DNA of 64,000 nt, from contig JWZX01003364.1 in the NCBI GenBank assembly GCA_001275005.1, positions 1-64,000 of the forward strand, given 5' to 3'. Position 1 is the first letter of the stretch. The number at the start of each line of letters is the position of its first letter. Origin of the DNA: Chrysochromulina tobinii (taxonomy: Eukaryota > Haptophyta > Prymnesiales > Chrysochromulinaceae). Shown here one piece after another: positions 1 through 64,000 of this stretch. Under the pieces are notes generated by a model. It was not told the DNA's origin and made no database searches. It was given only the letters and a program-made list of their open reading frames with translations. A program made the translations under genes and the position numbers.

Positions 1-1853
1 GCGGTGACGATGGCGGTGGCGGTGGCAGCAGTGGTGAGTGCGAGGGCGGTGGCGGCGAGGGCGAGGGCGGCGGCGGCGAGGGCGGTGGAAGCGGCGGCGG
101 CGGCAAGGACGGCGGCGGCGAAGGCGAGGGCGGCGAGGGTGAGGGCGGCGGTGGTGAGGGTGAGGGTGGCGGCGGCAAGGGCGGGGGTGGTGCCGGGCAA
201 GTCGAGACTGTGCCATAGACACCAGTCAGGGTCGTTGAGTAGGAGCAGACAGTGGCTCCACAGCAGCTATAGACGTTGGGCCCCTGTGAGCGGGGAGTGA
301 GGAACGCGAGATCAAGGAAGTTATATGTTTGGACGTGTATAGCTGTTCACTCCACATGAGGGTGATGGGGACTTCTGAACATGAGAACGTACTGCTTGAG
401 CTGTGTTCCCGTAGATGGTGCACGAATCAATGGTCACAGAGCCGCCCTGGACATAGACACCGCCGCCCTGTTGTTGCAATTAACGAGCAAAATGTGAGTC
501 TCCCATCTGGGCGATGGGAGATTTTGAGCTTGAGCACGCACAGATGAAGCTGTGTTGCCTGTGATGGTGCACGATGACAAGGTCACCGTGCCACTGTTGA
601 TGAACACACCGCCGGCCTGCAAGCACAAAAGCGCAAAAACAGTGAACATCCCACACCGGGGCGATGGGAACTTTTGAAGATGAGCGCGCACATTGGGAGC
701 TGTGTTGGAGTAGATCTGGGAGTTCACGATCGACACTGTGCCACCCCCGACAAAGACACCACCGCCCTGCAAACACAGCGAGCATAACGTGAGTCTCCCA
801 TTGGGGCGATGGGAAAGTTTCAGGTCTCTGAGGCACGTACCCACTGTAGTTGACCGGAGAGTGGGCCACAGTTGTGGAAGCGTGAGTTGAGGCAAGTGCG
901 TCAGCAACTTTCCCATGGGGGCGATGGTAAGTTTGGGTATCTGTGTGGCACGTACCAACTGTCGTAAAGTTGACCAAAGCGTTCGCAGTTGTGCAATCGT
1001 GGTCGGACAAAAGCACGTCAGCAATTTTCCAACATCGGGGCAATGGGTTTTCAAGTTCTCTGTGGCACTTACATCCTGTAGTTGACAGGAGCGTCGTCCA
1101 CAGTTGCCAAGCGAGAGTCAAGGAAAGCGCGTCAGCAAATTCACCATCGGGGCGATGGGAAGTTTTCAAGGTCTCTGTGTGGCACGTACCATCTATAGTT
1201 GACCGAAGCGTTTGCAGTTGTGCAAGCGAGAGTCAAGGCAAGCATGTCAGCCATTTCCCCATCGGGCGATGGGAAGATCTGAGTGCGCATACAAAGTCGA
1301 TGTAGCCTCCCGTGATGTTGAGCCCGATCAGCTGCACGATGCCCGACGGACCCGGGTTGATGTACAGCACACGACGTGGACTCGAGGAGCTCGCTTGTGC
1401 GTTCAGGATGACCGTGGCTCCCGCCGCCGCCTCGAGGATGACGCTCCTGGTGATGCTGAGCTCGGCGCTGAGGTTGTAGGTGCCGGAGGCAAGGACGATG
1501 CGGCCGGCGGCGGTGTTGGCGAGTGCGCTGGTCAGGCCGGTGGTGGTGCTCACCGCGGTCTGCAGCTCACGGCGGTGGCTGGGCACAAGGGACGCCGAGG
1601 TGACGCTGTCCACGATCGACCCGGAGCCCACGAAGCTTGTAAAGTTCGCGAGCTGTTGCCCATCATGCTGGCTGCTCGGGAGGGCTCGTCCGAGCTCCGT
1701 CGAAGGCGGTCGCGGCGCCGGCAGAGGGCTGAATCCGCGGTCGTCGGGCGCGGGCGGGAGCGGCGGAGGCGGCACTACGGTCAAGAGCGGCGGCACAGGC
1801 GAATGTGCCGAGGCCGTCACGGCGACGATCCCGTGAATTAGTCCTCGAGCCAT
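1..1853 (-). CDS. Pmp-like beta-helix repeat surface protein with Pro/Ser-rich tail (partial, 3' end off window)
   Basis: Starts at the ATG at 1853-1851. Exons on the minus strand: 1853-1293, 766-692, 616-542, 467-393 and 283-1, all in phase 0. Exon 1 (187 codons) has a weakly hydrophobic, signal-like N-terminus, a Pro-rich stretch and a segment ending LIGLNITGGYIDF, as in proteins that open a right-handed beta-helix. The next three exons are each exactly 75 nt and encode one 25-residue repeat with the pattern GGGVxVxxGxVxIxxCxIxxNTA, the polymorphic-outer-membrane-protein/beta-helix type. The last exon has a Cys-containing segment and then a long Ser-Pro/Pro-rich run (coded by the GGCGAGGGCGGC-like DNA at 1-190), typical of algal extracellular matrix proteins. 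A secreted or cell-surface role is inferred; the ligand is unknown. The gap from exon 1 to exon 2 may be one 526-nt intron or several introns with tiny exons. Confidence 0.72.
284..1292 (-). repeat. Intron repeats of the beta-helix gene (CCCATCG..CGATGGG motif)
   Basis: Introns 691-617 (75 nt), 541-468 (74 nt) and 392-284 (109 nt) and the tandem block 1292-767 all carry a short inverted motif close to CCCATCGCCCCGATGGG near their 5' side. Copies lie at about 355, 502, 647, 797, 912, 1031, 1144 and 1258. The block 1292-767 is a tandem array of units of about 98-117 bp that each begin GTACGTGCC-like and end CAACTACAG-like. The introns are visibly related to each other but not to the coding exons. 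Confidence 0.75.
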
Positions 1854-2419
1854 CGATCGCAGACCACAAGCGTCTTCGGCCGGCAGAGAAGTTCACAACC
1901 AAAACAGAGGCCCCACACCGCTCCGCAGCAGCTGGTCCTGTCCGGGTGCAGAGAGAGTCGACCTCCGAGCGTGAGATGGGGCAGCACTTGGGGCGGGGCG
2001 TGCGGCATGTGCGGCACTCTCCCGCCCGCCCGCCCTGCCCGCGTGCCCGCCCTGCCCGCGTGCCACCCCGACGCGCGCGCCACACAAAAGTGTCTCCAAG
2101 ACATCGTGACCTCGTGTGAAAACCAGGCCGCCTGGAGGACGAACTGTGAACCGCTGAACGCAGGCTTTCCAGAAACTCTGTACTGAGCGCTGCAGTGTAT
2201 TTACGCGACCTTGTAGACCTCACAAACCGAGAGCTGAGCGGCTCATGCCCTATTATACTCGTACACACAGATTTACACCGTGCTCGAGTAGCAAGGAGAG
2301 CGCACGACAACGCACATCCCACGCACGCTCACCGAACACTGTTCATCCCGAGAACGCTCCACATGCGTGCCGTAAGCCGGCTCGAATGCGAGATCGGCGG
2401 CTGCAGCGAGAGCGTAGTC
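1854..2419. other. Intergenic, no gene recognised
   Basis: Upstream region of the beta-helix gene. It holds a short array of GCCCGC/GCGTGCCC units at about 2025-2075. I see no coding potential that resembles a known protein. Confidence 0.5.
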
Positions 2420-2658
2420 TTTGGAAAATGTGTAGGATTTTTTGTGCACCCGTCACAGTACTGGTTCTGATAGTACAATAGTTGAAACCTAGTTGTCTAA
2501 TCGCGGGGAAAGATGGGGCATGTTATGGGGTCATCGCGGCAAACACAGCTCATGATGGCGCCTTTGGGCATGTGTGCGCTTCGTTGCGAAGAAAACAGGG
2601 ACCTCACCGATGATCGGTCTCGCGCACAACCCGCCGGAGTGCTGCCCGCCGTCGCGAG
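2420..2658 (+). repeat. Left inverted arm of fold-back element
   Basis: The 239 bp match, in reverse complement, the 239 bp at 7679-7917, about nine bases in ten by eye. Both begin TTTGGAAAATGTGTAGGA on the outside and end GCCCGCCGTCGCGAG on the inside. No protein was recognised in the arm. Confidence 0.85.
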
Positions 2659-4770
2659 CCCCTGAGCACGATGAGTATGCTGAGCCCACTGGGCATGAAG
2701 AGGATGCTGAGCATGATGAGCATGCTCAGTCTGAGCATGATGAGCATGCTCAGTCTGCTGGGCACGATGAGCTTGCTGAGCTTGGTGAGCTTGAGCACGC
2801 TGAGCTTGATGAGCTTGCTGATCCTGCAGAGCACGCTGAGCACGCTGCAGCAATGTTGGCGGTGCACGATGAGCATGCTGAGCACGCGCGATGTCAATGA
2901 GCTTGCTGAGCACACTGAGCACGATGAGGATTAGATGAGGATGCTGAGCACAATGAGCATGCTGAGCCTGCTGAGCTCAATGAGGCTGCTGAGCACAGTG
3001 AGCATGCCGAGCCTGCTGAGCTTGCTGAGCTTGCTGAGCTTGATGAGCTTGATGAGCATGATGAGGATGCTGAGCTCGCTGAGCATTCTGAGGATGCTGA
3101 GCCAGATGAGCAGGTTGAGCAGGCTGAGCCCGCCGAGCACGATGAGGATGCTGAACCTGCTGAGTATGCTGAGGATGCTGAGCCCGATGAGCAGGTTAAG
3201 TAGGCTGAGCTCACTGAGCTCGCTGAGCTTGCTGAGCAGGCTGGGCACGCACCGACCGCCGAGCACGCTGCAGCGATGGCAGGGATGATGAGCCTGCTGA
3301 GCACAATGAGCTTGCTGAGCCCGCTGAGCATGATGAGGATGCTGAGCGCGCTGAGCATGATGAGGATGCTGAGCCCGATGAGCAGGTTAAGCAGGCTGAG
3401 CGGGCAGAGCTCGCTGAGCTTGCTGAGCAAGCTGGGCGTGCACCAAGCACGCTGCAGCAATCCCGGTGATGATGAGCCTGCTGAGCACAATGAGCTTGCT
3501 GAGCCCGCTGAGCACCATGAGGATGCTAAGCCCGCTGAGCATGATGAGGATGCTGAGCCCGATGAGCAGGCTGAGCAGGCTGAGCATAGGCTGAGCAGGC
3601 TGAGCAGGCTGAGCTTGCTGAGCTTGATGGGCGCGCACCAAGCACGCTGCAGAGATCCCAGTGATGATGAGCCCGCTGAGCACAATGAGCTTGCTGAGCC
3701 CGCTGAGCATGATGAGGATACTGAGCGCGCTGAGCATGATGAGGATGCTGAGCTCAATGAGCGGGTTGAGCAGGCTGAGCGGGCAGAGCTCGCTGAGCTT
3801 GCTGAGCAAGCTGGGCGCGCACCAAGCACGCTGCAGCAATCCCGGTGATGATGAGCCTGCTGAGCACAATGAGCTTGCTGAGCCCGCTGAGCACCATGAG
3901 GATGCTAAGCCCGCTGAGCATGATGAGGATGCTGAGCCCGATGAGCAAGTTGAGCAGGCTGAGCATAGGCTGAGCAGGCTGAGCTTGCTGAGCTTGCTGA
4001 GCTTGATGGGCACGCACCAAGCATGCTGCAGTGTTCGCGGTGATGATGAGCCCGCTGAGCACAATGAGCTTGCTGAGCCCGCTGAGCATGATGAGGATAC
4101 TGAGCGCACTGAGCATGCTGAGGATGATGAGCTCAATGAGCGGGTTGAGCAGGCTGAGCAGGCTGAGCAGGCTGAGCAGGCTGAGGAGGCTGAGTTTGCT
4201 CAGCATGCTGGGCACGCGCCGAGCATGCTGCAGAGATGGCAGTGATGATGAGCCCGCTGAGCACAATGAGCTTGCTGAGCCCGCTGAGCATGATGAGGAT
4301 ACTGAGCGCGCTGAGAATGATGAGGATGCTGAGCCCGATGAGCAGGCTGAGCAGGCTGAGCATGGACTGAGCAGGCTGAGCTTGCTGAGCTTGCTGAGCT
4401 TGCTGAGCACGCCGGGCACGCACCGAGCACTCTGCAGTGATGGCGCTTATGATGAGCCTGCTGAGCACGATGAGCTTGCTGAGCCCGCTGAGCATGATGA
4501 GGATGCTGAGATCGCTGAGCATGATGAGGATGCTGAGCCAGATGAGCAGGTTGAGCGGGCTGAGCAGGCTGAGCAGGCTGGGCTTGCTCAGCATGCTGGG
4601 CACGCACTGAGCACGCTGCAGCACAATAAGGATGCTGAGCTAGCTGAGCACAATAAGGATGCTGTGCAAACTGAGAACAATCAGGATTATTAGCCCTACG
4701 AGCATGCTGATTTTGCCGAGCACGCTTAACTGAGCTTGCTGAGCCTGCTGAGCCTGCTGAGCAAGCTAAG
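2659..4770 (+). repeat. 9-bp-based satellite, forward half
   Basis: Nearly pure array of 9-bp units of the form GCTGAGCNN or GATGAGNNN. A higher-order period of about 180-205 bp is marked by segments resembling CACGCTGCAGCAATCCCGG (near 2850, 3268, 3449, 3648, 3828, 4023, 4227, 4433 and 4616). Because the unit is a multiple of three and lacks stop codons, several frames stay open for hundreds of codons on both strands (for example AEHDEDAEP or MSLLSPLS patterns). I do not call these genes. Confidence 0.9.
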
Positions 4771-7250
4771 CTCATTGTGCTCAGCGGGCTCATCATCACC
4801 GCGATCGCTGCAGCGTGCTCGGCGCGTGCCCAGCGTGCTCAGCGTTCTCAGCGTGCTCAGCCTGCTCAGCCTGCTCAGCCTGCTTGCTCAGCCTGCTCAT
4901 TGAGCTAATCATCCTCAGCATGCTCAGCGGGCTCAGCATCCTCGATTGCTACAGCATGCTCGGCGCGTGCCCAGCTTCCTCAGCAAGCTCAGCCTGCTCA
5001 GCCTGCTCAGCCTGCTCAGCCTGCTCAGCCTGCTCGACCTGCTAGTTGAGCTCACCATCATCCTCAGCATGTTCAGCGGGCTCAGCATCCTCATAATGCT
5101 CAGCAGGTTCAGCAAGCTCATCGTGCTCAACAGGCTCATCATCACCGCCATCGCTGCAGCGTGCTCAGCGCGTGCCCAGCGTGCTCAGCAAGCTCAGCGA
5201 GCTCAGCAGGCTCAGCTTGCTCAACCTGCTCATTGAGCTCATCATCCTCATCATGCTCAGTGGGCTCAGTATCCTCATCATGCTCAGCAGGCTCATTCAG
5301 CATCCTCATCGTGCTCAACGCACAGCGGGCTCATCATCCATTGCCAACACATCGACACAACGTGCTCAGCGTGCTCCTCAGGCTGAGCAAGCTCAAAAAG
5401 CCCAGGAAGCTCAGCCTGCTCAGCGTGCTCAGCCTGCTCATTGAGCTCATCATCCTCAGCATGCTTAGCGGGCTCAGTATCCTCATCATGCTCAGCGGGC
5501 TCAGCAAGCTCATTGTGCACAGCGGGCTCATCATCACTGCCATCGCTGCAGCATGCTCGGCGCGTGCCCAGCATGCTGAGCAAGCTCAGCCTGCTTAGCC
5601 TGCTCAGCCTGCTCAGCCTGCTCAGCCTGCTCAACCCGCTCATCGAGCTCATCATCCTCAGCATGCTCAGCGTGCTCAGCATCCTCATCATGCTCAGCGA
5701 GCACGCCGCAGCGATGTTGGCGATGATGATCCCACTAAGCACTATGAGCATGCTGAGCCCCCTGAGCATAATGAGCTTGCTGAACCTGCTGAGCATGAGT
5801 GGGAGGATGAGCCTAATGAGCATGCTGGGCTTGCTGAGCTTGCTGAGCTTCCTGGGCTTGCTGAGCTTGCTGAGCCTGTAGAGCACGCTGCGGCGATGTT
5901 GGCAATGATGAGCTTCATGTGCTCCGGCGCGTGCCCAGGGTGCTCAGCAAGCTCAGCAAGCTCAACAAGCTCATCCTGCTCAACCTGCTTATCAGGCTCA
6001 TCATCCTTATCATTCTCGGCGCCCTCAGCATCCTCATCATGCTCAGCGGGCTCAGCAAGCTCATCGTGCTCAGCGGGCTCATCATCACCTCCATCACTGC
6101 AGTGTGCTCGGCGCGTGCCCAGCGTGCTCAGCAAGCTCAGCGAGCTCAGCAAGCTCAGCCTGCTTAACCAGCTCACCAGGCTCATCATCCTCAGCATGCT
6201 CAGCGCGCTGAGCATCCTCATCATGCTCAGCTGGCTCAGCAAGCTCATCGTGCTCAGCAGGCTCATCATCACCGCGATCGCTGCAGCGTGCTCAGCGTGT
6301 GCCCAGCGTGCTCAGCGTGCTCAGCGAGCTCAGCCTGCTCAGCCTGCTCAACCTGCTCATCTGGCCCAGCATGCTCAGCTAGCTCAGCTAGCTCATGGTG
6401 CTCAGCGGGCTCAGTATGCTAATTGTGCTCGGCATGCTCATCATCGGCAACAATGCCGCATCGTGCTCAGCATGCTCAGCAGGCTCAGCATGCTCAGCAA
6501 GCTCAGCAAGCTCAGCAGGCTTGGCATGCTCTCTGTGCTCAGCATCCTCATTGAGCTCAGCAGGCTCAACCTGCTCATCTGGCTCAGCATGCTCAGCATG
6601 CTCAGCGCGCTCAGCTAGCTCATGGTGCTCAGCGGGCTCAGTATGCTCATCATCGGCAACAATGCCGCATCGTGCTCAGCGTGCTCAGCAGGCTCAGCAT
6701 GCTCAGCAAGCTCAGCAAGCTCAGCAGGCTCGGCATGCACACTGTGCTCAGCAGCCTCATTGAGCTTAGCAGGCTCAGCATGCTCATTGTGCTCAGCATC
6801 CTCATCCAATCCTCATCGTGCTCAGTGTGCTCAGCAAGCTCATTGACATCGTGCTCAGCATGCTCATCGTGCACTGTCAACATTGCTGCAGCGTGCTCAG
6901 CGTGCTCTGCAGGATCAGCAAGCTCATCAAGCTCAGCGTGCTCAAGCTCAGCAAGCTCATCGTGCTCAGCAGACTGAGCATGCTCATCATGCTCAGCATC
7001 CTCTTCATGCCCAGTGGGCTCAGCATCCTCATCGTGCTCAGCCGGCTCAGCATGCTCATCGTGCTCAGCCGGCTCATCATTGCCAACATCGCTCAGCATT
7101 CTCAGCTTGCTCAGCAGGCTCATCAAGCTCAGCAAGCTCAGCGTGCTCAGCAGGCTCAGCATGCTCATTGTGCTCAGCATCCTCATCGTGCTCAGTGAGC
7201 TCAAGTCGGAACGATATAACATATATGTGCTGCCTTGCACAATACTCAAA
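4771..7250 (-). repeat. 9-bp-based satellite, inverted half
   Basis: The same satellite as at 2659-4770 but on the opposite strand (TGCTCAGC-rich), so the two halves could fold back on each other around a turn at about 4690-4770. The outer parts (6820-7060) match the outer part of the forward half (2660-2930) specifically, not only by the 9-bp unit. A patch at about 5700-5925 has reverted to the forward orientation. Confidence 0.88.
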
Positions 7251-7678
7251 ACATGTCCTTGATGGTGGAAGAGAGGGTGGCCATGTGTGGCATTGTGTTT
7301 ATTAGTCTATGTTTCGAAGCTGATCTAGCATGTACTGTACGACATTTGAATGGCGTGGCGTGGATGACCGGACAAGCGTCTCGCATACGATGAGAGCTGC
7401 AGCTGAGAGCTGGTGCAGCAAAATGTGCGCGCGTGTTGGCTTACGAGAGCTCGATTGCGTTCGATTTCATTGGCGAACAAGGATCCGTAGTCAGCTGCCC
7501 ACAGATCGGCCGCTATCTCTTCCAGAACCGGTAGCTTTGGCACCAACTCATCTTGCAGAGGTTCAGCGGCATGCACAATGCCGGCGTCAACGCCGGAGTC
7601 GATCGATGAAGTTGCATTCGATGCCAATGGCCTCCAACGTCTCTTCGGCTGCCAAGACCACCCCCTCGATCGAGGCAT
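7251..7678. other. Unique spacer inside the right side of the fold-back element
   Basis: Non-repetitive sequence between the satellite and the right arm that has no partner on the left. A frame of 118 codons is open on the minus strand, but its protein resembles nothing I recognise. It may be leftover mobile-element sequence. Confidence 0.4.
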
Positions 7679-7917
7679 CTCGCGACGGCGGGCTGCACTC
7701 CGGCGGGTTGTGCGCGAGACCGATCATCGGAGAGGTCCCTTTTTTCTTCGCAACGACGCGCGATCATGCCCAATGGCGCCATCATGAGCTGTGAATGCCG
7801 CGATGACCCCATGAGAAGCCCCATCTTCCCCCGCGTTCATACAACTAGGTTTCAACTATTGTACTGTCAGAACCAATACTGTGACGGGTGCACAAAAAAT
7901 CCTACACATTTTCCAAA
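7679..7917 (-). repeat. Right inverted arm of fold-back element
   Basis: Reverse-complement partner of 2420-2658. Its outer end lies 24 bp before the ATG of the retroelement fragment at 7942. Confidence 0.85.
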
Positions 7918-7941
7918 CACTAGAGCAACATAGGCCTAGGC

Positions 7942-8950
7942 ATGATGGTGGACCTCTCAAAGGCACACACCGAAGGCACGGTCACGTTCATGCCCTCGGC
8001 CAACCGAATCAAGCACATCCTTGATATGTGGGCGAAGGCAAAGCGCTCGAACAGGATGACCACCGGCGAGGCGAGCACGCTCAGAGGGAAACGGCAATTC
8101 CTCCTCGAGTGCGCTCAAGGCAGAGTTGGCTGGGCATCATCGCTTTCTCTAGTACAACGCGAATACCACGATGGAGACGAGACCGAGTTCTCGGAGGCCC
8201 TGCAGCATGCTTACGAGTTCGACGCTGCGCTGCTTCCGAACCTCCCTTTCCGCGTGGAGCTAGTGGAGCCTCCCAACGTCCGCCCGCTTCTCGTATATAC
8301 ATACGGACGCGATGTTCAGGCCCCGCAAGCGAAAGCGCAGAGACTGCGCCGACGACGCGCTGGAAGCATGGAAAGCCAAATTCGTCTCCAGATTGGGCAT
8401 TGTCTTGTACAACCCGCATTTTAACCCGCATTGCGATCCGGACAACACAGCGTACGACCCGGCGCTCGTCGCAGGCTGCGAAGAGGGGCACCTCGTGTAC
8501 GCTAGCGCAGCCCCACCAGACGACATTGCAGCGACGTTCGTGAAAGCCCGCGATGGGGACTTCCAAAAGACATATATCGCTCAGCTTGAGGTCTTAGCCG
8601 GGGTCGCCGTCTACTTCACTTACCCAGATCGAGTACGCGGCCGACAAGTTAACCACTTCATCGACAACACAGTGGCCCTATCGGGCCTCGTCCACGGATA
8701 TGCGCGCAAACTGGACTTGGCACGCATGATCAACGCGTTCCACCTCCAAATCGCAGCGCTAGGCGCAAACGTCTACTACGAATTCGTTCCGTCGAAGTGT
8801 ATAAACGTGGCCGACCTGCCGTCGCGGGACGAGTACGAGTTGCTCGATGAGCACGGCGGAAAGCGCACTCCCATGCTCTTCCCGCCAGCATCAGACTGGA
8901 CCGGCCCACTGGACCTCTGGTTCAAGCGGTTCAGCGCTAACCCGCCGTAA
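7942..8950 (+). pseudogene. Retroelement reverse transcriptase C-terminus/RNase H fragment, frameshifted
   Basis: The first frame (7942 to about 8300) has LRGKRQFLLECAQGRVGWA and then LVYT, as in the thumb region of DIRS/tyrosine-recombinase-type retroelement polymerases. The second frame (to the stop at 8950) carries the RNase H part, with IAQLEVLAGVAVYF, FIDNTVALSGLVHGYARK and VPSKCINVADLPSR. The two frames join at a tandem duplication of ATAC (8297-8304), a +4 shift that disrupts what should read close to LVYTDAMF. The polymerase palm and its catalytic aspartates are absent, since the inverted arm begins immediately upstream. It is therefore a truncated, inactive copy. The precise retroelement class is inferred. 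Confidence 0.75.
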
Positions 8951-9900
8951 CCAGCTCCGCACCAACCGCTGCAGCGCCCTAGGGCCTCAGCGCAAACAAG
9001 TAACAGCACAGCAACAGCTTAGCACGAGAGGCCCGGGTAGGTGGTCTCAGTCGACCTCTCTGCCCGCGGCCTGGCGGAAGCATTCTGATGTGCTCGAGCA
9101 ACTCGTAGCAGGGAACGGTAAGTAAGGATATGACCCGAGTACTATATGCAGCGCGAGCCGCAAGGCCCGCGCGGCAGAACGTACCAGTTCCAGAGGTCTG
9201 AGAAAAGTACCTTCCCTCATACAACAGGTGTACATATCGTACAGCGCACGGTTTCGAACCTCGGGGCGATGGTATCGCCTCGGAGGGGCCTCGCCGTCCT
9301 TGTGCGCTAACCTCAGGCCGATACATGCCCAACATGGAACGGCCTGAGGAGTCCTCAATCATTATATACCCATAGGCTAAGATACCCGTCACAGATATCC
9401 CCACAGCCCGACCGGTGCGGCAGCACTATCGATACGTGGGTCTGGATGGCTGATGTGAGGTTCGTTTGTGTGATCCGTGTCCGTGTGTCAAGTCGCGAAG
9501 AAACGCCGCGGAGCTTCTGAGGTGCGTTAATAACAAACTATTATTCTATTTGGGTGCACAGTCGGAGAGATCCAGATCGCCTTCTCATAGATCATCATTA
9601 TCGACACTGTTACATGTAGGTCGCAGTCAAAATAGTGTGTTAGTGGCAACCATTTCAGGGCCTAAATGTAGTGATTTATAGTCAATATCGCCAAAGTTTT
9701 CGAGAAGTGACCGCGGGTCTCCTCGACGGGCGCGGTTTCAGGATTCAGCCTGAATTACTTTTTTCTTTTTAGTATTTTTTCTTAGGCTGATAACTCCGAC
9801 TTGCTGAATTAAGCTGAATCAATCGTCACCGTTTCACATTTCTGATTTCACATTTCACACGCGAAAGCAGTGACGGACGACGAGCCGTACTCACACCGTT
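8951..9900. other. Intergenic, AT-richer, no gene recognised
   Basis: About 950 bp between the retroelement fragment and the PDZ gene. The part from 9360 to 9850 is distinctly more AT-rich than its surroundings. A segment at 9852-9900 is duplicated at the end of the PDZ gene (GACGAGCCGTACTCACACC and neighbours). Confidence 0.5.
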
Positions 9901-12249
9901 TCACACGATGAGACGGACGAGCCGTAGTTCCTTCTGAGAGCACTGGAGCAGCTCGGTGGCCTGTGGGGAAACGGACGCGGGCGCCGTGGTGAGCACCTGA
10001 GCAGCTCGGTGGCCTGCTTGACGGAGCGTATGAGCTCCCCTTCGATGAGGAGGTAATCAGTGGCACTCGGTGGCAATCATGCTCGCTCGCCTGCTTGACG
10101 GAGCGTATGAGCTCCCCTTCGATGAGAAGGAGAGTATCACCGATGGCGAGGCCGGCGGCCGCTGCAGCGCTTCCTGCGGCGACCGCGCTCACGACGGCGC
10201 CGAGGCCGATCTCGTTGAGGGCACGGACCTGATGAGGGAGGCAATCAGCATACACTCAGAGGAGCTCACGACGGCGCCGAGGCCTGGCTCTCTGAGCGCC
10301 ATGGTGAGCGCACACACCTCGAGTCCGTGGTTCAGAGCGCCGTCCTGAGCGCCATGCGGCGTCTTGAGCGTCGTCTTGAGCGTAACGGCCGCGGCGATCC
10401 TTCGAAAGACGACGCTCACTGTGACGAAACTCAGATCATCGACGAGGGCGACTGCATGCGCATGCGAAGTGGGCACCTGATGAGGGACGCAATCATTGGC
10501 ACTCAGTGGCAATCATCGACGAGGGCGATTGCATGCGCATCAATGATCATCAGTGGCCATTAGTGGCCATCAGTGGTCATCAGTGGTCACCGTGCCGTTG
10601 ACGGAGAGGAGCAGCCAGCCCGGGCACAGCCCGCGCCCCTCGCCCTGCGAGCCAGCGCTCCAACCGGCGACGAGCACGCCGCCCGAGGTCCCGACCGGTG
10701 CGCACCTGATGAGGGACGCAATCAGACGCACTCAGACGCACTCAGACGCACTCAGTCGCAATCAGCCGCCCGAGATCCCAACCGGTGCGCACGTGATGCC
10801 GATGCGCCCATCACGGCGCTCGAAGACTTCGCGCACACTCGAGGCGAGCACCGTGAGCGAGATCGTCTCCTTGGCCTTGACGCACCTGTGGGGAAGCGGA
10901 CGCGGGCGCCGTGGTGAGCAATGCATGCAGGGTAGAGGCTCATGGCGCCGTATTGAGCACATGCAATCAGAGGTGCAATCACGCCGCGCGGACGCACCGG
11001 CTGATCTCTCGCGAGGCCTGCTCGTGATGAGGGAGGCAATCAGCATGCAATCAGAGGTGCAATCACGCCGCGTGGACGCACCGGCTGATCTCTCGCGAGG
11101 CCTGCTCGTGACTCCCTTCGGCCACCGCCTTGCCGTTGATGCGCACCTGTGGGGAACGGACGAGATGGCGCCGTGGTGAGCACGTGCATGCAGGGCTCGG
11201 CCTTGCCGTTGCTACTCACGAGGACATCGCCCACGAGGACGCCGGCGCGCTCCGCACGTCCCCCCGGCTTGAGGCTGAAGACGAATACCCCGACGGCCCC
11301 ACCCAATGAAGGGTCGGAGAAGGGGGGGGGCACGTCCCCCCACACGATCCCCACAGGCCCCTCGCTGACCTGATGAGGGAGGCAATCAGCATGCAATCAG
11401 AGGTGAGGGGGGCACGTCCCCCCACACGATCCCCACAGGCCCCTCGCTGACCTCCATCCTGAGCTCGCGTAGCCCGAGGGTCCCGGCGCCGGCGTGGGCG
11501 CCGCCGCCGCCGCTGCTGCCGACGCCCACGCCGGCGCCCACGACGACGCCCTCATGGGCGGCGCTCGTTTTCGGGTTCGGGTTGCTGCTGCTGCTGCCGC
11601 TGCTGCCGCTGCTGCTCTTGCCGAACCCAAAGAGGCCGCCGAGGATGCTGCGACCGCCGCCGCCGCCGGCGCCGGCGGCGGCGCGTGTCGTGGTCGGTTC
11701 GCTGCTTTCGTTGCTGTCGCTGTGTGAGGCGGGCGGCGGCGGTGAGTCGACTGTGAAGACCTGTGAGTCGACTGTGAAGACCAGCAGCTCCGGTTTCGTG
11801 GTCGGCTTGGCGGGCGGGCTGCTCTTGAGCATATTCGGCGTGTAGAGGGGCGGGCCATTTGGCGAACGCGGGGACGCGGCCATCGAAAACTCCTCCTCGT
11901 CCGACGACAGCGCGTTCGCGATGCCCTCGACGACGTCATCGCCTCGTGCACGAGATCCATACGACTGCTGCTGCTGCTGCTTGTAGGCAGCGCCGCCGAC
12001 GGCCGATGCCTTCGCCGCTGAGCCGGTAGCTGTGCTGCCGCCACTGCTGCTCGACGCTGACAGGGAGCTTTTGTTGGGTGTGCTGGCAGTCATGGAGTTG
12101 GGTGTGCTGGCGGTACTAGTAGACAGGGGTTTCTTGACAGGGGTGCTCAGGTTTGAGATGGACGCCGGTCCGTCCAGATTATCATCGCTGTCGTCGCCGT
12201 CGAGCACATCGCCGAAATCCCGCGCAGCTGCGGTGACGATCCGCGCCAT
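9901..12249 (-). CDS. Three-PDZ-domain scaffold protein, eight exons
   Basis: Proposed exons: 12249-11452, 11369-11220, 11146-11082, 10885-10793, 10705-10591, 10476-10318, 10228-10091 and 9960-9901. They sum to 1578 nt (525 residues) with no internal stop and with phases that all agree. Residues 1-265 are a Ser/Ala/Gly-rich disordered region. PDZ1 contains VGIVWG, GVFVFSLKPGG and GDVLVRINGKAV, followed by ISLTVLAS. PDZ2 contains IGITCAPVGTSGGV and GWLLLSVNGT. PDZ3 contains IGLGAVVSAVAAGSAAAAAG and GDTLLLIEGELIRSV and ends KELRLVRLIV. PDZ domains bind C-terminal peptides, so a cytoplasmic scaffold role is expected; partners are unknown. Every intron lies inside a PDZ coding region or at its edge. 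Six of seven acceptors are AG|GT. The seventh intron (10090-9961) appears to use a GC donor or to be two nested introns. Confidence 0.8.
9961..11451 (-). repeat. PDZ-gene introns flanked by exon-derived direct repeats
   Basis: Seven introns: 11451-11370 (82 nt), 11219-11147 (73), 11081-10886 (196), 10792-10706 (87), 10590-10477 (114), 10317-10229 (89) and 10090-9961 (130). The first repeats about 46 nt of the next exon almost perfectly (GTCAGCGAGGGGCCTGTGG onward). The second, fourth and sixth start with degraded copies of the next exon. The third and seventh contain a copy of the preceding exon end, and the fifth contains a copy of an internal exon stretch. Introns 1, 4, 5 and 6 end in TGATTGCSTCCCTCATCAG; introns 2, 3 and 7 end in a CACCACGGCGCC...CCCCACAG tail. 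Confidence 0.85.
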
Positions 12250-12416
12250 GCCGTGCCCTAGGCTTTGTCGGCGCTGACGAGACCGACGACTCGAGGCTCA
12301 TTCCGCCAAACTTGCATCGCAAACTTGGTGCGGAACATCAAACCATTACAGCGCCTCGACCACGCGCATGCGTCATGCAATGTGAGCGTTTGTGAACAGC
12401 ACGTCACTGGTCTTGC

Positions 12417-13541
12417 ATGCAATTAGTGTTTCCTCGTACCGACTCTTGTTTTGAAAGTACTGGAGGTTTGAGGTTTCCAAACCACATGAATGCTTCTTGG
12501 CAAGGTCGTGGCCCCTGCTACTCTTCCAGACACTACAACAACGTGCCGACGTGCAGATCGCCGATCGACGAGTGCGGATCGATCCAGGTGGCCGCACCTC
12601 GCATGGCCTTCATGGTCGTCGGCATGCCGCGGGGGTTCCTCTCCGAAGGTGGCTACAAACTCTTTGCAGAGCGCGTCGTTCGCTCGTTCGCGGCGCACAC
12701 GGCGTCGCGCGTCTTTCTCCATCTGAAGATGGGTGCCGAGAAGGCGCAGTGGGATGCTCTCGCCAACGCGACCTCCGAGTTGCTGCATCCCGCGACGGTG
12801 TCGACGCCGCGCGAGGAAAGCAGCGGTCAGGAAGTCTACCGAGATGTGCATCGTCGCGCGGCTCGAGGCGAGCCCCTCTCGACGAGCACGCCCTTGCACC
12901 CCGAATGCTTCTGGCGTGACGAGGCGCCGCACTACCCCCTATCGCAGGCGCGCGTGTGGTGGTCGACGATGAACGATGGCTGGCAGGTAGTGGTAGAGTA
13001 TGAGATCAAGGCAAGTGTGCGCTTCGATGCCGTCGTCTTCACACGCCCCGACCTCTTTTGGGAGGCGAATATGGGGCCCTGGTGTGCATATGACCTCGGC
13101 ACCATGGCTGCCGAGTGGAGCGGGCAGTGGTACACGCCTGCCGGGAGCCTCACGCCGGATATGTTTTGGGTGCTGCCGCGCCGTACAGCCGCGGCAGTGC
13201 TGTCCACTTGGGTCGAGATCATTGTGCCCTGCCGCCCGAACCAGGCCTGCTGCAACTTCACGCTCGCGCAGCCGCCACACGCTCGGGTTCCCTACTCGAT
13301 CTGGCTGCGCGAGTACTGGCATCGCGTCGGCGGCTTCACACTCAACCAGACCCTGCCGGGCTTCGGGAGGGTCGGGGCTAACCCGAAGAAGGCGCATCGG
13401 AACTGCACCATGCACCTCGGCTGCATGCCGAGGGGGGAGACGAGGGGCACCCATGGTAGGGGCAGCCGCCCCAGTGGGACCTTGAGGGAACCCTCGAGGG
13501 CCACGGATGGATTGTGGAGTGACTGGAGGGGGCGATTTTGA
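12417..13541 (+). CDS. Glycosyltransferase-like protein (VxFTRPDLFW family), hypothetical
   Basis: The frame opens at the ATG at 12417 and runs 374 codons. A downstream ATG at 12486 or 12603 (MAFMVVGMPRGF) is also possible. The core has MVVGMPRGFLSEGG, then HYPLSQARVWWSTMNDGW, VRFDAVVFTRPDLFW and a C-terminal VPYSIWLREYWHRVGGF. This arrangement (an opening beta-strand with a glycine, then an R-P-D-L-x-W motif after a hydrophobic strand) is shared by a large family of uncharacterised algal proteins related to glycosyltransferases. Activity is inferred only. No transmembrane anchor is visible, so a 5' exon may be missing. The last 50 residues are low in complexity and may be read-through beyond a real splice site. 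Confidence 0.55.
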   Translation: MQLVFPRTDSCFESTGGLRFPNHMNASWQGRGPCYSSRHYNNVPTCRSPIDECGSIQVAAPRMAFMVVGMPRGFLSEGGYKLFAERVVRSFAAHTASRVFLHLKMGAEKAQWDALANATSELLHPATVSTPREESSGQEVYRDVHRRAARGEPLSTSTPLHPECFWRDEAPHYPLSQARVWWSTMNDGWQVVVEYEIKASVRFDAVVFTRPDLFWEANMGPWCAYDLGTMAAEWSGQWYTPAGSLTPDMFWVLPRRTAAAVLSTWVEIIVPCRPNQACCNFTLAQPPHARVPYSIWLREYWHRVGGFTLNQTLPGFGRVGANPKKAHRNCTMHLGCMPRGETRGTHGRGSRPSGTLREPSRATDGLWSDWRGRF

Positions 13542-13804
13542 AATGAGAGGGGACCGGGCGTGGGGCGGGATGCTACAGTCAACCAAGCAGATAGCAGTCA
13601 ACGCTTTAGGTATCGATGGCTCGTCATGTGGGCCTCGAGTGATTTTTTACAAACATCAAACTCGAGTTTCGGATGTGCACCGCACACAGTATCCTCCTCA
13701 TTATGAGAACGCTCATGACGCGTTCAAACTTCAGCGTTCAGGTTTGTCAGTCCAGAAATGGTCACTGTGAGACTGAAGCACCCAGAGAGTACGGGAGATT
13801 CCAC

Positions 13805-15640
13805 TTAGATTGCACCGGAAATTGCACCGGAGATTGCACGCCTCCGACGCTGCTGCGGCCTCGTCGCCGTCTCCTCAAACGCAACCTCCACCTTGCGCTT
13901 GCCACCCTTATTGCCAACCAGCATGGCGCCGCCCTCGCGCCTCGGAGGGGTGAGGGACACCTCATCGCCGCGCAGCCAGATCACGTCGACGGTGCTCGGC
14001 ACGGCGCCCAGCAGAGCGCGCAGCCAGTCGTCGCGTCGCACGCTCCCACGCCGCAAGCACGAGATATTGCACCCGTGCACAGGGCACACACTGCTCCGCG
14101 CCTGGCACGACTGGTGGCGCCGAATCTCCTCGAGAGCCTCGAGGTTGCACCGGCTCAGATGCATGCAGCCCTCGAGCGTGGCGGGGTCGGTCAGCCGCTG
14201 GTGCGAGAGTACGCACTGCAGCCTCAGCTGCTCCCACTCGACCTGCACCTCGAGCAGCGCCTCGTCCTCGTCCTCGTCCGACTCCATCGCCTGCGCCACG
14301 GCTGGTATCGCGCGCACCTCACGGCACTCCTCCTCCTCCTCCTCCTCCTCGTCCTCGTCCTCCTCCTCGTCATCGGTGGGCGTGAGCTCGAGCTTGACCT
14401 CGCAGTCCTCATCGTCGACCTCGCCATCGAGCTCGCCCACCTCATCGTCCTCGTCGTCCTCGTCGTCCTCGTCGTCCTGCTCGTCGCTGCCCTCGTCGTT
14501 CTCGTCGCCCTCATCGTCATGCCCGGCGCCCTCAGCCTCTGCAGCTGCTTCGCCGTCGCGGGCCATGTGCCTGGCATATGTGACGGCGGCCTCGACGGTG
14601 GTGGCGAAGCATCCGAGAGAGGCATAGCGCCCTTCACACTCGTATCTGGCCTGGAAGGGCTTAGCCGGAGGCTGCCCTGATGGATTATTTGGAGTGCGGT
14701 ACACGCGACGGTAGCCCGTGCTCGAGCGAGGTGAGAGATGCAGCCGGAGCCCCTCAGCCTCGGTGACGATGCCTGCTGCATCTGCCTCCCCGGCTGCTTC
14801 GCCGCCGCGGGCCATGTGCTTTGCATATGCGACGGCGGCCTCGACGGCGGTGGCGAAGCATCCGAGAAAGACATTTCGCCCATCACGCTTGTATCCGGCC
14901 TGGAAGGGCTTCGCCCGAGGCTGCCCTGATGGATAAATTGGCATGCGGATCACGCGAAGGTAGCCCGTGCTCGACTGAGGTGAGAGATGCAGCCGGAGCC
15001 CCTCAGCCTCGGTGACCATCCCTGCTGCATCGCCATCTGGCGTCAGTTCGTCTCCAGCCTCCGAGACGGCCTCCTCCGCCACATCGCAGCTGTTGAAAGC
15101 AGGCTCGGTATTCTGCTCGCACACCCATGCGCCCGCGAAGGCATCAGCACCAACATTGACATCCTTGCTAAGCCGTCGCCACTTGCCGCAGCGGTCGCAC
15201 GCAACCCACGTATCTTCCTCACGAGGCATGTGGCCGCGTGTGAGACTTCCCCTTTCCTCCTCCTCCACCTCCTCCGCCTCCTCCTCCTCGCCTTCCTCGA
15301 GAGGCCCTTCCTCTTCTGCACCGCCCTCTTCGACTTCGTCACACGCTCCGTCCCAAGCGCCGTCCCCAACGGCAGCCCGGCTTCTGCTTCGCTGCTTTGC
15401 AATCGCCGCCTGCGACACCGGCTTGAGGCCTTCCAAGACGCGAGACGAAGGCCGCCGCTCGCGCGCACCTCTTACCAGCGTAGGAACTCGATGCAGGCCA
15501 CCATGCTTGTCCGGTAGGGTGCAGCCAAACGTACCACACTCGTCCCTGTCCTCGTCACTGTCCTCGCACTCATCACGCTCAAGCGCGACGTTGCTGGCGT
15601 TGACCGGTATGCCACGCGGCACTTGGTCCGCAGCGTGCAT
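13805..15640 (-). CDS. Nuclear protein with CW zinc finger, two AP2-like repeats and a Cys/His-rich C-terminus
   Basis: 611 residues, intronless. Residues 35-50 have CGTFGCTLPDKHGGLH, a short Cys motif I associate with algal chromatin proteins. Residues about 143-190 form a CW-type zinc finger (WVACDRCGKWRRL, then WVCEQN and C), a domain that reads histone H3K4 methylation. Two repeats at about 220-275 and 295-350 (STGYLRVIR...LGCFATAVEAAVAYA) match the AP2/ERF DNA-binding fold pattern. A long Asp/Glu-rich tract follows. Then C-x-H-x4-N and CPVHGCNISCLRRG resemble an SP-RING/MIZ-like zinc finger. A basic Arg tail (RPQQRRRRAIS) could act as a nuclear signal. A chromatin-linked transcription or SUMO-ligase role is inferred. 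The two AP2-like repeats are also repeated at DNA level (14535-14720 and 14745-15005). Confidence 0.75.
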   Translation of the reverse strand: MHAADQVPRGIPVNASNVALERDECEDSDEDRDECGTFGCTLPDKHGGLHRVPTLVRGARERRPSSRVLEGLKPVSQAAIAKQRSRSRAAVGDGAWDGACDEVEEGGAEEEGPLEEGEEEEAEEVEEEERGSLTRGHMPREEDTWVACDRCGKWRRLSKDVNVGADAFAGAWVCEQNTEPAFNSCDVAEEAVSEAGDELTPDGDAAGMVTEAEGLRLHLSPQSSTGYLRVIRMPIYPSGQPRAKPFQAGYKRDGRNVFLGCFATAVEAAVAYAKHMARGGEAAGEADAAGIVTEAEGLRLHLSPRSSTGYRRVYRTPNNPSGQPPAKPFQARYECEGRYASLGCFATTVEAAVTYARHMARDGEAAAEAEGAGHDDEGDENDEGSDEQDDEDDEDDEDDEVGELDGEVDDEDCEVKLELTPTDDEEEDEDEEEEEEEECREVRAIPAVAQAMESDEDEDEALLEVQVEWEQLRLQCVLSHQRLTDPATLEGCMHLSRCNLEALEEIRRHQSCQARSSVCPVHGCNISCLRRGSVRRDDWLRALLGAVPSTVDVIWLRGDEVSLTPPRREGGAMLVGNKGGKRKVEVAFEETATRPQQRRRRAISGAISGAI

Positions 15641-15861
15641 TGTGGCTAGGCTGCGCCAATTCCTAATTCTTGTCGAGTTTCGAAATAAATGTAATGGATG
15701 CGAGTGGCATGCATCCTACATTGAAATCTTGTACAAGAACCACATTACATGTAGCTTGGGGATGATGAGTCGGGCTTTTCACAGGTCTGGCTGAGTCAGG
15801 GTGTCATTTCACGCGTCCCAGGGCTCGCCCTCCCTGTGTTGTGCGATGCGACGATCGGACG

Positions 15862-16662
15862 ATGCTTCGCGTGGTCGTGCCCCGAATCGGCGGCTGGTGG
15901 CCGACCGCAAACGAGGCGGCCACGACCCGATCGATCCGCCTCGTACGTGGTGACCTCGCACAATGGCAAGCCGATGCTCTGGCCGTGTCTGCAAACCCGT
16001 ACCTCGAGGGCACGTCCCGTGCTTCTCACTGGCGCTTTGCGGGCCGTCAGAATGCTGATGGTTCAGTGCGTCAAGCAGGAGGAGCCGCACTGGCTTCATC
16101 GTCATCCGAAGCTGCAGCGCGGGCCGGTGTGCCTCTCGCGCCCGGCAGAGCCATCACCTCTCGCGCTGGCGGCGTGCTCAGAGCAGATTGGATCGTGCAT
16201 GTGGTCGCGCCGGACGCACTGCTGGAACAGCCGCCAGAGCGCAGCGCCCTGTTACGCCAGACATATGACGCGGCCCTGGATGCTGCGGCCGCCAAGGGAT
16301 GCCGAAGTTTGGCGCTGCCGGCCATTGGGCGCGGCATCCGCGGCTTTCCTCCCGAGGAAGCCGCGAAGGCGGCGTTCGATGCGGCCGCCGCATGGCTCAC
16401 ATTCCAGGATGGTGACCGTCGGCACGGGCAGCTCAGCCGTGTCGACTTTGTGGTCTATTCCGACTTTGTGGCGCACCACTGGTGGCCGTGTGCACTGTCC
16501 TCGTTCGGGACGGCGCTCGAGCACGCGGCTCAGCTCGGGACGGCGCTCGAGCACGCGGCTCAGCTCGGGACGGCGCTCGAGCACGCGGCTCTGCTGGACG
16601 ATGCATTGGCTGTCGACCTGGCACCGGGCGGACTCGTGTGGCGCTACAGGGGTGGAGCTTAA
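15862..16662 (+). CDS. Macrodomain (ADP-ribose-binding) protein
   Basis: First in-frame ATG at 15862; 266 residues. The macrodomain runs from about residue 20 to 215, with IRLVRGDLAQWQADALAVSA (strand plus D of the adenine pocket), GSVRQAGGAAL, the central DWIVHVVAP strand and SLALPAIGRGIRGFP (phosphate loop). Macrodomains bind or hydrolyse ADP-ribose on proteins, or bind O-acetyl-ADP-ribose. After the domain, three tandem 10-residue repeats LGTALEHAAQ precede a short hydrophobic end. Cytoplasmic or nuclear; no signal peptide. Whether it is a hydrolase cannot be told from the visible residues. Confidence 0.85.
   Translation: MLRVVVPRIGGWWPTANEAATTRSIRLVRGDLAQWQADALAVSANPYLEGTSRASHWRFAGRQNADGSVRQAGGAALASSSSEAAARAGVPLAPGRAITSRAGGVLRADWIVHVVAPDALLEQPPERSALLRQTYDAALDAAAAKGCRSLALPAIGRGIRGFPPEEAAKAAFDAAAAWLTFQDGDRRHGQLSRVDFVVYSDFVAHHWWPCALSSFGTALEHAAQLGTALEHAAQLGTALEHAALLDDALAVDLAPGGLVWRYRGGA
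16507..16596 (+). repeat. Three tandem 30-bp coding repeats
   Basis: CTCGGGACGGCGCTCGAGCA and the following ten bases occur three times in a row without length change. They encode LGTALEHAAQ in the macrodomain protein. Confidence 0.95.
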
Positions 16663-16958
16663 TTAGGCTGGAGCCCTGGAGCCCACCTCTGCAGGGTCTC
16701 GAGGTATCGAGGTAATCTTTGACACCCTGCACGCCGGGAGAGACCGACCTCACTCCGCATTATGGAGTGACCCGAGAGAGCGATTACTCAGTACTTGTGT
16801 TGACCGAGGGGTGCGGAGCCGACATTTGAGACAGTTCCTACGGTCTGAAGTTTGACTTGAACTTGACAACTTTGAACGTGGCCAAAGATGTGTTCTTGGA
16901 AGGAAGGCGCTCTTCCGTGCCAGCCGGTGTGCGGGGGCATTCTCTTGGCCGCACAAGC

Positions 16959-19900
16959 ATGCCGGAATTGCCTGCTGCTCCAGCGACGTCCATGTCTCCG
17001 GTTTCTCCCGCCGAGGCGGACCGTCGCTTGTGTGCCAACGGCAAAATTGACTACCTGACCGACCCGCGCCTGGCCAAGCTCACCTTTGCCAGCATCAAGA
17101 AGCACGTCGAGGCGACGTGCGCGAGCCGTGGCTTGCCGTCAGTGCAGCTCAAGAGGAAGCTCTTGGGATGCGCCACCAAGTTTGCGATCGTGGCAATCGC
17201 GGATGAGTACAACGTGGAGCTCGACACGCTGCTCGATGAGCTCGGGCCGATCAAGACGTTCACGCCCGGCTTCAAGAAAGGTGACGTCGAGCGCGTGGCA
17301 GCGAAGGCGGCCGAAGAGCACAAGAAGAAATTGGAGTCGGACGAGCAGAAGACCACGCGGCTTGCCAGGGAGAAGCTCGAGCACGAGGCGTCGGTGCAGC
17401 GCCCAGTTCTGGCGGACCAAGCGGCGGCGGGCATCGCCCAGTTCAAGCAGGAGCAAGCGGCGGGCTTCAAGAGTGAGTACGAAAAGTACAAGCAGAAGCA
17501 CGCGGTGGAGAGGGCGGAGAGGGCGGAGCGCGGCCGGTTCGTGCGCGATCGCTTCGCTGACGAAATCTCACCTTCCGATGCAAGCGACGACGCCAACATC
17601 TCCATATTAGGCAACGCCGCCCTTGCCGATGATGCGGCCGATTCCCTCGCCGATGCGCTGTTGGATGCGCTCGTGGCGGCGCGCGTGCCCAAGGGCACGC
17701 TCGACGTGCCGGTGCGCCCGCATGCGCGCCGCCTGCCGAGCGGCCGGCGCGGCATCAGCCGCAAGATGCTGCGCGCCATCAGGCGCTTCTTCCGCGCGCG
17801 CGGCGCGCTCGGCATGCTAATGGGCGACGTGTGCAAAAAGGAGGGCTTCGTGTGGAGCGTGTGCGCGCTCACGCGCTCGACGGGGCTCTCGCTCGTCGAG
17901 ACGCTCGTGCTCACGGCCGAGGCGCGTGGCGAGGTGGCGGACGCGCTCATCGGCCTCGCGACCACCTTCTTCTCGTACTCGTGGGATGGCACGAAGCTGG
18001 GCGACATGCTCGACGCCATCGAGCGCAGGCTGGCCGAGCTCGAGGCCTCCGACGGCGTGACGCGCTACGTGTGGATCGACATCTTTGCGGCCTCTCAGAC
18101 GCTGCTCGCGGGCGAGTTTGATGCCGACCGCTACCTTCGGGGCAGCGAGGAGCGCAAGGCGCGCAAGGAGGACACGGACCACGTGTTTGCCGAAGCGATG
18201 GCGGCCATCAGCGAGCTCCTCTTGTACTGCTCGCCGCTCACGGCCGAGTGGCCCGCGCCCAACCAGCCCTTTTTGCTGCCCGAGCGCGGCGCGCCGCCCG
18301 CCGGTTGGTTGCGCCGCGGGCCGGGCGCGATGACGCGCGCGTGGTGCATGTTCGAGGTCGTCAAGGCGCTCGCCAAGGGCGCAACGCTGCACGTGGTGCT
18401 CGCGCCCGCGGACGTGGATGGCTTCGAGGAGCTGCTGACGAGGCGCTTTGACGAGATTGCGGGCATCGTGGCGGGCATCGACGCGGCCGACGCGCAGATC
18501 ACCAAGATCGAGGACCGCGACTACATCCTGGCTGAGGTGGCGCTGCTCAAGGGCGGCATCGGCGCGGTGACGGCGACGGTGTGCGCGTCGCTGCGCGAGT
18601 GGCTCGCGGCCGAGGGCCGCGCGGCGCTGGCGCGCATCCCGAGCGAGAAACGCGCCACGTCGACGCTGCAGACCCAGCTCGGCCGGCTTCTCCAGAACCT
18701 GGGCAAGCATCTCGAGGCAGCGCCGATGCTCCGCGAGGCGCTCGAGGCGAGGCGTGCGACGCTCGGCAATCGGCACCCCGACACTTTGGTCTCCATGAAC
18801 AATCTGGGCAGGCTGCTGCACATCATGGGCAAGCTTGACGAGGCGGGGGCTTTGCTTCGGGAGGCGCTTCGGATTCGGCGTGCCACGCTGGGCGATGAGC
18901 ACCGCGATACCCTTGATTCGGTTACAAATCTGGGGATGCTGCTGAAGGACCAGGTGAGCTCTCATGTGGCCTGGATTGCAGTGGATTGCCATTGGTTGCA
19001 ATGGATTGATTGCCACGGAATGCTGAAGGACCCGGTGAGCTCTAATGTGGCCTTGATGGCCATGGATTGCCATGGATTGCCACTGATAGGAGCTTCGTCA
19101 ACCCCCCAGGGCAAGCTCCCGGAGGCGGAGGTGCTGTGGAAGGAGGTGCTCGAGGTGCGTCGTGCGCAGCTGGGCGATCGGCACACCGACACCTTCAAGT
19201 CCATCAACAATCTGGGGCTGCTGCTGCAGAAGCAAGGCAAGCTCGACGAGGCGGAGCCGTTACTTCGGTCGGCGCTCGAGGCGAGGCGTGCGACACTACC
19301 TTACCGGCACCCCGACATGCTCGCATCGATGAATAACCTCGGGCGGCTGCTTTACGACCAAGGGCGACTTGACGAGGCAGGCGTGCTCTACCGCGAGGCG
19401 CTCGAGGCGCAGCGCGCGACGCTCGGCGACCAGCACCCGAGCACCCTCGTCTCGATAAGCAATCTGGGTCTGCTGCTGCAGGCTCAGGGCCAGCTCGACG
19501 AGGCGGCGCTGCTGCACCGGGAGGCGCTCGAGGGGCGCGTGGCAACGCTCGGCGATCGGCACCCGCACACCCTCACCTTCATCAACAATCTGGGGCTGTT
19601 GCTGCAAGACCAGGGCAAGCTCGATGAGGCGGAGCTGTTGCTGCGCGAGGCGCTCGAGGCACGCCGTGAGATCCTCGGCGATCGAGACGCCAACACACTC
19701 ATCTCCATCAGCAACTTGGCGCGGCTGCTCCAAGACAAAGGTCAGCTCGACGAAGCCGACCCGTTAATGTCCGAAGCGTTCGACGGTTGCGCCGCGACGC
19801 TCGCAGAGGGCCATCGCACCCGGCTGCGCTCGCAAGCCTGGCTCGCAGACGTGCGCCGCGCGCAAGGCCGCATCGAGAGCGCCCGCGCGCTCGTGGATGC

Positions 19901-20270
19901 ACGCGTGCTCAGCACGGCGCGTGCGGCGCTGGGCCCTAATGTGGAATCGATGCTGATGCTCGAGGCCGTCGACGCCCGGCTCCGGTGTGCGGAGGGCGGA
20001 GGGCTCTGATGGCCTCTGATGGCCTCTGATGGCCTCTGATGGCCTCTGACTGCCTCTGATGGCCTCAGATGACCTCTGATTGCCTAAGATGACTTCTGAT
20101 GACCTCTGATTGCCTCCCTCATCAGGTGTGCGGAGGGTGGAGGGCTCGAGCCGCTCGAATTGGCCCTCGAGCGCATGCGCACCGTCCTCGGGCCGCAGCA
20201 CCCGGAGACACGGCGGTGCGCGGCAGCTCTTGCGCAGGAGCAAGAGGCTGCTGTTGCTGCAAGTGATTAG
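16959..20270 (+). CDS. TIR-like/tetratricopeptide (kinesin-light-chain-type) protein, three exons
   Basis: Exons 16959-18953, 19110-19984 and 20126-20270 give 3015 nt (1004 residues); the reading frame is kept at both joins. I use the ATG at 16959, since the frame upstream has only TTG/GTG codons. The N-terminal third is charged and helical (EEHKKKLESDEQKTTR...FKQEQAAGFKSEYEKYKQKH). Residues about 330-520 have TTFFSYSWDG, RYVWIDIFAASQ, ELLLYCSPLT and RAWCMFEVVKALAKGA, the pattern of the TIR-like domain that precedes TPRs in many protist proteins. From about residue 565, tandem 42-residue units (LxRLLQNLGKHLEAAPMLRE, ...HPDTLVSMNNLGRLL) match TPR_12/kinesin light chain repeats. The last exon supplies ERMRTVLGPQHPETRRCAAA and the stop. 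Probably a protein-interaction or signalling protein; TIR catalysis is unproven. Confidence 0.8.
18954..19109 (+). repeat. TPR-gene intron 1 with internal duplication of the exon end and donor
   Basis: 156 nt, GT...CCCCCCAG, a multiple of three without stops, so it also reads as protein. Inside it (from about 19020) ATGCTGAAGGACCCGGTGAG copies the preceding exon end plus donor site at 18937-18957. The surrounding GATTGCCATGG units are repeated. Confidence 0.75.
19985..20125 (+). repeat. TPR-gene intron 2, exon-copy plus (TGATGGCCTC)n filler
   Basis: 141 nt. The first 23 nt (GTGTGCGGAGGGCGGAGGGC...) copy the start of the next exon at 20126 with one difference. The middle is a run of CTCTGATGGC units. 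The end is TGATTGCCTCCCTCATCAG. Splicing removes one copy and leaves the protein frame intact. Confidence 0.9.
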
Positions 20271-20622
20271 GGTCCACTTAGACGCTGCTTACATAGGCGT
20301 TGGGCTAAGTTTGGGGACGATTTCGCTCAGGCAGCCTCGAAGCGTCCAGTGTCATTATATCATATGAGAAACCGAATTTTACGAGTACCAACCCTACTTG
20401 CTACTACGGTTCGACACTTCGACTTCGAGCGAGGGTCAAGTCTAAGACTTAGTCTATACACATAAACAACTGACAAGAACCAAATGGAAGCCTATCGAAT
20501 GTGCTCCGGAAGCCAGCTGGTACTGGAGAGGACGGGTGTCGATGGAGATGCCATGGATGACGAAAGGTATACTTTGACTAAACTTCGAACTTGCTTGACT
20601 TTCATTCACGCACGAAATCGAA
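20271..20622. other. Intergenic, no gene recognised
   Basis: Downstream of the TPR gene and upstream of the EF-hand gene; AT-richer around 20340-20480. An earlier ATG at 20484 opens another frame that does not lead into the EF-hand sequence. Confidence 0.45.
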
Positions 20623-21972
20623 ATGGCATTCAGCTTGCTTGGGGCATCCACATTAGCTCGCCGAAGAAGCGACCCTCGACTGCAGCTGTGGTCAACGCCC
20701 AAGTTGTTGCCGCCGCCGAGGCCGCCGACACCACCGCCACCCCCTCCGCCTCCGCCGCCACCACGCATCGCACCGCCGCCGCCGCCGCCGCCGTTTGACG
20801 AGTTCACCCTGCGCGACCTGCTCAAGCGCACGGGAGCTGACGGTAAGAGTTGGCACAAGCGACGTACGCGCGATTATTTTATGGAGTGGGACGTGGACGG
20901 TTCCGGCGCGATCGACGCGTGATGAGTTCTTCGACGCCATCTATAAACTCGGCGTGACGTACGTGTCGGAGGCCGACCTCGAGCGAACGTTCAACTTCTT
21001 TGATGTCGACGGCTCCGGTCACATCGATTACAAGGAGCTGGATCGAAGGCTGCTCCAGGTTTGATGGCCGGCCTCTGATGACCTCTGATGGCCTCTGATG
21101 ATCTCTGATGGCCTCTGATGCCCTCTGATGCCCTCTGATGGCCTCCGAAGGCCTCTCTGGTCGCTGACGTTCACACTTTGCGTCGCGACTGCCCACAGCT
21201 TCCGAGCCATCGCCCGCCTCCTCCCAGATCGCCGCCACCTCCGCCCGACCCCGGAGCACCCCCGCCGCCGCCCACGCCGCCCACGCCGTTCCGCCGGGTC
21301 CGTGCACGCCCTTCGCGCGTACGAGGTGTGAATGGGGGCGTACGAGGTGTGAATGGGGGCGTACGTGTGAATGGGCCCGACTCGAGCCTTTCCTTATTAG
21401 GCATGTCGAATGGCACTTCGCCCTCGAGGCTTGCGCTTGGGTCGCAGATGCATGCAGCCAGGCCGCAGGACGCCACCGCGGGCATGTGGTACGCAGTAGC
21501 CAAGCAGATGCTCGACGACACCAAGACCCAAAATAGGAAGGTGCATTGGATCCAGCAGCCTTCTTTGCATGCTTCCCTGCAGCCTTCTTTGCATGCTTCC
21601 CTGCCGCCTTCCTGGCATGACCCCTGGGGACAAGGCCACAATCTCGACTACAATCTCGGTTACAATCTCGGCTACAATATGGGCGGCTATCCTGCTGGGG
21701 CGCATCTGGGCGGCTATCTCGGTCACAATCTCGGCTACAACTTCCCACCGCACATCGCCGCTCCGGGCGCATTGCCTAATTGGGGTGGCCCCTCACACCT
21801 TCCTATTTTGGGTTATCCACCAGAGGGCCCTCCGCCACCACGACCGCCCTTGACGACGCCACCCCGGCGCCCTCCCAGGCGAGAAGGTGATGATCGGGCT
21901 CCGATGCTGCATATCTCTTGGTCGACTGGCCGTCTCCCCGGCCGTGGCGATACATCGCGACTTGTCTTGTGA
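20623..21972 (+). CDS. EF-hand protein with Pro-rich and Gly-Tyr-repeat tail; one frameshift
   Basis: Start ATG at 20623. A poly-Pro run is followed by FDEFTLRDLLKRTGADGKSW and EF-hand 1 (DVDGSGAID). The frame then breaks at 20914-20919, where one extra base turns the expected ...GAIDRDEFF into a TGA stop. In the next frame, EF-hand 1 is completed and EF-hand 2 (DVDGSGHIDYKEL) follows. Both loops have Asp at 1, 3 and 5-type positions and Glu/Leu-Asp at the end, as in calcium-binding loops. An intron (21059-21198) with CTCTGATGGCC repeats joins in phase to a tail with PPPP runs, GVNGG repeats, LHASLxPS repeats and NLGYNLGYN repeats. The tail probably gives a disordered or structural protein. 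The frameshift is a real lesion, a sequencing error, or marks an unseen splice. Confidence 0.6.
21059..21198 (+). repeat. EF-hand-gene intron with CTCTGATGGC repeats
   Basis: 140 nt, GT...CTGCCCACAG. The 5' half is about nine units of GGCCTCTGATG or GACCTCTGATG, the same filler as in the TPR and recombinase gene introns. The 3' end lacks the CCTCATCAG tail. Confidence 0.8.
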
Positions 21973-22112
21973 GGGCATGAGAAACAGTCGGACACATACA
22001 TGCAAATTCACAAAACCAACAGTTTGGTCGAATTTAGAACACGGTTTTCAAAGTGTGCGGAAACGGTGTGGCGTGTGCCTGATCCCAATGCGTGGGCACA
22101 AACAGTAAACTC

Positions 22113-24487
22113 ATGGCAGAAACCAGCCCCGTCGCGCAGCCGTTTGCCGACGACGTGACCGTCGAGGAGCTTGCAGCACGGCCGAAGCAGCCGAGGGCGC
22201 CGCGCAAAGAGTCGAGCGAGGACGCGTACGCAACCTCGGCGAACAAATGGTGGCCGAAGTTCCTTAAAGCGGCCGGCTGGGATGGCACTGAGAAGGGCGT
22301 CTTCATTGGCGCCGCGGGCGACCCGATCGACGGCACCTTCCGCCAGCTGTTCATCTGGCTCTACGAGCAGGACGGCATGACCAAGAGCATCTACAAGACG
22401 ATGCTCGCGTGGGCACAAGCAAGGCTCAACAAGCAGCGTGCGGATCGTCTGCTGGCTCCGATGCCCGAATACGTGTGCAACCTGCCGGGTGTCAAGGAGC
22501 GCAAGCAGGAGCTCTACACCGGCGCGCGCGAGTCGCACATGGAGCACATGACCGACCTCCAAGCGGCCATCGAGGCGGACATCGGCTTCGATTTGATGAT
22601 CGAGATGGTCGAGCTGTGCTTGAACTGCGCGGTAAGAGTGTGCCAGATTACCTCTGATGATCTCTCTCTGACGAGCTCCGACCCCCTCTGATTGCCTCTG
22701 ATGATCTCTGATGACCTCTGATGACCACGGATGACCTCTGATGATAGCCTCTGATGACCACTGATGACCTCTGATGTACCTCTGATGGCCTCTGATTGCC
22801 TTCTGATGACCTCGGATGACATCCCTCATTCAGGTGACCGAACACCTCGCCGCTCTTCAGCTTGCAGATCCTCTTTAGAGCTCCGCGCCACCCACCAGCA
22901 GGGCGCCCGGCACGACGACCTTCGCGACGAGGTCTTCGCGTTCATGTTCTCGCGCATCACCAAGACAGTCGGCTCGTCCGGCATGCCAATGCTCGCGAAC
23001 GTGACCGACGGCGGGAAGACGAACCAAAACGGCCGGATCTCCTACTCAGCCTTGCTCCCGCACCGCAACCCGGTGCTGTGCACGATCTTCGCGAAGGGCG
23101 CGCTCTTCTTGCACCGTTTCCTGATCATGAAGGTCACGTTCCCCGATCTCCTCGAGCCGAAGGATATCTTCAAACGCCCGACGCTCCGTCAGGGCCACGA
23201 CGAGATGCACGGCGTCTCGTACGACTCCTCCTACAGCATCATGAAGCGCCTCTACGAGGCTGTAGGCGCAGTGCCCACCAAGTGCTTGCACCAGGGCCGA
23301 GGCGAGTGCCAACGAGTCCTCGACGATCTCGGTGTCGACCTCGACCAGATTCGGCGGTTGTGCAAGTACGTGCACGACGAGCAGACGGAGTCGTACCTCC
23401 TCAACCCGCCGATGTCGGCGCTGCTCGCGGCCGCCGGCTTCGACCATCAAGCCCCTCGGGCTGCGCACGCCGCGCACCTGAGCATTCGAGTCACAGAGGA
23501 GCTCGTCACCGCACTGCTGCCCCAGCTCATCGCGGCACAGGCACAGGTCGAGGCCCAGTTCAAGACCGTGACCACTGGTGCAGAGGCGAAGGCGAAGCGC
23601 CTCTTCTGTGCACGCGGCTGCGGGCGGGCACTGCGGCTGATCGTCGAGGTCTTCATTGCATGCTCGGCGGCACGGGCGCGTACGGAGGACGGCCACATCC
23701 GAATGGACACCGAGCCCATCTACAAGAGATTCTTCGCCAAGAACCGCTTGTTCCAGCTGCCCTTCTTCTCGAGCCAGGTCTTCCTTGACTTTGCTGGGCT
23801 GGTCGCTGCAGCTGAGGTGCGCGAGCACGCTGGGGCAGTAGAGCCAGATGCAGAAGAGGCTGCTGGGCTCGGGATGTCGCCCGTCGCCGCACGGCTCGAC
23901 ATCGTGATTTCACGCAGGCTGGCCCCTCTCCAAGCCGATATTCAGGCACTCCTCGGCACCGTCAGCCAGGCTGGCCCAGCCACAGCCGCGCAGGCAGTGA
24001 TGCCGCTGCCTTCTCTCGAGCCCAAACGGAAGCGGAAGACCGCCGAGGAGAGCGCAGCTGCTCAGGCGGCCAAGCGCGGTCCGGCGGGCATCCCCACGTA
24101 CGTGCTCGCGCCAAACAAGGAGACCGTCGCGCGCCTCTGGGAGGAGTACACGACGGGCTTGAACGGTGGGCCTGCCGTTCGCGACCTGGTTCGCGACCAC
24201 GGGCAGGAAGTGGCGCCCGCCTGGGGGATGCCGGCCGCGCGCTCTGGAGGTGGCACTCATATGTATATGAGGAGATCGAGCGTCGCATGAAGGCCGGGGA
24301 GTCTGAGGTAGACGCACTAGCAGCGGTGCAGGCGCGGCTTGATTTGCTTGCTAAGCCCAAGCGCGCCGCAGGGAGAGGTAAGCCAGCCAGCCCTGCCAAC
24401 TGGAAGGGACTCGTTAGGGAGCTGCATGCAGCGCATCCGCGTCGTGTCGAGGACGAGCGTGTCGAGGACGAGGAGGCCGATGTGTGA
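22113..24487 (+). pseudogene. Crypton-like tyrosine recombinase (Ndc10-type core plus GCR1_C), frameshifted near the end
   Basis: Exon 1 22113-22631 (173 codons, ATG at 22113) and exon 2 from about 22881. Exon 2 has the core seen in Crypton/Ndc10-type proteins: ANVTDGGKTNQNGRISYSAL, LLPHRNPVLCTIFAKGALF and FKRPTLRQGHDE. It then has PTKCLHQGRGECQR (a candidate catalytic H-x-x-R) and, 35 residues after the His, TESYLLNPP with a candidate Tyr nucleophile. The C-terminus VLAPNKETVARLWEEYTTGL is the GCR1_C DNA-binding motif. At 24180-24245 the frame slips; LWRWHSYVYEEIERRMKAGE and the rest continue in another frame to the TGA at 24485-24487, while the first frame stops at 24290. A Crypton-derived mobile element is the best reading; the tail lesion suggests it is decayed or recently broken. 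The acceptor at 22880 is uncertain (22833 is the alternative). Confidence 0.68.
22632..22880 (+). repeat. Recombinase-gene intron with CTCTGATG repeats
   Basis: Begins GTAAGAGTGTG, then repeats of GACCTCTGATG and GGCCTCTGATTGCC, then GATGACATCCCTCATTCAG at 22815-22833, a variant of the tail found in the TPR and PDZ introns. Using the AG at 22833 brings a stop after 14 codons, so I place the acceptor at 22880; this is not certain. Confidence 0.6.
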
Positions 24488-24693
24488 CGAGGAGGCTGAT
24501 CTGTATCTCAGTTTTTCCGCAATCTGATAGCCGCGTGTGCGAATGGTAGTAAGGGTGAGTAGTCTAGGGAATATCAACGAATATCAAAAGCGTTATTCAT
24601 TCGCATACGGGATAGGGATACGCCATAAATTTACACGAGCCGCTGCAGATGATAATCGACAGCCGCAGTCATGCTCGTGAATCATTAAGCTTT

Positions 24694-25111
24694 TCAATAC
24701 GCGACTACAGGGTCACAAGCAGAGCCACCTATATGCGCGCGCACTACCTTACAGAATTCGTCGAGCGAGCGCACTACCTCCGTGCGCCAGCCCTTGAGCC
24801 GTGCGCGTGCAAGCCACGCCACCTGCGAGTGCAGCAGGCCGTTGCCGCCGACCTTGAGCTCCACGGCGAGGCCGTGCGTGCCATCGGCGCCCGCCTCGAG
24901 GACGAGCAGGTCGGCACGGCCGGGCCTGCAGCCGCGGGCCTTGTGAGCACCCTTCATGAAGGCGGCGCCGCCGGGCGAGCCGTCGACGAGGATGTCCGCT
25001 GCGTCGCACCATGCGACGCAGGCCACCTGCAGGCGCGTCTCCGGGTTGTCGTGCGCCTTGCCCGCGTCCGACCGCTTCTTCCGCTCCTTGTGGATCCCAT
25101 CGACATCACGT
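24694..25111 (-). CDS. VRR-NUC-type nuclease domain protein (5' exon not identified)
   Basis: The exon 25111-24694 follows a good acceptor (TTTGCTCACGCAG) on the minus strand and ends at the TGA at 24694. It encodes HKERKKRSDAGKAHDNPETR and a domain with GRADLLVLEAGADGTHGLAV, ELKVG, SQVAWLARARLKGW and VVRSLDEF. The D-(x)n-E-x-K arrangement with the following Q is the PD-(D/E)XK active site of VRR-NUC nucleases. VRR-NUC domains occur in FAN1 and in restriction or mobile-element proteins. No in-frame ATG precedes the domain, so the first exon must lie further right, in 25112-25589. It is divergent from the DNA methyltransferase that starts at 25590. Confidence 0.65.
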
Positions 25112-25193
25112 CTGCGTGAGCAAAGTCAAGTGGCGGGTCAGTCGAGGAGGGGGCGCATCACGGCGACGCATCGGCGATGTGCTCTCACCGCGC

Positions 25194-25220
25194 GTGCGAC
25201 TCGGTAAAACCGAGTCGCAC
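25194..25220. other. Perfect 12-bp hairpin between the nuclease and methyltransferase genes
   Basis: GTGCGACTCGGT, loop AAA, ACCGAGTCGCAC. The two arms are exactly complementary. The position between divergent genes suggests a regulatory or element-end function, but none is known. Confidence 0.85.
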
Positions 25221-25445
25221 CCAACAAAACTCGCGCGCACGCGATGGCTTACGCGCGGCGTGGTACCTCAAAGTGAGCGCAAGGGTTCAGAGGCGTGGCG
25301 GCACCTCTGTCGAAGCGGCGTGGGTGCCTCCTTCGGCGTACGAGTCGGCGGCATGACTGCGGCGGGTCGGCTGCTCTCAGGTACGGCCGAGCGCTGCTCC
25401 AGGCTTCTGGCACACGCCGCGCGCGCGAGCGCGGCGAGCAATTCG

Positions 25446-25469
25446 GCCCACGGTCACAAAACCGTGGGC
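25446..25469. other. Second 9-bp hairpin upstream of the methyltransferase
   Basis: GCCCACGGT, loop CACAAA, ACCGTGGGC. The loop-flanking ACC/GGT ends are the same as in the hairpin at 25194. The DNA after it is A-rich (GAGAAAAAAAAACGTG). Confidence 0.8.
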
Positions 25470-25589
25470 GGAGAAAAAAAAACGTGTGCCAAAAAAACAA
25501 AACCTTCGTCCGTCCGAGTATTAACAGCCAGTTCGCAGAGGACGTCCTCTATACGGATACGTCGTGATTGTCTTCCTCCGCCCGCGAGC

Positions 25590-27473
25590 ATGGCCGAGCG
25601 CGGGCCGCGCTTTACGTTTGCTGAGTGCTTCTCGGGCATCGGCGGGTTCCGCATTGCGCTGGAAGCTGCAGGGGGGCAGTGCGTCTTTGCTTGCGAATAT
25701 TGTCGCTTTGCAACCGCTGCATACCAACGTCACTGGCCCGATGGCCCGAAGCCGGTGGGCGACATAAGGCGCATTGTGGCAGCGCAGGTGCCAGCACACG
25801 ATGTCCTCGCGGCCGGCTTTCCGTGCCAGAGCTTTTCGAACGCTGGTCGTGGAAAGCTCTTCGACGACCCACGCGGCCAGCTCTTCTACGAGCTCGTTCG
25901 GCTGGTGGCCGGCTGCCAACCCCGATGTGTCCTGCTCGAAAACGTGCGTGGGCTGCTGACGCGACCGGGTGCGCTCGACGAGGTTCGCCGTGCCCTCGGC
26001 GAGATTGGCTATCCACGCCTCCACGTGCGGCTCCTGGACGCCGCGCTGCTCGTGCCGCAGCGACGGCGGCGGCTCTTCATCGTCGGCTTCCGGGACGACG
26101 TTTGCTCCGGACGACGCCATTTCGCCTGGCCACTGCTCCCATCGCTGCGGCGCACGGCGGAGGAGATTCTGGAGCCGGCAGCCTGCGCAGCGGCACAGCA
26201 GCTCACCCTCCCCGTAGACAAGTGGCGCAAGGTCGAGGAGTCGGCGTACTACGCCAAGTTCCCCGCCGCACGCTTGTTGACTCGAGGCTCCCTTGCGCAG
26301 ACGCTCCAGACAACGTACAAGGGAGGGTGCCTCTTGTACTCTCAATTTGTGCCGCAGGAGGCGATGCCTGAGGAGGCGATTCCGCCCTCATCATCGGACG
26401 CTGAGCGTGTGCCATCGAGCGATCGTGCGCATCTCGAGCAATCTCGATCCATCACGAGCCCAATCTCGAGCCCAATCTCAGGCGATCCTCTGCCGCCATC
26501 ATCCTCCAAGCTGCCCTGCACCGTACCACCCCAGCCATGCACCGCACCACATTCGCGCTCCACCGCACCACCTCCATCAACAAGCGAGATTGTAGCCGAG
26601 GTGTCCACCTCCACCGCACCACCACCTCCGCGCTTCTTCACACCTCTACTTCACACCGCACCACCTCCGCGCTTCTTTTCTCCCCGGGAGTGTGCTCGCC
26701 TGATGGGCTTCCCCGAGGTCTTCCCCCTACCGCAGGCCGAGGGAGTCGGGTATCGGTTGCTAGGGAACGCCGTGTGCCCTCCGCTAGTGGGCGCCATCGC
26801 TGCCGCGATTGCGCGTGCACTCGACGCCGATGCCGACTACGCGCCCTCCACCTCCAGCAGCAGCATCGCCGATAGGGGTGATGCAGCTAGCCCCGAAGCC
26901 CTCTCCATCACAGAGGATGCTGGCGATGCTGCCAACCCCGAAGCCATCGCCGTTGCAATGCAACTCGCCCTCAACGCCTCTCCATCGGATCGCTTGCCCG
27001 TTGCATGCTGGCTTCCACAGACGGCCGTGCAGGCACTCGGCCTACCGGTCTCGCCCATGTGCCTTTGCCAAGCCGATCCGCCTTTGAACAGCCACGTGGA
27101 GGGCCACGTGGAGGGTTGCAGTCCAAGTACGGGCATGCGAACGCGCTGCGATGAGCACTTGCATGCAAGGCAGGTCACCAGTGGCAGTCCAAGTACGGGT
27201 TCACCCTTCGGTGAGCCGTGCCGCCTCGCCGGCGGTGCGTACCACGAGCCGCTCGATACGGCGCTTCTGGGACCCTTTCCAATATCGTTGGTTGTGCTGG
27301 CGGCGCAGCAGCACAGCCAGCGGCCGGTCCCTACCAAGGTGTGGCAGCGCGATGCGCGATGCCCGGTACAGACGCTGCCGTCGCCCACCAGCGCCATGAA
27401 AGCTCACGTGGCGACCGCTTACATGAGACGGTACACGTACAGCATGCAATTGAGGGCGCACGGGTATTGGTAA
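25590..27473 (+). CDS. C5-cytosine DNA methyltransferase
   Basis: ATG at 25590; 627 residues; no intron needed. Motif I FAECFSGIGGFRIALEAAG binds S-adenosylmethionine. Motif IV GFPCQSFSNAGRG contains the catalytic Cys (Pro-Cys-Gln). Motif VI is ENVRG, motif VIII QRRRRLFIVGFR, motif IX RECARLMGFP and motif X GYRLLGNAVCPP. The order is the standard non-permuted one. The architecture is bacterial-like, without the large regulatory N-terminus of DNMT1 or the PWWP domain of DNMT3. The target-recognition region contains a long Ser/Pro/Thr insertion with two copies of TAPPPxRFF. The last 170 residues are not recognised and include two copies of a SPSTG segment. It methylates cytosine in DNA; the sequence specificity is unknown. 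Confidence 0.88.
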   Translation: MAERGPRFTFAECFSGIGGFRIALEAAGGQCVFACEYCRFATAAYQRHWPDGPKPVGDIRRIVAAQVPAHDVLAAGFPCQSFSNAGRGKLFDDPRGQLFYELVRLVAGCQPRCVLLENVRGLLTRPGALDEVRRALGEIGYPRLHVRLLDAALLVPQRRRRLFIVGFRDDVCSGRRHFAWPLLPSLRRTAEEILEPAACAAAQQLTLPVDKWRKVEESAYYAKFPAARLLTRGSLAQTLQTTYKGGCLLYSQFVPQEAMPEEAIPPSSSDAERVPSSDRAHLEQSRSITSPISSPISGDPLPPSSSKLPCTVPPQPCTAPHSRSTAPPPSTSEIVAEVSTSTAPPPPRFFTPLLHTAPPPRFFSPRECARLMGFPEVFPLPQAEGVGYRLLGNAVCPPLVGAIAAAIARALDADADYAPSTSSSSIADRGDAASPEALSITEDAGDAANPEAIAVAMQLALNASPSDRLPVACWLPQTAVQALGLPVSPMCLCQADPPLNSHVEGHVEGCSPSTGMRTRCDEHLHARQVTSGSPSTGSPFGEPCRLAGGAYHEPLDTALLGPFPISLVVLAAQQHSQRPVPTKVWQRDARCPVQTLPSPTSAMKAHVATAYMRRYTYSMQLRAHGYW

Positions 27474-27657
27474 AGCCAAACTCGCTGCATGGATTGTCAT
27501 AAAGTTCAAGTTACTAAAGAAACAACAGACAACCTAATTGAAGCGCGTCGAATGAAGTTCAAGTTCAAAGAGAAAACATGGTTTGAACTTCGAAAGTCGT
27601 ACCGGTAAACAGTGTTCCGACGACTTCTGAAACAGAAGCGCGTCGTGACCGGACGAG

Positions 27658-29043
27658 ATGATGCTAAGCAAGCGCCTCTCGACGCCGCTCGCGAGCGCGG
27701 AAGTCTTCTTCGACGCCTCTCGGGCAACGCCGCAGGACGTCTCCTGGCGCGGCCAGCGGCTGCTCAAGCAGCGCAGTCCGAGGCTGCTGGCGCTACCAAG
27801 CGGGCCGCCGCATGCCTCGCAGGCGCTCGTCGCGGAGCTCGACAAGCGCACAGAGGACGAGATCATGCAGGCGCTCCTCGACAACGACCTCAACACGACC
27901 ACGTTCATCGACTACCTGCAGCAGTCGGCGCTCGGCTCGCCCGCGCGCCTGCTGCCGTGGCTGCAGACACTCGCGGCGCTCACCTCTAAAGTAGGGCTGC
28001 TGCTCGAGTCGACACGCTTCCTATGCAGCGACCTGCAGCTCGCGCGTATCCTGCTGCACATGCAGCTATCCGCCAAGTCGATCTGCGGCGCCAAGCGCGC
28101 CGCCACCTTCCTTGTGCAGCACGAGACGGGCACGCTGCACCGGGTGGGAGATCGCGGCGAGATCCTTAAGCGGCACGAGGGCGGCGTGCCCGAGCCCATC
28201 TCCACAGGCACCTCTTTTGCCGCCCATTGCGCGCGCTCACGCCACCCGCTGCTCATCGGGGTGCCTGGCTCGGCCGAGCGCGCCTCGCTTGGCTTCAACG
28301 TCGACTCGGGCACGGGCTCGCGTCCGGAGACGTCGTTATGCGTCCCATGCTTGGATCATGTGGGGAGAGTGCTCGCGGTGATCCAGGTGATGGCCGCTGA
28401 TGGCCTCTGACGACACCCTTGATTGCCTCCATCATCATGTGGGGAGAGTGCTCGCGGTGATCCAGGTGATGGCCGCTGATGGCCTCTGACGACACCCTTG
28501 ATTGCCTCCATCATCATGTGGGAAGAGTGCTCGCGGTGATCCAGGTGATGGCCGCTGATGACCACTGATTGCCTCGAAGTATCCTAGAGTGCCTCTGATT
28601 GTATCGGGGTGTCCTAGAGTGCCTCTGATTGCCTCGAAGTGCCTCGAAGTGCCTGTGGGAATGCCTCGGACTGCCCTTCACAGTGCCTCGGACTGCCCTT
28701 CACAGTGCCTCGGACTGCCCTTCACAGTGCCTCGGAGCGCCCGAGAGCGTGCAGCTCACTCACGCACTCGCTGCTCACGCTGCTACAGGTGAATGACAAG
28801 CTGCATGGGATGGGTAGTTTCGGGCGTGACGATCTCGCTCTCCTCCAACGGTTTGCTGTCCAATGTGGGATTTCGCTGCGGAATGCGGGCAGCAGTGCTT
28901 CCTTCCAGTCGGCGTCCCCCACAGTTGGCCCGTTCACAGTTGGCCCGTCCTTCACAGTTGGCCCGTCGGCTTCCACAGCAGTGCTTCCTTCCACAGTTGG
29001 CCCGTCGGGCGCCGTCCTCTCCCCACAATTCGGTCCGAAGAGT

Positions 29044-29079
<36 letters not shown>

Positions 29080-29979
29080 TCACAAGACCGCGCGGGACGC
29101 AGCAGCAGCCCCAAAAATTCCCACAGCCCAGAGGCTCCACTAGGCTCGTCTCGCCGGTCGCGTCACAAGCAGCGCACTGAGGACGTGGGGCTTCAGTGCA
29201 ATCTCCTCAACGCGCCGCCGCTGAACAAGCTCAAGAAGGACCACGAGTTGACGAAGCACGAGCGACGGCCCGGCGGCGGCGGCGCAAATGACGGGGCTAG
29301 CGCTAATGACGGGGCTAATGACGCGGATGACGGGGCTAATGACGCGGCCACACACCTCGTCGTCCACCAACGGTATCAGGAATCCGTCTCCGCGGCCGCT
29401 GATTGCCGCTGATTGCCTCTGACGACACCCTTGATTGCCTCCATCATCAGGTATCAGGAATCCGTCTCCGCGGCCGCTGATTGCCGCTGATTGCCTCTGA
29501 CGACACCCTTGATTGCATCCATCATCAGGTATCAGGAATCCGTCTCCGCGGCCGCGGCGAGAGCACAGGCGAGCGTCCTGGACGCTCATCACGGCGCTCA
29601 CGCCCACAACGACGCGCGCGCGCGGCCTCTAGACGTATCGAGGATGTCGGGGGATCGGGGGGTCGCGATGACGCCTCGGGCAGCTCGCTTGATTGAGGAC
29701 AGCATGCCTTCCGACCCCGCAGGAAGGCATGGCTTCTGTGCCGCACGAGCCACCGCCGAGGACGCCGCACGCGCCGCGACCGCAGCTCCTGTGGACGCCG
29801 CAAATGCCGCCGCCGTCGCCGCCACGGACGCCATCGACGAATCTCACGGCCGGAGATCGGCACGGAGATCGCAGGGAGGTGTCGAGGCGTGCAGGGCACG
29901 GGACGGGCGGCTCGCCGGGACGGCGCGACCCCGACGATCCCGATCACGATGCCGCCATGTCGGTGGTCGGGAAGGCTAG
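27658..29979 (+). CDS. GAF-domain protein with disordered C-terminal region, three exons
   Basis: Exons 27658-28386, 28789-29372 and 29529-29979 sum to 1764 nt (587 residues), with consistent phases. The GAF domain occupies about residues 120-290: ATFLVQHETGTLHRVGDRGE, ISTGTSFAAHCARS, TSLCVPCLDHVGRVLAVIQV and, across the first splice, NDKLHGMGSFGRDDLALLQR. GAF domains bind cyclic nucleotides or other small ligands and often sit in phosphodiesterases, phytochromes or kinases. No catalytic domain follows here. The rest is Ala/Ser/Pro-rich, with TVGPS repeats (15 bp), an Ala run and a NDGAND repeat. The N-terminal 100 residues have helix-forming composition. The ligand is unknown. Confidence 0.75.
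28387..28788 (+). repeat. GAF-gene intron 1: 79-bp exon-tail/donor duplication and 22-bp repeats
   Basis: A 79-bp unit starting at 28355, 28434 and 28513 (third partial) contains the last 32 nt of exon 1, the CAG|GTGATGG donor and a TTGATTGCCTCCATCATC filler. Three equivalent donors therefore lie at 28387, 28466 and 28545. The later ones would shift the frame by one base each. Near the 3' end TGCCTCGGACTGCCCTTCAC occurs three times at a 22-bp period (28680-28735), with a degenerate unit on either side. Confidence 0.85.
29373..29528 (+). repeat. GAF-gene intron 2: two back-to-back 78-bp intron units
   Basis: Units 29373-29450 and 29451-29528, each starting GTATCAGGAATCCGTCTCC and ending GATTGCMTCCATCATCAG. 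The next exon at 29529 begins with the same 27 bases. Joined CAG|GTATCAG sites make three possible AG|GT junctions. Confidence 0.9.
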
Positions 29980-30513
29980 TTACACGTGAAGCGCAGCGGC
30001 GAGACTGACCGGTGACGGGTCGAGGGCCGTACGGCGCGCGATCTGGCCTCGGAGCTGCGGTCGCAGCGGTCGCGGCGCGACGAGCACGAAGCGCGAGGCG
30101 AGTCCGGCGTTCGTGTGAATCTGCAATCTGAATCTCTCGGCGCTTCTCGCGACCGCGTGCGCGTCCCGGCACGCGTTGTTTGATGTTTCATCATTCCCCC
30201 TGGGCCAAAGAGGCTCATCCGCGGCTCCCCTTGACCGCCCGGTATGAACAGTACTTAGTTCTGAACCAGAAAGGCAAGTTTCATCGTCAGTGCACCTTAG
30301 GAAAAGGGTCATAAGAAGATGTTACGTTAGTGTGGGTGTCTGAAGACTGAACGTCGAGAACTCGAGATCAACACACTCTCTCAGTTCCGACCACACGACT
30401 ACACCTCAACGAACTCCAGATATACTGGAGGCCCACGCCCCTCCTCAATACCTATTCCTGCGTGCCCACCAAGTGGGGAGCGAGAGTATGAACAGCCTTT
30501 TCACAGTCAATCC
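29980..30513. other. Intergenic, no gene recognised
   Basis: 5' region of the Skp1-like/LRR gene. I see no repeat or RNA gene here. Confidence 0.5.
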
Positions 30514-32853
30514 ATGAAGCGACGTCGGGTCGGCGGCGGCGGTGACAGGGGCGGCGGCGACGTCATCGGCTATGTCGGCGACGACGGCGATGTGAGGGTG
30601 CGAAGCGCCGAAGGCGAGGTGGTCGCGTGGTCCCGTTTGGCCGCGGCGCGATCGGCGGCGCTCGCCAACTGGGTGAGCGACACGGGCGGCGCCGAGGGGG
30701 CGTTCGCAACTCTGGTGCCTGCGGCTGCGCTCCGCACGCTCTCGCGCGTCGCCGAGGGCGGTGCGGAGGATGGCGGGGCGCTGGAGGGGTGCTCGCTCGC
30801 GCAGCTCGCGCAGCTGTTGCACGGCGCGCACTTTCTCGACGTGGACGTCGAGCTTCTGCGACTCCTCTCGCGTTCCCTGTGCACCGGCCACCTCGCCGGC
30901 AAGAGTGGCCCGGAGCTCGGGCGGCTGCTGGGCGTCGTAAGCGACTTCCCCACCGAGGCGGAGCGGCAGGCGGCGACGGAGGAGCCGCTGTACACGCAAG
31001 ACGCTCAGCACGACGCCACTGCACCGCGAGCGGCCGACGCACCCACACCGCCAGCGCCCGTGTGCTGGCTCTCGACGCAGCTCGTCAACGAGGACGCCCT
31101 CGAGGACGCCCTCGCGGACGCTGACGTTCCGACGCTGCGCGCGCTCAAGGGCGTGAGCCTCGCGTGGCGCGCGCGGGCGCGGCGCGTCCTGTGCACGCGG
31201 CTGTGCGCACGCATCGGCCTGCCGCTCACGAGCAACCTCGTCGAGGTGACCGAGCTCGACCTCTCGGACAGCCGCACCACCGGTCGCCTCATCGCCGACG
31301 CGGTCGACGCATCGCGCGGGCTGCCCAACCTGGCAAAGGTGACGGGGCTGGGCGGCTTCGAGGTGGACGTGGCCGCGCTGAGGCGCGTGGCGTCTTCGGA
31401 TGTATCGGAAGAATATGAAGATGGTACGCAACCGTATCCGATGGCAGGGGTGCGCGCGTGCATCCGCGGCGAGGGCGAGGCGTCGATGGAAGTGCTGCTC
31501 GCCGCGTGCATGCTGCGCGACGGTGAGGCGCACGTGCCGGTGAACGCGTTCTTCGGGGACACGTCGATGACGTCGATGGCGCTGCCCGCAGGCCTCACCA
31601 GCATCGGTAGGAGCGCCTTCGATTGCTGCTCCTCGATGACATCGATCCAGCTGCCCGCCGGCCTCATGAGCATCAGTGAGTACGCCTTCGCTAACTGCTC
31701 CTCGATGACGTCGATCGCGCTGCCCGCCAGCCTCACGAGGCTCGGTGGGGGCGCCTTCTATGGCTGCTCCTTGTTGACGTCAATCGCGCTGCCCGCTGGC
31801 CTCATGAGCATTGGTGTGAACGCCTTCTACAGCTGCTCCTCGTTGACGTCGATCGAGCTGCCCGCCAGCCTCACGAGCATCGGTGAGCGCGGCTTTTCTG
31901 GCTGCTCCTCGATGACATCGATCCAGCTGCCCGCCGGCCTCACGAGCATCAGTGAGAGCGCCTTCGAGGACTGCTCCTCGTTGACGTCAATCGCGCTGCC
32001 CGCCAGCCTCACGAGCCTCGGTGGGGGCGCCTTCCGTGGCTGCTCCTCGATGACGTCGATCGCGCTGCCCGCCAGCCTCACAAGCATCGGTGAGCGCGCC
32101 TTTTCTGGCTGTTCCTCGTTGACGTCGATCCAGCTGCCCGCCGGCCTCACGAGCCTCAGTGAGTACGCCTTCGAGGACTGCTCCTCGATGACGTCGATCG
32201 CGCTGCCCGCCGGCCTCATGAGCATCGGTGAGGGCGTCTTCTGGGGCTGCTCCTCGTTGACGTTGATCGCGCTGCCCGCCTGCCTCACGAGCCTCGGTGG
32301 GAGCGCCTTCTCTGGCTGCTCCTCGATGACGTTGATCGAACTGCCCGCCGGCCTCACAAGCCTTGGTGTGTTTGCCTTCGCTGGCTGCTCCTCGTTGACG
32401 TCGATTGCACTGCCCGCTGGCCTCACGAGCCTCCGTGGTTATGCCTTTGATGGCTGCTCCTCGTTGACTTCGATCGAGCTGCCCGCCGGCCTCACTAGCC
32501 TCGGTGTGGGCGCCTTTCGTGGCTGCTCCTCAATAACGTCGATTGCGCTGCCCGCCGGCCTCACAAGCCTCGGTGTGTTCGCCTTCGCTGGCTGCTCCTC
32601 GTTGACATCGATCAAGCTGCCCGCTGGCCTCACGAGCCTTGGTAATGGTGCCTTCTATCGCTGCTCCTCGTTGACGTCGATCGAGCTGCCTGCCGGCCTC
32701 ACGAGCCTTGGTGATTATGCCTTCGATGGCTGCTCCTCGTTGACATCGATCGAGCTGCCCGCCGGCCTCACGAGCATCGGTGATCATGCCTTCCATGGCT
32801 GCTCCTTTGTCGTTGATCGAGATGCCTGGAGAGCTTTGATGACAGCACTCTGA
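30514..32853 (+). CDS. Skp1-like N-terminus fused to 18 BspA-type leucine-rich repeats
   Basis: 779 residues, ATG at 30514. Residues about 20-150 resemble Skp1/POZ: an S-x2-L-like strand, then AQLLHGAHFLDVDVELLRLL and TGHLAGKSGPELGRLLGV followed by FPTEAERQA, like the Skp1 dimerisation/F-box-binding helices. Residues 195-300 are an unassigned helical region. From about 345, eighteen near-identical 23-residue repeats (SSLTSIELPAGLTSLGxxAF) match LRR_5/BspA repeats. The 69-bp repeat is highly uniform at DNA level (31560-32815), suggesting recent expansion or conversion. BspA LRRs mediate binding; a substrate-receptor role in ubiquitin ligation is a speculation from the Skp1-like part. No signal peptide, so intracellular. 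Confidence 0.75.
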   Translation: MKRRRVGGGGDRGGGDVIGYVGDDGDVRVRSAEGEVVAWSRLAAARSAALANWVSDTGGAEGAFATLVPAAALRTLSRVAEGGAEDGGALEGCSLAQLAQLLHGAHFLDVDVELLRLLSRSLCTGHLAGKSGPELGRLLGVVSDFPTEAERQAATEEPLYTQDAQHDATAPRAADAPTPPAPVCWLSTQLVNEDALEDALADADVPTLRALKGVSLAWRARARRVLCTRLCARIGLPLTSNLVEVTELDLSDSRTTGRLIADAVDASRGLPNLAKVTGLGGFEVDVAALRRVASSDVSEEYEDGTQPYPMAGVRACIRGEGEASMEVLLAACMLRDGEAHVPVNAFFGDTSMTSMALPAGLTSIGRSAFDCCSSMTSIQLPAGLMSISEYAFANCSSMTSIALPASLTRLGGGAFYGCSLLTSIALPAGLMSIGVNAFYSCSSLTSIELPASLTSIGERGFSGCSSMTSIQLPAGLTSISESAFEDCSSLTSIALPASLTSLGGGAFRGCSSMTSIALPASLTSIGERAFSGCSSLTSIQLPAGLTSLSEYAFEDCSSMTSIALPAGLMSIGEGVFWGCSSLTLIALPACLTSLGGSAFSGCSSMTLIELPAGLTSLGVFAFAGCSSLTSIALPAGLTSLRGYAFDGCSSLTSIELPAGLTSLGVGAFRGCSSITSIALPAGLTSLGVFAFAGCSSLTSIKLPAGLTSLGNGAFYRCSSLTSIELPAGLTSLGDYAFDGCSSLTSIELPAGLTSIGDHAFHGCSFVVDRDAWRALMTAL

Positions 32854-33244
32854 GGTCCGCCAGAGTGCCTCCCACGCAGCGCCATCCTTTGCTTTGCACT
32901 AGCTTCTGCCATCGAAAACAATGGTCACATGGAGTGACCCTTAAGCCACATGCTGGCTACAGAGTACACATGCGGGCCTCGCACAGGGCTGGTAGGACGA
33001 TTGTACCGGTATGTGCTGTGGTGCTGTACTGTATTCCATCTGTAATGAGTGCTTCTACTACCGCGACCACTACGGGAGTGTTGCTGCGACACGAGAAGTG
33101 TTGTCTTGTCTTGTCTTGAGGGGGGGGGTCTTGAAACTTGATTTCCCCACGAAGTTCCTCCAGTAACATGATGTGAGAGAGGAGGCGACGCGCCCCCGCC
33201 CCCGCCCCCAGCCGCCGCGCGCCTCCGCCCGCTCGCCATTTCCC
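32854..33244. other. Intergenic, no gene recognised
   Basis: Contains a G run at 33120-33128. The frame of the next gene is open from 33173 but has no ATG until 33245. Confidence 0.5.
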
Positions 33245-35368
33245 ATGCAGCACAGTGGGCCAGCGTGGTTCCGTGACCTCTTCGGCTTCGACGAGAGCAG
33301 CACGTGGGGAGAAAACGTAAACCACTTCCAGATGGATGGCGATACGCTCGTGTGCAGGACCGCTCCGCAGTTTCCAAGGCAGTTCGTTGGGCGTTTCGAG
33401 TGCCCGTCTGTCGCCGAACTGCGCAGCAAGCTGGCCGCCGCACCGGGTGCGGCGGCGCCTTCGGCTGGCCTTAGTTTCGCGCACCTTGCCGCGCCGGCGG
33501 GCGTCGGGCCGCTACACTACGAGCCGAGTAATGCCGGTGCAGTCTTCCAGGCGGCCAGTCAGTTCAACTGCCTCGAGATGACGAGCCCCAGCGTGTCGCC
33601 CGCTGCTGGCGTTGGCATCTACATCAACGACAGGACCCAGGGCCCCGCGTGTGCGCTCGCGTGCCCGGCCGCGACCGTGTATCGCAACTACCTCGTGCAG
33701 CACGAGGGCAACACAGGGCAGTACCCCGTGCAGATTGACACCCTGAAGGCGGTGGGCGTGGCCGTCGGCAACGGCGACGGGCGCTACTGGGTCATGCAGA
33801 ACGGCTACGCGATGCCGGTGGGGCGCGACTCGTTGACCGAGCTCGCCGCACGCCTGAGGACGGAGCCCAACCTGGTCGAGCAGGCCGAGGCCGCGCTGCG
33901 CGTCGGCGTGCACTGGGAGACCTCGGTGGCGCCGCCGCTCGAGCACCGCGTGTGCCAAGTGTACGCATCCGCGCTGCCCTGCGCCTACGCGCGCGGGCCG
34001 CCAGAGAGAGACTGGGAACCCTTTGCGCGCCTCGTGCTGCGCGCTGCGTACGAGGCCACGCTCGCCGTCGGAGCTGTACGCTCCTTGGAAGCTGGAGGCG
34101 CGCGCGTCAAGTGCTACCTGACAGCCCTCGGCGGCGGCGTCTTCGGCAACCGGTACGAATGGATCCGCGATGCAATCCTCCATGCGCTCAATCTGTACCA
34201 GGACTGGCCGCTCGATGTGGTGCTAGTACACTATGGCTCACGCGTCGATGCGAACTGGGCCCGTGACTTGCTAAGTGACTTGCCAAGGCAGCCGGCGCTC
34301 AAGACGGCGCCCGCGCCCGCGTCCGCGCCGGCGCCCGCGTCCACGCCCGCGTCCGCGTCCGCGCCTGCGCCCGCGCCGCCCGCGTCCGCGTCCGCGCCGT
34401 CGCCAGAAGCTGCATTAGGCGCAGCGGCAGCTGTCGGCATGCAAGGCGGGTCTCCGAACGCCATCGATGCCGTCAAGAACCGCGAGCCATCGGCTGCGCC
34501 CGGCCAGGGCAAGCAGGACATGACGGAAGCCTCACTCGCGGCGGCGGCGCCCGAGCAGCAGAAGCAGCTCCTCGGCGAGCGCCTCTTCCCGCTCATCTCC
34601 CAGGTTCAGCCGGCCTTTGCCGGCAAGATCACGGGCATGCTCCTCGAAATGGACAACGGCGAGCTGCTCAACCTGCTCGAGTCGCCCGAAGCGCTCAACG
34701 CCAAGATCACGGAGGCAGTCTCAGCGCTCGAGATGCACGCCGCCGAGGGCGAGCAGCAGAAGCAGCTCCTCGGCGAGTGCCTCTTCCCGCTCATCTCCCA
34801 GGTGCAGCCAGCCTTTGCCGGCAAGATCATGAGCATGCTCCTCGAAATGGACAACGGCGAGCTGCACAACCTGCTCGTGTCGCCCGAAGCGCTCAACGCC
34901 AAGATCGTGGAGGCAGTCTCAGCGCTCGAGATGCACGAGAGCGGCATGAAGGATGTCGCCCCCGAGCCTGCCGTCGTCTGGATTCCGAGTGGCAAGTTTG
35001 GCGACAGGCGCTGCCGCGATGGCGGCGCGTGCCACAACGCGAAGTGCGGCTTCGCGCATCCGAGTGACTGGGTGCATTACCATGGCGAGTACCTTGGCTA
35101 CGTGACGAGCCCGTGGTTGGATTGGTCGGGGCCGACAGCGGAGGATGCATGGCAGGGAGGTGAATATGGTGGTGGCGAGCTCAATGAGGAGGAGAGTGCG
35201 TGGCTCGAGCATCAGATCCAGCAGCAGATGGCGCTCCACGATGATGAGCAGCTCGATGAGCAGCTCGAGCAGCAGATGGCGCTCAACGAGGAGCAGCAGC
35301 TCGATGAGGAGGAGAGTGCGTGGCTCGAGCAGCAGATTGATGGCGCTCCACGAGGAGGAGCAGCGTAA
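33245..35368 (+). CDS. Macro-like N-terminal domain, two MLLE (PABC) domains and CCCH zinc finger
   Basis: ATG at 33245; 707 residues. The first about 330 residues contain VFQAASQFNCLEMTSP, GPACALACPAATVYRNYLV and YLTALGGGVFGNRYEWIRDA, with the glycine loop and order of a macrodomain-like fold. An Ala/Pro/Ser linker follows. Two copies (about residues 437-495 and 503-562) of KQLLGERLFPLISQVQPAFA...KITGMLLEMDNGELLNLLES match the MLLE domain of poly(A)-binding protein, including the KITGMLLE signature. MLLE binds PAM2 peptides of mRNA-decay and translation factors. About residue 588, CRDGGACHNAKCGFAH is a C-x5-C-x4-C-x3-H zinc finger, which binds RNA. The tail is Glu/Gln-rich. I infer a cytoplasmic mRNA-regulation protein. 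Confidence 0.78.
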   Translation: MQHSGPAWFRDLFGFDESSTWGENVNHFQMDGDTLVCRTAPQFPRQFVGRFECPSVAELRSKLAAAPGAAAPSAGLSFAHLAAPAGVGPLHYEPSNAGAVFQAASQFNCLEMTSPSVSPAAGVGIYINDRTQGPACALACPAATVYRNYLVQHEGNTGQYPVQIDTLKAVGVAVGNGDGRYWVMQNGYAMPVGRDSLTELAARLRTEPNLVEQAEAALRVGVHWETSVAPPLEHRVCQVYASALPCAYARGPPERDWEPFARLVLRAAYEATLAVGAVRSLEAGGARVKCYLTALGGGVFGNRYEWIRDAILHALNLYQDWPLDVVLVHYGSRVDANWARDLLSDLPRQPALKTAPAPASAPAPASTPASASAPAPAPPASASAPSPEAALGAAAAVGMQGGSPNAIDAVKNREPSAAPGQGKQDMTEASLAAAAPEQQKQLLGERLFPLISQVQPAFAGKITGMLLEMDNGELLNLLESPEALNAKITEAVSALEMHAAEGEQQKQLLGECLFPLISQVQPAFAGKIMSMLLEMDNGELHNLLVSPEALNAKIVEAVSALEMHESGMKDVAPEPAVVWIPSGKFGDRRCRDGGACHNAKCGFAHPSDWVHYHGEYLGYVTSPWLDWSGPTAEDAWQGGEYGGGELNEEESAWLEHQIQQQMALHDDEQLDEQLEQQMALNEEQQLDEEESAWLEQQIDGAPRGGAA
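34552..34945 (+). repeat. Tandem duplication of the MLLE-coding segment
   Basis: About 186 bp at 34554-34740 is repeated at 34755-34940 with few changes (CTCGGCGAGCGCCTCTTCCC versus CTCGGCGAGTGCCTCTTCCC). The duplication is in frame. Confidence 0.9.
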
Positions 35369-35589
35369 GTAAGTCTCTACGATTACGCCGCTGTGCAGCA
35401 TCGACTCACCTGGCAAGGGTACGGGACCTAAGCACGGCATGCTAACCCAAGCACGGCCAAGCACGGCACGAGACCTCCATGCTAAAGGGGAGGAGCAGCG
35501 AGGTGCATGAGGAGGACAGCTAGTATTGCCGCGTACACCCCCCCCGCACCAGCGACAATCGCGGTGTGTCGCGACGGACATTGTTCACT

Positions 35590-36535
35590 TTAGCGACTAT
35601 GAGTCCATACTAGAAGGTTCAATCGAATGTTTATTAACAGTTTATACAGTGCGATGTCCTCCGCTGAGCGTGCGCTGATCAAGGCCTGCGCAGCAGCGAC
35701 GCATTGCAGCGACGCCGAGATGGGGTACGTCGACAAGGAGGCATTCGTACTATCAGGCCTCTGCAGGCTCAGCGTCCGAAGAGGGTGGCCGTTACGAAAC
35801 AGCGTGCCGAGCTGCACGTTGATGAGCTGGATCGACTCGTCGTACCGCTCTGTCAACCCAAAAAGCGTCCGTTTTCATAGCGTCTCCATGGCGAGCTCGA
35901 GCAACTGCTTCTCATTCCCCGGGTAGGCCGGAGACGACGCTAACGAGCCGTCGCATGCACGTGGTGCCAGCTGCCTGACCATGCGATTGTGGGCACAGTT
36001 CGCGTTCACCGCGAGCCACTCTTCAAACGTGGCTCGCGGTGAACTTCGCGGTGAACTCACAAGTGGCATCGGCTCACCGATCCAGCGCTGGGTCGGCATC
36101 AAGACGGAGCCGTTGCAATGTCCTGGCGCGTAATGCTTCCAAGCGCTTCCGTGGCACGGCACTTGGCCGCCCAGGTGGTGGAACTCAGAGTACAGACGTT
36201 GTGCTGGCTTCCGAAGCATGGTCTGGAGAAACATTTCATCGTACATCGCCTGGTTCCTTCGCTTTAAGCTGAGTGCTGCGCACGAGGCGATGCGCGGTGG
36301 TATAATTATGGCGGCGCGGGAGGTCGATGTGGGGCATGCGGTGGGCCGGTGGATCCAGCTTTGGCGACCGATGCTTATGAGAACTGACCGACGAAATGAT
36401 GCGAGACGCGTTGTTGAGCAGCGGAATGCCATCCTTGAAGACATCATATCCGAGGACGCCGAAAAAGAGACATGCGAGGAAGGAGGAAAGCAGGACGATG
36501 AGCTGCTTGAGTTTCGCCGGTGATGGGTTATACAT
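35590..36535 (-). pseudogene. Membrane-anchored sulfotransferase-like gene with a frameshift and an in-frame TGA
   Basis: The ATG at 36535 opens a frame with a type II signal anchor (KQLIVLLSSFLACLFFGVLG). About 36240-36260 the sequence must shift by one base to continue as YDEMFLQTMLRKPAQRLYSE and FHHLGGQVPCHGSAW, then NCAHNRMVRQLAP. A TGA at 35877-35875 interrupts ELAMETL*KRTLFGLTERYD, after which the conserved FGLTERYDES and QLINVQLGTLF continue in the same frame to 35590. LRxPxxRLYSEF and FGLTERYDES are typical of Golgi carbohydrate sulfotransferases. The 5'-phosphosulfate loop PKTGGTS is not visible. Two lesions favour a pseudogene; a hidden short intron could remove the first. Confidence 0.65.
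36004..36044. other. Perfect 16-bp inverted repeat inside the sulfotransferase frame
   Basis: GTTCACCGCGAGCCAC, a 9-base loop, and GTGGCTCGCGGTGAAC. A further half copy (TTCGCGGTGAACTC) follows. It could be a local palindromic duplication. Confidence 0.85.
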
Positions 36536-36762
36536 GCGCGGCCGGTTTTTACAAGCCGATGTCGCAGAAGAGGGCTTTACGAGATGCTCTTTCCCGACAA
36601 CATGGGAAAAGACGTGCTAGGTTGAGAGGTGTGAAGATTGAATTTGAATCGACGGGACGCCGTTTCGACACTCGGCTCGAGTCTCGCTGGGCTTTCCACA
36701 GGAGAATAGGTCAGCTCATCAAGAGAGAAGTGTGAAGACACGTATCGAAACTTGATCTGAAA

Positions 36763-37662
36763 ATGGCAGTCATCAGCGTCAGTCGTACGGCGCTGCTCCT
36801 CGCCGCGGCCGCGCCTCCGAGCGCGCGCAGAAGCACGCCGCTCTCGTTGCTCATCCCGAGGCGCACTGCATCGGCGCCAGAGCTGCCCAAGACGGTGGAT
36901 CCGGTTGATGACCCCATCTACCGCGACGAGCTTTGGCTCGACTCGGGGCATGTACGGTATGCCGATGGCTTGCACGGCGCCGGTGTCGGATACTGTGCAT
37001 CGTTCAGCATAAATACGCGCGCCGGTAACCACTCGCGAGCAATCCTCATCCTGGACGCGGCGCCGCGGCCCGATGAGGAGGCTCTCTGTGCACTCGCCGG
37101 CAAGGTGGCACTCTCGTGCGAGTGCGTCGCATTGGTGCCACTGCTGCGCGGCGGCGCGGCCCAGTGGCCGGCGGAGCGGCTAGCGAGCGAGGCATGGGCC
37201 GCGACGTCGTACCTCAACGGCGCCTTCGGAGCGGAGACCCTCGCGATTGTGGCTGTCGGCGCGACCGCATCCACGACGCTCGCGCTGCTCTCTGCGGGCG
37301 CACTGGACGCGCATGCATGCATCGCCCTGTGCCCGAGCGGCGACCCGGCGAGCGCCGCGCGCGCGGCGCGCGAGCTCCCAGTGCCGCTCCTCGCGCTGTG
37401 CGCGGGCGACGCAGACGGCATCGCGCACGCGACGACGCTCCGCGAGAGCCTCTCCCTTAACTCTCGCCTTCGCTCTGACTTTTATGTGAACGGTTTCGAA
37501 GGCCGCTCGGCCGCGTTTGTGCTGGGCCCGCAGGACGCGACGGACGCAAAGGCTGCCGAGCGCGCCCTCGCGCTGCTCCAGGGATGGGTCGACCGGTACT
37601 GCCCCGAGAGGCTCTCTCGTAGCCAAACGGCTCGAGAGATCGACGATGACGACCAAGCATGA
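36763..37662 (+). CDS. Alpha/beta-hydrolase-like (dienelactone-hydrolase type) protein
   Basis: ATG at 36763; 299 residues. The first 45 residues are rich in Ser, Arg and Ala (MAVISVSRTALLLAAAAPPS), as in algal transit peptides. After that, strands such as RAILILDA, CVALVPLL, ETLAIVAVGATASTTLALL and VPLLALCAGDADGI fit the order of an alpha/beta-hydrolase: core sheet, nucleophile elbow region and an Asp-bearing strand. The usual G-x-S-x-G elbow reads VGATASTTL, so the nucleophile is unclear and activity may be lost. A possible plastid or mitochondrial location is inferred from composition. Confidence 0.5.
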   Translation: MAVISVSRTALLLAAAAPPSARRSTPLSLLIPRRTASAPELPKTVDPVDDPIYRDELWLDSGHVRYADGLHGAGVGYCASFSINTRAGNHSRAILILDAAPRPDEEALCALAGKVALSCECVALVPLLRGGAAQWPAERLASEAWAATSYLNGAFGAETLAIVAVGATASTTLALLSAGALDAHACIALCPSGDPASAARAARELPVPLLALCAGDADGIAHATTLRESLSLNSRLRSDFYVNGFEGRSAAFVLGPQDATDAKAAERALALLQGWVDRYCPERLSRSQTAREIDDDDQA

Positions 37663-37891
37663 GCCACGGACCCATGACCCCGGGGGCCCCGAGACACACA
37701 GTCACAGTGCAGTGAAGCCTCACGTAACGTCCGGCTCGGGCCTCAAGTGGGGTACTGCCAGTTAGTTTTAACTGACTCGCGACATCGGTGCCGGTACCGG
37801 TTCGTCCCCCCGGTGTCTTTTTACCGGTAAACGAAACTTCTTCACGCGCTCCACGATCGCACACGGCCTCTTCTGCTCACAGAGGGCCCGG

Positions 37892-38404
37892 ATGGAGGAG
37901 CAGTCCAAGCTCGCGCAGCTCGAGGCGACGATCATCGAGCAGTGCGACAACCTCACGTGGGTCGTCACAGGGATCTTCGTTCTCTCCATCTTCCTGACCA
38001 TCCTACGGCCTGACCCGACGCTCGCGATCTGCCTCTTTGCCTTCTACGGTGCGCACACGCGCTCCTATGGTGCGATTCGCTCCTTTTGGTTCTTCACGCT
38101 CGTCACGGTGCTCGTCGACGTGCTCTGGCTGCTCGCCTACAGCCCGCTGCGCCCGATGGAGTGGGACACGCTGCAACAGCTCGCCCGAAAGGACCAGATG
38201 TCCGTGACGCTCTCCGTGCTGAACCTCGTGTACAAGTTGCTCGCTGTGTACAACGCCGTGCAGCTGCAGCTCGCGTTGACGGAGCGCGAGGAGCTCATCA
38301 GGAGGATGGAGCTTGAGGCCGGCCTTGGCATCAAGAGGACGGGCCTCGAGGCCGGTCTCGGAAGCGCGCCGTTCGCCGCATCGTCCAGCACTGCTCTCGT
38401 GTAG
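37892..38404 (+). CDS. Small four-helix membrane protein (AGTRAP-like, tentative)
   Basis: 170 residues, ATG at 37892. Hydrophobic segments: TWVVTGIFVLSIFLTIL, PTLAICLFAFYGA, SFWFFTLVTVLVDVLWLLAY and SVLNLVYKLLAVYNAV. The last two with their spacing resemble the angiotensin-receptor-associated protein (AGTRAP) family. The C-terminus contains two EAGLG units and a Ser/Ala end. No neighbour supports a function. Confidence 0.5.
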   Translation: MEEQSKLAQLEATIIEQCDNLTWVVTGIFVLSIFLTILRPDPTLAICLFAFYGAHTRSYGAIRSFWFFTLVTVLVDVLWLLAYSPLRPMEWDTLQQLARKDQMSVTLSVLNLVYKLLAVYNAVQLQLALTEREELIRRMELEAGLGIKRTGLEAGLGSAPFAASSSTALV

Positions 38405-38566
38405 TATTGCTATTAGCACAGTGTTTAGGTGTATTTATGTGCCCCAAAGAAGGTGGTATTTCACGCCGCAGTTCACAGATTTTCAGTGATTCCGAAGCGC
38501 GTCCTGGGGGGGCTGCAACCAGGCTGCAGCTCGTCCCCGCCGTGGGCCCGCACACCCGCCAGCGCA

Positions 38567-40288
38567 ATGCTATCCAGCGTGGCGATGCTCTCCAGTATGG
38601 CGTCAGTGCCTCCGCACCTCATTATGACGGTCATCGACGATTTAGGGTGGAGCGATGTCGGGTATCACAACCCTGATCTTCAGACTCCTAACATCAACCG
38701 ATTGGCGAGCGAAGGAGTCAAACTGGAAAGGTACTACGTGCAGCAAGTATGCTCGCCGACTCGCTCAGCATTGATGACCGCGCGCTACCCGTTCCGAACT
38801 GGCCTCCAGCACGCCCCTACGCTGGTGCCCGGGTCGACTGGCGCCATCCCATCGGACACTGCCACCATTGCCGAGGTCCTCAAAAAGCGCGGCTACGCCA
38901 CCTCGGCGATTGGCAAGTGGCACCTTGGCTACAGTAGCTGGAAGGACACACCTCTCGGGCGCGGCTTCGACTCGTACGCCGGCTTCCTCCAAGGCGGCCA
39001 GGATTACTACACGCACGAGCTCGCCATCCCTCCTCCTCTGAACCAGAGTGGCTTCGACCTATGGCGCAACCAGACGGTCGCATGGGACGTGCGCGGAACA
39101 CACACGACGCCATTCTTCATGGACGAAGCGGCGCGCGTCCTCGACGCGCACGACCCGGCGACGCCGCTGTTCGTCTACCTCTCTCTGCAGGAAGTCCATG
39201 CGCCGCTGGAGGAGACGCCTGACGCGCCCTCGCGCGCAGCATGCGTCGGAGCGCCGCCGCTCCCCTCCCCTCTGGGGCCGAAGGTCACCGCCTTTCGACA
39301 CACGCTGTGCGAGATGGCGGCCAACGTGGACTCCTTTCTGGGCGACTTTGTGAGCCGGCTCGAGGCCAAGGGCATGTGGAACCACACCCTCTTCTGGCTC
39401 ACCACCGACAACGGCGGCATGACCTATGGCTCGGCGGCGCTCGGATTGCCGCCGGTTGCTGTCGGAGTTTCGTCCAATTGGCCGTTACGCGGAGGCAAGA
39501 CCACCCTCTTCGAAGGAGGCGTGCGCGGCGTCTCGTTTGTGAGCGGTGGCCTCGTGCCCGTCACGGCGCGTGGCACGACAGTCGAGGGCCTCATGCAACA
39601 CGTCGACGTACCCCTCACGATGGCGAAGCTCGCCCAAGCGAATTGGACGCTACTGTGCGACGATGGCATGTGTGATGCTCTGGACATGTGGCCCACCATT
39701 ACGAACCGCGCGCCCTCGCCGCGGCTCGAGGCGCCCATCAACGTGGACACGTGCGTCGGCCCTGCGGGTGGCGGACCGCCATGCTCGACGGAGTCCAAAT
39801 TCAACGCCCTCATCTCTGCGCGAGATGCCGATGGGCTCTGGAAGCTCATCGAAGCGAATTGGCAACCGCCGCAATGTCCCAACACCACGTGGTGTACCGG
39901 CGCGGGCGGGTACGATGGCTGGTGGACCAACGATCCGTACAGGCACATAGCGCAAAACAACAGCACGCAGGCCGCCCTGCCGGACCCAACGTTGAGCGGG
40001 GGCGGCATCTGGCTCTTCGACCTCGTGAGCGACCCGAATGAGGCTGTCAACATGGCGTCTTCGCGGCCCGAGATTGTGACCTCTCTGCGTGCGCGGCTCG
40101 AAATGTTTGCCCAGCCGTCGAATGGGTACCGCGACCCACAGCTCAACATTCCACACCCCAGGGCCTACCCCTCCAGGCACAATGGCACGTGGGCCCCGTT
40201 CGTCAGCGATGGCGCCACGCTGCCACCTCAGAGTACAGACTATCTGAAGAGCGTGGCGGGGATCCTGGAACACGCGTCCTGGGATTAA
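38567..40288 (+). CDS. Arylsulfatase (type I, formylglycine-dependent)
   Basis: First in-frame ATG at 38567; 573 residues. HLIMTVIDDLGWSDVGYHNP provides the metal-binding Asp pair. CSPTRSALMTARYP at about residue 62 is the C-x-P-x-R signature where Cys is converted to formylglycine. GKWHLG at about 117 is the second sulfatase signature. FLWLTTDNGG-like (LFWLTTDNGGMTYGS) gives the second Asp-Asn metal pair, and RGGKTTLFEGGVRG the C-terminal Lys/Arg loop. The order matches arylsulfatase B/I/J enzymes, which remove sulfate from glycans. N-glycosylation sequons are frequent, so a secreted or vesicular location is likely, but the N-terminus before HLIM is not a clear signal peptide. A 5' exon may be missing. 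Confidence 0.85.
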   Translation: MLSSVAMLSSMASVPPHLIMTVIDDLGWSDVGYHNPDLQTPNINRLASEGVKLERYYVQQVCSPTRSALMTARYPFRTGLQHAPTLVPGSTGAIPSDTATIAEVLKKRGYATSAIGKWHLGYSSWKDTPLGRGFDSYAGFLQGGQDYYTHELAIPPPLNQSGFDLWRNQTVAWDVRGTHTTPFFMDEAARVLDAHDPATPLFVYLSLQEVHAPLEETPDAPSRAACVGAPPLPSPLGPKVTAFRHTLCEMAANVDSFLGDFVSRLEAKGMWNHTLFWLTTDNGGMTYGSAALGLPPVAVGVSSNWPLRGGKTTLFEGGVRGVSFVSGGLVPVTARGTTVEGLMQHVDVPLTMAKLAQANWTLLCDDGMCDALDMWPTITNRAPSPRLEAPINVDTCVGPAGGGPPCSTESKFNALISARDADGLWKLIEANWQPPQCPNTTWCTGAGGYDGWWTNDPYRHIAQNNSTQAALPDPTLSGGGIWLFDLVSDPNEAVNMASSRPEIVTSLRARLEMFAQPSNGYRDPQLNIPHPRAYPSRHNGTWAPFVSDGATLPPQSTDYLKSVAGILEHASWD

Positions 40289-40860
40289 TGAATGGGGGGA
40301 GCGTATACGCCTCGGGTCCACAAAGGATTGACCTTACGAATCCGCCGGCGGGCCCCTACACCATGGTACCCGGTGACTGGGGCCCGGGATCCCCTTTCAG
40401 GGCGGGTGGTTCCCGAATATTCAGTCAGTTGATCCGTTGAACGGCTTGATATGTGTTTCTATCCGTGAGTGGAACTTGAGATTCTTGTTATCATATGCCC
40501 AGGACGACGCCGACGCTCGACTCGCGCGACACCAACGCCCTAACGGCCTGTGTTAAAACGGGCTGTTACGGCCACACCTCCGTCCATAGTGAGAGTGGCT
40601 CATGGTGGCTCCTGTCATGTCCTTGTTTGTCCTTGTTCCTATCCTTGTGCTTCTTGGAGCTTACATTGTCTTGATGTGTTGAGTTTAGATTGTTCAAGAC
40701 CGAACAGCAGGACCGAACCAACACCTCCAACACCCACTCTCTCCAGGCACGACCTTTTCAACTGTGCGAGCACGCTCCGGCTCACAGCCGTTTCACACCT
40801 ATAGAGCTCGTGCTCTCTCTCCTTCGCGCCCTTTTCGTCGCGGACGCGCTGCAGGCCAGC
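40289..40860. other. Intergenic, no gene recognised
   Basis: 5' region of ORC1. No repeat or RNA gene is seen. Confidence 0.5.
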
Positions 40861-42756
40861 ATGGATGAGGCGGAGGAGCCAACGAAGCTGCGCAGCGAGT
40901 GGGTGCCGCCGCTCATTTCAATCGGCGCCGGTGGCGAGAGGATGTACAGTGCTGTGCGCGTTGGAACGGACACCTTTCACGTCAACGACACGGTGATCGT
41001 CCGTGTCGATGGGTTTGGGAGCGACCAGGTGGCACGCATTGAGGCGCTGTGGGAGGACGTCCGCGGTGCCAAATGGTGGGAGGGGCGCTGGTACTACACG
41101 CCAGAGGAGACGACGTGCGGCCGGCTCGTGGGCCACGATCCCCGCGAGCTCTTTGAGACCGTGCACGTCGACGAGAACCTCGTCGACACGATCGATTGCC
41201 ATTGTACGGTCATGGAGTGGGACGCGTACCAGCGCTGGCTCGACCAGCCGGCCGAGGACGACGACGAGGAGGAGACCACCTTTGCGTGCCGTGCCATGTA
41301 CCACGCGGGCTCGGGCGAGTTCGTCCCACTCACCGGAGCGAGTACGCTCGCCGAGGCGGCGCGCATCGGGGGTCGCCAGCTGCAGCTCCACAGCGCGCCG
41401 CCGGCCGCGGACGCGATGCGCGCGGCGCCGCAGTACGCCCCGAGGGCTTTTCGGGGCGAGCTCGGCTCCTCGGGTCTGCCCACCCTCGGCGCGGGGCGCA
41501 AGCGTCGCCTCGGGCGCTTCTCGGAGGCAGCGGCGCGCCTGGCGCCGTCGGCAGTGCCCGAACGCATGCCATGCCGTGAGAAGGAGCGCGCCGAGGTGAT
41601 CGCGACGCTGCGTGCGGCCGTGCTCGAGGGCGCGCTCGGCGGCTCCCTGTACATCTCGGGCACCCCAGGCACCGGAAAGACCGCCACCGTGCACCAGGCG
41701 CTGCGTGAGCTCACTGCAGACCGAACGCTCCAGTTCCGCTCGATTTTTGTCAACGGCATGAAGATGTCGACGCCCTTCCAGGTGTACGCGCTGCTGTGGG
41801 AGGGGCTGACGGGGCAGGCGGTCAAGCCCAGCCGCGCCCTCGAGCTGCTCGAGAGGCGCTTCGCCGCGCCGACGACGAGTCGCTTGTCCTTCAGCAAAGC
41901 CGTCCAGCAGCGGCGCAAGGGCGCGAGTGAGAAGGTGATTCTCATCCTGGACGAGCTCGACTACCTCGTCACCTCGCGACAGTCGGTGCTGTACAATCTG
42001 TTTGAGTGGTCGACGCGCGCGAACGCGGCGCTGGTGGTGGTGGGGATCTCGAACACGATGGACCTGCCCGAGCGGCTGCTCCCTCGCGTGGAGTCCCGCC
42101 TCAACATCCGACGGGTCAACTTCCATCCGTACGATCGCTCGGCTTTGGAATCGATCATCACCGACCGGCTGGGGACGCTTGACGCCTTTGCTGCTGGTGA
42201 CGGTGGCCTCGAGCTCTGCGCGCGAAAGGTCGCGTCGGTCACTGGCGACGTGCGGCGCGCGCTAGAGGTCTGCCGACTCGCCACACAGATCGCCGAGAGG
42301 GAGGAGGCGGCCGCGCACAGCGAGCGGGCGAGCGAAGGTGGCAAGGGAGCAGCGCGCCAAGCGCCGACGCACGTGACGATCGCCCACATCGAGGAGGCGC
42401 ACAAGCAACTTCGAGGCTCGGCGCTGCTGCTGGCTGTGCAGGGGGCCCCTCCGCAGCTCAAGCTGATGCTTGCGGCGATGGTGCTCCTTCTCGAGCGCAC
42501 CGGCCGCTCGGAGGTCGATCGTACCACGCTGCGCGGCCGCCACAGGGACCTCTGCGAGCGGCTGTACGCCCCGGAGGACTTCCCGGTGCTCCAGATCCCC
42601 GAGCAGAACGAGGCCATTGCAAGGCTGTGTGCGGCACGTCTGCTCGAGCCTGCGGGGAGTGCGGCGATCGGCACACTGCGTCTCACTGCGCCGCTCGACG
42701 ATGTCAAGCACTATGTGCGAGAGCACCCTCGACTCGAGCACCTCTTCCCGAGATAG
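40861..42756 (+). CDS. ORC1: Origin recognition complex subunit 1
   Basis: ATG at 40861; 631 residues, intronless. Residues about 20-140 form a BAH domain (VNDTVIVRVDG, then RWYYTPEETTCGR and HVDENLVDTIDCHCTVM), as in ORC1, which reads histone H4K20 methylation. The AAA+ module follows: SLYISGTPGTGKTATVHQAL (Walker A at about 266), VILILDELDYLVTSRQ (Walker B), VGISNTMDLPERLLPRVESR (sensor 1 and arginine-bearing helix) and the VTGDVRRALEVCRLA sensor 2 region. A winged-helix end (LKLMLAAMVLLLERTG...FPVLQI) completes it. It loads with ORC on DNA and initiates replication in the nucleus. A long disordered N-terminal stretch seen in some ORC1 proteins is absent. Confidence 0.92.
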   Translation: MDEAEEPTKLRSEWVPPLISIGAGGERMYSAVRVGTDTFHVNDTVIVRVDGFGSDQVARIEALWEDVRGAKWWEGRWYYTPEETTCGRLVGHDPRELFETVHVDENLVDTIDCHCTVMEWDAYQRWLDQPAEDDDEEETTFACRAMYHAGSGEFVPLTGASTLAEAARIGGRQLQLHSAPPAADAMRAAPQYAPRAFRGELGSSGLPTLGAGRKRRLGRFSEAAARLAPSAVPERMPCREKERAEVIATLRAAVLEGALGGSLYISGTPGTGKTATVHQALRELTADRTLQFRSIFVNGMKMSTPFQVYALLWEGLTGQAVKPSRALELLERRFAAPTTSRLSFSKAVQQRRKGASEKVILILDELDYLVTSRQSVLYNLFEWSTRANAALVVVGISNTMDLPERLLPRVESRLNIRRVNFHPYDRSALESIITDRLGTLDAFAAGDGGLELCARKVASVTGDVRRALEVCRLATQIAEREEAAAHSERASEGGKGAARQAPTHVTIAHIEEAHKQLRGSALLLAVQGAPPQLKLMLAAMVLLLERTGRSEVDRTTLRGRHRDLCERLYAPEDFPVLQIPEQNEAIARLCAARLLEPAGSAAIGTLRLTAPLDDVKHYVREHPRLEHLFPR

Positions 42757-43182
42757 GCGCCGTGGCGAGTACGTCGCGAGCATCGAAGCGGCATCACGCA
42801 GGGGGTCGGCGCAGCGAAAGATTGGCTCGACATCGCGATAAAATGTGTACGGGTGTACGGCGTGCATCGGAGCATAGGATTCGTACCGCAGTATAAAGAG
42901 TAAACGTAGCGCCGTAGGAGATTCGTACAGTAAACTCTAGCTCGCTGGACCCAGTCCGTGTTCTGTGCTTCTGTCATCTACCGACGAGGGGCGCATGTGA
43001 AGGGGCGCATACTCGATGAGCCGTGCGTGTCGCGTGCCACACCGCGCGGAGGTTCCCGTCCCAAACTTATCGCTGTCAAACCTGGGGAGCACCGTCCCAA
43101 ACTGAGGAGCAACGTCCCTTCAAACTGGGGAGCAGAGTCACGCGAGCGGGCCCGCCCCTGCGCACCTCTATGTATGGCAACT
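42757..43182. other. Intergenic tail-to-tail region, no gene recognised
   Basis: Between the 3' end of ORC1 and the methylase-like gene. Three degenerate copies of a CAAACTGGGGAGCA unit lie at 43075-43140. Confidence 0.5.
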
Positions 43183-44388
43183 TCACGAGGTCCGGCAGTG
43201 CGGATGATCGCCGTCGCACGAGCACGACCGGCTCGGCGGTTCTGCGGGCGCCGTGCCCCGTACCTCGACCATGCTCTCGCCGCCCGTCGCGCCGCTCCGA
43301 AGTCGATGAGAAAGCGACGAGGCGCATCGCATGGGGTTGATGTCGATGCCGAGCGCGTCCAGGCCCCATGCATTCGCCATAGCGAGCACCGAACCATGGC
43401 CGACAAATGGATCGAGTACAAGCGCCGGCGCGTCCGACTCACATTCTGGCAGCAAGGTGCCTACTGCCGCCGCCGCCGCCGCTGCTGCTGCTGCAAGCGC
43501 CGAGGCCTCTGAGCGTGTCCCGACCTCACGCCCGACCTCGGCCTCAGCGACGGCGGCAGTGGAGGTGGTGGTGGCGGCGGCGCAGCCTTCCTCCTCGGCG
43601 CTTACCTCGGCGCTTACCTCGGCGCTGACCTCGGCGCTGACCTCGGCGCTGACCTCGGCGCGCGCCGTGCGCGGCCGGAGCCGCTCCGCGCCGACCACAA
43701 ACGCGAGCGCCTCCGCGCAAGCCGCCTCGCCCATCGCGCCTGCGTAGCTCATGTGGCCACGTGTGGGAAGGACGTCGCTCCACTGCATCGCGCCGCGTGG
43801 CGGGCGCAGCGCACGCGAGAAGCACTGCAGGTGCGCGTACGACGGGCGAACGTGGGCGCCGCGGGCAAGGCCGAGCGGACCGGCGCACACGATGCGATGG
43901 AAGAGGCAGGCCGCGCCTGCGGCTTGCGCGCCACGGTGACAGAGGTACGACTTGTCCAGGTACGTGCCGTCCACGCCCGAGCTGCGCCCGTCGGTCTGGT
44001 AGAAGATGGCCACCGAGTGTGGATCGAGCGCGCTCAACAGGAGACGCACGACCTCTGTAAACCACTCCTCGTACTCGGCCGGCGCAAGGCGCGGCTTAAG
44101 CTCGCCGATGTCGGGCAGCGACGTGACGACGTGGCAGCGCCGTGGCAGTGCACCTTGCTGCTGAAGCCAACTGACGGCCTCCGAGCAGCGCACGGTGCGT
44201 AGCACGCCGCCCCGCAGCTCGGAGCCGAGACAGCGATATGCGCCTCTGTAGTGAGAGCCGCCGTCTGCACCGTCGAAAAAGGAGCTCGCCTCCTCATTGA
44301 AGATGCGATTCGCGCCGGCTGAGGTTGAGCTCGAGTGTCGCTGAGGCTCCTCCTGCACGGGGCTCGACCACTCGCCGTCGTCGTTCAT
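43183..44388 (-). CDS. DNA-methylase-like S-adenosylmethionine-dependent methyltransferase
   Basis: First in-frame ATG at 44388; 401 residues. SLPDIGELK then FYQTDGR, YLDKSYLCHRGAQAAGAACL and the terminal VLDPFVGHGSVLAMANAWGL-DALGIDIN resemble N6-type DNA/RNA methylases. The VLDPFxGxGS SAM loop lies near the C-terminus, an order like beta-class methylases. An NPPY-type catalytic motif is not clear; SLPD may take its place. Between the halves lies a repeat of AEVS five times (43600-43665) and an Ala run, both low in complexity. Target unknown; similar unnamed proteins seem widespread in algae. Confidence 0.6.
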   Translation of the reverse strand: MNDDGEWSSPVQEEPQRHSSSTSAGANRIFNEEASSFFDGADGGSHYRGAYRCLGSELRGGVLRTVRCSEAVSWLQQQGALPRRCHVVTSLPDIGELKPRLAPAEYEEWFTEVVRLLLSALDPHSVAIFYQTDGRSSGVDGTYLDKSYLCHRGAQAAGAACLFHRIVCAGPLGLARGAHVRPSYAHLQCFSRALRPPRGAMQWSDVLPTRGHMSYAGAMGEAACAEALAFVVGAERLRPRTARAEVSAEVSAEVSAEVSAEVSAEEEGCAAATTTSTAAVAEAEVGREVGTRSEASALAAAAAAAAAAVGTLLPECESDAPALVLDPFVGHGSVLAMANAWGLDALGIDINPMRCASSLSHRLRSGATGGESMVEVRGTAPAEPPSRSCSCDGDHPHCRTS

Positions 44389-44836
44389 GGGCGCCTCACG
44401 AAAAAGGTCAGTCCACAACTCGCGAATAATTCACAGCTCACCATCACATACCATTTCACACATAGTAAACTTTCACACTCGCAACCACCTACATACGACT
44501 CGAAGTCGGTGTGATGGGTGGCGAGCATGGCGACGAGGAGCAGGCGGACGGAGCAGCAGCGCATGCAAAATGCCTGCGAGTGCGCTAACGAAAGACCTGC
44601 GAGACCCGGAAGTGCCCAGCTCAGAGTAAACGAATGGTTTTTCCTTTTTTATCGAGTAAGGACACGAACACTCTGGAATTTGGTCACATACTAGCTAGCA
44701 GCTGTACAGTAAACTTTCACACTCGCAACCACCTACATTGAGAAAGGGTCAGTTGAATCACCTACATTGTAACCTGACTTGGACATTCACAGGTCCTTCA
44801 GGTCGTAAAGAAGTCAAGTCAAGTCAAGTCCAGAAA
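44389..44836. other. Divergent 5' region between methylase-like and PP2C genes
   Basis: About 450 bp. The string AACTTTCACACTCGCAACCA occurs at about 44468 and 44710. A short AAGTC repeat lies at 44812-44830. Promoters for both genes probably lie here, but I cannot place a core element. Confidence 0.5.
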
Positions 44837-44990
44837 GAAAGACACCACTCGGCCTTTCACAAATACACCGACATTCACACGAGTTTGAGGTTATGAAATG
44901 GCGAAACAGGTTGTAATGAAAGACACCACTCGGCCTATCGGCCTTTCACAAATACACCGACATTCACACGTGTGAGGTTATGAAATGGCG
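44837..44990 (+). repeat. Direct repeat covering the PP2C upstream region and possible start
   Basis: 44837-44903 and 44918-44990 share GAAAGACACCACTCGGCC, TTTCACAAATACACCGACAT and GAGGTTATGAAATGGCG. Both copies contain ATGGCG, so two equivalent start regions exist. Confidence 0.88.
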
Positions 44991-45323
44991 CAGCAGTTAG
45001 CAACAGCTCGTTTCGGTCCCCCATCTGCCAGGATTGTGAACGTATTCACTGGATCGATCGAACTCCTGCCCATCCCGAGGAGCCAATTTTATCCATGGAT
45101 TCTCGACGTCCTCTGGACGTTTGATCTATTTAAGAGTGGGAAATCCGCAAAAAGCGATTACGAAAGTAGAACATGTACCGGTAAGGTTTCCGAATTTCGA
45201 AACGAATCTCGATTGCATCGAAGCGGAAGCAGCACAAAAGTTAGCACAGCCAACGCGTGCGCCCGCTCCTGCAGGGGTACAAGTTCGGCCGTCCGGCTCA
45301 TCGCAACCCAACCTCTCCCGAGC

Positions 45324-46271
45324 ATGGCGGAGGCCGCACCCGTACAACAGTTCAAAGTGCTCGTCGGCGAAGCGACAATCGTACTCAAGGGGGAGGACCG
45401 ATCGGCGACGCGCATGGCCACGATTCAAGGAGAGCCTCTGACAATCGCGCTAGTTGCCGACGGGCACGGCGGTAAGGCCGCTGCGGAGTACTGCGCGAAA
45501 ACTGTGATCGATGGTTTCCTCAAGGCGCTCGGCGAGGGGCAGGCTGTCGAGGGCGGGGCAGCAACTCCCGACGGGCGGGCGCTGCCGGACGGGAAGCACA
45601 TCCGCGCAGCTGGGCGGCAGGCATTCCTCCAGGCGCACAAGATGTTGCACTCGGATGAGATGGCCACGACGGCAGGCACCACGCTCACCATGATCGTGGT
45701 GAACTCTGATCGTGCCGAGATCACCATGTTGCACGACGGTGACAGTGTGGCACGACTCGTCCCGCGTAAGTCGCCCGGGGTAGCTCTCTGCGAAGAGCAC
45801 CGACTCGAAGCGTCCGAAGCAGAGCGCACGCGGGTGCGCAGTCTGGGCGGCCAGCTCGCGCACGCCCAGGACAAGTACGGCCGGCCGGCGGGCCCCTTGC
45901 GCCTTTGGCCGGGCGGCGTGGCCCAGGCCCGTGCGATTGGAGACAAGGACGTTGGCCACTTCATTGAGCCCATGCCCTTTGCTCGCTCGTACAAGCTGCC
46001 GGAAAAGGAGTCGTGCGCAATCGTCGCCTGCTCCGACGGCGTGTGGGATGTTCTCTTGCCGCCGGCAGTGGACGGCCTCGTGAGGCAATGTCTACAATGC
46101 CAGCCCGAAACGACCGCGAATCTGATCATCACCTCAGCCCTGACACAGAGTAACGCGTACAGCAGCTCTGGGGATCAAATACCAAAGGATGACACCACCT
46201 GCATCGTGATTCGCGTCGAGCACGCCGACGACCCATTGACCCCGGACGCGAGCTGCTGCGTCGTGCTCTGA
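45324..46271 (+). CDS. PP2C-family protein phosphatase with C-terminal CaaX box
   Basis: The PP2C domain begins at about the ATG at 45324 (MAEAAPVQQFKVL); the frame is also open from an ATG at 44985, but its extra 113 residues look unconserved. Motifs: VADGHGGKAAAEYCA (metal-binding Asp and Gly-His-Gly), TTAGTTLTMIVV, LHDGDSVARLV, IVACSDGVWDVLLP (metal-binding Asp) and DDTTCIVIRV (last metal Asp). It dephosphorylates Ser/Thr residues using Mn or Mg. The protein ends CCVVL. A CVVL CaaX box predicts geranylgeranylation and membrane attachment. Most PP2C enzymes lack a CaaX box. The usual N-terminal R-x-x-M-E-D motif reads RSATRMA, a variant. Confidence 0.85.
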   Translation: MAEAAPVQQFKVLVGEATIVLKGEDRSATRMATIQGEPLTIALVADGHGGKAAAEYCAKTVIDGFLKALGEGQAVEGGAATPDGRALPDGKHIRAAGRQAFLQAHKMLHSDEMATTAGTTLTMIVVNSDRAEITMLHDGDSVARLVPRKSPGVALCEEHRLEASEAERTRVRSLGGQLAHAQDKYGRPAGPLRLWPGGVAQARAIGDKDVGHFIEPMPFARSYKLPEKESCAIVACSDGVWDVLLPPAVDGLVRQCLQCQPETTANLIITSALTQSNAYSSSGDQIPKDDTTCIVIRVEHADDPLTPDASCCVVL

Positions 46272-47084
46272 GTGACAAAACGGGCCTCCGATGGCCTCCG
46301 AATGGGCTCCATGGTGGGCGCCGTGGGCGGGTCCATGAATTCCCCACATGAATTCGCGATGGCTTTCGGCCGGCCGCAGTGGTTCCCCATGCTCATCGTG
46401 GGAGAAGCCGCTATCGACGCGTTGTGATCTGTGTCTGTCGGGACAAAGAAGAGCCAGACGTGGGGAGACGATCGAGCGTAAGAGCAGTCAGGACCACGGG
46501 GCCGCCACACAGAGGGGCCCCTCACTGACGCTGGCACACTGTGCGCTCGCTGAGTGTGAGCCGCCGTTAACCGCCCGGGGCCGCTCACACCGTACGTCAG
46601 TCATCGCAGCACACTGGCACATCAGCCGCTCAACGAGTGGCGGTTGGTTATGTACACTTGGATGCATGGGCGGTTGAACACGGTTTAGTTTTGTGTAGTT
46701 TTATTTAATTCGGCCGGGGACATGCACATGGCCGGGGAGCGGAAGCCAGGCCGAGAAGTGCATACACGGCCCTCAAGGGCACGGTGCCAAGGGCCGGAGA
46801 GGAGAGATTTGTAACTGACCAAGCTTCAAGAGCTGTACCGTACACATTGGCACTTGGCACGTTGGCAGGACCCAAGGCCGAAGGCGCGCCCGAGCGCGGA
46901 TACTTATCCGTTATCGCGAGGAATCGGGTGCCGTGCTCTCGCAGGACTACACATGTCATTACTATGCTATCGAACTATGTTGCTACATGCTCGCGACGCT
47001 TGAGTTCACACAAGAAAGTGCGAGCACCTGCCTAATTTCGAAGTTGGCGCGCGCGGCGGGCGCTCGTGCTCGTGCTTCGAAGCA
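46272..47084. other. Intergenic tail-to-tail region, no gene recognised
   Basis: About 800 bp between PP2C and the kinesin-like gene. No RNA gene or repeat was identified by eye. Confidence 0.5.
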
Positions 47085-48618
47085 TTAGCGGTTCCATCCG
47101 GCGAAGCTCTGTCGACCGCGCAGGCGGCGCTGCTCCTCGTCGAGTGGCGCTGCGTACGCGAGCGGCGAGTGACCAGCGGGCGTGGGCATACTCACATGAG
47201 GCGGCGACATCGGCTGCGGTGTGGCGCGGTGGCGCAGTGGGGAGGTGGACGCGACGCTCACCCCTGGAGGATGCGCCACTGGCACCCCGACGCACCGGGG
47301 AGCCTGACGCGCAGCCTGACGGGGAGCCGAGCGCGTTGGCTCCAGCGGTCCTACGGGCGATGAGGCAGCCTTGACAGTCGGCGACGACGCGAGCGACGCG
47401 CCCGCCCAAGACGACGCGAGCGACGCGTCCGCCCAAGACGACGCGATCGACGCGTCTGCCCAAGACGACGCGAGCGACGCGTCCGCCGATGCCTTCATGA
47501 CGAGCGCCTCGAGGAGCTGATCCTGGCGCGCCGCGTGCTCACGACGGCGCTTGAGCGCCTCGACCTCGGCGTTCGCCTCGTCGATGCGCTCGCATCTCGA
47601 GCCTCGAGATGCGAGCGCCGTCTTGGGCGCCGCCGCGGGCGCCGCGGGCTTGGGCGGCGAGGGCGCCGTATTGGGCGCTGGGCGGCGCGCAGGGTAGGGC
47701 CCCTCGCCCGTGGGTGCCCAAGACGGCGCTGAGGAGGTCCCCTGACCCGTGGGTGCCCAAGACGGCGCTGAGGAGGTCCCCTCACCCGTGGGTGCCCAAG
47801 ACGGCGCTGATGAGGTCCCCTGACCCGTGGGTGCGCCCGTGGGTGCCCAAGACGGCGCGACCGTGGGTGCCCAAGACGGCGCTGAGGAGGTCCCCTCGCC
47901 CGTGGGTGCGCCCGTGGGTGCCCAAGACGGCGCGCCCGTGGGTGCGCCCGTCGCCACCTCGGTGCTCTCAAGCCCGTGCTCGGCGCCGTCTTGGGCGCGC
48001 CCACCATGACGCCCACCGTACCCGAAGCCGACGACGGCAAGGGGAGTGTACAGGAACTCATCGAGGGTGCGCATGTCGAGCAGCTCGCGTGCGACTCGAA
48101 GCTCGCCCTCGTGCTTCATCCTAGTCGCCTCCCGCTCCGCTCCATCGATGAGGCTCCGTACGTCCTCCATGGTCGGCTCCTTCGCCTCCGCGGGTGCCCA
48201 AGACGGCGCTCCCGCGGGTGCCCAAGACGGCGCACCCGCGGCCTCCCGCCGCGCCTCGTCCCCTGCCACACCCCACCCGCTCGAGCGCCGTGCTGAGCGC
48301 CGCGCTCGCTCGGCCTCATCGTGCGCCTCCCGCCGCCCGAGCGCCGTACTGAGCGCCGCCCGCTCCTCCGCCGCCTCGGCCTCGGCTTCGACCAGCCGTT
48401 GGCGCTCCTCGAGACCTGCCTCGCGTCGCCTCGCCCCCTCTAACGCCTCGACGGCGGCCTGGAGCTCGGACTGCTGTGTCCAGAGCTCGCCTTCGGCAAG
48501 CTTCGCACGTGCCCTCTCCCGCGCGAGCTGCTGCTTGAGCGCCGTCACGAGCGCCGTCACGTCCGCTGGCAGCGCGCCCTCCGCCGCCTTTGGCACCTCC
48601 CCGGCGCTGATGTCCTCT

Positions 48619-48656
<38 letters not shown>

Positions 48657-51600
48657 CTTCGTCGGCAAGACGTCGTCGGACGGCGTGGGCGGCAGCACGC
48701 GCGCCTCAGGGGGCAGCTTGATGAGCTTCGTCACGTCCGCGAGCAGCTTGGCACACAGTCGTCGGAGGACGCGCCCCTCGAGCTCCGCGCCCGCGCCCAG
48801 CCTCGACAGCTCCTCGAGCTCCCGCAGCAACGGCTCGTACCCAAGCCGGACCACCGGTAAAGTGAGCTCATCCCCCGTCGGCAGCAGGTGCTGCAGCTCG
48901 GCAGCCGCGCGCACCTCGGCCGACACGGCGGCGGCGGCGAGCTCATGCGAGCTCTCGAGCAACAAGGCGAGCTCCTCGATCGAGAGAGACGCGCGCACGC
49001 GCCGCGCGCGTGGCCGCGTGCGCAGCTGCCGCGCCGACGCGACCAGTCGCGCCGTCTCGAGCGTCGCGTCGAGCTCGCCTTCGGAGATCGAGCCGATCCC
49101 AAGGCACGTGGTCAGGCAGTCGCCCGCTACGGCGCGCCACAGCAGCCGGGTGAGCGTCGTGCTGAGCGCGGCCTGGCGCGCCGCCCGCGCCGCCTGCTCG
49201 GCCTTGGCGCCCGCGACGGCGCCCGTCGCCGCCTGTCGCGAGACGCGCAGCAGCTCCCCGAGCGCCGCGAGCGCCGTGCTGAGCGCGGTCGCCTCGGCGA
49301 GCTCCTGGCGCGTCGTGCTCGGATGCAGCCGGGCGAGCGGTTGGGCGCCGTGATGGGCGCCGGGATGGGCGCCGTGGTGGGCGGAGGCCTTCGGGGGCTG
49401 GTTGGGCGCCGAGATGGGCGCCGTGATGGGCGTGGCCCACGGTGCGGCGCGTCGTAGTAACGCGCCGGTTGGCTTGAGTGGCGACGTGGCGCCTGACGAG
49501 GCTGACGAGATTGACGAGATTGACGAGATTGACGTGGCCGACGTGGCCGGGAGCGGACGGGGCACATCCCACAACGTGAGCTGCGCCGTCGTCGTGTCGC
49601 CATCGAGGGCGGTGCTCGTCACATCGAACACGAGCGCCACAGGCGCGCAGAGCGGAGGTGCAGGCACGCCGCTTGAGCTTCCACACGGACTTCCACACGG
49701 TGAGGATGGCGCACCTGCAGGCAGCCGCCGGCGACGGCCAAGCGCCATGGCGAGCACCTCGGCGACCTCAAACGGTGACTGCACGCCCACCCGTGCGAGT
49801 CCGACAGGCCAGGCAAACATGGCGCCGCTGCCAGCCCCGCTGCCAGCGCCACCGCCGCCGCTCGTGCCGGCTGGCGAGGCGAACATGGTGTCGCCCGCCG
49901 CCACGGCGCTCCATTCTCGCAGCTCTAAGAACGGTGCCGCCGCGCCGCCCGCGCCGCCGCGGGCGCCGCCACCGCTCGTGTGCGGCGGCGCGAGCGGCGG
50001 TGAGGATGGCGGCGAGCGGATGCGCGAGCGGCCGCCGCCTCCGTGGTCGACTGGTGAGAGATCGGGAGGAGATCGGAGGAGATCGGGAGGAGATTGGAGG
50101 AGATCGGGAGGAGATTGGAGGAGATCGACGACGCCGGCGCCGAGGACTTGGAACGCACTGCATTCGAGGCGCCACGTCCCACGTCCCGCATGGCCGCCCC
50201 GGCTGGCCTCGCCTTCGCCCCGGTCGCCATCGCCACTACCGCCCTCACCCTCGTGGGCGCCCTCGTGGGCGCCGCCCACTGATGACGTCGTCATCAGCCC
50301 CGAGTGCCACCGGCTCGCCTCGCTCAGGAGCTCCGCGGCGATCAAGCCGGCGAGCCCGCACTTGTGCGCCGCGCCCGCCACGCCGTAACTCACGCCCGCA
50401 GCCCACGCGAGCGCCCCTTCTGAGCGGCTCGGGAACGCGAGCTCGCCAAAGAGAGCCACCGAGCCGCTCGCCGTGCTGTCGCCGAGGACGATCAAGTGGC
50501 CGCTCACGCCCCGCAGCGCCGCTCGCACCATCGGCTGCGCGAGCGTCGCGTAGTTGGCCACCGCGCCCCTCGCGCCCTCCTCGAGAATACGATCAAGCTC
50601 AACGGTCGCAGGCGCGGCGGGTGGCGCACGAATCTCGAGGCGGCTCGAGATCCAACGGAGCTGCCGGCCCGCGCGCGACGGCGCGCTCTGTCGCACCTCA
50701 AACGAAGACGGTCGCTGCAGAGAGAGGAAGCCTCGTATAGGCGCCACCTCGGCGCCGGCGAGCGTATACGGCGGCCACGGCAGCGCATCTGATCCGCTCT
50801 CGGTTCGGGGGCTCCGAGAGGAGGAGGGGCTGGCGTTGGAAGAGTAACGTAGGCCATGGAGGGCTTCGCGGGTGAGGGGGAGGAGCACGGAGAGGGAGGA
50901 GAGGAGCGCGGCGCTCGTGATGGCCCCCTCCTCTTCGCTCCATGCCGCCTGACGACGTTGCCGCCGCTGCCGCCGCCGCCGCGCGGCCACCGCGGCCGTC
51001 CCGACTGGCGCCGTGCTGTGAGAGGCACCTTCCATCAACCTCATCATCGTCCCATCAACCTCATCCTCGTCCTCGTCGCCCTCGTCCTCGCCGAGCCCCT
51101 CCTCGGATGGTAGCGCGCTCTCGAGCCGGCGCACGTACCGAAGGAGCGTATGCGCCGCGTGGGCGCGTCGTGCCTCCGAATCGGCCTTGGCCACGTCACC
51201 AAAGGCGAGCACGCGCTCGGCGGCGACCATCGGAGCCGTGGGTACGCTCACGTCGCCGCGTCGCAGTGCTGCCGCCTCGTCCGTCGTCGCGCTGCCAGCT
51301 GCATGGTGCGCGTCCCAAATCGCGGCCACGCCGCGCGCCACGCCACGCGCCGTCTCGGGCGCAGCCGTCGGCACGATCATCGATGCGGTAGGCGGTGCGA
51401 GGAGCGTCGCGCCCAGATAGAGGCCCATCTCGACTGGTGAGAGCCGGAGCAGCGCAGCCGCAGCGTCCACGGCGCTCACCTCGGAGGGCGCCGTGCCGGG
51501 CAGCACGCGTGCGATCAACGCGATGGCATCGGCCACAGTCGTCGCCTCGCCGATCCCGTCCCCGCCACCGTCCCCGCCACCGTCGGCGACCGTTACGTCC

Positions 51601-53474
51601 ATGCTCCTACCGCCGCTGCCGCCGCCGCCGCCGCCGCCGCCGCCGCGGGCGCCACGCGTGGTCGCAGCAACACTCACGGCCGCCGGCCGGATACGCAGCC
51701 GCGCCGGACGCAAGCGCACCGGCGGCACCGATTGTGCGGCAAGGAGGCGGGAGAGGTGCACGGCAAACTCGGCAGCGTTGCGAGCAATCGGAGCGCTCAG
51801 GAGCCGGAAGGTGACGTCCACGGCTGGCGCGGTCACTGCCGCGGCCGCCGCGGCCGCCATCCGCCGGCGCACCAGCATGGCGCGTCCCTCGGCTTGGAGC
51901 ACAACGGCCGCGCGCCCTTGACGCTCATGCGCGTCCCAAACCGCCGCGGCGATCTCGGCGATGATCTCGGCGCTGATCTCGGCGTATAGCTCGATGGCTG
52001 CCTCCTGCGTGCGACGGTGCGCCTCTGCTTGCGCCGCCCGGCGCGCACGCGCCCGCCGCCGCCCCGCCATGCCGCGCGCACCAGCCTGGAGCGCCACAGC
52101 CGCTGCCCGGTACCCTCGCGCTCGCAAGACGAGCATTCGGAGGAGCTGCCGCTGCTCGCGCAGCTCGCGCAGCGACACGCGCAAGGTGTCGGCCGCATGC
52201 ACGCGCGACCGCTCCTCAGCAAGCCGTCTCTTGAACGCCTGCCGCTGGCGGTACGAGCGGTAGCGCGCTTGAATGTAGCTCGTAGCGTACGCGAGGCGCC
52301 AGCCGATGCGGCTGAACTGAGCGCGGATGAAGGCCATCTCGCCCAAGCTCTCGAAGAAGCGACGGATGATATCGGCGGCAAATCGCGCCTCGATCCGCTG
52401 CGCACGCGCCAAGGTCGCCAGCGTGCGCTTCCGACGCCGCACCGCCCATCGGACCAGCACGCCACGCGCCCTTCGCCGGATGTCGACAAGCTGCACCGCG
52501 ACGGCTCGTCGGTGCGCCGACTGGATGGTGACGGCGCTCACGCCCACCTTGTGCGCCGCGCCTTTTAGGCGTGCCAAGCCCTTCGCCATCGTCGCCGTCG
52601 CCCGAAGGAAGGTGATGAGCACCGCCGCCGCCGCTGCTGCCGACCGGCGACGGCGGTCTACCAGCTGACGGGCGAGGCGGCCCCGTGCCACGGTAGAGAT
52701 GAGGACGCACGCCCGCCGCCGCGCCGCCAGCACTCGGTGCACGGCTTGCCGGGCTCGCCAGCCGCGCGCCGCCGCCGCGATCAACGTCGCCGCCTGCGCT
52801 CGCTCATCGGCCTTGCGCCGCACGCGAGCGATGGCGTCGAGCACACCTTGGGACGCGGCGGCAGGAGGATCCGCGGGCGCCGACGCCGCTGCCTTGCCGC
52901 CTCGCCCGCGACCTGCAGTTGCCGGCGCCGGCGCCGCCCTTCCGCCCTGCCTGGCATCCAGTTTGCCGCCGCCGCGACCGCCCCGGACACCCTCAGCCGC
53001 GGGCTTGCCCTTCCCGCCGGCATGCGGGATTGCCGGAGGCTGCAGCAATGGCTCTGGTTCGCCCGTGCGCACGTGCCGTACGACCGCGTCCAGCTCCTCG
53101 AGCGCTGCGCTCTGCAGTCTCTTGAGCTCCCGCGCCGCCTCGTGCTCGTTGAGCCGCACGGCCTCCGAGAGCAGACGCTGGTGCTCGCGGCAGCGAGCGA
53201 CTCCTGCCTGGAAGCGCTCGTCGAGATCCTCGCAGCGGCCGGCGAGCTGGGCGTCCTGGCGCGCCACCGAATCGCGTAGTAGCGCGGCAAAGGCGTTCAG
53301 CCTGCCATCCAAAGCGGTGTGCATCACCGGAGCCGCGACCTCAGCGGCGGCTGGCCTGGCTGGCGTAGCAGCTGCAGTCGACGTCGCCGCCGGAGCCGCT
53401 CTGGTTGCTGGAGTTGGCGCAGCCGCTGGAGCCGGTCTGGACGGCTTGGCCGCCACCCTGGCTTTGGGCGGCAT
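47085..53474 (-). CDS. IQ-motif protein with degenerate kinesin motor domain, intronless
   Basis: ATG at 53474 (MPPKARVAAK); 2129 residues without any intron. Residues about 160-480 hold about six IQ-like helices, for example ATLIAAAARGWRARQAV and TSYIQARYRSYRQRQAFKR, which bind calmodulin-type light chains. From about 940, a kinesin-like order is recognisable: VELDRILEEGARGAVANY, VRAALRGVSGHLIVLGDSTA-SGS in place of the P-loop GQTGSGKT, CSAFQVLGAGVVDLL, a switch-like VALVFDVTSTALDGD, ALSTALAALGELLRVS and ALSTTLTRLLWRAVAGD with ETARLVASARQLRTRP. The ATP-binding Lys-Thr is missing, so motor activity is doubtful. A coiled coil (about 1630-1710) and thirteen-residue PTG...SSAPSWA repeats follow. 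Confidence 0.7.
47690..47960 (-). repeat. 39-bp and related tandem coding repeats
   Basis: Units of GGTGCCCAAGACGGCGCTGA and about nineteen further bases repeat six to seven times with short deletions. They encode TGxGTSSAPSWAP in the kinesin-like protein. Confidence 0.85.
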
Positions 53475-53730
53475 TGGGCCGCGAACAACGCGGGGCGGTT
53501 TCGCGAAAGTTGTGCTTCTTGAAAAGTACTGTAGGGAAACCGCAGAACACGCATTTCTGGAACGAAGTGCGCTCAATGCAGCGCTCCGGCACACTTTTCT
53601 CCACCATGGGGTCGACTGCCACGAGGGGTTGACCTTCGGCCTCGTCGTGTGGCGGCGACGCTCGCTCGAATTCGAGCTCGTTGTGACCGTTGTGCTTCGT
53701 CGCGCGCGTGATTCCTGTGCCCCAGGCAGC
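53475..53730. promoter_or_regulatory. Divergent promoter region, 256 bp
   Basis: Lies between the start codons of the kinesin-like gene (53474, minus) and the methyltransferase gene (53731, plus). No TATA box is evident. A shared bidirectional promoter is inferred from spacing alone. Confidence 0.45.
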
Positions 53731-54947
53731 ATGTACTGGCTGCCTGTTCTACATCAGCCAGCCAACGACTGCAGCCCGCTGATCGCACCTCTTCTACGAG
53801 CAGACCCGTTGCACACGGAGCACCTTCATGATGTGCTCGACAGCCTCCGCGGCAGCCTAGCGCTCCCGCTGACGGCCGAGCTCCTTGCACTGCTGCAGGC
53901 ATCCTGTGCCGCCCTCTCTGCGGTTGACCAAGACTTGGCAGCCGAAGCGGCGGAACAAGCCGGTCTGACTCCGACCATCGTCGTGCCGCTGCTGCGGAGG
54001 GCCTGCAGCGCCGACTCTGACACGGAGCTGCGGGACCGCATCGTGGAGCTGGCTGGGGTGCTGACAGCCTCGCTCGCCTCGCACGGCGAGCACACGATGC
54101 GTGTTGGCGTCGGGTCGCTACCTCCGCTGTCTCTCCTGTGCCAGCCTAATGGGCGGCAGACTGGCACGCGACTCTGGCCAGCGGCGCGGCTGGCTATCGG
54201 GGCGCTCGCAGCGGGTTGGGGTGGGCTCAGTGTCAAAGGCCAGAATGTCCTCGAGTGCGTGCGGATGCGAGCCAGACCCGCGTAGCTCGGTCCTTGCGTG
54301 GCGATCCCGGCGCGACCAAGACGCGCGCTTGCGAGCTGCACCCCATCCCTCTTGCCTCCTCCCTCGTGCGCAGGCTTGGCTGTGGCTCAGGGGCGGCTGG
54401 GCTCGCCGCGGCGCTACTTGGGGCACGCTCGACGTGGCTCACTGACATTGATGTGCACGCCCTTGAGCTCGCCCAGCGAAACGCCGTGCACAATGGATTG
54501 GGCAGTGCGGCGGTGGCGTTCGCAGAACTCGACTTTATCGCGCCCGCGTCCGATTCGACGCCGCCACCCGCGATGCCGCTGAGCTTCGGCGTCGTCATCT
54601 GCGCGGACGTGCTGTACTCGAATGTGGAAGGCGCGTGGATCGAGATACTGGCGGCGGTCTCGCGTTTTGTCGACAAGGACGACCGTGACGCGCGGGTGCT
54701 CTGCACGTTCGGTCGCGACCAGAATCGGTCCGAGACCGCGAAGAGATCAGTCGAGCAGTTTGAGATGGCGTTCAGCGCCCATGGAGGCGCGGCCCATGGC
54801 GCAGGCCTGAGGCTAGTCGCCAGGGAAGCCGTCATCGAGGTGGGGCACGACGAGCCGGCGCTCATTATGCTGCTACTCGCGCCCGATTCGTTGCGGAATT
54901 TGGGCCCTGACCCACTGTCGATGATACAAAAGAACGCGGGTGACTGA
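53731..54947 (+). CDS. Lysine-methyltransferase-like protein (METTL21/FAM86 type), two exons
   Basis: Exons 53731-54254 and 54374-54947 give 1098 nt (365 residues); the join reads KGQNVLE|LGCGSGAAGLAAA. Motif I LGCGSGAAGLAAALLGA binds S-adenosylmethionine, WLTDIDVHALELAQRN is the acidic strand after it, and FGVVICADVLYSNVE is the post-I/DxxY-type motif of protein lysine methyltransferases (Methyltransf_16). Before it, GRQTGTRLWPAARLAIGALA matches the substrate-side helix of METTL21-like enzymes (the xGxxxWPAA motif). The N-terminal 150 residues are helical and not recognised. Likely target: a cytoplasmic protein such as a translation factor; the exact one cannot be told. Confidence 0.8.
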
Positions 54948-55342
54948 CTCGTGTGAAAAAATGGTTGCGGGTCGCCGGGTTGCGGGTACGAATTTAAGGA
55001 CGATCGTCGTACGGCGTAGCCCGGCGGGTACGGAGGAGCGGAGCCTGCGCGCGGCGAGCGGCTTGCCGCCGTACGCAAGACGCACCGTCGCTAGTCCGCG
55101 CCTACGTTGAACGTTCCGCGCCCGCGATGTGCAAACAAATTCACGTCAAACGCGCGAGCACGCCACACATGAATGGAGGCGGCTAGGCCGCGCCGCACAG
55201 CGAAGCCTAAGGCCATCCGTATCATAGGAGCGAGACGTAGGAGGTGTAACCCATGATGCCTGGCAGAGGAGAGCTGGGGGGATGGAGTTGTCCGTGCGCT
55301 TCGCAAGATTGGAGATGAAGGCGATGCCCGATAGGCAACATG
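54948..55342. other. Intergenic tail-to-tail region, no gene recognised
   Basis: Between the methyltransferase and RING genes. Nothing recognised. Confidence 0.5.
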
Positions 55343-56080
55343 TCACAGACGGCTCTCAGCACTCACAAAGGCAGGTGGAGGGGCGTGAGGAACCCGCGTG
55401 AGAGGCACAGCCCACACAGCCCACCGCCAAGGCCTCGCGGGCGCTTGGCCGACCTCTGCCATAGCGGCGGCGGGCAGCTCCTCCGCCATGTCCTCTGCGA
55501 TCAGGACTTCTTGCTTGCAGAGCGGACAGCTCGGAGCGCCAGATTGCCGACGCTCTCGGCCGATGAGCCACCGGTCGATGCACGCGGCATGAAACTTGTG
55601 GGAGCATGGGAGCTCGCGCAACTGGTCGCCAGCTGCGAAGGTGCAGAGGCACACCGGGCACTCGTTCTCACCACTGGCTGCAGCCTCCGGAGGTGCGCTA
55701 TCGGTCGCTGCGGCTTGCCTACGGTCCCCCCCGTGCCTAGGCGGCGGGGCACTCTGGGGGCCAGGAGCATAGGTGCACGCGGGAAGCTGGCGCATGATTG
55801 CAAGCTCAATCGAGCGAAAGCGCTCTGCCTCCTTGTTCATGAGCTGCCGCTGCTGCCTCGCAGCACGCCGGCGTTGCTCGATCACCATGGCGCACCAAAA
55901 GAGGAGGGGGACGAGGAATAGAACCCAAAAGGCGACCGTCATATACTGTATGGCCAGCCCATTGGGGTTTGGCACCTCTGACGGGCAGGCGGCGTTGAAG
56001 TTGAGTGTAGCACCCATTGTGCTATTTGTGCGATTGGTGTCGCACAAGGTGACCGTCGCGGTTCTGGTTGTTGCGGACAT
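55343..56080 (-). CDS. RING-H2 membrane E3 ubiquitin ligase
   Basis: 245 residues, ATG at 56080. One transmembrane helix, MTVAFWVLFLVPLLFWCAMV, lies at about residue 47, preceded by a Asn/Thr/Cys-rich lumenal or outside segment, and followed by a basic helix (RRRAARQQRQLMNKEAERF). The RING-H2 domain is CPVCLCTFAAGD, LPCSHKFHAACIDRW, then SCPLCKQE: all eight zinc ligands are present (C-x2-C, C-x1-H, H-x2-C, C-x2-C). It transfers ubiquitin from an E2 to targets near a membrane. The C-terminus is Pro/Ala/Trp-containing and not recognised. Confidence 0.85.
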   Translation of the reverse strand: MSATTRTATVTLCDTNRTNSTMGATLNFNAACPSEVPNPNGLAIQYMTVAFWVLFLVPLLFWCAMVIEQRRRAARQQRQLMNKEAERFRSIELAIMRQLPACTYAPGPQSAPPPRHGGDRRQAAATDSAPPEAAASGENECPVCLCTFAAGDQLRELPCSHKFHAACIDRWLIGRERRQSGAPSCPLCKQEVLIAEDMAEELPAAAMAEVGQAPARPWRWAVWAVPLTRVPHAPPPAFVSAESRL

Positions 56081-56696
56081 TGTAATCGATATTTTTATTG
56101 GCGGCGACGACGGCAGCGCCGAGTGCCTACCTGTACGGTTTGGTGCCGACGGCTGCCAGGTTTCACTCTCCGGAGGCGGCCTTCGGAGTCAACAGTGGCC
56201 GTGAACCACCGTGTGAAGAGACAGCCGACGGAGCCCAGTTCCGTAAAAAGACAGCCGACGGAGCCAGAGGGGGATGGGCGGTCCCCGGCCGTTTGGGATA
56301 TGGGCATATGGGGTACCATGGGGATACATATCGGGAGATCTGCTGCTCAGGTTTCGAGGCGACGAGGCTCCTTGCGATGGGTATTTATTGTTTCTGACAC
56401 CCTCGCCTGGACACGGACATGCAAGAACAAGTTATACCTACAGATTCTCCAGAGCCATAGGGATCACCATGTGGTACCCTTGGGATGTACAGGGCATGCA
56501 TCAGTCCATCACAATCATCCCCTTTCATTAGCGCGGTTAGACCCACCATTGAATCTGCACGGCTCCCGCCACGAATGCTGGGGGGCCTCGGCGGCATGAC
56601 ACATGCGCGCGAGTTCTCTCTCAGCAGCCTGACGTCCTGCAGCAGGCCTTCCTCCCCACCGTCGTACCCCATCGCCTTCGGCCGCGCGTAGGGCAG

Positions 56697-56890
56697 CCGA
56701 TCCCTGAGCACCCCGATCGCCCCCGATCGTCGCTCCGAGCCCTGCCGATCCCCGAGCGCCCCCGATCGCCCCCGATCGTCGCTCCGAGCCCTGCCGATCC
56801 CCGAGCGCCCCCGATCGCCCCCGATCGTCGCTCCGAGCCCCCGAGCCCTGCCGATCCCCGAGCGCCCCCACAGGTCGAGCACCCCGCCCG
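56697..56890. repeat. 49-bp tandem repeat, about four copies
   Basis: Unit starts CCGATCCCCGAGCGCCCCCG at 56697, 56745, 56794 and about 56851, the last incomplete and preceded by a short insertion. Non-coding, downstream of the transporter gene. Confidence 0.9.
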
Positions 56891-57047
56891 AGCCCGCCTG
56901 AGCCTGCCGATCCCCTAGCGCGCCGTCAGTCGTCGTCGGCGCCTCGTATCAGTACACGAGGTGCGCGGGGCGCGCGCACGCGCAGCTCGAACATCATCGC
57001 ATCCCACTTCCCATTTGTCTTCCGGCCCATTCCGCCGTGGCCCTCAC

Positions 57048-59733
57048 TCACAGGACGATCATTGACATTCCAGCGTAGACGGCGCATTCCAGAATCGTCA
57101 GGCCAAGACCCACCTTTGTGTAGTCGGCGAACGCGTAGCCGCCACGCTTGTACACCATCAGATTCGTTTGGTACCCGATGGGCGTGATGTAGTCGGTCGA
57201 GGCGCCAAGCATCATGCAGCACATCATCGCCTCCATCGAGATGCCTGGCACTTTCATCGTACGCAGGATCGCGTAGATAGTGATGACGGCCGTTGAGTTC
57301 GAGACAATGCTAGTGAGCAAGGACGAGAAGAGAACAATCATGAAGAGGAAGCCAAAGCTGCCAAGGCTGGTCATAGACTGGAGCGCGACGCCGGCGAACT
57401 TGGCGAGGCCCGTGTTGGTGAGCGCCTTGCCGGGGCCGAACGAGCACGCGACGACAAGCAAGACACGGTAGTTGATCGCGCGCCACGCCTGGTCCAGGGT
57501 CATGGCTCCGATGAAGATGAAAGCGGCGCTTATGGCGAGTGCAAGTGGGAACAGGTCAACTATCTCGAAGGCAGAGAGGCAGAGCAAGGTGACCAGCGCG
57601 CTGAGACACGCGGCGATCCTCAACTTCTTGATGACATCTGCCTTCTTGGGCGGCCAGAACGGCCGTCCAGCAGCAGTGGTCTCGGCGGCGGCATCTGTGA
57701 TACGCTTGAGGTGCGCAAATGCGCTCGTCGCCCGGTGTGCCCACACCCAGCTGTTTGGAGCCTCGACGAGCAGCACGGTACCGACAGTCAGCGGCAAGCT
57801 CTGCTGCCGGCTCGAGAAGCCTGTGGAGCCTGGCAAGAGGTGCGCAAGCTGGTCTGATGGTTGTTTCGCCTCACCTTCGGAATAGTATTCGGGTGAGCTT
57901 GCGACGAGAGAGAACTCGCGAATGACGCTCCCGGTGTCACGGTGCCACGTCATCAGAGCTGAGTCGGGATCGGCGAGGGTCGGCTGCACCGCAGACGAGC
58001 CCTCGCGAAGCGCCCAGACATGTGCCCCGCTCAGGGTTTCGGAAGCCAGTGCGTCCGCTAGGCTCAGCCCAACGAGAGGGGAGAGATTCCCGATCGTTGC
58101 CTCAACCAGCACCTTGACGGCACCAGTGTCATCCCGGCGCGTGGGCGCTTCGGGCCGGATGATAAGCCCTTCCACCTTGCGCAGCGCTGGGATGGCCTGC
58201 GCCAGGCATCGTACGAGGAGCCGGTCGCCTTCCTGGATGAGCAGAGTAGGGCTCGTGAGCGGCCCGATAGGGTGGACGTCTTCCAGTGCACGAATGAGCA
58301 CCCTCGGCACGCATGCCGCCTTGCAATCAGGCACGACGAGGGAGCCTAGTTCGGCGGGAGCGGTGCCGAGGAGGAGAGCGCACTTGCGCGTGACGAGTAC
58401 CTCGAGGACGTACCTGAGAAGCGGGCGAGATGCGAGCCAGATGTGAGGGGGAGATGCGGGCGAGGTACGGGCCAGATGCGAGCGAGAGCTGAGAGACTAC
58501 ATACCTGGGCGATCCTCGCGAGCCAAAGCCCGCCGGCTGCAAGCCCGCCGGCTGCACCCCAGACGTCTCGACATCGAGCTTACCATCGAGCGTAGTCGAC
58601 TGTGTCGACTTGCCGTAGCCGTCGGGCCTTGTGCTGTAGAAGGGCCCATAGCGAAACCGCTCCCAAAGCGTCTCGGCCTTCGCACCCGGCGCACGCTTCG
58701 GGCGAAAGTAAATAGGACAGAAAATCGCCATGTAGACGCAGCCTGCGACTGCGCCAGGGTATCCGACAGCGGAGAACTGGAAGAGAGTGAAGGGCTTCAT
58801 GGGCGGGTTTTTGTCGTCCTTGATCAGCCCGTTGAGCACGAGGTTGGTCGACGTGCCGATGAGCGTGCAACAGCCGCCAAGCAGCGCCGCGTACGAGAGA
58901 GGCATGAGGAGGCACTTGACAGACAAGTTGGAGCGAGCGGCCCAATTCTCGCAGACGCCCATGAGCATGGCAACGATGGGCGTGTTGTTGAGGAAGGCGG
59001 AGAGACAGATGACGGGCAACGTCAGCCGGAGTATCGCACTAAAATGGTTGGATGGATTGCCGAGGATGGGCAGAATGACCGCCTCGACTGCCTTTGTCTC
59101 CTCGAGAGCCCTGCACATGACGAGGAGCGATGCGATTGCGAGGATGGAGGTGCTGCAGAAGCCGGACCACGCATCTTTGTCCGCAATGATTTTGGAGAAG
59201 ATGAGGACGATCGTGAAAGCGAGCATCACTAAGTCGGGAGGGGCGTCGTTGGCCATCACGATGAGGGCGTAGAGGTAGAGCGCCAAGACCCAATACGCTT
59301 CGCTCTTGAGGCAGGTGATCTCGGGCGTCCACCTCGTCACTGGCCCGGTGACGTTCCGAAGAGAGGTGACGTTGCCGATGGTGACGTTCCGAAGAGAGGT
59401 GACGTTCCTGACACTGCTGATGTTAGCCGTTTGAATGCAGATATCGCCGTCCATGGCGGAGAAGCCAATGATTATGGCCGAGCCCAAGATTGCGACAAAG
59501 ACGGAGAACTTGACGGTGCACAGGAATTTCACGACATCTCTCACCATGTTGAGGCCATCGGTGAGGGCCCCTGTGAAGGTGAAGTCGACGTCGTCTGACG
59601 GGTCGTGAGAGGTGCGCTCGAGCTTGCTGTCATGATCATCGTCGCCCGTTGAAGACTCGTCGCCCGTTGCAGACATCGTGCTGGACGACTTCTCCTTCAC
59701 AAACGCCCCTTTGTCCAGCGTGACGTCGGCCAT
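57048..59733 (-). CDS. SLC13-type anion transporter with TrkA-C domain (probable sulfate transporter)
   Basis: Exons 59733-58505 and 58413-57048 give 2595 nt (864 residues). Two membrane halves flank a soluble centre. The first half has FSVFVAILGSAIIIGFSAM, YWVLALYLYALIVMAND, DLVMLAFTIVLIF and GTSTNLVLNGLIKDD (the SNT motif of the SLC13 Na/anion family: G-T-S-T-N). A soluble part with EGDRLLVRCLAQAIPALRKV resembles TrkA-C/RCK-C repeats. The second half has VSNSTAVITIYAILRTMKV and GASTDYITPIGYQTNLMVYK, the second SNT-like motif, and ends SMIVL. This architecture is that of the algal SLT/SAC1 and bacterial SLC13-TrkA-C transporters, which take up sulfate. Plasma membrane is expected; the ion is inferred. 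Confidence 0.85.
58414..58504 (-). other. SLC13-gene intron with AG|GT at both ends
   Basis: 91 nt, GTATGTAGTC...CTTCTCAG. The next exon begins GTACGTCCTC, similar to the intron start. The middle repeats CTCGCATCT/CTCGCCCGC. Joining gives SPR|YVLEVLVTRK in frame. Confidence 0.75.
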
Positions 59734-60520
59734 TGCGCTCGTCCTTCCCGCGACCTGGACTGGAGGACTGCGACCTGGACCTCGAGACTGGATTTCGGTT
59801 ACATGTATTGTCCGAAAAAGATCCTAATATGGAGTTCATAGGGCGAGGCTGGGGTACCGGTTTTATCGTCTCGCCTCGGAGTCTGGCCTACTCGGTTGGG
59901 AGGGGGAGCGTGGATGTGGGAACGAATCCTCCAAGGACTCTCAATCACAAAGCACGTTAGCAAAGTGTGCGTTGGCCGTTGCTCGCTCTTGGCTCTCGTG
60001 TCCGTGTGTGCTCCGTGTCTCACACCCATCATCCCCCAAATCATTTTTGTGCGTAAACCTCGAATGTTACGAGTCGCGCGTCGCTCGGACGCCTCCAACG
60101 CAGCCGGGCGGGCGGCGGCGGGCGGTGGACCCGTGGACGCCTGCGGCGCGCGCGCCGCGCGCGCGCGCAGCCGAGTCGGCATCGGTGCGAGGAAGCCTGC
60201 GGCGGCGCACACGCACCCGGCGGGTAGGGGATGATAGCGGGACGGCGGTGGAGAAGACGGCGGCATCGACAGACGCGCCCGATGGCAGGCGCCCCCATCA
60301 GGGCCCGATGGCGGGCGCCCTCTTGACGCCCATGAAACGGCACGGATGATCGCCGATGGCATCGCGCATCATCATGATCCGACGAGCGCTGCATCCGATC
60401 TGTTTGGGATCTGAAACTTTATGAGACTTCGGGATGTCCTCCCGCTGCCGGGCGGGTCACTCTCTCCACTTATAATTATATGCCACCACTCCGACTCCTC
60501 TCTCGTGTTGCGCAGCTGCT
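59734..60520. other. Intergenic, no gene recognised
   Basis: 5' region of the transporter gene and 3' region of the ADP-ribosyltransferase gene. A GCGCGC run lies at about 60145-60170. No coding region recognised. Confidence 0.5.
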
Positions 60521-63428
60521 TCAGACGAAGCACGGGCGCACGTGCACACGCATCCACGCATTGCCGCTCTTCTGGTCAAACTCATGCATCGAGAGCTCCT
60601 TACGCGCAATCGAGCGGGATCGCGCCGTACTGAACTCCTTGGTCTTGTCGGCCGTCGCCGCCGCTGCCGCCGCCGCCGCCGCCTTCGGATCCGCCGCCGC
60701 CGCCGCCTTCGGATCCGCGGGCTTCCAATTCGGATCCGCGGCCCGCATCATGGACTCGAATGCAAACTTGTTCTCCCCCGCAGGCAGCGCGATCGTGTAC
60801 TGCTGCCGGCGCGTATGGTACTCATGGACCGTGCCAAGGGTTTCCTCTCCATTCGAGCGTTGCACGTAGACCTTGGTCCCGTTGGAGAACTTGGGGCCGG
60901 CGATGTTGGAGAGGGGCGCGGGGCGCACGATGAGCATTGTGTTGGGCGGGAAAAGCACCTCGTCCTCGTGTTCAAATTGGGAGAGCATCGAGATGTCCGC
61001 CCCACAATGGTACGCGTCATCACTCGGATCGCTCGCGGCAAGTTCCCACAGCACGTTGAACTCGCCCTGCATGTAGCTAATCGGCGTGCGCTCGTTCCTC
61101 GAGGTGGACATGAAGCCGTTATCCACTGCTGAGATCATGCCGAGACCATCCTTATCCCAAAACGCCGGGGGGAGCTCGCCCCGAACGCCTCGGTAGAGCC
61201 GCTGGACGCCCTGATGATAGAGGTACTCAGAGAGACACTCAGAGAGACACTCAGGGTGACACTCAGAGAGGTTCAGAGGTGCACTCAGGCACAGCTGATC
61301 AAGGACGTGGTGCATGTGCTCACCTTGTCACGTGTCACGTCGGCGAGCTTCCGGATGGCACGGCACAGGTGGCGCGTCGTCGCGGCGAACGTGAGCTCGG
61401 GGTGGCGTGCCATGTGGTGACGAAACTCGCCCGTGAGCTTGCCGATCTCGCGCAGGAAGGCGTTGATTGGCTGGAAGGCGGGTCCGCTGTACAGGCGCAC
61501 CGCGTGGACCTCGTCGAGGGTGAGCAGCGCGTCCCCTTCGCTCAAGAGCAAAAGCTCCGGATCGAAGCCCAGCGCCTTGCTCTCATCATCATGGCGCCGA
61601 AGGATGATCTTCGCGCGCATCTGCTTGATGTGCAGGTTGGCGCGAGCTTTGAAGTCGTTTGGCGTCATGCCATCGTTGTTCTTGTCACGCACGCCCTGAT
61701 GCGCATCCTCCTTCCGCCTGGCGACGCCCGTCACGTACTTCCACAGGGCGGCAAGGTCATGGACCTCCCCACGCCAGTCGGTAAAGCTCTGCTGAGGCCG
61801 ATTGAACTCCTGCTCCATCGTTAAGATTGGGTTCTCGAGGACTGGCAAGATGATGGAGAAGGGAGGGGAGAGAAGGGGGAAGGGAGAGGACGCGATGAGG
61901 GGGGCGGACGCGATGAGGGGGGCGGACGCGATGAGGGGGGCGGACGCGATGAGGGCATTCATCAGGCTCCCCACAGACGCAAAAGCGAGCAGCGGGTAGA
62001 GGGAATGGTAGGGGTTGGGGAACGGGGTACACGCGACGGGGTTCGAGCCGCCGTCCTCGCACTGTCATCGAGACCATTAATGTACGTCTCGCGCGAGCCA
62101 TAGACCAGAGTGTTCACAGCGCCGCTCATCTTACCGGTGAGAAAGGTACGGCCCCCATCGCCCACCTCGGTTGGCCTCTTGAAGGTGCAACTGACGACGA
62201 AAAGGCGACAGTTGGGCTTCACCAGCCCGAGCACGAGCGCCCTTTCCGCCTCCGCCGAATCCCGCCGACAATCTGCACTCGTCTTGGCCTGGGCTCCCGC
62301 CTTGGGCTTCGCCTTACGGTCGGTCTTGGCCGCGCTCACGACCGGGGAGGTCGGGGAGATCGGCATGGACATGCCCTCGACCTCCCATGTGCCCGGCTCC
62401 TCTACCCGCTTCAGTCGGAAGAGAGTGTTCGCGGGCAGCGCGCCGTTGTGCTCGTCGATCATGACGCACTGATGCATCAGCTCCTCCTCATTCTCCGCCC
62501 CTTCAAAGCAGACGATGTCCCCCCCCTCGTTCAGCTGGTAGATGCCCTCGCCGTCCACCGAGGTCGCATTTCGGAAGCCCAGCGTGGTAAACGCCCGAGG
62601 CTCGTCCGTTGCGATGCACAGCGCGGTTGAGGTCAGGCCGCGGAATCCAGTCCGGTCAGGCACATTGAGCCCCGCCCACGCACCGTCTGCCTCCGTGAGC
62701 GAATTCGGGCCGGTCAAGTGCTTGTACAAACGGCGAGGCGCACCGGCCACCGCCGCGGCCTTCCCCTTCAGCTTCGCCGCGTCGTCTAAACGTTGCGCTT
62801 GCTGATTCAGCGCGGTTTGGAAGAGCGCCTCGGCCATCGCATAGTTGCAGCCTGGGAAGCGCACCTCCGTGGTGGAGCGGTCGAGATCCGCACTGAGCCC
62901 CGAGCGGAGGGGAAAGAGGAGCGTGTATGACTCCGCGTGCTCGCGGTGCCACCCTCTAGCCACGAGGCGCTCGATGTTGGCTTGCTGGATCTTCATCTCG
63001 TGCGGCAGGTCGATCTCGTTATTTAGACAGTAATCCGCACCCTCGCTGGTTTGCAGGAAGCTGCGCAGCTCAGTGTGCGTGCCTTCAAAGTGGCGCGGCT
63101 CGCCCTGCTGCTCTCGATCGTTGTCAAGGCAGACGATCGAGAGAGCCTCGTATTCCTCCCGCCAGGGCAGGCGGCCGTCCGCGTCGTTGGCCGGCCGCGG
63201 TCCGATCAGCTCTGCCAGTGTGCGCAGGAAGCCTGCGCGCGTGCTCGCCTTCTTCTCGTCCAAACGGATCGCGTGTGTCTTCAAGGCATGGGAGAAACTG
63301 ATCAAGCTTCCGCCGCGCGGAGGACTAGCCTCTGTTGGAGCGCGGGAGCCGCTGTTGGAGTCATTGGAACGTTGCGAAGGTTGCACAAAATAAGTGGCGA
63401 AGGAATCCCACATGGTGTGGTCGCTCAT
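60521..63428 (-). CDS. ADP-ribosyltransferase (ART) domain protein, three exons
   Basis: Exons 63428-62075, 61841-61324 and 61210-60521 give 2562 nt (853 residues) with agreeing phases. The N-terminal start is tentative, since an acceptor-like CTTGCTTGCAG at 63445-63455 suggests a further 5' exon. The ART domain spans the second and third exons: EVHAVRLYSGPAFQPINAF, then LYRGVRGELP (catalytic Arg), NGFMSTSRNE (Ser-Thr-Ser) and QFEHEDEVLFPPNTMLIV (the Glu-x-Glu motif). This R-S-E set is that of arginine-specific mono-ADP-ribosyltransferases. Exon 1 contains FRGLTSTALC and FEGAENEEELMHQC, which look like a degenerate first ART copy. A C-terminal Ala-rich ADPKAAAA linker precedes the end. Cytoplasmic; targets unknown. 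Confidence 0.75.
61211..61323 (-). repeat. ART-gene intron 2 with CTCTGAGTG filler and CATCAG tail
   Basis: 113 nt, GTGAGCACATG...CTCTGAGTACCTCTATCATCAG. The CTCTGAGTGTCW units and the CATCAG end relate it to the intron tails of the PDZ, TPR and GAF genes. Its 5' end is not an obvious copy of the next exon. Confidence 0.8.
61842..62074 (-). repeat. ART-gene intron 1 with four 18-bp repeats
   Basis: 233 nt, GTCTCGATG...ATCTTGCCAG. CCTCATCGCGTCCGCCCC is repeated at 61888-61960. Joining gives SRETYIN|VLENPILTMEQEF. Confidence 0.75.
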
Positions 63429-63741
63429 GAACAGGGCAAGAGCAGTCACTGCAAGCAAGAGCTAAATGTCGTCCACTCGAGTCTGCACAGATCGAATCGA
63501 AGCGATTTGGGCTTTTACCGTTTTGCGTGAGGATCGAGGTGCAAACTTGAGTTCCGTCAAAACTTTCACGATTCGATCAATGGCGGTCATGCACAGAGGA
63601 GAATAATTCTCGGAAAACATTTCTCTACTTATACTTGCGATACGCAACTCTTCACGAACTGCATTCACGAACGTGCGCCCTGGAGGCGTCCACCTCACAC
63701 GTGCAAAGACGAACTCTCATCACCCGTTACATTTGTTGTGT

Positions 63742-63810
63742 GAGAAGTTGAAGTTGAAGTTGAAGTTGAAGTTCAAGTTGAAGTTGAAGTTCAAGTTCAA
63801 GTTCAAGACT
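63742..63810. repeat. GTTGAA/GTTCAA hexamer microsatellite
   Basis: Run of GTTGAAGTTGAAGTTCAAGT-type units at the right end of the window. On the minus strand it translates to Asn/Leu/Phe repeats, which I do not take as coding. The rest of 63460-64000 shows no recognised gene. Confidence 0.85.
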
Positions 63811-64000
63811 TGCTTTCGCACGCGAGCGAGATCCCTCTGGCGACGTGGCGACGAGCGCGGGAGGAGCCCCAATGAGGAGCCCGCAAGATCAGCGAGCTGC
63901 TGCGAGCGCAGTCCGCAGAAAGGCAGCAAGAATGACAGCGCTGCCAACACTGTGAGCTCTACCCCAATCCAAAAGGCCGCTCAACCTGCTCGAAACGGCA

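Follow-up and report, generated by a model that had tools for sequence, protein, structure and literature searches.

Among the intron-making elements described so far, those closest to the inserts reported here are introners, and some of the earlier-known families are given duplications of 3 to 9 bp in the accessible part of Gozashti 2022 (PMC9860276). That account describes the introners of Symbiodinium microadriaticum as carrying their acceptor, obtaining their donor from a 4-bp target duplication, and bearing terminal inverted repeats; the present inserts likewise have an element-borne acceptor and a donor from duplicated target, but the duplicated piece is variable and 15 to 46 nt long, no constant terminal repeat was noticed, and only the 3' part is common to the copies. 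In the same account, the introners of Chrysochromulina sp. (a genus of the same name) are also devoid of terminal inverted repeats but are opposite in polarity, with a 4-bp duplication, a carried 5' splice site, and a co-opted 3' one. Direct repeats of 3 to 5 nt are reported for the introners of Amoebophrya (PMC7789003) and repeats of 4 to 30 bp near the borders of 213 introns in a 2025 survey (PMC11782384), and target duplications are not mentioned for those of Micromonas (PMC3879977), in each case in the accessible portion of the source. New introns of Daphnia pulex, in the portion of PMC4202315 available, resemble those described here in their exon-derived direct repeats at the opposite intron end, internal repeats, and inferred staggered cuts; their repeats measure 4 to 12 bp, and a genome-wide insert family is not described for Daphnia there. 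In tandem genomic duplication of an AGGT site (accessible sections of PMC3443670), an exon is likewise duplicated and the GT of the copy becomes the donor, but a common filler is lacking and both ends should show AGGT, whereas here AG precedes 24 of 66 inserts. Within the open-access literature, as far as its accessible descriptions extend, we encountered duplications of this length in none of the introner families described, and the long, variable copied piece sets the present family apart from the described intron-making elements found there.

The window, that is, the whole 64,000-nt stretch of DNA analyzed, encodes on its minus strand a PDZ protein (ATG at 12249, stop at 9901) with eight predicted exons and seven predicted introns. 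As the preliminary description had it, excision of the seven segments, whose junctions (Table 1) were set by hand following that description, leaves 1,578 nt encoding 525 aa with 0 internal stops, and three stretches of this product match Pfam PDZ (whole-protein E = 1.1e-20). The predicted splice borders are of the GT-AG type in six introns and GC-AG in one (intron 7). P0121, a 466-aa relative from environmental sequence whose record may be of either DNA or transcript origin, is 49% identical over 98% of residues 255 to 525, and its alignment spans all seven junctions. From the restoration of the frame, we infer that the segments are spliced. Exon 1 additionally contains a 21-nt tandem duplication (11742-11782; VFTVDS twice) that is single in another relative, P0123, and represents a small coding polymorphism.

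Table 1. Coordinates in the window of the PDZ gene, its predicted introns, and further copies of the inserts (D, copied target; F, filler)
Feature	Coordinates	Strand	Composition or basis
PDZ gene, ATG to stop, 525-aa product	9901..12249	-	Frame restoration, P0121 alignment, Pfam PDZ
Intron 1, 82 nt, GT-AG	11370..11451	-	D copy 11407-11451; filler F with family 3' end 11370-11406
Exon 2 segment duplicated in intron 1	11325..11369	-	Target D, 45 nt identical
Intron 2, 73 nt	11147..11219	-	D copy 11193-11219 (21/27), then family B filler ending CCCCACAG
Intron 3, 196 nt, composite	10886..11081	-	Family A array ~11025-11065; previous-exon-end repeat plus array; two family B-like units, last ending CCCCACAG
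Intron 4, 87 nt	10706..10792	-	D copy 10765-10792 (26/28), 10-nt array, CCCTCATCAG
Intron 5, 114 nt	10477..10590	-	D copy 10512-10540 (28/29) behind 10-nt repeat 10538-10589; filler ends CCCTCATCAG
Intron 6, 89 nt	10229..10317	-	Decayed D copy 10264-10299 (30/36); filler ends CCCTCATCAG
Intron 7, 130 nt, GC-AG	9961..10090	-	Family A-like insert with previous-exon copy 10004-10053, then family B filler 9961-9995
Independent family A intron at end of TPR open frame	19985..20125	+	D copy 19985-20006, ~eleven 10-nt units, TGATTGCCTCCCTCATCAG, D again from 20126
Tandem units, 79-nt period	28355..28568	+	With TGATTGCCTCCATCATCA
Tandem D-F units, 78-nt period	29372..29555	+	2.4 copies, 99% match, ending TGATTGC(C/A)TCCATCATCAG|GTATCAGG

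Each PDZ intron was aligned locally with 60 nt of each flanking exon, with 1,000 mononucleotide shuffles per comparison. Intron 1 had been said to open with a near copy of exon 2, and this was borne out (50/53, with 0 shuffles as good; the first 45 nt are exactly those of exon 2), as were the degraded copies of the next exon in introns 2, 4, and 6 (21/27, 26/28, and 30/36, with shuffle fractions of 0.001, 0, and 0, respectively). The copies of adjacent exon sequence attributed to introns 3, 5, and 7 proved to be of the previous exon in intron 3 (30/30), of the next exon in intron 5 (28/29, the copy sitting 50 nt into the intron, after a 10-nt repeat), and of both in intron 7 (52/61 for the previous and 37/51 for the next), with no shuffle as good in any of these comparisons; intron 6 also matched its previous exon (27/35; shuffle fraction, 0.001). 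Matches were not significant between intron 3 and its next exon (31/46; shuffle fraction, 0.286) or between introns 1, 2, 4, and 5 and their previous exons (1.0, 0.164, 0.658, and 1.0, respectively). Thus, the alignment of introns to their flanking exons that the preliminary description called for recovers a significant exon copy in all seven introns, and at the level of sequence the observation is confirmed and is larger than first noted. Its further claim that duplicated coding DNA supplies the donor GT, with the original GT following the acceptor, needs correction for intron 7, in which the donor is GC and the acceptor is followed by GCC. This GC donor, the filler family, and the local copying of fillers (below) go beyond what the preliminary description contained. 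Intron 3 involves a 68-nt direct repeat with a spacing of 84 nt that includes the end of the preceding exon, and in intron 7 a 26-nt direct repeat (92%; 9938-9963 and 9991-10016) borders the family B filler on both sides.

In the typical layout of these inserts, the upstream exon is followed by a copy (D) of the next 15 to 46 nt, by a filler (F) composed mostly of an array of 10- to 11-nt units around TGATTGC or TGATGAC and then CCCTCATCAG, and by D again; in some fillers, additional bases that we cannot account for separate D from the array. The period of 10 to 11 nt, seen in the arrays at 10538-10769, 20004-20116, 21070-21156, and 22685-22820, is about one turn of DNA, which may be coincidental or may reflect constraints from nucleosomes or slippage. 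A search of the 53.15-Mb assembly (2,253 contigs) recovered 1,827 copies of the 12-mer CCCTCATCAGGT, against 2 of its reversed control, and 792 copies of the 21-mer TGATTGCNTCCCTCATCAGGT, against 0. At 184 of the 215 distinct sites with GATTGC.TCCCTCAT, the sequence continues as CAG, the remainder being CAA or CAC (12 sites), TGC (9 sites), and other triplets (10 sites). The 3' end of the family is not absolute, since 136 genomic copies of TGATTGCNTCCCTCATCA lack the following G (that is, they end in CTCATCA and then a base other than G); in 146 copies, CAG is followed by a base other than G. The copies lacking the final G lie partly in regular arrays with a spacing of 57 to 68 nt (e.g., C358:2579-2768 and C1617:41835-42055), which are probably tandem D-F units within introns or outside genes. 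Family B, ending in CCCCACAG, forms the acceptor side of PDZ introns 2, 3, and 7; its 12-mer CGTTCCCCACAG has 50 genomic copies against 6 of the reversed control and the strict pattern occurs in a single genomic place, in the PDZ gene, which points to a small or diverged family. The exact family A motif had no match in viral contigs and one in bacterial and archaeal genomes, in a Lachnospiraceae MAG, which by our own estimate is about the chance level for an exact match of 20 bases in 257 billion bases. A search of the 64-kb window against Rfam returned no match at gathering scores.

We then sampled 126 sequences (354,896 bases), comprising the window and 125 loci, some of them overlapping and 14 of them fetched for PDZ or reverse transcriptase (RT) matches, from which 226 distinct CCCTCATCAG sites with enough flank were taken. 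An anchored upstream copy of the following bases was present at 125 of the 226 sites, against 28 of 1,130 mismatched controls in which upstream and downstream sequences were drawn from different loci. This anchored test replaced an earlier one whose control was inflated by further motif copies in the downstream windows (only 71/226 sites beat its 99th percentile); when the anchor was shifted by up to 8 bases, 77 to 125 of the 226 sites were still positive, a check that is uninformative because mismatches are tolerated. The 101 sites at which no copy of the next exon reached the threshold may, in our reading, be decayed or rearranged. Coincidence as the source of the family is ruled out by these controls (792 versus 0, 1,827 versus 2, and 125/226 versus 28/1130). 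The exon following the 125 copy-bearing sites starts with GT at 101 and with GC at 10, base counts that are biased because most loci were chosen through motifs containing GT. D-F-D insertions in which D starts with CA, CT, or TC after CAG were also seen (L040 4868 and 2783, L114 304, and L052 3679; minus-strand coordinates).

Removal of 59 sites with tandem motif copies or lengths outside 55 to 165 left 66 independent sites, at which the identity of the D copy is 0.32, 0.42, and 0.74 at positions -3, -2, and -1, rises to between 0.88 and 0.98 from position 0 through +17, and then declines slowly, reaching about 0.3 by +60. At 24 of these 66 sites, AG stands immediately before the insert, so the target need not be AGGT. 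A further 16 sites were set aside because F was <26 nt, a sign of tandemly repeated whole units, or because the length was >110. In the remaining 50, D measures 15 to 46 nt (median, 27), a minimum estimate since ungapped matches were used; gapped alignment often extends D as far as the array. F measures 29 to 84 nt and D+F 67 to 99 nt, the two parts being inversely related (Spearman, -0.75), with a standard deviation of D+F of 8.8 against 15.8 expected if D and F were independent. Each sampled copy is flanked by a D sequence of its own; the 5' part of each insert is a locus-specific D, and similarity does not reach both intron ends. By eye, the listed copies have no fixed 5' end or constant terminal inverted repeat, with CTGAT...ATCAG present in some. 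The copies with an established genic position are those of the PDZ and Lon genes.

The partial Lon protease locus (L056) provides a second example. Removal of seven hand-set GT-AG introns, each ending in CAG, yields 247 aa with 0 stops, against 22, 33, and 27 stops in the three frames of the unspliced sequence, and residues 3 to 247 of the spliced product match solved Lon proteins (5.7e-92). Two homologs examined offered no case of intron presence or absence. Three of the Lon introns have a common filler with TCTGATGATGACCTCTGATTGC and, ahead of it, all or part of (C)CGATTAC, and the 8-nt CCGATTAC is common to the filler at the D/F border and to the coding exon after one of these introns; it may be a tag from the D of that intron, insertion microhomology, or a diverged array unit. 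At 2121-2275 of L056 (minus-strand coordinates), two similar introns enclose a 23-nt exon; the upstream intron has the appearance of a tandem copy of this exon and the downstream intron, which would be a second route to a new intron. The Lon gene also illustrates that new inserts can adjoin older introns; array lengths vary, and whole D-F units are tandemly repeated in some introns as a secondary process. Such changes would explain the complex PDZ introns 3, 5, and 7, and the original insertion event is obscured by decay, by slippage of the arrays, and by tandem duplication of whole units. Repeats of other kinds in the window include about 4.5 kb of 9-mers (CTGAGCATG / CAGCGTGCT; 2662-7203), which have higher-order periods of 379 and 184 and opposite orientations on either side of ~4650-4811, and, within an open frame encoding a BspA-type leucine-rich repeat protein (31564-32826), about eighteen repeats of 69 nt.

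Presence and absence in close relatives date one of the PDZ introns. P0122 is 97% identical over the matched 25% of the query region, and P0123 is 95% identical over the matched 23%; in both, intron 2 is translated as coding sequence (in P0123 as VSSNGKAEPCMHVLTTAPSRPFPTGA), so that they appear to derive from unspliced DNA. At the protein level, both are unbroken across the site of intron 1, which, at 82 nt, is no multiple of three and must therefore be absent from them. Since these relatives lack intron 1 and have intron 2, intron 1 is a recent gain, the one case here, at the protein level, of an intron created where relatives have none. P0124 (label jgi/Chrpa1, Chrysochromulina_OHIO) matches the PDZ protein at 96% over the matched part and at 95% in a second alignment; we take Chrpa1 to denote C. 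parva and the host of the present family to be that haptophyte, a single-celled alga, or a close relative. P0124 is also unbroken at this site, though it may be a spliced model. The comparison with orthologs supports the proposal that introns were gained recently by insertion with a long target duplication, for which the anchored copies at the sampled sites also speak. The accompanying proposal of a relative age series stands insofar as intron 1 is younger than intron 2; the D alignments, at only ~30 nt, do not order the rest.

The fillers themselves point to nearby sources. The filler of intron 1 shares 35/35 nt with intron 3 of the same gene, the longest exact 3'-anchored match to it among the other 225 sampled sites being 31, and its 34-nt core occurs within the fetched sequence in introns 1 and 3 only (L059 repeats the same stretch of the window). 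P0123 has the start of intron 3 (...RPRGVIAPLIAC) and no intron 1, and the likely donor, intron 3, is therefore the older of the two. Across 77 nontandem introns, filler similarity was 0.50 within loci (41 same-locus pairs separated by 170 nt or more, nearer pairs having been dropped) against 0.39 between loci, a difference reached by 23 of 5,000 permutations; a cruder earlier test in which tandem copies were kept (60 same-locus pairs) did not reach significance (p = 0.12). When k-mers were used to look for exon tags in the fillers, array matches swamped the result; a refined version, in which a 9-mer was shared by 60 of 106 same-locus pairs and by 3,648 of 9,764 different-locus pairs, still counts motif words, and neither is taken as proof.

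Tentatively, and with slightly less than even confidence, we interpret the inserts as an introner-like family of mobile spliceosomal introns in which a 3'-anchored copy of the tail of an existing intron is inserted, with a target duplication of 15 to 46 nt, by target-primed copying of intron RNA. The inserted piece would be the 3' tail of the intron, namely, a variable number of 10- to 11-nt TGAT units followed by CCCTCATCAG. A nuclease would nick one strand just ahead of a GT; the freed 3' end would act as the primer for reverse transcription of an intron RNA, excised or still nascent and often from the same gene, beginning at the 3' terminus of that RNA; copying would halt at a variable point in the array; and cutting of the second strand 15 to 46 nt off, followed by fill-in, would yield both copies of D. 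Selection would retain inserts with clean splicing and a narrow range of lengths. In splicing, the GT at the start of D (consensus near GTGCG) would be the donor, the TGAT units would act as branch points, and the pyrimidine-rich CCTCCCTC together with ATCAG would act as the acceptor, and removal of D-F would join the upstream exon to the intact D without a scar.

Target-primed insertion of non-LTR retroelements is marked by a fixed 3' end, 5' truncation, and target duplications of variable length. The present inserts display the same three features, with a nearly fixed 3' end (184/215 CAG), a variable 5' end (F of 29 to 84 nt), and a D of variable length, as expected from target-primed reverse transcription of an intron 3' end; they differ in being intron-like and very short and in that no linked RT was found. 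The genome has 26 RVT_1 matches, 22 of them over the cutoff, and among six RT loci fetched, with one motif-like match (L085, minus strand), no RT could be tied to the family. The near-constant D+F is not predicted by target priming and probably reflects limits on intron length. Splicing selection alone could set the 3' end at AG and the start of D at GT, which confounds the evidence from the fixed 3' end. A more specific version, which we regard as possible but doubtful, is that these introns behave as very small retroposons: an intron RNA released beside its own gene would have its 3' end copied by target priming into a nearby exon, where a long staggered cut would supply the donor. If so, the introns of a gene would give rise to further introns in it, and the position of the new acceptor would be dictated by the exact 3' terminus of the intron RNA. 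Inserts in introns, intergenic DNA, or the antisense orientation that still end at CTCATCAG would favor an RNA template, and random ends would favor DNA templating.

The close rival is a DNA-only route, in which repair of an exon at a staggered break or a stalled fork involves a template switch to a nearby intron array (microhomology mediated or polymerase theta-like) and a return near the start, with D produced by fill-in of the stagger and selection keeping CAG directly before GT. The local similarity of the fillers (23/5000 permutations) speaks for it, since template switching would give local donors just as RNA released at its own gene would; microhomology is one reading of the CCGATTAC that a Lon exon shares with the filler at the D/F border, tandem units and slippage are both DNA processes present here, and the 136 genomic copies that end in CTCATCA and then a base other than G depart from a fixed end. 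Against this, the 3' end is nearly constant while the 5' end is variable, and no donor-exon bases were noticed after the AG. We rate the DNA-only route as a real though doubtful possibility and the RNA route as the most likely one, an edge rather than a proof.

The other explanations fare worse. The tandem duplication of an exon segment that creates a pair of AGGT splice sites, followed by minisatellite growth, with the common motif arising by convergence on the needs of branch point and acceptor, would account for the repeat-like arrays and for the sites at which whole D-F units are duplicated; however, the 792 copies of the 21-mer (0 reversed) exceed what splicing needs, introns 1 and 3 have 35/35 nt in common, and AG is absent before most inserts. 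This mechanism is improbable, and in its pure form we reject it, because the insert is not flanking exon alone and the filler belongs to a common family; the plain duplication of an AG|GT site with an unrelated filler, raised in the preliminary description, fails on the same repeated filler and on the AG found before only 24 of 66 introns. Introners of the conventional cut-and-paste (MITE-like) type, such as those of Micromonas or Aureococcus, would fit the high copy number and, by the accessible account of Symbiodinium (PMC9860276), the acceptor on the element and the donor from duplicated target; a D of 15 to 46 nt (n = 50), long and variable against the 3 to 9 bp given there, makes them very improbable, and largely on this variability, together with a 5' end that by eye is not fixed, such an element is rejected; terminal similarity seen by eye in the listed copies is confined to CTGAT/ATCAG. 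That the segments are in-frame or pseudogene repeats, an annotation artifact invited by hand-set junctions and splicing predicted from sequence, is scarcely credible given the PDZ frame, which is exactly restored and matches the protein of a relative, and the Lon gene, which goes from 22, 33, and 27 stops to none and matches Lon proteins along its length.

How introns come to be gained in large numbers is a long-standing question, and in the accessible descriptions the duplications made by introners are short (3 to 9 bp). The family recovered here suggests a different route, with mobility confined to the 3' part and the remainder contributed by a long duplication of host sequence. The filters of the PMC9860276 survey, as given in its accessible part, ask for similarity starting near both intron boundaries and remove low-complexity families; similarity in the present family does not begin near both, and these filters would tend to exclude it. 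More generally, with a locus-specific 5' part and a repetitive core, such inserts would tend to be missed by screens of this kind, and gains of this type may therefore be undercounted. Near-identical strains should carry many fresh insertion events.
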